In this document: piece after piece, positions 1 to 39,006 of the stretch | How the letters are laid out: each line of letters begins with the position of its first letter | How positions within the stretch are numbered: the stretch's first letter is position 1 | The notes under the pieces: model-generated | Told to the model about the DNA's origin: nothing | The model's database searches: none | Seen by the model: only the letters and a program-made list of their open reading frames with translations | Translations under genes and position numbers: made by a program | Assembly (NCBI GenBank): GCA_030592655.1 | Contig: JAUVIQ010000004.1 | Location: forward strand, 1 to 39,006 | Length of the DNA stretch: 39,006 nucleotides | Source of the DNA: Planctomycetales bacterium | GTDB taxonomy: Bacteria; Planctomycetota; Phycisphaerae; SM23-33 | Direction of reading: 5' to 3'

Positions 1-639
1 CCGCGCTGTTGCCTGCGACCCATCTGACGACCGGGACGCCGGCCCATCTGGTCTCCGCGTTGTTGCCTGCGACCCATCTGACGACCGGAACGCCAGCCCA
101 TCCGGTCTCCGTGCTGTTGCCTGCGACCCATCTGACGACCAGAACGCCGGCCCATCTGATCTCCGCGTTGTTGCCTGCGACCCATCTGACGACCGGGACG
201 TCGGCCCATCTGGTCTCCGCGATGCTGCCTGCGACCCATCTGACGACCGGGACGCCGGCCCATCTGATCGCCACGATGCTGCCTTGGGCGGTCCACCATC
301 CTCGGCTGATGCCGGCGTATCATTTCGCGGCGTCGGGCCATCTGACGATGGAGGCCCCGGCCTGGGCGGTTCGCCATTTCCGCCTTGCCGGGCCGACGCG
401 GCGCCGGAGCGTCAACGTCTTTGCCTCGCTGTTGGCGGAAGTTGCGGAAAATTCGCTCGGCCAGGTCCGGGTGCTTGATAAGCCAGCGGTTGATTTCGCG
501 GGCCTGGCGAGCGACTTTGTCGGGTTCGGTTCGCCTGTGCCGGGGCGAGTCTTGCGCCGGCTCGGCCAGAGCGGTGAGGCTCAATGCCGACACCAGGGCA
601 AAACTTACCAAAACCATTACAATCTTTCGTCTCTTCATG
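1..639 (-). CDS. Secreted Arg/Met/Gln-rich repeat protein, 3' end outside the window (213 codons visible)
   Basis: Not in ORF track because it runs off the edge. Minus-strand ATG at 637-639 with AGGAG (647-651) 7 nt upstream; signal-peptide-like MKRRKIVMVLVSFALVSALSLTALAEPAQ..., then tandem 18-aa units like GDQMGRRPGRQMGRRQQR; no stop to position 1. The + ORF 9..728 is its antisense shadow. Confidence 0.85.
8..277. repeat. 54-bp tandem repeat, at least 5 units, coding on the minus strand
   Basis: G(T/C)TGCCTGCGACCCATCTGACGACC recurs at 8, 62, 116, 170, 224 (exact 54-bp period); degenerate beyond. Confidence 0.95.
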
Positions 640-758
640 ACAGTTCTCCTAAAAGGCGTCTCTTTGACGCAGTCCTTGTTAGTATAAACGTAAGCAGGTG
701 TGGGATATTGCCGGTTGCGATTTTTTAATAAACCAGCCGGCGATTTTCAAGAACCCTT

Positions 759-2120
759 TCAGTGTTTGCGGATTGGCCGGGCTTTTCCCAGCGTCTTTTT
801 CCTTCGCAGTATGTGATGATACGCTTGTGCGAATCGGTGTGCCTCGTCGCGGACGCTCTGTAGCAGGCGTAGGGCGGGATCATTGCGTTTGAGCCTTATC
901 GCCCTCGACCGACCGTGGATATAGACCAGTTCTTCGCGCTTCGCCAGCGACAGCAGCACCGGCGGAGCGGCAGGTAACTGTTCCATCGCTTCACGAGCCG
1001 CAGCCAATTGACCTTTTCCGCCGTCGATGAGGATTATGTCGGGGAATAACTCCTCATCCCTGCCCGCCCGTTTGTACCGCCGGGCGACGACTTCGGCGAT
1101 TGCGGCGTAATCGTCACCAGCCTCGGCGGTGCGGATTTTATACCGACGGTATCCGCCCTTGAAAGGTTTTCCGTCGATGAAGCACACCAGCGAACCTGCT
1201 GTTTCAGCACCGCCGATATGGGCGATGTCAATGCCCTCGATTGTCCGGGGCGGGGCGTCCGAGCCGAGGATTTCCGCCAGACGGCCCAATCCATCAGCCG
1301 GGTCCACGTAGAACACCTCAGGCTGGAGATGCTCGCGGACAAGCCCGCGCTTCTGGAGTCCTTCCAGTGCGGTGAGTTGGTCCCGCAGCGCTGCCGCCCG
1401 CTCGAAATCGAGCGAATCGGATGCCTGGACCATCTCCCTGGTAAGCCGGCGCGAAACTACCGCCCCCTTCGACTCCATAAACCGTCGAAGATTACCGATG
1501 TCGCGGCGGTAGTCAGCCTTGGAAATCCTGCCCGCACACGGCGCGCTGCATTGTTTGATAGTGTGCAGGATGCAGGGTCGGAAGGCGGGACGATTATCGT
1601 CAGCCTCGGCGATGTCCAGTTTGCACGTGCGGAAGCCGAAGACCCGCTGGAGCAGCGGGATTGCCGCACGCAAGTCCGTTACCGAAACGAATGGGCCATA
1701 GAGTTTCACGCCTTTCGTCATCGGCTGGCGTGTAATTTCCACGCGCGGGAAGGCCTCGGCGGTGCGGATTTGCAGATAGGGGTATGATTTGCCGTCTTTG
1801 AGGCGCTCGTTGAACGGCGGCTGGATGTCTTTTATCAGTCGGTTTTCCCGCAGGAGTGCATCGACTTCGCTGTCGCATTCGAGAACGTCAACATCAGCCA
1901 CTCGCCCGGTAATCATACGGGCGATGTCAGGCCCGCGCGATTTTACAAGATCAGCCGCAGGCTGAAAGTAACTGCTCACGCGGGAACGCAGCGATTTCGC
2001 CTTCCCGACATATAGCACCCGCCCAGCCGAGTCCTTAAACAGATACACCCCCGCCCCAATCGGCAGGGCGGCAGCCTTCTCCCGCAACCCCGCCAACACC
2101 TTCTCGCGTTTAGACGCCAT
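759..2120 (-). CDS. uvrC: UvrC-like excinuclease subunit without C-terminal HhH region
   Basis: GIY-YIG-type N-terminus (LPIGAGVYLFKDSAGRVLYVGKAKSLRSRV), UVR-like segment, RNase H-like motifs (IEGIDIAH, ILIDGGKGQL, RDEAHRFA); ends at RKKTLGKARPIRKH. Confidence 0.93.
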   Translation of the reverse strand: MASKREKVLAGLREKAAALPIGAGVYLFKDSAGRVLYVGKAKSLRSRVSSYFQPAADLVKSRGPDIARMITGRVADVDVLECDSEVDALLRENRLIKDIQPPFNERLKDGKSYPYLQIRTAEAFPRVEITRQPMTKGVKLYGPFVSVTDLRAAIPLLQRVFGFRTCKLDIAEADDNRPAFRPCILHTIKQCSAPCAGRISKADYRRDIGNLRRFMESKGAVVSRRLTREMVQASDSLDFERAAALRDQLTALEGLQKRGLVREHLQPEVFYVDPADGLGRLAEILGSDAPPRTIEGIDIAHIGGAETAGSLVCFIDGKPFKGGYRRYKIRTAEAGDDYAAIAEVVARRYKRAGRDEELFPDIILIDGGKGQLAAAREAMEQLPAAPPVLLSLAKREELVYIHGRSRAIRLKRNDPALRLLQSVRDEAHRFAQAYHHILRRKKTLGKARPIRKH

Positions 2121-2157
2121 TGAGAGTATTATACATCAAAGTACCTCTGGGCGAGAG

Positions 2158-2186
2158 TTGCCTTCGTTCTGGTGGGGGTGTATCAT
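2158..2186 (+). promoter_or_regulatory. Candidate sigma70 promoter for HicB-like/HDAC pair
   Basis: TTGCCT (2158-2163), 17-nt spacer, TATCAT (2181-2186). Confidence 0.45.
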
Positions 2187-2231
2187 GATTTAAGAGATGA
2201 GTGAAACCACATATCAACACGGGAATCCGCT

Positions 2232-2417
2232 ATGAAAGAATCACACGAACCCAAGACCAGCCGGATCAAGGTAATCATCGAACATGCTGAGGACGGTTAT
2301 ATCGCTTATCCGCTCGGTATGAAAGGCGTAGTTGTCGGACAGGGAGGCACATACGAACATACCCTAGCCGACGTAACCTCGGCGATTCAGACGCACCTGC
2401 GTGAGTTTGGGTCATGA
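2232..2417 (+). CDS. HicB-like small protein (type II antitoxin-family fold)
   Basis: 61 aa; IKVIIEHAEDGYIAYPLGMKGVVVGQGGTYEHTLADVTSAIQTHL resembles HicB/UPF0150. Confidence 0.6.
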   Translation: MKESHEPKTSRIKVIIEHAEDGYIAYPLGMKGVVVGQGGTYEHTLADVTSAIQTHLREFGS

Positions 2418-3541
2418 AGAAACGAACATCGAAAAAGCGACGTAAGCGGATAATTCTGGCGGCGGCCAGTGGTGTTATTGCTTTGGTGGTTTTCGGGTGT
2501 GTTTATCCGCCGAAGTCGTTTCGGGCCGTCAAGCAGCCGAGGGAGGGTCGGGCGATGAACGATAAGGTGGCCATTGTCTATTCCAAGCATTACCAGATAA
2601 ACGTCGGCGGGCTGGAGAAACTGCACTCGTTCGACATCCACAAGTACGCAAAAATATACCTTGCCCTGAATACCGCCGGCCTGCTTCGCCCCGAAGACGT
2701 CTTCGTTCCCGAATCCGATACTGAAGAACAAATCCTTCTGGTTCACTCGCCGGAATTTCTGGCGAGTCTGAAGAATTCTAAAACGGTCGCGCGATACCTC
2801 GAAGCCCCGATTATCGCAGCCGCTCCGGCGGGGCTCGTCGATGCGGCTGTGCTAAACGCCTTCCGTTACGCCACGGGCGGGACGATCCTTGCCGGTCGGC
2901 TGGCGCTGAAGCACGGTATCGCAATCAACCTCGCCGGCGGATACCATCACGCCAAGCCGAACGCGGGCGAAGGTTTCAACGTCTATGCCGATATGGCCAT
3001 CGCAATTCGCGCGCTCCAGAAGGACGGCCTCATCAAGCGGGCGCTCATTGTCGATCTGGATGTTCACCAGGGCAACGGCTCTGCTGTGATCTTCGCCGGC
3101 GATGAGGCAGTGTTCACCTTCTCAATGCACGAAGACGATATCTACCCGATCCCGAAAGCCAAATCCGACTTTGACGTGGAATTACCGGCAGGGACGGGCG
3201 ACGAGAAATACCTTCGCTTGCTGGCAATGTGTCTGCCGAAGGTAATCGCGGCTGCCAGGCCCGATATAGTCTTTATTCAGGCCGGTTGCGACACGCTCGC
3301 CGGCGACCCGTTGGCGAGGTTGAAAATGACGGCAGAGGGAATCGTCAAGCGGGACGCGATGGTGATTGACCGCTGCGTCAGCGAAGGCATCCCTGTAGTG
3401 ATGTGCCTCGGCGGCGGGTACAGCGAGAATGCCTGGAAGGTGCAGTACGACAGCGTCCGACGGACGATTGAGAAGTACAACCCATCCGGCGGCAACCGCC
3501 CTCGACGTCCGACGGCGAAGGAAAAACTCTACACGAAGTAA
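2414..3541 (+). CDS. Histone deacetylase family protein (AcuC/HDAC-like), possible lipoprotein
   Basis: GGYHHAKPNAGEGFN, DLDVHQGNG, QAGCDTLAGDPL, LGGGYS motifs; start overlaps upstream ORF; N-term KKRRKRIILAAASGVIALVVFGC. Alternative start near 2556. Confidence 0.85.
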   Translation: MKKRTSKKRRKRIILAAASGVIALVVFGCVYPPKSFRAVKQPREGRAMNDKVAIVYSKHYQINVGGLEKLHSFDIHKYAKIYLALNTAGLLRPEDVFVPESDTEEQILLVHSPEFLASLKNSKTVARYLEAPIIAAAPAGLVDAAVLNAFRYATGGTILAGRLALKHGIAINLAGGYHHAKPNAGEGFNVYADMAIAIRALQKDGLIKRALIVDLDVHQGNGSAVIFAGDEAVFTFSMHEDDIYPIPKAKSDFDVELPAGTGDEKYLRLLAMCLPKVIAAARPDIVFIQAGCDTLAGDPLARLKMTAEGIVKRDAMVIDRCVSEGIPVVMCLGGGYSENAWKVQYDSVRRTIEKYNPSGGNRPRRPTAKEKLYTK

Positions 3542-3574
3542 CCCGGAGGCGGCGAAAAGAATTTAATTACTACA

Positions 3575-3604
3575 TTGAACGTTGCTATTGCAGTGGTATA
3601 GAAT
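3575..3604 (+). promoter_or_regulatory. Candidate promoter in HDAC-thiE intergenic region
   Basis: TTGAAC (3575-3580), 18 nt, TAGAAT (3599-3604). Confidence 0.35.
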
Positions 3605-3652
3605 TAGATGTAGAATAAACCAGTAGTTTGAGTTTGAGTCTGTGTATGTCTT

Positions 3653-3722
3653 CGGGCGGTCAGGCGTGAACCCCGGCGAGTCTCCCCCCGCTCGCCACGT
3701 GCCTGCCGCCCGCTTTATTTTT
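3653..3722 (+). terminator. Strong GC-rich stem-loop followed by T-run (terminator or 3' end of a small RNA)
   Basis: CGGGCGG/CCGCCCG (3653-3659/3706-3712), CAGGC/GCCTG (3661-3665/3701-3705), GGCGAG/CTCGCC (3675-3680/3691-3696), then TTTATTTTT. Confidence 0.7.
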
Positions 3723-3738
3723 AAACATCACAAGATAC

Positions 3739-3832
3739 GGGTGGCACGGTCAAGCGCAGCTTGGCCGTGGAATATCCGATTACGCACACCACGGCCAATC
3801 TTCCGCTGCGCTCCAGATTGACCGTGCCACCC
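3739..3832. repeat. Long palindromic element (32 bp of stem in three blocks)
   Basis: GGGTGGCACGGTCAA (3739-3753)/TTGACCGTGCCACCC (3818-3832); GCGCAGC/GCTGCGC; TTGGCCGTGG (3761-3770)/CCACGGCCAA (3789-3798). Confidence 0.9.
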
Positions 3833-3833
3833 A

Positions 3834-4874
3834 TTATTGTTTGTGAGTGAGTTGTTTTTTGATTTCGGCGGCGGCTTTGGCGGGATCGTCAGCGGCGATG
3901 ACGGCGGAGCAGACAGCCGCCCGGCGAACACCGACAGCGACGAGTTCGCCGATATTATCGGCTGTGATTCCGCCGATGGCAACGTGGGGTATCTGGATTT
4001 CTGCAATCACCTCTTTGAGATAGGCTGCGCCGGCGACGGGTCCGGCGTCTTTTGTAGCGGTGGGGAACATCGGTCCGACGCCGATGTAATCGGCTCCGTC
4101 GCTTGCAGCGGCGCGGGCCTGGGCGATATTGTGCGTGGAGCCCCCGACAATGAACCTTCCTTCGCCGAGGCTTCGGCGGGCGTCGGCGACGGGTATATCA
4201 TCCTGACCGAGATGTACGCCGTCAGCGCCGACGATCGCAGCGATGTCCGGTCGGTCGTTGATTATCAGCAGCACGCCGGCAGCCTGCGTGATTTCCCGCA
4301 CCCGACGGGCATGGGCGAGTAATTTCCTGTCGGACATTTCCTTTTCGCGGATTTGGATGCAATCGGCTCCGCCGGCGATAACAGCCTGGCCCGTTGCAAT
4401 CGGATCGGATTTGCACAGGTGCGAAGTCAGCAGGACGTAAAGGCGTACCTTTCCGAATTTTTCACCCACCGCCAGCCGCAGCGCCAGTTGCTGCTCCAGC
4501 GTGTATGCGTCGTATCGCATTGATTCGAACTGACCTGCGGTTTCCGGTTTTGCGACTTTTGCGTATTCCTCCAGCGTTCGCAACGCTTCGGTGAGTCGTT
4601 TGCACGCGGCGGTAGCGACATCGGCTGCGTCTGACCGGTCGGTTTCGCCGGAAGAGGTAATCGCCGTGCCCACGTCGCCGGGAGTATCGCGGGCGGCCAG
4701 CAGCGCATTGGCAGGAAAAGGCTCCACTGCCTCCCGCAACCGGTTTCGCAGTTCCTTGGCCGATGACGAAATGGTCGCGTCGTCCAGAATGAAGCGAGCG
4801 AAGTCCTCAATCACCCGCATCGCTTCGCGTGCGCGATTGAAGTTGGCGTCCAGGATGCGGTAAATCTGTCGCAT
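3834..4874 (-). CDS. thiE: Thiamine-phosphate synthase with N-terminal ThiD2-like domain
   Basis: C-terminal ThiE motifs (ADCIQIREK, LLIINDRPDIAAIVGADGVHLGQDD, GVGPMFPTATKDA, AIGGITADN); N-terminal ~140 aa helical domain as in ThiD2-ThiE fusions. Confidence 0.88.
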   Translation of the reverse strand: MRQIYRILDANFNRAREAMRVIEDFARFILDDATISSSAKELRNRLREAVEPFPANALLAARDTPGDVGTAITSSGETDRSDAADVATAACKRLTEALRTLEEYAKVAKPETAGQFESMRYDAYTLEQQLALRLAVGEKFGKVRLYVLLTSHLCKSDPIATGQAVIAGGADCIQIREKEMSDRKLLAHARRVREITQAAGVLLIINDRPDIAAIVGADGVHLGQDDIPVADARRSLGEGRFIVGGSTHNIAQARAAASDGADYIGVGPMFPTATKDAGPVAGAAYLKEVIAEIQIPHVAIGGITADNIGELVAVGVRRAAVCSAVIAADDPAKAAAEIKKQLTHKQ

Positions 4875-4915
4875 TTCGATAGGTTACAAAACCGACGGAT
4901 AGCTATCCGTCGGCT

Positions 4916-6187
4916 TTACGTTTCCCGGTTATTCTGGTTTGGAATTGGGAAGGCTTCGCACATTTCCAGAACTTCCTTACCAATTCGTGCGATGAGGGTT
5001 TCGTCTTCGTAGTTGGTGAGGATTTGGTCGATCCACTGTCCGATTATTTTCATCTCCGGTTCTTTCATTTCTCGCGTGGTGAGTGCGGGCGTTCCGAACC
5101 TTATGCCTGATGTCTGCATCGGCGGTCGCGGGTCGAACGGGATGACGTTTTTATTGGCTACCAGTCTCGCCTCGGCAAGTGCGCCTGAAGCGACGTGTCC
5201 GTTGAGGTTTTCATCCCGGCTTCGCAGGTCCACGAGCATCAGGTGATTGTCCGTCCCGCCGGTTACGAGTCGCCAGCCTTTTTCCATCAGTGCATCAGCC
5301 AGTGCGGCGGCGTTTGCGACGACCTGTTTTGCGTAGTCGGCGAATTCGGGTCTGGACGCTTCGGCGAGTGCGACGGCCTTGGCGATTATCTGGTGCATGA
5401 AGGGTCCGCCCTGAAGTCCCGGAAAGACGGCTGAATCCACCTTTTTCGCCCATTGGTTTTTGCACATGATGATTCCGCTTCGCGGGCCTCGGAGTGTCTT
5501 GTGCGTGGTGGTCGTTACGAAGTCGGCGTGCGGTACGGGCGAGGGATGCACCCTGCCGGCGACGAGTCCGGCTATGTGAGCGATGTCGCAGAGCAGGTAC
5601 GCGCCGGTCTCGGCGGCGATTTTCCCGAAGGCTTCGAAATCAATCGTTCGAGGGTATGCCGACGCGCCGGCGATGATTATTTTCGGGCGGGACTTCAACG
5701 CCAAATCGCGCACAGCGTCCATGTCGAGCATCTCGGTGTCTTTGCTCAGCGTGTAGAAAACGGCGTTATAGTAGATTCCCGAATAATTCAGCCTCAGCCC
5801 GTGCGAAAGGTCTCCTCCGTGCGATAGGTCCATCCCCATCATCGTATCGCCCGGATCGAGTGCAGCCATGTACACGGCAATGTTGGCGCTGGTTCCGCAG
5901 TGAGGCTGGACGTTGGCGTGTTCAGCGCCGAAGAGCGCCTTGGCGCGGTCGATCGCAAGTTGTTCAGCCCGGTCGGACTCTCGGCATCCGCGATAATAAC
6001 GACGCTCCGGATATCCCTCGGCGTACTTGTCGGTCATCACCGATCCGGTCGCTTCGAGCACGGCTGCCGAGGCGTGGTTTTCCGACGCGATAAGTTCAAG
6101 CGTATCCTGTTGCCTGTTACGTTCCGCCTGGAGGATACCGAATACCTCCGGGTCGGTTTGAGATAACGTCGTCATGTTTTTCTCCAA
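4916..6187 (-). CDS. glyA: Serine hydroxymethyltransferase
   Basis: LELIASENHAS, TDKYAEGYPERRYYRGC, DLSHGGDLSHG, TTTTHKTLRGPRSGIIMC. Confidence 0.97.
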   Translation of the reverse strand: MEKNMTTLSQTDPEVFGILQAERNRQQDTLELIASENHASAAVLEATGSVMTDKYAEGYPERRYYRGCRESDRAEQLAIDRAKALFGAEHANVQPHCGTSANIAVYMAALDPGDTMMGMDLSHGGDLSHGLRLNYSGIYYNAVFYTLSKDTEMLDMDAVRDLALKSRPKIIIAGASAYPRTIDFEAFGKIAAETGAYLLCDIAHIAGLVAGRVHPSPVPHADFVTTTTHKTLRGPRSGIIMCKNQWAKKVDSAVFPGLQGGPFMHQIIAKAVALAEASRPEFADYAKQVVANAAALADALMEKGWRLVTGGTDNHLMLVDLRSRDENLNGHVASGALAEARLVANKNVIPFDPRPPMQTSGIRFGTPALTTREMKEPEMKIIGQWIDQILTNYEDETLIARIGKEVLEMCEAFPIPNQNNRET

Positions 6188-6302
6188 TTACTCCGAACCG
6201 ACCGACTCTGGCCGGGAGAACGAATATACTCCCCCCGGTCATTTTACGCAAGTGGCGCTGTACCTTCTTCCGGCGGAAGATTATACTCGAAGGAGATTTA
6301 TT

Positions 6303-6830
6303 ATGGAGCATCCGCAGATGAACCAGACAAACGAGAAAACTTCCGGGCGTAAGGGCGGCAAGTCGTCGAGCGAGCGTTGGGTCAAGAGAGGCTTTTTACT
6401 GGTGCTTCTGTTGGCGGTGGTGATTATCGGCTACATGCAGTTTCGAGGTCCGAGGCTGGGATGGTCCGGCGATCTTGAGCAGGCATTGTCGGCGGCGAAA
6501 GCCGAGGGGCGATGCGTCGTGGTTTTCGTCAGGTCGTTTCCCACCAGCGCCACCGGAAAGTGGATGGTCAGCAAGACGCTGAGCAAAGGCAGAAACAAAG
6601 AGGCGCTTGAAAAAGGTAATTTTCTGCTGGTGGAGATTCGATTGGATCGATCTTCCGACTGGGCGAAGAAGTACGGCGTTACGAAGACGCCGACAATGCT
6701 CCTGATAGCGCCGGACGGAGAAAAATTCCACAAGGCAGAGGGGAAAATCGGAGAGACCGATTTTCGCCATAAGTTCCTCAAGGCCCTGACGCCAGAGGAC
6801 GCACCTTCAAACTCTTCTTCGACGCCTTGA
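6303..6830 (+). CDS. Membrane-anchored thioredoxin-fold protein lacking CxxC
   Basis: Start at 6303 after AAGGAG; one TM helix; VVVFVRSFPTSATGK in place of WCxxC; YGVTKTPTMLLIAPDGE. Confidence 0.7.
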   Translation: MEHPQMNQTNEKTSGRKGGKSSSERWVKRGFLLVLLLAVVIIGYMQFRGPRLGWSGDLEQALSAAKAEGRCVVVFVRSFPTSATGKWMVSKTLSKGRNKEALEKGNFLLVEIRLDRSSDWAKKYGVTKTPTMLLIAPDGEKFHKAEGKIGETDFRHKFLKALTPEDAPSNSSSTP

Positions 6831-7520
6831 CGGGCGGTACCTGAAAATGCAGCAAATCGCTTCGATCCCGTCAGCCAGGCCGATCTTTTTACCTTCACGG
6901 ACGGTTCGGGGCGAGTAACTGATAGGACTCTGACGGATGCGCACGCCCAGGGCGGCGATCCTGGCTGTAACCTCAGGCTCGAAACCGAAGCGGTCCTGCT
7001 CCAGATGTATCCGCTCCAGTACATCCCGCCGGAACATTTTGTAGCATGTTTCCATGTCCGCCAGCGCCAGACCCGTGGTGCGATTGCTCAGCCAGGTCAG
7101 GAACCTGTTGGCCAGGTAGTTGCCGATTCTCGCCCCGGCCCGGCCCGTAGTGAATCTGCTTCCGAAGACGACGTCGGCGTCCCCAGCCAGAAGCGGTTCC
7201 AGGAGCGTCGGAAGGTCGGACGGGTCGTATTCGAGGTCGGCATCCTGTACGACGACGAAATCGCCCGTCGCTGCGGCGAATCCGGTCCGCAAGGCGGCGC
7301 CTTTCCCGCGATTGTGCGGGTGAAATTTAATTATTACGTCAGGCCGCTCGGCTTCGAATGCCCGCAATTGCTCCGTCGTGCCGTCGGTCGAGCCGTCATC
7401 GACGAGGATAATCTCCCGCTGAACGCCGCTTAAATCAACGGCTTCGAGATGAGCGATAACCTCGCGCCAGGTGTCGCGCTCGTTGCAGATTGGAACGACG
7501 ATTGAAAGCGTTTTCTGCAC
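6807..7520 (-). CDS. Family 2 glycosyltransferase (dolichyl-phosphate mannose synthase-like)
   Basis: LSIVVPICNERDTWREVI, EIILVDDGSTDGT, VVQDADLEYDPSDLP, GSRF; GTG start. Confidence 0.9.
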   Translation of the reverse strand: MQKTLSIVVPICNERDTWREVIAHLEAVDLSGVQREIILVDDGSTDGTTEQLRAFEAERPDVIIKFHPHNRGKGAALRTGFAAATGDFVVVQDADLEYDPSDLPTLLEPLLAGDADVVFGSRFTTGRAGARIGNYLANRFLTWLSNRTTGLALADMETCYKMFRRDVLERIHLEQDRFGFEPEVTARIAALGVRIRQSPISYSPRTVREGKKIGLADGIEAICCIFRYRPSRRRRRV

Positions 7521-7531
7521 AGAAAAACCTC

Positions 7532-7690
7532 AAAAAAAAATTAGCAGGGATACAAGGGATACACGGGATGAAAAATTAATAACAGAAAAAAAAACGCTTG
7601 CTGGTGTGTTTAAAAAATTATTGATCTGTTTTTATCCCGTGCATCCCCTGCATCCTTGCTAATTTTTTTGTATCCCTGCTATTTTTTTTC
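7532..7690. repeat. Imperfect inverted repeat element between glycosyltransferase and aminotransferase genes
   Basis: AAAAAATTAGCAGGGATACAAGGGATACACGGGAT... versus ...ATCCCGTGCATCCCCTGCATCCTTGCTAATTTTTTT, plus half unit TATCCCTGCTATTTTTTTT. Confidence 0.8.
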
Positions 7691-8545
7691 GCATTCGTCC
7701 CGGATGAATTGCCGGAAGGCGTCGAGCAGTTTTTTTGTAATCGTCCCGGCTTTTCCGGAACCGATGATCCGCTCGTCCACTTTTGTAACGGCAATGACCT
7801 CGGCGGCGGTACCGGTCAGGAAGCATTCATCGGCTGCGTAGAGTTGTTCGACGGTAACGGCCTGCTCGGCCAGGGGGACGCCCAGGTCGCCGGCCAGACC
7901 AATGACAATCTGACGGGTGATTCCACGGAGGCCACAGGATTCCGGCGGGGAGGTAGCGACCGTCCCGTCGCGGACGATGAAAACATTATCGCCGGTGGCT
8001 TCGGCGATCGTCTCGTCGGCGTTGAGCATAATGGCCTCGGCAACGCCGGCATCGACAGCCTCGATTCTGGCCATGATGTTGTTGAGATAGTTGCAACTCT
8101 TTACCGCCGGCGAGAGCATCTCATGCGACATCCGCCGCGTTTTGGCGATAATTACCTCCAGGCCGGTTTCGTACATTTCCGGCGGATACAGCGCGATCTG
8201 GTCGGCGATTATGATGACGCTTCCACCGGAACACCTGAACGGGTTCAATCCCAGCGTTCCCGGCCCGCGGGTTACGACCAGGCGGATGTACCCGTCGGTT
8301 ATGCCGTTGGCGGCGATGGTCTCGTACATCGCATCGACGATTTCCTGCTTCGCCGGCGGGATCGGCAGACGGATGCCCTCTGCCGAGGCGAAGAGGCGGT
8401 CCATGTGCGCGTCGCACCGAAAAATCTTCCCGTTATAGACGCGGATACCCTCGAAGACGCCGTTGCCGTACAGCACGCCATGATCCAAAACGGATATGGA
8501 CGCCTTTTCCTTCTCCACCAGATTGCCGTTTATCCAGACCTTCAT
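7679..8545 (-). CDS. ilvE: Class IV (branched-chain) aminotransferase
   Basis: DHGVLYGNGVFEGIRVYNGKIF, YIRLVVTRGPG, SCNYLNNIMARIEA, LTGTAAEVIAVTKVDERIIGSGKAG. Confidence 0.93.
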   Translation of the reverse strand: MKVWINGNLVEKEKASISVLDHGVLYGNGVFEGIRVYNGKIFRCDAHMDRLFASAEGIRLPIPPAKQEIVDAMYETIAANGITDGYIRLVVTRGPGTLGLNPFRCSGGSVIIIADQIALYPPEMYETGLEVIIAKTRRMSHEMLSPAVKSCNYLNNIMARIEAVDAGVAEAIMLNADETIAEATGDNVFIVRDGTVATSPPESCGLRGITRQIVIGLAGDLGVPLAEQAVTVEQLYAADECFLTGTAAEVIAVTKVDERIIGSGKAGTITKKLLDAFRQFIRDECEKK

Positions 8546-8635
8546 ACTTTTCGTCGCCTTAAATCCGAGTGCGTAAATATAACCCCTCCTCTGATTATCG
8601 TCCAGATGTATCCGGCGGATGATTCAATAACCTTT

Positions 8636-8779
8636 CAATTTCCAATTTTCGATTTCCAATTTCCAATTGAACGGATAAAAACAACAAAGATATTTCCAGT
8701 TTCCAATTGAGGGAAGATTCATCGCATCTTTCGGTTTAATCTGTTCAATTGGAAATTGGAAATTGAAAATCGGAAATTG
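8636..8779. repeat. 37-bp inverted repeat of TTTCCAA-like heptamers
   Basis: 8636-8672 versus reverse complement of 8743-8779: 35/37 matches. Confidence 0.9.
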
Positions 8780-8780
8780 C

Positions 8781-9470
8781 TCATTTCAATCGTCCGTCGC
8801 GGAGGCCGATGGTGCGTGTAGCAGCGGCAGCGAGGTTCCGGTCGTGCGTTACCATTACGATGGTCTGTCCGGCATCGTTGAAGGTCTTGAGCAGTTCCAT
8901 TATCCGCAGGCCCGTTTTGCTGTCGAGGTTTCCGGTCGGTTCGTCAGCCAGGAGGATTTTCGGTTTGTTAATCAGCGCCCTTGCGATGGCGACCCGTTGG
9001 CGCTCTCCGCCGGAGAGTTCGCCGGGACGATGCTTCAAGCGGTCTTTGAGTCCGAGACGATCCAGCAGTTCGATTGCCTGCGTACCGGCCCGTCGGCGTC
9101 GCCCCAGCCATCCTATGGTCGAGCAGTTCACCTTTGCCGGTATCATCACGTTTTCCAGTACGTTCAATTCGCCCAGGAGATGGTAAAACTGAAAGATGAA
9201 TCCGACGTCCCGGCAGCGGATGCGATTTCGCCGTCGAGATGAGAGTTTGGCTGCATCGTTTCCGTCCAGGATGAATTGCCCCTTGTCCGATTTGTCGAGC
9301 AGTCCCAGGATGTGCAGAAGCGTGCTCTTTCCGCTTCCCGAAGCGCCGATGACAGCGACGAATTCGCCGTGTTCGACCGACAGGCTCACCCCGCGCAGCA
9401 CGTGCAGATTCACCCTGCCCATGCGGTAGGACTTGTGAAGCCCGCGAGCGTCGAGCATCCGCTTACTCAT
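8781..9470 (-). CDS. ABC transporter ATP-binding protein (LolD/MacB-like)
   Basis: Walker A GASGSGKST, signature LSGGERQRVAIARAL, Walker B ILLADEPTGNLD. Confidence 0.95.
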   Translation of the reverse strand: MSKRMLDARGLHKSYRMGRVNLHVLRGVSLSVEHGEFVAVIGASGSGKSTLLHILGLLDKSDKGQFILDGNDAAKLSSRRRNRIRCRDVGFIFQFYHLLGELNVLENVMIPAKVNCSTIGWLGRRRRAGTQAIELLDRLGLKDRLKHRPGELSGGERQRVAIARALINKPKILLADEPTGNLDSKTGLRIMELLKTFNDAGQTIVMVTHDRNLAAAATRTIGLRDGRLK

Positions 9471-11142
9471 ATCGCAGAGCCTCCACAGGCTGCATTCTAC
9501 CGGCCTTTATCGCCGGTAGCAGCACCCCGATAAGACCGGCGACAAGCGCGCCGACGGCGAGCCACAGCATCGTCATCGGTTCGACCGTATTGGGAATCTT
9601 ATCGAACAGGTACACCTCCCGATCATATACGCGGACCCCGAACCAGTTGGACATCCAATCCTCTATTTCGTTGATATTTCGCACGAAGAAATATCCGCCC
9701 GTCAGTCCAATTGCGCTTCCGAGCATGGCTGTCGCCGTTCCAAAGCCCAGGAATATCTGCATCACACCGCCGGCCGAGCCTCCGACGGCGCGGACGACGC
9801 CGATGTCGCGTATCTTCTGCGTTACGATCATGTGGAAAATGGCGAAGACCATCAGCACCGACACCAGCGAAATAACCCCGAACATTATCGTTACCACCGC
9901 CCGTTGCTTCTCGATTGTGCCGATGTACTTCGCCTGTTTTTCCCGCCAGGTCTGCGCGTCGGCGGGTATTGCCCCGGCGAAAAAGGGGTTGTTGTCGGCG
10001 AATTTCTTTATGGCGGAGTTGACCTTCTGACGCACCTTTATCAGTTTGCTGTCGGAGGCGTAGGCCGGCTTGATCTTGATCTGTATCTGCGTACATCGGG
10101 CGGGGATGGCTATCACGCCGGGCTTATCCTCATCCGCAGAGTACTCCGCGCCCATGTCCGTCAGTTCCTGGATTGTCTCGAACGGCACGTACACCGTATT
10201 GGAATCGATGATGTACAGGTCTGTCCGGGCGTCGTCGATGACGGTGAATGTCGCGGTATTGGGCGTGATCGTGGTGGAGCTTCCCCGCCCCAGCGGCAGG
10301 ATAGTCAGCACAGCCCGCCGCCCCGGAGTTACTAGACGGACCGTGTCGCCGTCGGGTGTGCGGAAACTCATATTGGCCAGTCCTAGTCCGAGAATCACCC
10401 GCTTTTCGGGCGGGCGAAAATTCTTGCCCAACCACTCCGTTACTTCTTCCATCCGCTCGGTAAGTTGTCGGATTTTCTCGTCGTTTCGCAGACCTGCGGG
10501 TTTGGCCTGTTCTGCTTGAAGTTCGCGGCGTTTCATCTCAAGAGTTTTCCGTAGCAACGAGACAGTAATCAGCATTTCCCGCTGCCGGGCGGAATTGTTC
10601 TCGGCGGCGTACAACCTATGCAGCAGATGCTCGTCGCGCTTATCGTCAGGCTTGGACGATTCTCGCTGGATGATACTCTCGATAAGTTCCATGTGCCGTT
10701 CGGTGCGAGAGATGAGATGCTCAAGCGGAGGATCGAACGATGTGTTTTTCCACCCGTCCTGGACGAACATATCACGTTGGAATTGCGTTACGGCAAGCCG
10801 CTCCGGCAGCCGGATACCGCAAATCTGAACGGTGTTGGTCCGGCTTCCGACACGCAACAGGCCATAGGTGTAAATTACGGGCGTAGCGGCTTCAACTTCG
10901 GGCACCTCGTCCTTCAGATAAACGATAAACTCATCGTACAACTTGATGCCCGAAATGCTGTATCCATCCACGACAATATCGCCGCATAGCCCCCTTGCGG
11001 CATGTTCGACCTTGTAGAGGAAACCGTCGAAAAGGCTCACAACAATCAGCACCATCGCCACGCACAATGCCACCGCCACCACAGCTACAAGAGCCAGGTA
11101 GCGACGACGAAGGTATCGCAAACATAGGAATAATTTATACAT
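9463..11142 (-). CDS. ABC transporter permease (LolC/FtsX family) with coiled-coil insert
   Basis: N-terminal TM, C-terminal FtsX-type three-TM domain (DIGVVRAVGGSAGGVMQIFLGFG...); overlaps the ATPase gene; charged insert approx. aa 145-245. Confidence 0.88.
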   Translation of the reverse strand: MYKLFLCLRYLRRRYLALVAVVAVALCVAMVLIVVSLFDGFLYKVEHAARGLCGDIVVDGYSISGIKLYDEFIVYLKDEVPEVEAATPVIYTYGLLRVGSRTNTVQICGIRLPERLAVTQFQRDMFVQDGWKNTSFDPPLEHLISRTERHMELIESIIQRESSKPDDKRDEHLLHRLYAAENNSARQREMLITVSLLRKTLEMKRRELQAEQAKPAGLRNDEKIRQLTERMEEVTEWLGKNFRPPEKRVILGLGLANMSFRTPDGDTVRLVTPGRRAVLTILPLGRGSSTTITPNTATFTVIDDARTDLYIIDSNTVYVPFETIQELTDMGAEYSADEDKPGVIAIPARCTQIQIKIKPAYASDSKLIKVRQKVNSAIKKFADNNPFFAGAIPADAQTWREKQAKYIGTIEKQRAVVTIMFGVISLVSVLMVFAIFHMIVTQKIRDIGVVRAVGGSAGGVMQIFLGFGTATAMLGSAIGLTGGYFFVRNINEIEDWMSNWFGVRVYDREVYLFDKIPNTVEPMTMLWLAVGALVAGLIGVLLPAIKAGRMQPVEALRYE

Positions 11143-11228
11143 GGTTATTTGGTTGACTGGTTATCTGGTTGACTGGTTTATTGGTTGATAATACTTATCC
11201 TGCCGATTCACCAGTCAACTAATCAACT
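11143..11228. repeat. 8-bp periodic TGGTTGAC-like repeats with inverted partner
   Basis: TTGGTTGA CTGGTTAT CTGGTTGA CTGGTTTA TTGGTTGA followed by CACCAGTCAACTAATCAAC. Confidence 0.8.
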
Positions 11229-11230
11229 TG

Positions 11231-11480
11231 GCACTGTCTGAAAAGTCGTCTTTTAGTCCCCTAGGGACGCCTTTCTTAGCCACGGGCGGAAGCCCGTGGA
11301 AAATGTCCGGTCCGAATTCAGCCCCGTAGGGGCGTCTTGATTTAATCACAACCTACTGCGACAACAGCATTAAGACGCCCCTATGGGGCTTGGAAAAATA
11401 CGCATCTCCAGCCCCCGGGCTTCCGCCCGGGGCTAAGAAAGACGCCGCTCTGCGGCTGAAAATCACTTTCCAGACAGAGC
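11231..11480. repeat. ~250-bp nested palindromic multi-hairpin element
   Basis: Outer CTGTCTG/CAGACAG; TTTCTTAGCC/GGCTAAGAAA; hairpins CCACGGGC-GGAA-GCCCGTGG and CCCCGGGC-TTCC-GCCCGGGG; TAGGGGCGTCTT/AAGACGCCCCTA. Confidence 0.88.
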
Positions 11481-12995
11481 TTAATCCGTTCTCTGTTCCG
11501 GCTTGAGCATTGGAAACAGTATTACGTCTCTGATGGTCGTCCTTCCCGTCAGGAGCATTACGACGCGGTCGATTCCGATTCCCAACCCGCCGGCTGGCGG
11601 CATTCCGTGGCGAAGGGACGTGATGAAATCTTCGTCCATCACACGCATCGTCTCGCCGTCTGCCTCGCCTGCGAGTTGCTTGCGAAAATTTTCTTCCTGG
11701 ACGGCAGGGTCGTTCAACTCGGTATAGGCGTTGGCGATTTCCATTCCCGCGATGAACAACTCGAACCGCTCGGCCAGCATTTCGTCGTCGGCCTTCCGGC
11801 GCGTCAACGGGCATAGGTCGGCAGGGTAGTCCAGCACAAACGTCGGCTGGATGAGATGCTGCTCGACCGTGGCCTCGAAGACGTCGTTGATAACGATGGC
11901 GTCGTCCTTGTTGGCCTCTTCCATGCCCAGTTCACGGGCCTTTTCGCGCACTGCCGCCGAATCGCGCATATCCACGCCGGCGTGTTCTGCCAGTAATTCC
12001 TCATACGTCGCCCGCCGCCAGGGACGCTTATAGTCAATTTCAACATCTCCAAACGCCAAACTTTCGGATCCGCCGATACACTTGGCCGCTGTGGCTATCA
12101 ACTCCTCGGTAATCTCGGCCATTACGCTGTAGTCGGCGTATGCCTGGTAGAGTTCGAGCATCGTGAATTCCGGGTTATGCCGGCTGTCGAGTCCTTCGTT
12201 GCGGAAGTTGCGGTTGATTTCGAATACCTTCCCCATCCCGCCGACCATGAGGCGCTTGAGGTACAGTTCCGGGCTGATTCGCAGGAACAGGTCGATATCG
12301 AGCGCGTTATGGTGGGTAATGAAAGGCCTTGCCGCCGCTCCGCCATAGAGCGACTGCATCATCGGCGTCTCGACCTCGCTGAAGCCTCTGCCGTCGAGGG
12401 TGTCGCGGAGATGCTTGATAATCGCTATTCGCTTTCGCGCGACTTCCATCGTTTCGGGATTGCTCATCAGGTCGAGGTATCGCCGGCGGTAGCGGGTTTC
12501 GACATCGACCAGGCCATGGAATTTCTCCGGCATCGGAAGCAGCGATTTGCACAGCAGCGTCAACTTGTCGGCGAAGATGGTTATCTCGCCGGTGCGTGTC
12601 CTGATCATCGGGCCGGCGGCTGCGACAATATCACCCAAATCCAACAGCCCCGCCAGCGACCAGCCGGCCTCATCGAGCGCATTTTTCCGCAGGCATATCT
12701 GCATCGACCCGGTTTCGTCGCGGATGTGCGCGAAGATGAGTTTGCCCATAGGCCTGATGAGAATCAATCTGCCGGCGGCGTCGGCTGTTTGGGATTCGTC
12801 GTCTTCTTTGAACCGGGCGAGAATTTCGGAGATCGGTTCTGCCGAGTCGTACCGCCCGCCGTAAGGGTCGATACCCATATCGCGGACTTTTTCGAGGTTC
12901 TTCAATCTGTCCTGATAGACCTTCTCAAGCATTTCGTGTGTTCTTTCTAAGAAAAATTCCTCATCGAATATCGGGCAATCTTGCTTTACCTTCAC
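11481..12995 (-). CDS. lysS: Lysyl-tRNA synthetase, class II
   Basis: [62 protein letters not shown]. Confidence 0.97.
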
Positions 12996-13030
12996 CGATA
13001 AGTCAAGCGCGGGGTGGGCGTACAGTGGTG

Positions 13031-13059
13031 TTGACTGTATTCGTTCCGCGCGCTACAAT
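13031..13059 (+). promoter_or_regulatory. Strong sigma70-type promoter driving an apparently leaderless gene
   Basis: TTGACT (13031-13036), 17 nt, TACAAT (13054-13059); expected TSS within 1-2 nt of ATG at 13067. Confidence 0.7.
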
Positions 13060-13066
13060 GTAATAC

Positions 13067-13282
13067 ATGAGCAACGTAACGATACGCATACCGGAAACTT
13101 TGCGCAAGGAACTCCGTGCGTTTTGCAAACAGCAGCATCGAACGACCAGCGAAGTGGTACGCGAGTCCCTTCGCCGGTACATTGCAGCCGAGCAATTCCA
13201 GGCCCTTCGCCGCAAAACGCTGCCATTTGCTGAAGCCCAGGGGTTCCTGACAGACGAGGACGTTTTTAAGGCGGTCTCGTGA
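13067..13282 (+). CDS. Ribbon-helix-helix (CopG-like) antitoxin
   Basis: MSNVTIRIPETLRKELRAFCKQQHRTTSEVVRESLRRYI. Confidence 0.8.
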   Translation: MSNVTIRIPETLRKELRAFCKQQHRTTSEVVRESLRRYIAAEQFQALRRKTLPFAEAQGFLTDEDVFKAVS

Positions 13283-13346
13283 AAGTCTGCAACGATAAAT
13301 CTGAATTTCGGAATTCCGGGTGCCGTGGTCGCGGTGTTTGCCTGTC

Positions 13347-13398
13347 CCTAGGGGGCGACCACGTTAACGCCTGTACGCCTGCGTGGTCGCCCCCTAGG
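13347..13398. repeat. 17-bp perfect inverted repeat
   Basis: CCTAGGGGGCGACCACG (13347-13363)/CGTGGTCGCCCCCTAGG (13382-13398). Confidence 0.95.
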
Positions 13399-13485
13399 CG
13401 TAGGGTGTGCAGGTTCTGTTCCCTGCACACGGAATTTCCCATCCACTAATCCCGTGTGCAGGGAACAGAACCTGCACACCCTACG
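13399..13485. repeat. 34-bp perfect inverted repeat
   Basis: CGTAGGGTGTGCAGGTTCTGTTCCCTGCACACGG (13399-13432) and its exact reverse complement (13452-13485). Confidence 0.97.
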
Positions 13486-13486
13486 G

Positions 13487-14545
13487 CTACGGCTTGACCT
13501 TCGTTATTTTCCCGCCGGATTTGGCCGATTTGATTTCGGCTTCGACGATGGCGACGGCGTTGGCCGACTCGGACGGGGGGACGAGGTCGGGTTTTCCGCC
13601 GTCGGCGATGCAGCCGATGAAATACTTCAATTCCTCGGCGTAAGCGTTGGCAGTCGGAACTTGCGGGGTCTGCTTTCCACCGCCGGCTGGATAGATCGTC
13701 AGCGCCGGCGACTGACGGGAGTCGAACTCCACGCTCGCCTTTTCAAACATAACCACCGCGCTCATGCTGAATGGGAACTCCGGGCTGAAGTCCCATCCGC
13801 CCTCGGCTACGACCATCGGTCCGCCCTCATAGTCGTACTGCGCGACGATATGGCCGATGCCGCCGTCTTCGTGTCTTACGCCGGTGGCGACCACCGCCGA
13901 CGGCGCCCCGAAGAGCCACTGGAGCGTATCAACGTCATGGATGTGCAGGTCAATGGCGGCTTGGCCGCTCCGGCCGGCCTGGAGCATCCACCCATCCGAC
14001 GACCAGGTAGGGTTAGGGCTGACCCGCCTGAGTACCGCACTGATAACCTGTCCGTACCGCCCGGAGTCTATCATCTCTTTGATCATGACGTATTCAGGCC
14101 AGAAGCGCAGGCAGTGTCCTATCATCAGCATCTTGCCGGCCTTATCGGCAGCGGCGATCATCTTTCCGGCTTCGTCGGTCGTCAGGGCCATGGGCTTCTC
14201 GCAGAAGACGTGCTTACCGGCGGCAAGTGCCTTGATTGTCATCGGCGCGTGCAGGTACGTCGGCAGGCAGAGGTCCACCATGTCGATGTCCGGTTCGTCC
14301 AGCATCCGGTCGATCTCTGTGAATGTCCTGATTCCGCTGAGGTCCATTCGGTCGCCTGCGCCTGTGTCGATGTTACCCTCGACGGTTTCGCCGCCGGGTG
14401 TCAGCCGCTCGGCATGGGCGTCGCAGACAGCGACGACCTCAGCGGCGTCCACCTCGTCTCTGTAGGCGGAAAAGTGCGTCCCGCCCATCATTCCAAGCCC
14501 GACAAGACCAACTTTCACGGTCATGGTATTATCCCTTTCGTTCAT
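13487..14545 (-). CDS. Gfo/Idh/MocA family oxidoreductase
   Basis: VGLVGLGMMGGTHFSAY, AGKHVFCEKPMALTTDEA, HDVDTLQWLFG. Confidence 0.95.
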   Translation of the reverse strand: MNERDNTMTVKVGLVGLGMMGGTHFSAYRDEVDAAEVVAVCDAHAERLTPGGETVEGNIDTGAGDRMDLSGIRTFTEIDRMLDEPDIDMVDLCLPTYLHAPMTIKALAAGKHVFCEKPMALTTDEAGKMIAAADKAGKMLMIGHCLRFWPEYVMIKEMIDSGRYGQVISAVLRRVSPNPTWSSDGWMLQAGRSGQAAIDLHIHDVDTLQWLFGAPSAVVATGVRHEDGGIGHIVAQYDYEGGPMVVAEGGWDFSPEFPFSMSAVVMFEKASVEFDSRQSPALTIYPAGGGKQTPQVPTANAYAEELKYFIGCIADGGKPDLVPPSESANAVAIVEAEIKSAKSGGKITKVKP

Positions 14546-14551
14546 TGGTGT

Positions 14552-15403
14552 TTACGGAATTATCTTTTTCAAGCGATTGGCGGTTTTGCGAAGGAAGGCC
14601 GCTTCATTTTTGTCGTCCGGGCTGGGGAATATCTCGGCTGTAACAGGCCCGTTGTAGCCGAGGCGGTCCAGCATTTTCAGGCTCTCTGTCAGCGGGACGT
14701 CGCCGTCGCCGAGGTTGCAAAAGCCCTCGACGGTCCCGACGGCGCGCTTAAAATCCTTCACGTGTACACGCTTAATCCTCCTGCCGAGGATTTTAATCCA
14801 GTGCTGCGGATAGCCGGAGTTCCAGACATTGCCCACGTCGAAGTAGGACGCCACTCGTGGATTTCCAACGTCCTTGAGGAATTGCCTGAACTCCAACGGG
14901 CTTGCGAGAAACTTGTTCCAGACATTTTCGGCGCAGGCATAGACACCGAGTTTTTCGGCGGTTCGCCCGACGGCCTTGCAGAACCCCAGCGCCCGCTTGT
15001 AGCAGTCGTCGTAGGGTACGACCTCCGCATCGGGAAGGAAGAACACATCGACGTGCCCGGGCAGCACGAGCAGGTGCTTTACGCCGAGGTCGGCGGTAAC
15101 GCGCAGGCACTTTTGTGTCGTGGTCAACGCCTTGTCGCGCACGCGTTTGGAGGCAGAAGCCGGATTAGTCTCCCAAAGAAGCCCGCTGGCGACCGATCCG
15201 ATCTTTATGCCGATTGCCTTGGCTTCGGCGGCAATCTGTTTGCACTTGGCGGCCGAGGTGTTCGGCGTCAGGTCGCCCGTCGGACTTACTGCCAGTTCGA
15301 TACCGTCGAAACCGGCCTTCTTCGCCAGCAGCATCGCCTCGGAAACACTGCGCTCTCCGCTCAAACCGCCCTCGAACGCCCAATAACTGATCTGTGCATA
15401 CAT
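14552..15403 (-). CDS. Sugar phosphate isomerase/epimerase (TIM barrel)
   Basis: KAGFDGIELAVSPTGDL, YFDVGNVWNSGYPQHWIKILGRRIKRVHVKD. Confidence 0.9.
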   Translation of the reverse strand: MYAQISYWAFEGGLSGERSVSEAMLLAKKAGFDGIELAVSPTGDLTPNTSAAKCKQIAAEAKAIGIKIGSVASGLLWETNPASASKRVRDKALTTTQKCLRVTADLGVKHLLVLPGHVDVFFLPDAEVVPYDDCYKRALGFCKAVGRTAEKLGVYACAENVWNKFLASPLEFRQFLKDVGNPRVASYFDVGNVWNSGYPQHWIKILGRRIKRVHVKDFKRAVGTVEGFCNLGDGDVPLTESLKMLDRLGYNGPVTAEIFPSPDDKNEAAFLRKTANRLKKIIP

Positions 15404-15481
15404 TTTAATAGTCTCCTGTGTAAAACTAATTTCGGATTTCGGATTGCGGATTCCAACAAGTCAGCGACTGCATGGAATCCT

Positions 15482-15513
15482 CAATCCGCAATCCCCACGG
15501 GACCGAGGGTCCT
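15482..15513. repeat. Heptamer CAATCCG plus 25-mer CAATCCCCACGGGACCGAGGGTCCT, intergenic copy
   Basis: Same arrangement as 26978-27009 inside a pseudopilin gene. Confidence 0.93.
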
Positions 15514-15529
15514 CAATCTTTGAACCGCT

Positions 15530-16513
15530 TTATCCGGTCTCTGCCACGAGGTCGAGGTCTCGCCGCAACGGACCATAACCACCGCCGGAGAGTTCCTTCA
15601 CTTCTGTGTCGAAGAAGGAGCCGATTTCGTCGCGTTCTTCCGGGTTGAGTGTGAAATCGAACGTTTTGAGGCTCTTTTTCAACTGGGAAAGGGAACTGAC
15701 GCCCATTATGGGGCAGGTTATCGCCGGAGACGACCTTATCCATCCGACCGAGACGTCCACCATGGAAACCCCGCGCTCGCGGGCGAAATCCCGCAACTTC
15801 AAGATGCCGTCGCTGTAGTCGCTGAGCCACTTGGCTATGCGCTCGTCGGTCTTCGCGCGGGAATCATCGGGAATCGGCTCGCCCGGTATGTACTTGCCTG
15901 CCAGCAGACCCATAGCGATTGGACGATAGACCATCACTGCTATGTTTTCAGTCTTGGCCATGGGCAGAACCTCTACCTCTACGCCTCGTTCCAGCAGGTT
16001 GTATGGTAGTTGATGGGAAACCATCGGTGCAAGATCGTTCAGGCGGGCGTAGGAATTGGAACACTCCAGAACCCAGGCAGGGTAATTGCTGCATCCGACG
16101 AAGCGGGCTTTGCCGGATTTGACGACCTTGTCCAATGCCTCCATTATCTCGCCGATCCTCATTCCTTTTCGGGGCCAATGGATCAGGTAAAGGTCGAGGT
16201 AGTCGGTCCCCAGGCGGGCGAGACTCTCGTCTATGCTTTCGATGATGGTTTTTGCATCCACGCCCTTATGGACCTTGCCGGAAAGGAATATCTTATCCCG
16301 AAAACCCTTTATCCCTTTGCCGACTATTTCTTCGGTGTTGCCGAATTCCCCGCCGTACATTGCGGCTGTGTCGAAAAAGTTCACACCGGCGTCGAAGGCT
16401 TCATGCATGATCTCTATGGAACGGCTCTCGTCGATGCGTTCCCCGAACATCATGGTTCCGAGGCACATTTCAGAGACTTCCACGTTTGTTTTTCCGAATG
16501 GTACGTATCTCAT
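15530..16513 (-). CDS. Aldo/keto reductase
   Basis: MRYVPFGKTNVEVSEMCLGTMMFG, FFDTAAMYG, DLYLIHWPRKG, CPIMGVSSLSQLKKSL. Confidence 0.93.
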   Translation of the reverse strand: MRYVPFGKTNVEVSEMCLGTMMFGERIDESRSIEIMHEAFDAGVNFFDTAAMYGGEFGNTEEIVGKGIKGFRDKIFLSGKVHKGVDAKTIIESIDESLARLGTDYLDLYLIHWPRKGMRIGEIMEALDKVVKSGKARFVGCSNYPAWVLECSNSYARLNDLAPMVSHQLPYNLLERGVEVEVLPMAKTENIAVMVYRPIAMGLLAGKYIPGEPIPDDSRAKTDERIAKWLSDYSDGILKLRDFARERGVSMVDVSVGWIRSSPAITCPIMGVSSLSQLKKSLKTFDFTLNPEERDEIGSFFDTEVKELSGGGYGPLRRDLDLVAETG

Positions 16514-16667
16514 GTTTTCTCCCGTCTTTGCTGGAATAACCTAATGGAACGCCAATTCGCCTGAATTACCACGATAAAATCTCAAATCGACCGAATTAAT
16601 TACTTGTACGAATACTGCTACGAAACTTCGGTCGTCGCAGATAAACCGTTTCGCGTATGAGTAATCA

Positions 16668-16768
16668 GTGTAATTGGTGATTCGTAATTCGTAATTGGTA
16701 ATTCGTAATCAGTAACCGGGCATCGGGTATTTTTTTACCAATTACGAATTACCAATTACCAATTACAG
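16668..16768. repeat. Inverted arrays of AATTCGT/AATTGGT-type heptamers
   Basis: GTAATTGGTGATTCGTAATTCGTAATTGGTAATTCGTAATC ... ACCAATTACGAATTACCAATTACCAATTAC. Confidence 0.85.
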
Positions 16769-16773
16769 CAGTA

Positions 16774-16803
16774 TTGACGGCTTGCGGGCGAGGAGGTTAT
16801 AAT
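16774..16803 (+). promoter_or_regulatory. Near-consensus sigma70 promoter for the pilus/T2SS operon
   Basis: TTGACG (16774-16779), 18 nt, TATAAT (16798-16803). Confidence 0.75.
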
Positions 16804-16809
16804 AACGTG

Positions 16810-17044
16810 GTGTTGGACCTGAGGCTTTTTTACGTGTGGAAAAGGCTGCGAGCCTTGGAAGCAGAGAAGCAAACGTCCTCATATATTTCATTATCCCGCC
16901 TCAGGTAAGTCCGATATACTTATGTCTCGTTGGAAGCCTCATGGTGTCCGACAGAGGCAACAGGCAAAGCCTCCGATTTTGCGAGAATAAATCGGTGCGT
17001 AGTTTTGGCGTAAAAGCCCATTCAGGCGTAGAACGGGAGAAGTT
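16810..17044 (+). promoter_or_regulatory. ~235-nt structured 5' leader with mutually exclusive helices (candidate cis-regulatory RNA)
   Basis: ACCTGAGGC (16817-16825) pairs with GCCTCAGGT (16898-16906), or GTTGGAC+GAGGC (16812-16818, 16821-16825) with GCCTC+GTCCGAC (16936-16940, 16946-16952); hairpins 16954-16973 and 16973-16995. Confidence 0.5.
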
Positions 17045-18742
17045 ATGGCCAAGAAGAAGAAGCGGCTTGGTGAGATACTGGTTGAATGGGGAGTTGTAAC
17101 GACTGCCGGCGTTGACGAAGCGATTGAACACGCCACCAGTGAAGGTGTGCGGATTGGCGAGGCGATGGTATCGCTGGGTCTGGCCGATGAGGAGGACGTA
17201 ACCAAAGCCCTGGCGACGCAGTTCGACATGGAGTACGTTGATCTTGAGCGTCATGCGGTTGTTCCGAGTCTGATGGAGGAAATTTCCCCCGACATTATTC
17301 GCCGACATCTCGTTCTTCCGATAAGTCGTGAGGGTAATCGTCTCAAAGTTATTATTACCGACCCGCTTGATCTGGAAACGCTTGACATGCTCCGGTTCAG
17401 GCTGGACGCGGAGATCGATTGCGCCCTTGCTTCGAGGACCAGGCTTCGGGACTTTATCGAGCGGTTCGTCGGATCGGACATGAGCATTGACGAAGCGGTC
17501 CATCAGTTAGAGCAGGACACGATGTCGGATGTGGAATCCGATGTTGAAATGGACGCCGAGAGCGCTCCGGTAATACGCCTGGTAACGATGCTGATCACCG
17601 AGGCTGTGAATCTGCGCGCCAGCGATATTCACATCGAACCGATGTCCAACCGTATCCGCGTGCGATACCGGATTGACGGTGTCTGCCGGGAGAGGGATAA
17701 CATACCCAAGCGGATGCAGGGACCGGTGATTAACCGCATCAAGATCATGTCCGGGGTTGACCTTGCCGAGAAGCGACTTCCGACCGACGGTCGAATTACG
17801 ATGGTCGTCGCCGGGACGGATATTGATTTTCGTGTCAGTTTCATTCCGGGGTATCACGGTGAAAGCGTGGTTTTGCGTATTCTCAGGCCTGAAAGCGCGC
17901 GTATGGGGATTGAGATATTGGGCTTTGAGGAGGAGGATGCGGCGCGATTTCATCGTATCATCAAGCGTCCCAACGGGATATTCCTCGTTACGGGTCCGAC
18001 CGGTTCGGGTAAGACGACCACGCTGTACGCGGCATTGAACGAGTTAAATCGTCCGGACCGTAAGATTATCACAGCAGAGGACCCGATTGAGTACAACTTT
18101 ACGGGGATTAATCAGTGCCAGGTCAATGAGACGACCGGTTTGACGTTCGCCAAGATACTTCGTTCCATGCTTCGACAGGCTCCGAATATCATTCTTGTTG
18201 GTGAAATTCGTGACCTGGAGGTCGCTGAGGTTGCAATTCAGGCCGCTCTTACCGGACACTTGGTTTTCAGTACACTCCATACCAATGATGCACCCAGCGC
18301 ACTTACCCGTCTTATTGACATTGGGGTAAAACCGTTCCTGGCGGCCAGTTCCATCCAGGCGGTAATGGCCCAGCGATTGGTCCGTGTAATATGCGATGAA
18401 TGCAAGGAAATCGACCCGAGTCCGGATATGAAACTTCTTCGGGTGCTTGGTTTTAGCGAGGAGGAGTTACAGAGCGCAACTATTTATCGTGGCGCGGGTT
18501 GCGCCGCATGTAATGGAGGCGGATATCGAGGAAGACTTGCTATTTTTGAACTGATGGAGATGAATAACGCCTTGGCGGAACTGGCGATAAGACGCGCCCC
18601 GCTGAGCGAGATGAGACGAGAGGCCCGGGCATCGGGAATGATAAGCCTGCTGGAGGATGGGCGAAGGAAGATATCCAGGGGGATAACGACCCCGGAAGAA
18701 CTGGTCAGAATCACACAAGTTTCGGAATTGGTGATGGACTGA
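17045..18742 (+). CDS. Type II secretion/type IV pilus assembly ATPase (GspE/PilB) paralog 1
   Basis: N-terminal MshEN-like domain; [53 protein letters not shown]; C4 zinc motif. Confidence 0.96.
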   Translation: [565 protein letters not shown]

Positions 18743-18879
18743 CCTTTTCTACCGGTTGTTGTAACCCCTGTATTTATAACGAGAAACCGAAATTGTACAA
18801 AATATCGCCTTTTTATGGACCCTGCGTGGGTCCCAATGGCGAATAATTCAGTGCCGAAGGTCAGAAAAAGGAAAAACCC

Positions 18880-20019
18880 ATGGCTACCTTACATATTGAC
18901 CGGCTTTTAGAGACTTGTATCAAACGCGGTGCCAGCGATTTACATCTGCACGTAGGTCGCGCGCCGACCCTTCGCCTTCATGGTCGCCTCCGTTCGCTGG
19001 AAACGAAGGTTCTGGAACCGGCCGATACCGTAGCGTTGATGAAGGCTATTACTCCCGAACGCGCCCAGCAGGAACTTCAGGAAGAAGGCGGAACTGATTT
19101 CGGTTTCGCCTTTGGTGACGAAGGGAGGTTCCGCGTCAGCGTTTTCCATCAGCGTGGAAATATCTCGCTGGCTCTGCGACTTATTCCCACCAAGTTGTTC
19201 ACGTTCGACGAGATAGGTCTTCCCCCGATCGTCTAGAGTCTCTGTCGTCGTCCCAGGGGTATTTTCCTTGTTACCGGTCCGACCGGGTCGGGTAAAACGA
19301 CCACGATGGCGACGATGATTGACTATATCAACTATAATTTCGACAAGCACATCGTTACCATTGAGGATCCGATTGAATACTACCACCCGCACAAGAAGTC
19401 GATGATTAATCAGCGCGAAGTCGGCGTGGACGTACCGAGTTTTTCCGAGGCCCTCCGTCGAGTGCTGCGAATGGACCCGGATGTAATCCTGGTCGGCGAG
19501 TTGCGCGACCTGGAGACGATGGAATCGGCGCTTCGTGCAGCCGAAACCGGGCACCTGGTATTCGGGACGCTGCACACCACCAGCGCGCAGGGCACTGTAA
19601 CTCGAATTTCAGAGCAGTTCCCCGTCAATCAGCAGAACCAGATCAGGATACAATTGGCATCTACGCTTATTGCCGTTCTTTGCCAGGCGTTGATACCCCG
19701 GATTGACGTTCGCGGGCGAGTGGCTGCTTATGAGTTCATGGTCGTTACCGGTGCGGTGTCCAACCTGATCCGCGAGAACAAGGTTTTCCGTATTCCTTCT
19801 TCCATTCAGACGGGTAAGAAATTCGGGATGCAGTTACTGGATGAGCACCTGTTCCGCCTGGTTTGTGACGAGAAAATTTCCGCCGAGGATGCCGTGGAGC
19901 AGGCACAGAGTCCGGGGCAGTTACAGGATAAGATTGAAGGATTCCGGAAGGGTCAAATTGCCAAGCCTGAAGAACCAATCAATCCCAACGTACAGGCAGA
20001 GACTGTTTTCAGGAGTTAG
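18880..20019 (+). pseudogene. pilT: PilT-like twitching ATPase split by an in-frame TAG at 19234-19236
   Basis: 18880-19236 and 19306-20019 ORFs are in the same frame; between them [40 protein letters not shown] reads through with no frameshift. Confidence 0.88.
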
Positions 20020-20022
20020 TCA

Positions 20023-21783
20023 ATGGTCACGGAATTGATACAACAGGATGTGAACGTTGCCGAGCTTCGAGGCCGGCCTGTCGGCAGGATCATGGTGAAG
20101 ATGGGTAATCTGACCCGCGAGCAGGTGCGCGAGGCTTTGGATATCCAGAAGGAAAAGGGCGGACCCGTCGGGCAGATACTGATTGACCTGGGATACATTG
20201 ACCAAAGCGTTCTGGCTCTCGCTTTGGCTTTCCAGGTCGGGATGGAATTCGTGGACCTGGACAAGTTCGACGTACCGGACGATGTCGTCAAGATGATTTC
20301 CGCCCAGATGGCCAATGCCTATAAGGTGATCCCGCTGGAGTACGATGACGCTGACAAGCGGTTGACGGTGGCGTTGGGTTCTGCCGATAATTTCCGCGCC
20401 ACCGACGACATGCGAACGCTGATGGGTTTTGATGTCGTAGCCAGGATTGCCGATCCCGAGATGCTCGAGCGGGCATTGCACAAATATTATGACGTCGAAC
20501 CTGAATCCATCGGGGAACTGATTAACGAAATTGCCGGTGACGAGCAATTGGCCGCTTTGGAAAATCGCGGAGAAAGCATCGACCTGGAGACCATCAAGGA
20601 AGCAGCCGACTCCAATCCGATCCGCCGATTAGTGAATATGGTGCTGCTCCAGGCAATACGCGACCGCGCCAGTGACATCCATTTCGAGCCGTTCGAGGAC
20701 GAATTCAAGATTCGCTATCGTATCGACGGGTTGCTGTATGAAATGGTCCCTCCGCCCAAGTCGATCTCAATGGCGATCGCCAGTCGAATCAAGGTAATGG
20801 CCGATCTTGACATTGCCGAACGCCGTCTTCCTCAGGACGGACGAATCGAACTTGTTGTCAACGGTCAGCCTGTGGATTTGCGTATCAGCGTCCTTCCGAC
20901 GATGTTCGGCGAGAGCGTCGTGATGCGAGTGCTCGACCGAAGCCAGGTCAACCTCGACCTGGAACAGATCGGTTTCCGCGAGGACGACCTGCGGATTTTC
21001 CGTCAGTTGATACGCCGACCCAACGGAATCTGCATCGTTACAGGTCCGACCGGTTCAGGTAAGACCACTACGCTGTACTCAGGTCTGAACGAATTGAACG
21101 ACGTTGCGGTCAAGATACTCACCACCGAAGACCCCGTCGAATATGACATTGACGGTTTGATTCAGGTGCAGATAAACGACGCCATCGGTTTGACTTTCGC
21201 GCGGTGTCTGAGGCACTTCCTTCGCCAGGACCCCGACATCATCCTGGTCGGCGAGATCCGCGACATTGAAACGGGCGAGATAGCGATTCAGTCGTCGTTG
21301 ACCGGTCATATAGTCTTTACGACGCTGCACACCAACGACGCGCCGTCCGCCATTGCTCGTCTTCTGGATTTGGGTCTGGAACCGTACCTGATTACAGCGA
21401 CGCTGGAGGGAATAGTCGGTCAGCGTCTGGTGCGTCGTATTTGCCCGAGGTGCAGGGAGGAGTTCACCCCCACTGAAGATATGCTTTGGGAACTGCAACT
21501 CCGCCCGGAAAACGTCGAAGGAAGGACATTCTTCCGGGGTAACGGATGCGATTACTGTCGCGGGACCGGTTACAGCGGACGAACGGCTATTTTTGAGATT
21601 ATGCTGATGGACGACGAGATACGCGAGTTGATTGTCGATCGCGCCAGTACCAACGCGCTTCGTGAAGCCGCTTGTCGTCGTGGTATGCGGACGCTGCGCG
21701 AAAGCGGACTATTGGCGATATACGACGGGACTACGACGATTGAGGAAGTTGTTTCCCAGACAATTTATGAGGAAATGGAATAA
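20023..21783 (+). CDS. GspE/PilB ATPase paralog 2
   Basis: [66 protein letters not shown]/CDYC zinc motif. Confidence 0.97.
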   Translation: [586 protein letters not shown]

Positions 21784-21795
21784 GGGATACAGGCA

Positions 21796-23046
21796 ATGGC
21801 GACTTATCATTATGAAGCGATGAACAGTGTCGGCCAAGTTGTTAAGGGCGACGTCGATGCCGGTAGTAGTGAGGAAGCGGTCTCCAAAGTCCGTGGGATG
21901 GGGCACTTTCCCACGAAGATCAAGGAGCGTTCGGGTCGGAAAACCGCATCCGCTACCGTTGCCGCCGGACCGGCGGCAACGACCAGACGTCGAACAGCGG
22001 GAAAGGTCTCAAAAAAACTGCTGACGCAGTTCTCCAGGCAACTTTCCACGCTTCAGGACGCCGGACTACCGCTGCTGAGAAGCCTGAGAATCCTCGAAGA
22101 ACAGCAAAAACCGGGCTCGCTCCGTGTAGCCATTCGTCTTGTGGCCGAAGACGTTGAGGGCGGCGCTACGCTGTCTGAGGCAATGGCCAAGCATCCCAAA
22201 GCCTTCGATAAACTCTTTACCAACATGATCGCCGCCGGTGAGGCAGGCGGCGTGCTTGACGTGGTCCTTCGCCGATTGGCCGACTTCATGGAAGCGTCGC
22301 AGAAACTCAAACGAAGGATAATCGGCGCGATGGTCTATCCCGCTGTGGTTATCACTGCCGCTATCGGGATCGTCATGGGGATAATGATATACATCATTCC
22401 AAAGTTCAAGGACATCTTCGACCAGTTCGGAGCCGGCGAACTCCCCGTCGCTACGCTGATGCTTATGAAGACGTCCGATTGGTTCGCGGAAGACTGGGGA
22501 TGGGCGTACGTACTGGCGTTTCCGTTATTTATATTCATTACCTTCAGGCTTCTTCGTATGTCCGACGGTGGACGGTATTTCGTCGATGGGCTGAAACTGA
22601 AGATTCCGGTAATGGGAAAGATATTGGCCAAGACGGCGGTGTCGCGTTTTACCCGAACGCTCGGAACGTTGCTCACTGCCGGTGTGCCGATTCTTGAAGC
22701 CATCAACATCACGCGCGAGACAAGCGGAAACGAGGTCTTCGCCCGGGCGCTGCTGCGGGTCCACGACGGAATCCGCGAGGGCGACGACTTCGCCGCGCCG
22801 TTGAGGCAGGCGAAGATCGTCGAACCGATGGTGGTCAACATGATAGATGTCGGTGAGGAAACGGGCGACCTCGACAAAATGCTCTCCAAGGTCGCCGATA
22901 CATACGACGAAGAGGTTCAGACGTTGGTGGCGGCTATGGTCTCTCTGCTGGAACCGGTGATGGTCATCACGCTCGGCGTGATCGTCGGGTTTATCGTCGT
23001 CGCTATCTTCATGCCGCTACCGAAACTTATCTCATCGGTAAAATAA
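21796..23046 (+). CDS. Type II secretion/type IV pilus inner membrane protein (GspF/PilC)
   Basis: QFSRQLSTLQDAGLPLLRSLRILEEQ, FTRTLGTLLTAGVPILEAI, MVVNMIDVGEETGDLDKML. Confidence 0.97.
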   Translation: MATYHYEAMNSVGQVVKGDVDAGSSEEAVSKVRGMGHFPTKIKERSGRKTASATVAAGPAATTRRRTAGKVSKKLLTQFSRQLSTLQDAGLPLLRSLRILEEQQKPGSLRVAIRLVAEDVEGGATLSEAMAKHPKAFDKLFTNMIAAGEAGGVLDVVLRRLADFMEASQKLKRRIIGAMVYPAVVITAAIGIVMGIMIYIIPKFKDIFDQFGAGELPVATLMLMKTSDWFAEDWGWAYVLAFPLFIFITFRLLRMSDGGRYFVDGLKLKIPVMGKILAKTAVSRFTRTLGTLLTAGVPILEAINITRETSGNEVFARALLRVHDGIREGDDFAAPLRQAKIVEPMVVNMIDVGEETGDLDKMLSKVADTYDEEVQTLVAAMVSLLEPVMVITLGVIVGFIVVAIFMPLPKLISSVK

Positions 23047-23071
23047 AGAAGCAGAAAGGCTGGTCGGAAAA

Positions 23072-23893
23072 ATGATAAGTGGAACAGAAAACCCGAAAAC
23101 AGGGACTAGGGACTTGGGACTTGGGACTTGGAAAAAAAGGAAATCCGCAATCCGCAATCCTAAATCCGCAATCCGCAATCCGCAATCCACAATCGGCTTC
23201 ACGCTGGTCGAACTGCTTGTGGTGATCAGCATAATTTCGCTGCTGGTGGGGATAATGATCCCGTCGGTTTCCCTGGCTATCAGGGAGGCGGCAAATACCC
23301 GCACCGGCGCTCGCGTAGCCGCACTGTCCGGCGCATGCGTTGTGTACCACGATAAAAATGACTACTATCCCGGTCAACTGTATTCCAGCGAATTGGGAAG
23401 CAATAGTGCCGGAAAATTCACAGGAAGCCAGTGGCTTGCAAAATCGCTGTTCTACGACCCGGCGGCCTCGTCGGGGTCGGAGTACCCTAAACCCGAATAC
23501 GCACCGCTGAAGGCTACCGAAGACCTTATCGATCCGATACATAACGACGGGACATTTGACATCGGGACAATTGCCGACCGCAACAAAAGCACCGGAGAAT
23601 TCATGGCAATACTGTATTATCCATCTCGTCCGGGCGTCAGCGGACTGGGGCAGTACAGGATGAGCGACAATTCCGATTACAAGAACAATGGAAACGACAT
23701 CGTGTGGAAAAGTTCCGAGGGTAGCGGCACAGACCAGGCTGCCTTTGAGAACTACATCAAGGACCGGCGGTTCAAGAGCGACGCCAGCACGACGCCGTAC
23801 AGTCCTGAAGCGTTCCTGCTTATCGCTGCCGGAAGGGACCGTATCTACGGCACCAGCGACGATATTCATCATCCCACTTTCAAGAGCAATTGA
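23072..23893 (+). CDS. Pseudopilin 1, 42-aa repeat-derived leader
   Basis: ...KSAIRNPKSAIRNPQSTIG^FTLVELLVVISIISLLVGIMIPSVSLA. Confidence 0.9.
   Translation: MISGTENPKTGTRDLGLGTWKKRKSAIRNPKSAIRNPQSTIGFTLVELLVVISIISLLVGIMIPSVSLAIREAANTRTGARVAALSGACVVYHDKNDYYPGQLYSSELGSNSAGKFTGSQWLAKSLFYDPAASSGSEYPKPEYAPLKATEDLIDPIHNDGTFDIGTIADRNKSTGEFMAILYYPSRPGVSGLGQYRMSDNSDYKNNGNDIVWKSSEGSGTDQAAFENYIKDRRFKSDASTTPYSPEAFLLIAAGRDRIYGTSDDIHHPTFKSN
23101..23197. repeat. Two heptamer arrays: (A/T)GGGACT x4 (23101-23128) and AATCCGC-like x8 (23142-23197), inside the leader coding region
   Basis: Counted from sequence; last heptamer AATCGGC supplies the cleavage-site Gly codon. Confidence 0.95.
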
Positions 23894-23896
23894 GAA

Positions 23897-24697
23897 ATGG
23901 ACACAAAGCGAGACATTTTACGAAAATCGCACGGATTCGTTGAGAAATCCGCAATCCGCCGTTCGACTTCGCTCACGGCCCTGAGCCTGTCGAAGGGCAA
24001 TCCGCTCGTCAGGGCGGAGCCTGCCGTAGCCCGGCAATCCGCAATCGGATTTACGCTTGTTGAACTATTGGTGGTTGTCGTGATTATCGCTCTTCTTGTA
24101 GGGATGCTACTTCCCTCGCTGAATCGATTCATCGCTATGGGCGAGAAGGCGAAGACTCAGGCGACCATCAACCTGATAGACGGTGCGTGCCAGCAGTATT
24201 TCACAGATTTTGAGGACTATCCTCCCAGCCGTGATGCAACCGACTACAACGGATGGACTGGAAGCGAGTTAGTGGTGTTGTTCCTGACGGGTTATGGCCC
24301 CGACTTGAACGACGACGGCATACCTGACCTTGCGAATCTTGACACCGATGATGGTGTAGAGGATTACGGTTTCCGCGTCAAGCCGCGTCAAACTCCGTAT
24401 CATGGGCCTTACAACAACGTGGAAAAACTGGACACACGCATCGACACCAGGCCTGAATTCGTCGATGTTTTCGGAGAATCCGGAGGTAATCCGATACTGT
24501 ACTACCGATGGACCGGTTCGAGTTACAACTCCCTTCACAACATCGGCGACCCGAGCAACGTGAGCAGTTACGCCCAGAACGCCGGCGGAAAGTACTATCG
24601 CACCGATTTTATCCTGATCAGCAGCGGGCTTAACGAAGATTGGGACGAACCGAGTGCCCCAAAGAGCGATGATGTTACAAACTTCTTTAACAGATAA
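23897..24697 (+). CDS. Pseudopilin 2, 51-aa repeat-derived leader
   Basis: ...RRSTSLTALSLSKGNPLVRAEPAVARQSAIG^FTLVELLVVVVIIALLVGMLLPSLNRF. Confidence 0.9.
   Translation: MDTKRDILRKSHGFVEKSAIRRSTSLTALSLSKGNPLVRAEPAVARQSAIGFTLVELLVVVVIIALLVGMLLPSLNRFIAMGEKAKTQATINLIDGACQQYFTDFEDYPPSRDATDYNGWTGSELVVLFLTGYGPDLNDDGIPDLANLDTDDGVEDYGFRVKPRQTPYHGPYNNVEKLDTRIDTRPEFVDVFGESGGNPILYYRWTGSSYNSLHNIGDPSNVSSYAQNAGGKYYRTDFILISSGLNEDWDEPSAPKSDDVTNFFNR
23961..23998. repeat. Palindromic dispersed-type repeat GTTCGACTTCGCTCACGGCCCTGAGCCTGTCGAAGGGC within leader
   Basis: Arms TTCGAC/GTCGAA and GCTCA/TGAGC; recalled as a common short repeat in other bacterial genomes. Confidence 0.75.
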
Positions 24698-24707
24698 GAG
24701 GTCTCTG

Positions 24708-25244
24708 ATGAAAGACGGTACTTTACATTCGATTCGAGGGTGGCACAGGTTTGTAACCTGTGTACGCCACACAGGTTGCAAACCTGTGCCACGAGGTTTT
24801 ACGCTGGTGGAGATGATTGTAGCGATAAGCGTCGTTGTCATCCTGGTTACGATTGTTGTGGGTGTTTCTCATATGGTGCTCGCCAGGGCAGGGAAAGAGC
24901 GGACAAAACTCAACATGCAGGTAATCCTCCAGGCGATCGAGGCCTTTCGAGAGACCGACAGTACCGGCCTTTATCCACCGACTACCGGAACCACCCCCGA
25001 GGATCGCAACAAAGCGCTGTTCACTGCGCTGAAAGATAACCCTGCCGCCGAAGCGAAACTGCGAAATTTGCCTGGCGACGCGATTGAAAATATCAACAGT
25101 AACGATTGTTTTGTTGACGGATTCGAGAGGGTGCTGGATTACAGTTCCGACGGCGGCGTCGGAGGAATGCCGGTGTTGATTTCCGCCGGCCCCGATAGCG
25201 ACTTTGACACGGAAAAAGACAACATACGTTCGGATAACCAATAA
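24708..25244 (+). CDS. Pseudopilin 3 (GspG-like), leader largely a palindrome
   Basis: Start 24708 preceded by AAGAGG; MKDGTLHSIRGWHRFVTCVRHTGCKPVPRG^FTLVEMIVAISVVVILVTIVVGV. Confidence 0.88.
   Translation: MKDGTLHSIRGWHRFVTCVRHTGCKPVPRGFTLVEMIVAISVVVILVTIVVGVSHMVLARAGKERTKLNMQVILQAIEAFRETDSTGLYPPTTGTTPEDRNKALFTALKDNPAAEAKLRNLPGDAIENINSNDCFVDGFERVLDYSSDGGVGGMPVLISAGPDSDFDTEKDNIRSDNQ
24740..24792. repeat. 24-bp inverted repeat (1 mismatch), in frame in pseudopilin 3 leader
   Basis: GTGGCACAGGTTTGTAACCTGTGT (24740-24763)/ACACAGGTTGCAAACCTGTGCCAC (24769-24792). Confidence 0.95.
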
Positions 25245-25996
25245 TGAAAAAGCAATCCGCAATCAGCCATCAGCAATCAGTAATCAGACAGCGGGCGTTC
25301 ACGATTGTCGAACTGCTGGTGGTTATTTCCACCATCGCGCTGGCGTTGGCGATCACAATGCCGGGGATAGTAGGGCTGTTCACCGCCGGTACGGACTTGC
25401 AATCGCGGAATGTCATAAGCGGAATGCTCGGTGCTGCCCGCGCCGTCGCCATTGAAAATCAGTCGTATGCGGCTGTGCACGTGCAGATAGGTACCGACGG
25501 GAAATGCTGGGTAGCAGTGATGCAATACGATAACGATCCGGTATCGACGTCGTTTGGAAAGTTTGTTCCGGTTTCCGGTTTTCCTCCGAAATCCATGCCG
25601 GGAGATATGGCCTTCGGGGGGATATCCTCTGATTATGTTACGGGAGGAAGTTATGATTCCACCGTTAACACTGAACTGGATGAATTTACCACCTTCAACG
25701 TAATCTTCAGTCCGGACGGTAGCCTGACCGGACGGGTTAACGGTAATAATCCTCAAATCGAGACGGACGTGAAGATTTTCGGCGGGGACGGTGCTACGCC
25801 GGAGCAGAAAAGATGGGACCATCCCGCCAGCCTTCCCCCCGGTCCTACTCTCGACGAGCAGGGCGTTCGCGCGATAACGGCATTTCATTATAAAACGTTT
25901 AAGGCGATGCCGGACAGGCAGGACTGGCTTGAAAAGAACGGACAGTTTTTGTGCATCAACCCCTATACGGGCAAACTGCTGCCGGATGAGAAATAA
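25244..25996 (+). CDS. Pseudopilin 4 (GspH-like), 18-aa heptamer-derived leader
   Basis: MKKQSAISHQQSVIRQRA^FTIVELLVVISTIALALAITMPGIVGL. Confidence 0.88.
   Translation: MKKQSAISHQQSVIRQRAFTIVELLVVISTIALALAITMPGIVGLFTAGTDLQSRNVISGMLGAARAVAIENQSYAAVHVQIGTDGKCWVAVMQYDNDPVSTSFGKFVPVSGFPPKSMPGDMAFGGISSDYVTGGSYDSTVNTELDEFTTFNVIFSPDGSLTGRVNGNNPQIETDVKIFGGDGATPEQKRWDHPASLPPGPTLDEQGVRAITAFHYKTFKAMPDRQDWLEKNGQFLCINPYTGKLLPDEK
25253..25287. repeat. Five heptamers CAATCCG CAATCAG CCATCAG CAATCAG TAATCAG in leader
   Basis: Direct count. Confidence 0.93.
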
Positions 25997-25998
25997 CC

Positions 25999-26802
25999 AT
26001 GAAGAAGCAATCGAATAATCAGTCCACGGATTACACGGATTCTGAATCAGGGCAATCCACAATCCGCAATCCGCAACTCGCCACGGCCAGCCCTGACGGG
26101 TCCGCAATCAAGCGAACGGGTTTTTCGCTGGTGGAACTGATGATGTCGCTTGGAATCCTGGTGGTGGGTCTGTCGATGGTCGCCACCGCATTCCCTACTG
26201 CCATGCTGGAGACGAAGTTATCCGTCGCCGACACGTCGGCTACGATGGTCTCTGAAAACGCAGTCGCCATCTGCCGGGCGAAACTCCGCCACAATACGAT
26301 TAAAGGATTGGTCAGCGGGGCACTTTCGGACCAGACCGATCTGATTAATATCCCCGCCCACACCTGCGATTTGACCTATCCGGTTACCTACGGCGATCAC
26401 AACAGCAACCCTGATGGCTGGATCGAAATCCCATCGGACAGCGGTACGTGGTTTCCGTCAACCCTTTACGGATGGCTTCTGGCAGCCTGCCAGCCGAGCG
26501 GTAATAACACTAATGATTATCAACTGATCTTCGTTCCTTATCGTAAGTTCCTTCCGGGCGATGCGGCTCCGGCGTTTTCAGATGTTGTTACCGACGGGGA
26601 CAGGATAACCGGCGTCGGCAATGTCATCAGCATCGGAGCGCCGGTGATATGCAAAGCCGACGGTACTTACGCTTTCGTTGTTGATTCAACAGGTAAACTC
26701 ACCCGTACGATTAGCCCCGGAGCCGCCCTGACTGTAGGCCCGGACGGGCGGAATTCGCCCGCGATCGGGTGTTATGTGGTTCGCACAGCCGTCAGGCCTT
26801 AG
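25999..26802 (+). CDS. Pseudopilin 5, 41-aa leader with repeats
   Basis: ...SGQSTIRNPQLATASPDGSAIKRTG^FSLVELMMSLGILVVGLSMVATAFPTAM. Confidence 0.88.
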   Translation: MKKQSNNQSTDYTDSESGQSTIRNPQLATASPDGSAIKRTGFSLVELMMSLGILVVGLSMVATAFPTAMLETKLSVADTSATMVSENAVAICRAKLRHNTIKGLVSGALSDQTDLINIPAHTCDLTYPVTYGDHNSNPDGWIEIPSDSGTWFPSTLYGWLLAACQPSGNNTNDYQLIFVPYRKFLPGDAAPAFSDVVTDGDRITGVGNVISIGAPVICKADGTYAFVVDSTGKLTRTISPGAALTVGPDGRNSPAIGCYVVRTAVRP

Positions 26803-26907
26803 AACGCGAATGACGCGAATAAAACGAATTACGCGAATCGAATAGAAGAAGAAACAACAGAACGTAGGTAGAAAGAAACAGAAAAGATTATATATGAGAT
26901 TTCTTTT

Positions 26908-27942
26908 ATGAACGCGACGACAGGACATTCTGGTTTTGTGCATTCGGGTCTGCAATCCCCACGGGCTTCAGGGTCTGCAATCCGCAATCCCCACGGGACC
27001 GAGGGTCCGCAATCCCCACGGGACCGAGGGTCCGCAATCCCCACGGGACCGAGGGTCCGCAATCTCTTTGCGGGTTTTACGCTTATAGAGTTGATGGTCT
27101 CGATAATCATACTGACGGCGATCATTCTCATTGTCAGCACCTTGCTGGATAATGCTCAGCGGGCTGTGAAAGTGTCCCAGGGGACCATTGTCGCCGACGC
27201 CGATGCCCGCGCGGTTGTGGAGCGGATTCGTGCCGACTTGGCCGGACTGACCACGGAGGGCTTCCTGGCCATTTACACCGACACTGACGACAGGCCTCAC
27301 CTGGTATTCACTGCCGCTGGGGTGTATCGAAGCATGATCGATTCAACCATTGCCAACGCCGCCCGAATAGACTACGGCCTGGACGGAAGCGCCGACAAAA
27401 ACGTCCTCTGGCGACGAGCGTTCCTGCTCAATGCCGAAATCGCCACGATCACCGACGACGACCACGAGAAAATATCCCTGGCCGATTATAAGGTCTGGAA
27501 CCGCTCCGATATTGACTTCACACTCTACAACGGCGCCGCTCCGGCAGGGCAGTATGACTGGCCCGTCGGAAGCGGAATCATGTTCGATTGTTTTACCAAC
27601 ACGCCGTCGATGACGCTTCCGCCCAACAGTCTCGCGGATTTGGAAAACATTTGGCCTTACCTGGCCAGACCATGCACAGACCTGAAAATCGACTGGGCTG
27701 ACGGAACGCTCGATGCCGGAAAGATGCTCGTCTGGTACAACTCGGACGCGCCGAAGGCGGGGTGGGCGGGGCAAGTCGCCGCCGACGATGTAGTAGAGTA
27801 TTGCAACCTTGTCGGTAAATATTGTGCTCTCTGGACATACGAAAAGAAGGATAATTGGCCCTCGGCCCTGCGAATCACCTTTACGCTGGGGACGGGTGAA
27901 ACAGCCCAGACATACGAGGTAATCGTGGCTCTGCCACGGTAA
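26908..27942 (+). CDS. Pseudopilin 6 (GspJ-like), 56-aa leader with 25-bp tandem repeat
   Basis: ...SAIRNPHGTEGPQSPRDRGSAIPTGPRVRNLFAG^FTLIELMVSIIILTAIILIVSTLLD. Confidence 0.88.
   Translation: MNATTGHSGFVHSGLQSPRASGSAIRNPHGTEGPQSPRDRGSAIPTGPRVRNLFAGFTLIELMVSIIILTAIILIVSTLLDNAQRAVKVSQGTIVADADARAVVERIRADLAGLTTEGFLAIYTDTDDRPHLVFTAAGVYRSMIDSTIANAARIDYGLDGSADKNVLWRRAFLLNAEIATITDDDHEKISLADYKVWNRSDIDFTLYNGAAPAGQYDWPVGSGIMFDCFTNTPSMTLPPNSLADLENIWPYLARPCTDLKIDWADGTLDAGKMLVWYNSDAPKAGWAGQVAADDVVEYCNLVGKYCALWTYEKKDNWPSALRITFTLGTGETAQTYEVIVALPR
26953..27059. repeat. 25-bp tandem repeat: one variant and three perfect copies plus one heptamer
   Basis: CAATCCCCACGGGACCGAGGGTCCG at 26985, 27010, 27035; variant CAATCCCCACGGGCTTCAGGGTCTG at 26953. 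Confidence 0.97.
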
Positions 27943-27943
27943 A

Positions 27944-27961
27944 AATTGCCAATTGGCAATT
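27944..27961. repeat. 18-bp perfect palindrome after pseudopilin 6 stop
   Basis: AATTGCCAATTGGCAATT. Confidence 0.95.
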
Positions 27962-27974
27962 ACGAAGTGGTTCA

Positions 27975-30584
27975 TTGGTTGTTGGGCCGAAGGGAAGGTG
28001 CAAAATGGTACGTTATCACCGAAAAGGTTCTGTTATCGTGATGGTGGTGGGTCTGCTGGTAATGCTGGCGATGGTCGGCACGACGTTTATCATCATCGCC
28101 CACATGGACCGCAGGGAGTCCCACAGCGTCGCCACCGTTGCTCCCATGAAGCAGGTCGCAGGCGGAGTGTTTCAGCAGATTCGCGTCAAACTCGCAGAGG
28201 ATCTGTATTTCGACACCGCCACCGGCGCTGTTATCTACGGAAAAACCAACATCAACTACAAAGAGCAGTGCGATTTCGCCCACGAAGATTACGACAAACA
28301 CCTGGCAAGTTTCGGCCCTGTTGATGTCGGCGGGGTTTCGAGGTGGAAACACCTCAGTAATCACGAAAATGCCGCCGTTGGTTTCGCCGACGTAGCAGCC
28401 AATGACCCTTTACTGGTCGATACAAACGGATCCCTCGACGACGGTGTGAACGCCGGCGATGCGATACTGTTCAATTCGGGCGTTACCAACCGATCCGGGG
28501 GTGAATACTGGGTCGCTTATCGGCTCATAGACGCCTCAAGCCTGATGAACATCAACTCTGCCTATTCGGCTTCCGCAGCTGCGAGCGGGACCGTCATGCC
28601 GATAACCAATATCGCCCTTAATGTTCTTACCAATGCGGCTACCCGCGACAACGTCCATGCCGCGCGCAACGGTTCAACTTCCGACAATATCGCCACGTAT
28701 AAAACCAATTATGTCCAGAGGCCTTGCAACCCGGCGGTCAAGACTTATCTGCCTTTTGACATTTCCGACATGTTGTCGTTGAGGTGGGGCGGGGCTGTTC
28801 CTGATACCGCCTCGGGGCGGTTGTGGGAGGCATTGGGCGGACAGTTCGGTTCCGCCAAGCCATACCTGACGGTATTCTCGTCCTCGCGTGATCATCTCCG
28901 ACGGGCCAGCGGCAACCTGGACCAGCCCGACAACAGAAGGATCGACCTGAACAACGCCGTTTTCGATGATTTGTTCAAGGCCTTCTACAACGCCATTCCA
29001 GAGGGGATCGCCGGATTCACGGACGATGATAACGCCCGCCGGTTCGTATCCGCTCAACTGGCAGTCAACGTCATCGACTATCGCGATCCCGACAGCGACG
29101 TAACAGTTCAAACGGTCCCAGGGGTCGCTCCGGCGGTGGGTGTCTATGGTATCGAGCGACAACCTTTCATCACCGAACTGTTCTACAAGGTGTACAAGGT
29201 CAGTGAGGTCCCCGCCGACGTCTATGCCCGCTATTCCGCTATCGAGTTGTTTAATCCTTACAAGACCGGCATAAGGATCGTCGGTTTCAAACTTACAGAG
29301 GGCGGAGTGGAAAAGACGCCCACCGGCGGCTGGCCCGACGTAAGCATTTCGTCCGGAAAGCGAATTGTGATTGTTTCGGACGCCACTACCATACCGGTTC
29401 ATGCCGACGCCGAAAGGGTCCTTGTTATTCCGGGTTTGGACCTTAATAAGGGCGTTAAGATATATCGTTCGCGTAACAGTAACGGGAGCGGCGCCAAGGA
29501 CGTTCCGCTGGCGGACGCCACAGTCAACGTGGATGACCCAGTCCTGAATAGGGCAAGAATGGCGGTCCTTCAAAGGGATGATGTTCCGGCAGACGCCAAG
29601 TACTCCCTTAATGTGGCAAATATTTTTACAAACCGGGATTACACCAACGAAAACATCGTTGGTGTCCCGATGACTGCCGAAAATACAAACCTCGGTAAAG
29701 CCAACGATAATTACAGTTGTGACGATATAACCAACGCCGTACCGACGCCTGTTTTCGTCCGAAACGGTAATCTGATTAACCTCGGCGAGGTCTTACGCAT
29801 CTTCTACGTCGGTCCGTCAAGTAGCGATGTGTCGCTGGATGTGGCCCTTGCGTCGATGAGCCCGACCAATGTTTCCAACGGCAGGCTTTACACGTTTGGC
29901 GTGATCAAGGCCGGTACGGACCCGCAAATTCCCGCTGCCTGTATGCTCGGCGATTACATGGACGTACTTGTGCCGGACACGAATAACACCGGCAGGACCG
30001 ATACGGTCTATGGACGAATTAACATCAACACCGCACCCTGGCAGGTCATCCAATACCTGCCGGGTATCGCTTCAATTCCCACGCAGGCGCAGCGGGAACT
30101 TGTCGCAAAGGACATTGTCGCCTACCGCGATCTGCTCAATAATCCGGGTGGAACGAACTACTCCGTCGGCGGGAACGCCAGGGCTAACGCTATGGTTCCG
30201 GCTCTGACCCACCTGCGGGAAGATGCCGGTTTCGCCAGTCCGGGCGAGTTGGCCATTCCGCTGGCGAAGATCATTGCACCCATGCCAAGAAATACTTATG
30301 GCGTCTCCGCCCCAAATTGCTACAAAATATCCGACAGCGGCGCAGGTGATGACGGGCTCGACGAAATTACCGGCGATCTGAGCAAGTACGACATCTATTA
30401 TGCCTGGCTTGCGAATCAGATTACGGTTCGCTCCGACGTTTATATCGCTTACATTCGCGTCCAGGTCGGTAACGATCCAGCCACAACCGGCCCTGTTCGC
30501 AGATACATAGCCGTCCTCGACCGAAGCAACTGTACTTCATCCAACGACCTGCCCAACGTGCTGATGTTCGCGGAATTGAAGTAG
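27975..30584 (+). CDS. GspK-like large pseudopilin/general secretion protein
   Basis: N-terminal KGSVIVMVVGLLVMLAMVGTTFIIIAHMDRRE; GRININTAPWQVIQYLPGI; start may be 28005. Confidence 0.75.
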   Translation: MVVGPKGRCKMVRYHRKGSVIVMVVGLLVMLAMVGTTFIIIAHMDRRESHSVATVAPMKQVAGGVFQQIRVKLAEDLYFDTATGAVIYGKTNINYKEQCDFAHEDYDKHLASFGPVDVGGVSRWKHLSNHENAAVGFADVAANDPLLVDTNGSLDDGVNAGDAILFNSGVTNRSGGEYWVAYRLIDASSLMNINSAYSASAAASGTVMPITNIALNVLTNAATRDNVHAARNGSTSDNIATYKTNYVQRPCNPAVKTYLPFDISDMLSLRWGGAVPDTASGRLWEALGGQFGSAKPYLTVFSSSRDHLRRASGNLDQPDNRRIDLNNAVFDDLFKAFYNAIPEGIAGFTDDDNARRFVSAQLAVNVIDYRDPDSDVTVQTVPGVAPAVGVYGIERQPFITELFYKVYKVSEVPADVYARYSAIELFNPYKTGIRIVGFKLTEGGVEKTPTGGWPDVSISSGKRIVIVSDATTIPVHADAERVLVIPGLDLNKGVKIYRSRNSNGSGAKDVPLADATVNVDDPVLNRARMAVLQRDDVPADAKYSLNVANIFTNRDYTNENIVGVPMTAENTNLGKANDNYSCDDITNAVPTPVFVRNGNLINLGEVLRIFYVGPSSSDVSLDVALASMSPTNVSNGRLYTFGVIKAGTDPQIPAACMLGDYMDVLVPDTNNTGRTDTVYGRININTAPWQVIQYLPGIASIPTQAQRELVAKDIVAYRDLLNNPGGTNYSVGGNARANAMVPALTHLREDAGFASPGELAIPLAKIIAPMPRNTYGVSAPNCYKISDSGAGDDGLDEITGDLSKYDIYYAWLANQITVRSDVYIAYIRVQVGNDPATTGPVRRYIAVLDRSNCTSSNDLPNVLMFAELK

Positions 30585-30586
30585 TT

Positions 30587-30610
30587 ATCAATTGCCAATT
30601 GGCAATTGAT
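30587..30610. repeat. 24-bp perfect palindrome between gspK-like and ispG stops
   Basis: ATCAATTGCCAATTGGCAATTGAT. Confidence 0.95.
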
Positions 30611-30617
30611 TGACCAA

Positions 30618-31715
30618 TCAACCTCTTTCTTCTAGGAGAGAGCGGACTTCCGTTACGAGCGCTTCGACTATTTCCTCTTCGCCCACGGTTCGGACGTATT
30701 TCCCTTGCCGGTAGATAGCGGCCTTTCCTTTTCCGCAGCAGGCGGCTGCGTCTGCGCCGTCGGCTTCGCCGGGTCCGTTGACGATGCATCCCATCACCGC
30801 GACGGTTACATGAGGCTTCACGTCAGCCAGTGCGGTGCGGACTTCTTCAGCCAGCGTGGCGACGTCCGCTTCGGTCCGGCCACAGGTCGGACAGGCGATT
30901 ATCTCGGCCCCTTCGCGCGCGCGCAGGCGAAGCGAAGCGAGAAGTTCCTTCGCAGCGGCTACTTCAGCCACCGGGTCGCCGGCGAAACTGATGCGAACCG
31001 TATCGCCGATTCCCTCCGCCAGCAGCGTCCCTAACGCAGCCACCGACCGCACCAGGCCTGTCGAGGCGGTCCCGGCGTGGGTCAGCCCCAAATGCAGCGG
31101 ATAGTCAAACCGCTCGCTCAAAGCGCGATTGACCGCGATGGTTGTCATTGCGTCGTGGCTCTTGGCCGACAGGACAAGGTCGTGAAAATCGGCTTCGATG
31201 AAGACTTCGAGGTAATCGGCGATGGTTTCGACCATCAGTTCATCCATTGGTTTGGCGAGTTGATCGGTCCGGCGGTCGCCGTCCGTTCGGTCCATGACGG
31301 ACCCTTCGTTGACGCCGACGCGGATGGGTATTCCGGCGTCTTTGGCTGCGTCGATAACTTCCCGAACAGCCTGCTTATCGGAGATATTACCCGGATTGAG
31401 GCGGATTTTATGCACGCCGGCTTCGATGGATTCGAGTGCTCGCTGGAACCGGAAATGTACGTCAGCCACTATCGGAACGGGAGCGGCGGCGACGATTTCG
31501 CCAAGAGCGGCTGTGTCTGCGGGTGTGGCGGCGGCGACGCGGACGATGTCGCAACCGGCCTGGGCCAAAGCCTCTATCTGCGCCAGAGTCGCGCGAACGT
31601 CGGACGTCGGCGTGGTGGTCATCGACTGGATGCTCACCGGCGCACCGCCGCCGATGCGAACGCCGCCGACGCTTACGCCGCGAGTCTTTCCGCGTTGAAT
31701 TTCAGGAAGTTTCAT
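30618..31715 (-). CDS. ispG: 4-hydroxy-3-methylbut-2-enyl diphosphate synthase (IspG/GcpE)
   Basis: VSIQSMTTTPTSDVRATLAQI, VADVHF, IRLNPGNI, ACPTCGRTEADV, VAVMGCIVNGPGEADGAD. Confidence 0.97.
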   Translation of the reverse strand: MKLPEIQRGKTRGVSVGGVRIGGGAPVSIQSMTTTPTSDVRATLAQIEALAQAGCDIVRVAAATPADTAALGEIVAAAPVPIVADVHFRFQRALESIEAGVHKIRLNPGNISDKQAVREVIDAAKDAGIPIRVGVNEGSVMDRTDGDRRTDQLAKPMDELMVETIADYLEVFIEADFHDLVLSAKSHDAMTTIAVNRALSERFDYPLHLGLTHAGTASTGLVRSVAALGTLLAEGIGDTVRISFAGDPVAEVAAAKELLASLRLRAREGAEIIACPTCGRTEADVATLAEEVRTALADVKPHVTVAVMGCIVNGPGEADGADAAACCGKGKAAIYRQGKYVRTVGEEEIVEALVTEVRSLLEERG

Positions 31716-33601
31716 GGTTGTATTTTATCAAGGATTTTCCGGCGGTGGATAAGATAGTAATCCCGCTGGATGCGGCATTGCCAATATCTTGTTTCCGGTG
31801 TCGCGTCCAGGTCGAAGACGGGCATCTCCGGCACGATGGATGAGTACATGCGCGACATAAGCCAGCCTGCCAGGTACGAATCAATCCCGGCTGGGTTGAA
31901 CTTCGCGCCGGCGAAGACGCGGTCGAACCCCGTCGGTGCACCGGCCATAGCCAGCGCCGTCAGAACCCGCCGCTGTCCGAATTCGCCCGATTTGGTCAGT
32001 GCAGCGACTTTGTCGATATACTCCCGCCGGTTCAGTATCAGCATCGCGCAGTTGTACGAACCGGCTGCAAACTGGTCGTTTAGCCCGATGAGTCTGGATT
32101 CGATTACCTCGGCCAGGCTGTCGGCTTTGTCTGTTTCACGTGCCAGAAGCGCCAGCAGGATCGTCGCGTTTGCTCGGACGGTTTTGTTGTAGATACCGGG
32201 TCCGAAAAATACGCCTCCGATTCGCCAGGCATCGTCCGTTCGGCTTTTGGCGAGGTTCCATGCCACGTAATCGCCGGCAAGGTAGATTTTGGACTCACAG
32301 GCAACCAGCAGTGATTCGTCCGCCTGTTTGCCGGCGAGTTTGAACAGTGCCGTTGCCGCCGCAGCCGACGGAACCGGCGTATCCGAGCCTCCTGCCGCCC
32401 GACCCAGGATGGTAAGCGTTCTCGACATTAGTGCCGTGTCTTTGGCGATGATTTCACGTCGATTCGCGATGGCTTCGGATGCGAGGATCATTGCGACGGA
32501 TGTTCGTGGGTGCCAGAGTTTTTCCATTACCGTGACGAAAATGTTCGCAGGCATATCGAGTTTGGCCGCTGCGTTTATTGCCGCAGCGAGCGTGGTCGCG
32601 TCGCCGCCGGTCAGTTTTTTTCTACGTAAAATGAGTCTATCGATGGTCCCCTGCTGTATGAGCGGTTTGGCCTCGTGGATTTTCAGTCTTCCCGCTGCTA
32701 TCAAGACCGAAGCGGGACTGATTTGCCCGTGTCGCTGTGAGTCCTTCAGCACTTTCATAACCGCCGGTCCGACAGATTCCTTATTAAGCATCGTCGAGAC
32801 ATACAGCAGTTTATCCAACAGGTTGCCCTTACCGGCCTTGTGTGCCGACAGTACGGCTTGGGCAATTTGTGCTGCGAACTTTTTCGGTTCCAGCCTCGCC
32901 AGTGCGTAAGCGGCAGCAGCGTGTTCGTCGTCGGTTTGAGGTTCTTCGAGGATTTTAGCGATGGCGTCCGTGCAGGTTTTTCGTCCGGCGAGGCCTGCGT
33001 CAATGGCCGCCGAGGCGCGGACCTGCGGTTTGTCGTCGCCGAGCAGTTTGGTCAGCGTTTCGTCGTCGCCAAGCCGGCACGCCAGAAGGGCTGAAGCGGA
33101 GCGAATCCCGGATGATACGTCTCCTGCCGCCAGACTAAGCGCCTTGCGGACGTGGACGTTATCGCGCCCGTCCAGAATGAGCCTGTGCAGAAAGACGCCC
33201 CTTGCCTCGACGAATCGGTCGTTATCGTCGCTGATGCAGGAGATGAATTTGACCAGGTAGAACCTGTCGAGTTGTTCGCCTTTTCGTGAGGGCGTGCGGA
33301 ATTTTCCAAGGCGGTTCAGCACGCTTACCATCGCTGAAAACTGGGCGTCCCCAGCCGAGTCAAGCCTGCTTTCTATCCGCTCAATGAGTTGAGGCCGGTC
33401 TTCCGCGACGGACACGGCCAGGACGATTCCCTGCTTGCGCCGGAGCGGGTCTTCGGAGTCGAGCATGTCGAGGATTTTCATATCCCGCACAATCGGTATT
33501 GCCACCCATGCCGCCACTACGCCCAGTATCACCGCAATCAGACTGGTCATTATCCGCCGTTGCCAGCGGTGCTGCCGAAAATAACTAAATATCGCGCCCA
33601 T
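31712..33601 (-). CDS. Membrane-anchored HEAT-repeat protein
   Basis: N-terminal TM helix; repeated helical Ala/Leu-rich units (GIRSASALLACRLGDDETLTKLLGDDKPQVRASAAIDAGLAG). Confidence 0.65.
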   Translation of the reverse strand: MGAIFSYFRQHRWQRRIMTSLIAVILGVVAAWVAIPIVRDMKILDMLDSEDPLRRKQGIVLAVSVAEDRPQLIERIESRLDSAGDAQFSAMVSVLNRLGKFRTPSRKGEQLDRFYLVKFISCISDDNDRFVEARGVFLHRLILDGRDNVHVRKALSLAAGDVSSGIRSASALLACRLGDDETLTKLLGDDKPQVRASAAIDAGLAGRKTCTDAIAKILEEPQTDDEHAAAAYALARLEPKKFAAQIAQAVLSAHKAGKGNLLDKLLYVSTMLNKESVGPAVMKVLKDSQRHGQISPASVLIAAGRLKIHEAKPLIQQGTIDRLILRRKKLTGGDATTLAAAINAAAKLDMPANIFVTVMEKLWHPRTSVAMILASEAIANRREIIAKDTALMSRTLTILGRAAGGSDTPVPSAAAATALFKLAGKQADESLLVACESKIYLAGDYVAWNLAKSRTDDAWRIGGVFFGPGIYNKTVRANATILLALLARETDKADSLAEVIESRLIGLNDQFAAGSYNCAMLILNRREYIDKVAALTKSGEFGQRRVLTALAMAGAPTGFDRVFAGAKFNPAGIDSYLAGWLMSRMYSSIVPEMPVFDLDATPETRYWQCRIQRDYYLIHRRKILDKIQP

Positions 33602-33635
33602 ATTTTATGAGTGTATGTCCGCTCGCCCGCCTCCG

Positions 33636-35576
33636 TCAATCGCCAAAACGAATCCCCATCAGTTCCGACCACCGTATCAGGTTCACCATCCTCCAGATAT
33701 GCCGGTCGAACCGTTTGCGTCCCTCGGCCACCGCTTGCCATTCCTTTTGAACCTCCCGACAGTTCAACGGACTCGCCGCCGAAGCCGCATCGCTCCGGAA
33801 GATACCGTCAGCCCAGGGTCTCAGGGCGGTCAACCAGTTTTTTTCGGGCGTCTCGAAACCTATTTTATCCTTACGCTCCAGAATTTCTTCCGGAACGATT
33901 CCGCGCATTGCGCGACGGAAAAGCAACTTGCCCGTCCCGTCCGGACCGATGTGATATTCTTCAGGCAGGGACAGGCAAAACTCCGCCAGTTCCGGCGTCA
34001 GGAACGGAACGCGACTCTCGACGGAAAAAGCCATGGAGTTCCTGTCCTCGTATCGAAGTAGTTTCGGTACGCTGGTGCGGGTCAGCGTTTCATACAGTTG
34101 CTCCCTGAGCGCATCGCGCCGGAGGCATTGGCGGGGAAATTCAGGTAAAACCGATCGCCGGCGGAACCATTCGCCGTTGAGCCATTGTGGCAGAAGGTTT
34201 TGACCGATTAATCTCAAGGCTGGGGCTTTCAATTTGTCGGGCAGCATGAATGCGCCCGTATAGCACAATATCCATAATCCCCCAGCCGGTCCCGGCAGCC
34301 TCATCGCCCGTGCGAGCAGACGTGCTGCCGAAAGCAATTGTCCCTGCCTCAAAAGAGAAGTTACGCGAGCGCCTACATAATACCTGTATCCGCCCAGGAT
34401 TTCGTCGGCTCCCTGCCCGTCCAGCATGACCTTTATCCCGGCCTCGTGCGCAAGGCGAAATACGCGATACTGTGCATACATGCTCGTACCGCTTACCGGC
34501 TCGCTTTGCGCGGCGATCATGTCGTCAAGGTCGGCGACCATTTCTTCCGGCCTGATCCTGACTTTATGCGAATGAGCGCCGGACTCACCGACGATAAGAT
34601 CGACCCATTTCTCCTCGCTGATAGCATCGTCTGAAGCGACGTAACTGAACGTGCTGATCCGCAGGTCGTCGCCCTGGATATGCCGCATCGCCATGACAAT
34701 GGCTGAAGAGTCGATCCCGCCGGATAATGCCGCACCGACGGAAACATCGCTGCGAAGATGAATTTGAACGTTCCGGAGAAAAAGTTCCCGCAATTTATCA
34801 GCCGCTTCATCAAACGACAGGTCCGCCCGTCGGGAAGTGTCCATCCGCCAATAGCGGACCTGCTCCGGTTCGGAATGCGAATCGACGGGAATCTCAATGT
34901 AATGCGCCGAACGGAGCTGGCGAACGTCGGCCAGAAGGGTCTGGTCGCCGTAATCGGTAATGCCGAAACGGAGATACTCATACAAACGAGACGGATTTGC
35001 CCGACGAGCGACGTCTCGAATTTCCAGGAGTGCCCTTATCTCGCTGGAAAAGGCGAAAAACCGCTCGCAACTGACATAGTACAGAGGTTTTATCCCGAAA
35101 AAGTCGCGTACCAGCAGCAACTTACGGTCTTTGGTGTCCAGAATGACGGCAGCGAACATTCCAACCAGACGCCCGATCGCCTCATGCCCCCAATGCGCCC
35201 ACGCCGACAACAGCACTTCGGTATCACTTCGACTCCGAAAGCGGACGCCCTTCGCTTCGAGTTCTTCCCGCAGTTCCAGGTAGTTGTAGATTTCCCCGTT
35301 GAAGACGATGTGATATCGTCCATCGGGCGTGCTCATAGGCTGAGCGCCCACCCGGGTAACGTCGAGAATGGACAATCGCCGGTGCGCAAACCCGACTGAA
35401 CAGCCCCCCGGCAACTCGTCAATGCTTTGTGAAACCCGCACCTGTCCGTTCGGCGACCACGAAAGAAAACCAAGGTCGTCCGGACCTCTATGCGCCAGAC
35501 AATCGCTCATTCGCGCAAGCGTCTTCGAGTTCACGCAGGTTCCGTCGAAACGTATTATCCCGGCAATTCCACACAT
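33636..35576 (-). CDS. asnB: Asparagine synthase (glutamine-hydrolysing), surface-polysaccharide type
   Basis: MCGIAGIIRFDG at 35576 places catalytic Cys2, so start is probably here, not 35630; VGAALSGGIDSSAIVMAM. Confidence 0.93.
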   Translation of the reverse strand: MCGIAGIIRFDGTCVNSKTLARMSDCLAHRGPDDLGFLSWSPNGQVRVSQSIDELPGGCSVGFAHRRLSILDVTRVGAQPMSTPDGRYHIVFNGEIYNYLELREELEAKGVRFRSRSDTEVLLSAWAHWGHEAIGRLVGMFAAVILDTKDRKLLLVRDFFGIKPLYYVSCERFFAFSSEIRALLEIRDVARRANPSRLYEYLRFGITDYGDQTLLADVRQLRSAHYIEIPVDSHSEPEQVRYWRMDTSRRADLSFDEAADKLRELFLRNVQIHLRSDVSVGAALSGGIDSSAIVMAMRHIQGDDLRISTFSYVASDDAISEEKWVDLIVGESGAHSHKVRIRPEEMVADLDDMIAAQSEPVSGTSMYAQYRVFRLAHEAGIKVMLDGQGADEILGGYRYYVGARVTSLLRQGQLLSAARLLARAMRLPGPAGGLWILCYTGAFMLPDKLKAPALRLIGQNLLPQWLNGEWFRRRSVLPEFPRQCLRRDALREQLYETLTRTSVPKLLRYEDRNSMAFSVESRVPFLTPELAEFCLSLPEEYHIGPDGTGKLLFRRAMRGIVPEEILERKDKIGFETPEKNWLTALRPWADGIFRSDAASAASPLNCREVQKEWQAVAEGRKRFDRHIWRMVNLIRWSELMGIRFGD

Positions 35577-35626
35577 CAGGTCGAAACTCGTCCTCTTTTT
35601 GACGCCATAACGTCCCCATATGCCCA

Positions 35627-36781
35627 TCATTTCAGAAGTGCGATGATTTTTTCGGCACTGTGCCCGTCGCCGTAGAGGTCGGTGGGGCGGTCGGCGGGTA
35701 GCGAGCAGCCAGTCTGTTCAAATTCATCCACAGCCGCGACGATTTTCTGCGTATCAGCGCCGACGACGCGGTTACATCCAGCCTGGACCAGTTCGACCCA
35801 TTCCGTCTCGTCTCGCAGCGTAATGCAGGGTTTCTCGAACCAATATGCCTCCTTCTGCACGCCGCCGGAGTCGGTGAGGATAAGCCGGGCGTTGGCTTCC
35901 AGCGTCAGCATGTCCAGATACGCGACCGGTTCGATTAAAATAGGGGACGCTAACCTATTTTTGCTCTGGTGGCGGTGCCGAGGATGTGTACGTGAGGGCT
36001 GGGGAGGCGAAAATAGGTTAGCGTCCCCTATTTTACCTCGCGTACGCGGGTGCATGGGCAGGATAATCGGCATATCAATCTGCTCGAAGGCCTGGCCGAT
36101 ACTGTTCAAGCGGTCGGGGTCGTCGGTATTTTCAGCCCGGTGGATCGTGGCGAGGTAATACGAATTCGGCTGAAGTTTCAGCGTTTGCATTATGTCGCTT
36201 TTTTCCCGTGCGAGTTCGGTATTGAACAGGACCGAGTCGTACATCACGTCGCCGACGTTGTGGACGCCTTCGGTTATTCCTTCTTCAGCCAGGTTTCCGA
36301 CGGCAGTCGGTGTCGGGCATAGCAGCAGCGTCGAGAGACGGTCTGCGACGATGCGATTGATTTCTTCGGGCATCCGCCGGTTGTAACTTCGCAGACCCGC
36401 TTCGACGTGCGCGACGGGGATGTGGAGTTTGGCCGCTGCCAACGCGCCGGCAAGCGTCGAATTGGTGTCGCCGTAGATGAGTACCCAGTCGGGTTTGGTT
36501 TCGGTCAGGACATTTTCGAGTTTTTCCAGCATCGCCCCGGTTTGTTGGCCATGGGGTCCTGAACCGACTTTGAGGTTCACGTCCGGACGCGGAATGTGGA
36601 GTTGGTCGAAAAACACCTTCGACATATTCTCATCATAATGCTGCCCTGTGTGAACGATGTGCTCATTGAGCGTGATGGTCGTCGATGTCCGGTCAAATTC
36701 GGCGACGGCCCGGCTGACCGCAGCGGCTTTGATGAACTGTGGACGTGCGCCCACGATGGTGATTATTTTGATGCTCTTCAT
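35627..36781 (-). CDS. wecB: UDP-N-acetylglucosamine 2-epimerase (non-hydrolysing) interrupted in frame by a palindromic element
   Basis: IVGARPQFIKAAAVSRA, VHTGQHYDENMS, YGDTNSTLAGALAAAKL, VEAGLRSYNRRMPEEINR, LILTDSGGVQKEAYWFEKPCITLRDETEWVE. Confidence 0.93.
   Translation of the reverse strand: MKSIKIITIVGARPQFIKAAAVSRAVAEFDRTSTTITLNEHIVHTGQHYDENMSKVFFDQLHIPRPDVNLKVGSGPHGQQTGAMLEKLENVLTETKPDWVLIYGDTNSTLAGALAAAKLHIPVAHVEAGLRSYNRRMPEEINRIVADRLSTLLLCPTPTAVGNLAEEGITEGVHNVGDVMYDSVLFNTELAREKSDIMQTLKLQPNSYYLATIHRAENTDDPDRLNSIGQAFEQIDMPIILPMHPRTRGKIGDANLFSPPQPSRTHPRHRHQSKNRLASPILIEPVAYLDMLTLEANARLILTDSGGVQKEAYWFEKPCITLRDETEWVELVQAGCNRVVGADTQKIVAAVDEFEQTGCSLPADRPTDLYGDGHSAEKIIALLK
35936..36035. repeat. 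Perfect 26-bp inverted repeat with 48-bp loop inside wecB
   Basis: TAAAATAGGGGACGCTAACCTATTTT (35936-35961)/AAAATAGGTTAGCGTCCCCTATTTTA (36010-36035). Confidence 0.97.
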
Positions 36782-36903
36782 CGTGCGACATCATACAACG
36801 GATTTTCATAAACTAATAGAGTCTTGACCGGAGATGTTTAAACGGGACAATCGCTTATCGAGATCGATTATTTTTGATTTGATAACTTATCGGAGCGTAA
36901 CAG

Positions 36904-38661
36904 ATGCGGTTTCTTTTCGATTTGGGTCATCCTGCGCACTTTCATCTGTTCAAGAACGTTATAAGCGTGCTGAAGGACCAGGGGCATCGCGTTTTGATAG
37001 TTGCCCGCCAAAAGGATTGCCTTCCTGAATTGCTTCGTGAATCCGGTTGGCCTCATATTTTTATTCGTCGCAGACGGCGTGGGCTGGTTTCCCTGGGGGT
37101 CGAGGCGTTGAAGGTGCTTGGGCGGGTATCGTTTGGGGGGCTTATCAAACCGGTCGATCTGATGATAGGCACTTCCATCGTGATAGGTCCGGCTTCGCGT
37201 ATGACCGGCGCAACTTCGGTGGTATTCTGCGAGGATGACGCCTCTGTGGTTCCGATGTTCGCCAAAGTTGCGTACAAGGCGTCCCATTACATTGTTACGC
37301 CGCGCTCTCTGGAGCATGAGGCTTATGGTCCTAAGCACCTGACGTACCGGGGTTATCACGAGTTGGCATATTTGCATCCTGATGTATATCGTCCCGATCC
37401 CGGTGTGCGTGAATTGCTCGGCGTAAAGCCCAATGAGAAATACTTCGTTCTTCGCCTGGTCGCGTTGACTGCCCATCACGACATCGGTCAGAAGGGCGTC
37501 AACCCTACCCAGGCGCAGGCAGTGGTTGAGCGGCTCAGCCCGCACGGACGGGTTTTCATCAGCGCCGAAGCCGAGGTTCCCGAAAACCTCAAACAGTACA
37601 TTCTCCCGACGCCGGTGGAGAAGATTCTCGACGTAATGGCCTTTGCCGAAATGGTCGTAGGCGACAGTCAGACCATGACGATCGAGGCTGCGGTAATCGG
37701 GACGCCTTCGTTACGCTGCAATACCTTCGTGGGTCGGTTGTCTGTCCTTGAAGAGTTGGAGCACCGTTACGGACTTACTGTCGGCATCAGGCCTGAGAAT
37801 TTCGACAAGGTATTCGAACAGATAGACATCTGGCTTGCCCAGGACGACCTGAAGCAGCAATGGGCACGGAAGCGAGACGTCATGCTGGAAGAATGTGTCA
37901 ACCTGAACGACTGGATGCTAAAACTGTTTGATCGTCTCGCGCATCATAAGAGTATCGGGCTCGGATTTCGGCGAGCTCAATCGAGTCGCGGTATATTCCG
38001 CTCGCGGCGCAGGCCTCAAAAGCGTGCTCCGACCCTTACCGCAAGTCCCATGGAGACCTATGGCCCACTCGAAAGGGACAAACCTCTCCAGGATAAATAC
38101 GCGATACGCGAGCCTGTCGCGCGCCATCTGGTCAGGAATTTTTTCAGGTCGATAGAGGAGTTGTTGAATATCGCCGGCGGTCGAATTCTGGACGTCGGCG
38201 CCGGCGAAGGCGACGCATACCAGTTCCTCTCGCCTGAGATAGTTGCCCGTGGCGTTACGGCGTTGGAGATTAATCCAGCCTGCTTTGCCCGCATGGCAAA
38301 GATCGCCCCTTCGCTCAAACCGGTTGAGGGTACTATTTACGAAATACCGTTTGAGGATAATTTATTTGAAACCGTGCTCTGTTCGGAGGTTCTGGAGCAT
38401 CTCGATGACCCGGACAAGGGTTTGCGTGAACTGCTGCGTGTCAGCAGTCGATGGGTACTTATCAGCGTGCCCCGCGAACCGATATGGCGGATTCTCAACA
38501 TGGCGCGAGGGGCTTACTGGCGTCAATTCGGTAACACTCCGGACCACGTGCAGCATTGGAGCAAGCGAGGTTTCATCCGTTGGGTGGAGCAATATGCCGA
38601 AGTAAAGGTCGTCCGCTCTCCGCTGCCGTGGACTATCATTCTGGCCTCACCGCGGGGCTAA
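36904..38661 (+). CDS. DUF354-like protein fused to SAM-dependent methyltransferase
   Basis: N-term MRFLFDLGHPAHFHLFKNVISVLKDQGHRVLIVAR; C-term ILDVGAGEGDAYQFLSPEI...FETVLCSEVLEHLDDPDKGLRELLRVS. Confidence 0.85.
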   Translation: MRFLFDLGHPAHFHLFKNVISVLKDQGHRVLIVARQKDCLPELLRESGWPHIFIRRRRRGLVSLGVEALKVLGRVSFGGLIKPVDLMIGTSIVIGPASRMTGATSVVFCEDDASVVPMFAKVAYKASHYIVTPRSLEHEAYGPKHLTYRGYHELAYLHPDVYRPDPGVRELLGVKPNEKYFVLRLVALTAHHDIGQKGVNPTQAQAVVERLSPHGRVFISAEAEVPENLKQYILPTPVEKILDVMAFAEMVVGDSQTMTIEAAVIGTPSLRCNTFVGRLSVLEELEHRYGLTVGIRPENFDKVFEQIDIWLAQDDLKQQWARKRDVMLEECVNLNDWMLKLFDRLAHHKSIGLGFRRAQSSRGIFRSRRRPQKRAPTLTASPMETYGPLERDKPLQDKYAIREPVARHLVRNFFRSIEELLNIAGGRILDVGAGEGDAYQFLSPEIVARGVTALEINPACFARMAKIAPSLKPVEGTIYEIPFEDNLFETVLCSEVLEHLDDPDKGLRELLRVSSRWVLISVPREPIWRILNMARGAYWRQFGNTPDHVQHWSKRGFIRWVEQYAEVKVVRSPLPWTIILASPRG

Positions 38662-39006
38662 CTTACTGCGTGCATTTGCTTCAGGTTTTGCCATGTGGCC
38701 GCTACGCGGTCCATCAAACCCATGTTCTGGAGCGACAGCGCCAATGCCGCCCGAACCTGCCTGTTTCCCGGCGCAAGCGAAGCCGCCTTTTCCATATGCT
38801 CAACGGCGTTGGAGAACTGCCGACGATCCGTCTGTAACAACGCAAGGCGATAGTGCAGGTCCACGTACTCGTTCTTCAGTTCCAGCGCCTGTTTGAAGGT
38901 TTCGACGGCTTGGTCTGTTTGTCCCAGTTCCTGCTGGGTAATTCCCCGCCGGATGATTGCAGCGACGTACGTCGGATTGATACGGGCGGCTTCGGTGAAC
39001 TGTTCG
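38658..39006 (-). CDS. TPR-repeat protein, 5' end outside the window
   Basis: Frame is open to 39006: EQFTEAARINPTYVAAIIRRGITQQELGQTDQAVETFKQALELKNEYVDLHYRLALLQTDRRQFSNAVEHMEKAASLAPGN...; the listed 38864 start is an internal GTG. Confidence 0.8.
   Translation of the reverse strand, partial: EQFTEAARINPTYVAAIIRRGITQQELGQTDQAVETFKQALELKNEYVDLHYRLALLQTDRRQFSNAVEHMEKAASLAPGNRQVRAALALSLQNMGLMDRVAATWQNLKQMHAVS

Follow-up and report, generated by a model that had tools for sequence, protein, structure and literature searches.

In Clostridioides difficile, a c-di-GMP-II riboswitch lies upstream of pilA1, with read-through into pilB (PMC6366702), and orphan candidate structured RNAs are known from comparative genomics (for example PMC2864571). 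The leader of the pilB operon described here resembles the C. difficile system as a candidate for leader control of a pilus operon, but it has no Rfam match and a search for an intrinsic terminator within it found none. With the orphan RNAs it shares the kind of evidence, namely conserved leader blocks and a closing stem before one gene, although the covariation of the pilB element, which is not in Rfam 15, lies below the usual standard.

The locus was analysed within a window of 39,006 nucleotides, contig 184 of a metagenome-type assembly (2.86 Mb, 275 contigs, 92% complete; genome G000) whose nearest named relatives by protein search, among the matches listed, are Phycisphaerae and other Planctomycetota. 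On the 3′ side of pilB, orthologs of which were compared across 35 genomes of the family, lie a pilT-like gene, a second T2SSE ATPase gene, a gene for a T2SSF (pilC-like) protein and genes for pilin-like N-methylated proteins. The pilT-like gene (18880-20019) is broken by a single in-frame TAG at about 19234-19236, a place at which related genomes encode Lys or Arg; this would be either a nonsense change at the level of the strain or an error of assembly. Upstream, the leader is bordered by an aldo/keto reductase gene on the opposite strand.

The earlier note had suggested that the leader might be a c-di-GMP (GEMM-type) riboswitch or a 6S-like RNA and had named the Rfam models to be searched. 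Neither identity was borne out. When the whole window was scanned with Rfam 15, it had no match at the gathering score, and at E<=10 the region 16600-17200 gave chance matches only, mostly to microRNA models because of a palindromic repeat. This repeat, an AT-rich near-palindrome of about 97 bp at 16670-16767, just 5′ of the promoter, recurs several dozen times across the genome (83 matches counted over both strands, a copy often being matched on each). As to the individual models, c-di-GMP-I (RF01051) has no covariance-model match in the window, nor at E<=10 in 16600-17200; c-di-GMP-II (RF01786) has none in the whole-Rfam scans of window and leader; and 6S RNA (RF00013) has no covariance-model match to the leader. 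Both c-di-GMP-I and 6S RNA are matched elsewhere in the same genome. As a positive control, c-di-GMP-I matches were obtained at C6:5667-5752 (48.8 bits) and C57:16934-17036 (35.9 bits), preceding a gene for a PilM protein and a pilin-like gene, respectively, so that GEMM control of pili, as the note expected, probably holds for the genome but not for the pilB operon at 17045. The 6S RNA candidate, at C126:7158-7320, falls slightly short of the Rfam cut-off with 43.3 bits, and its counterpart in the congener G003 exceeds the cut-off. Related genomes also carry c-di-GMP-I riboswitches, before a pilM-to-pilB cluster in G018 (C86) and on the contig with a pilB paralog in G027 (C192) and G013 (C105).

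What speaks for a c-di-GMP or 6S reading of the pilB leader is the short GEMM-core-like string GCAAAGCCTCCG together with the pilus context, and nothing else; in C. difficile, pilus genes are indeed under the control of c-di-GMP riboswitches (PMC6366702). The string lies outside the blocks conserved in the family. The pilB element resembles c-di-GMP-I in lying in the leader of type IV pilus-type genes and differs from it in lacking a sequence or structure match, in having another conserved core and in being confined to one family and one gene. 6S RNA is of similar length and likewise has long-range pairing, whereas the present element is linked to pilB in cis. We consider identity with either RNA very improbable.

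The features of the leader are collected in Table 1. The promoter proposed by the earlier note is exact (−35 box at 16774-16779, −10 box at 16798-16803), and it is the only sigma-70-like site within 16500-17100. It is also conserved: sites with at least 10 of 12 consensus positions occur in 73% of 30 orthologous pilB leaders of the family and in 1.6% of dinucleotide-preserving shuffles of these leaders, and sites with 11 of 12 in 27% and 0%, respectively. In a relaxed scan, most pilB leaders of the family have the same promoter architecture, mostly 120-370 nt before the start codon. Therefore, a long leader is probably a conserved property of pilB in this family, as judged from promoters and not from mapped transcripts, and the leader of about 235 nt before the ATG at 17045 that the note had described is what the conserved distal promoter implies. 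A start close to 17045, which together with missing covariation was to speak against a regulatory RNA, does not agree with this promoter; the covariation is weak, as discussed below.

Table 1. Features of the pilB leader and their positions in the window.
Feature	Position	Strand	Basis or remark
Sigma-70-type promoter TTGACG-18-TATAAT	16774..16803	+	11/12 consensus match
Untranslated leader	16810..17044	+	Predicted transcription start some 6-7 nt past the −10 box
5′ block (GTTGGACCTGAGGC), including the 5′ arm of P1 (16817-16825)	16812..16825	+	Unsupervised motif search
Variable insert enclosed by P1	16826..16871	+	Varies strongly in length and sequence from genus to genus
3′ block (ACGTCCTCATATATTTCATTATCCCGCCTCAGGTAAGTC): largely unpaired core and 3′ arm of P1	16872..16911	+	Model R1
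3′ arm of P1 (GCCTCAGGT), pairing with 16817-16825	16898..16906	+	Predicted pairing
TCAGGCGTAGAACGGGAG, genus-conserved, holding the ribosome-binding site; possible partner of UCCCGCCU	17022..17039	+	Unproven
pilB/gspE-type ATPase gene, first gene of the operon	17045..18742	+	Pfam PF05157 (MshEN), PF00437 (T2SSE)

Two blocks within the leader are conserved between genera, and the sequence outside them is not recognisably so. A BLAST search with the leader returned three congeners and, through 26 bases directly before pilB, a genome of another genus (G023). Reading of the 30 orthologous leaders then revealed the 3′ block, with the consensus YCTCAT...YATCCCGCCTCAG, in 11 of them (G000-G003, G013, G016, G018, G019, G023, G025 and G027). 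A sequence-only model, R1, built from these 11 block sequences finds them in 11 of the 35 genomes, and 8 of the 28 genera, of the family at 27-38 bits, each time as a single copy directly upstream of the same pilB. Because the sequences from which R1 was built match it by construction, the independent points are that nothing else matches and that the block is recovered by unsupervised search. The lowest block match scores 27.4 bits and the next best match in the 35 family genomes 16.5 bits, no match was found in a sample of more than 200 genomes from the rest of the class, and the unsupervised search scored the block at 189.5, compared with 119 +/- 5.2 in shuffles.

The 5′ block, which reads GACCTGAGGC at the predicted transcript start, was likewise recovered without supervision, as GAnCTGAGGCT just after the promoter (114.3 over nine leaders, compared with 94.5 +/- 2.5 after shuffling). 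A search of the 3′ half for a further conserved motif stayed within the null at a width of 12 nt and was marginal, without a consistent position, at 16 nt. The block stays with pilB despite different upstream neighbours, the neighbour in G023 being an unrelated gene on the same strand as pilB, which from its translation we take to be argC-like. This conserved leader position before one operon is as expected of a structured cis-regulatory RNA. A leader peptide or attenuator was considered and rejected: in none of the frames that cross the block is a start codon present in every leader, one frame in G002 has a stop inside the block, and the changes in spacing break the frame.

Most members of the family have pilB and not the block. 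Leaders without it, for example L015 (G004), L019 (G028), L022 (G009) and L030 (G008), keep a TTGACC-type promoter, whereas their sequence is unrelated and often much shorter; the element has therefore probably been gained or lost within the family. An unsupervised search for a motif common to the block-lacking leaders recovered only the promoter-like TTGACCG.

The two blocks are complementary. The segments ACCTGAGGC (16817-16825) and GCCTCAGGT pair at nine of nine positions, and this pairing, noted earlier as one of two competing helices, beats 500 of 500 shuffles of the 5′ segment in the present sequence. Its core, CUGAGG:CCUCAG, would join the 5′ and 3′ blocks into a helix, P1, that would enclose the variable insert and the largely unpaired core. 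Versions of P1 are present in G001, G002, G003, G013, G014, G017, G018, G023 and G027; it is absent in G025 and found only in an altered register in G019 and G016. When 13 leaders were folded from the transcript start to the block, the mean predicted pairing of P1 was 0.83, compared with 0.35 when the 5′ segment was shuffled, and in 10 of the 13 at most 2% of shuffles did as well. P1 is thus a predicted helix, supported by these folding predictions.

Covariation, in contrast, is weak. Because the variable insert scatters the 5′ arm in a whole-leader MAFFT alignment, P1 was scored on hand-joined arms. In its 6-bp core, 93% of cells are paired, with one double change, an A-U to G-C change in G014 that keeps the pairing (CTGGGG:CCCCAG) in a block that is otherwise degenerate; in G013, G018 and G002 pairing is kept through G-U pairs. 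As many as 161 of 500 column shuffles were as good, and the check for covariation among related pilB leaders that the earlier note had called for thus found arms that pair in most leaders and covary no more than shuffles do. Homologous arms are not independent evidence for pairing. By fold energy the leader as a whole does not stand out (z = −1.37; −2.38 for 16811-17000).

The other helices noted earlier are less well conserved. The 12-bp alternative, in which GTTGGAC and GAGGC pair with GCCTC (16937-16941) and GTCCGAC (16946-16952), is present in this sequence but absent in all three congeners, G001 and G002 lacking the GTTGGACC segment and G003 lacking GTCCGAC. The hairpin of CCGATTT (16973-16979) and AAATCGG (16989-16995) is also present here but lost in G003, the most diverged congener. 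A switch in which the 5′ arm would pair alternately with GCCTCAGGT and with GCCTC-GTCCGAC therefore does not stand, since the alternative helix is not conserved in the congeners. When the leaders are folded at full length, other pairings win over P1 in several species, and because these differ between species they do not amount to a conserved competing helix. What stands of the earlier proposal is the candidate regulatory RNA itself: the pilus operon is preceded by a long untranslated leader that is conserved and probably structured.

In both arms of P1 the conservation is one of sequence more than of covarying pairs, and this keeps alive the main rival to a cis-acting leader RNA, namely that the blocks are DNA half-sites, a TGAGGC/GCCTCA inverted repeat with a core, for a transcription factor acting from downstream of the promoter, possibly by looping. 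Inverted-repeat half-sites are typical of dimeric regulators, and the blocks lie close to the promoter. The spacing of the half-sites, however, varies greatly and without helical phase, the 3′ block ends 74-189 nt past the −10 box, the spacing within the core of the 3′ block is 5, 8, 9 or 10 nt in leader alignments, and a search for a regulon of similar sites found no second copy in the genome or the family. The 5′ block, in turn, starts 6-23 nt past the −10 box although its distance to the 3′ block varies widely. RNA is favoured over DNA because the 5′ block sits at the transcript start, because the distance between the blocks and the spacing of the core vary so much, and because the blocks are complementary and have no other copies in the genome; we regard the DNA operator as rather unlikely.

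If the element acts as RNA, it could act as a translational switch, in which the 3′ block would pair either with the 5′ arm, leaving the ribosome-binding site free, or, via UCCCGCCU, with AGGC..GGGA at that site, which would then be hidden, a factor or temperature choosing between the two. The consensus fold of the four members of the genus prefers the pairing of UCCCGCCU with AGGC/GGGA, and eight pairs are kept in all four; these pairs are, however, unchanged and so without covariation. Full-length folds of G001 and G016 place about half of the core on the Shine-Dalgarno region, but the pairing is weak or absent in G019, G023 and G027, and duplexes of the core with its own ribosome-binding site are no stronger than those with unrelated ones (background as good in 9-60%). 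Sequestration of the Shine-Dalgarno sequence by the core, although suggested by folding within the genus, is therefore unproven and not above background, and we judge such a switch improbable. Equally improbable, in our estimate, is that the leader is not a switch at all and that a 5′-terminal stem merely protects the mRNA from 5′-end-dependent decay. In most leaders P1 does close not far from the predicted 5′ end, and 5′-terminal stems stabilise mRNAs in other bacteria, but protection of this kind needs neither a near-invariant core of about 20 nt nor specificity for one gene.

The reading that we prefer, and to which we give about an even chance of being correct, is that the leader of the pilB-pilT-gspE-pilC operon is an undescribed, lineage-restricted cis-acting RNA element recognised by a trans-acting factor. 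Sequence comparison establishes the promoter, the untranslated leader, the two conserved blocks and their specificity for pilB. RNA synthesis would start from the sigma-70-type promoter at about 16810, and the first approximately 16 nt, the 5′ block, would pair with GCCUCAG, some 75 nt downstream, to form P1. P1 would close a domain composed of the variable insert and a largely single-stranded core of about 20 nt (YCUCAU...UYAUCCCG), which it would present near the 5′ end of the RNA. The near-invariant core would most likely be the recognition site of an RNA-binding protein, a small RNA or a ligand, and its occupancy may change the translation or the stability of the operon mRNA; recognition of the core by a factor, and regulation as such, are what we infer from this arrangement.

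The element is real, narrow and apparently undescribed, being not in Rfam 15, and a literature search on pilB leaders in these organisms found no paper in the collection covered. It is conceivable, though in our view unlikely, that it represents a new class of leader RNA for the pilus-motor operons of one Phycisphaerae-type family, with a core that binds a ligand or protein and two RNA controls per genome: c-di-GMP-I riboswitches for pilM and a pilin gene, and the leader element for pilB-pilT-pilC. Different pilus operons of one genome would then be connected with different RNA elements, of which two are true c-di-GMP-I matches. The reach of the finding is limited by the small number of genera with the element (8) and by the weak covariation. 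If the leader is indeed a regulatory RNA, this undescribed, gene-specific element would make control of the pilus motor testable in an uncultured planctomycete lineage.
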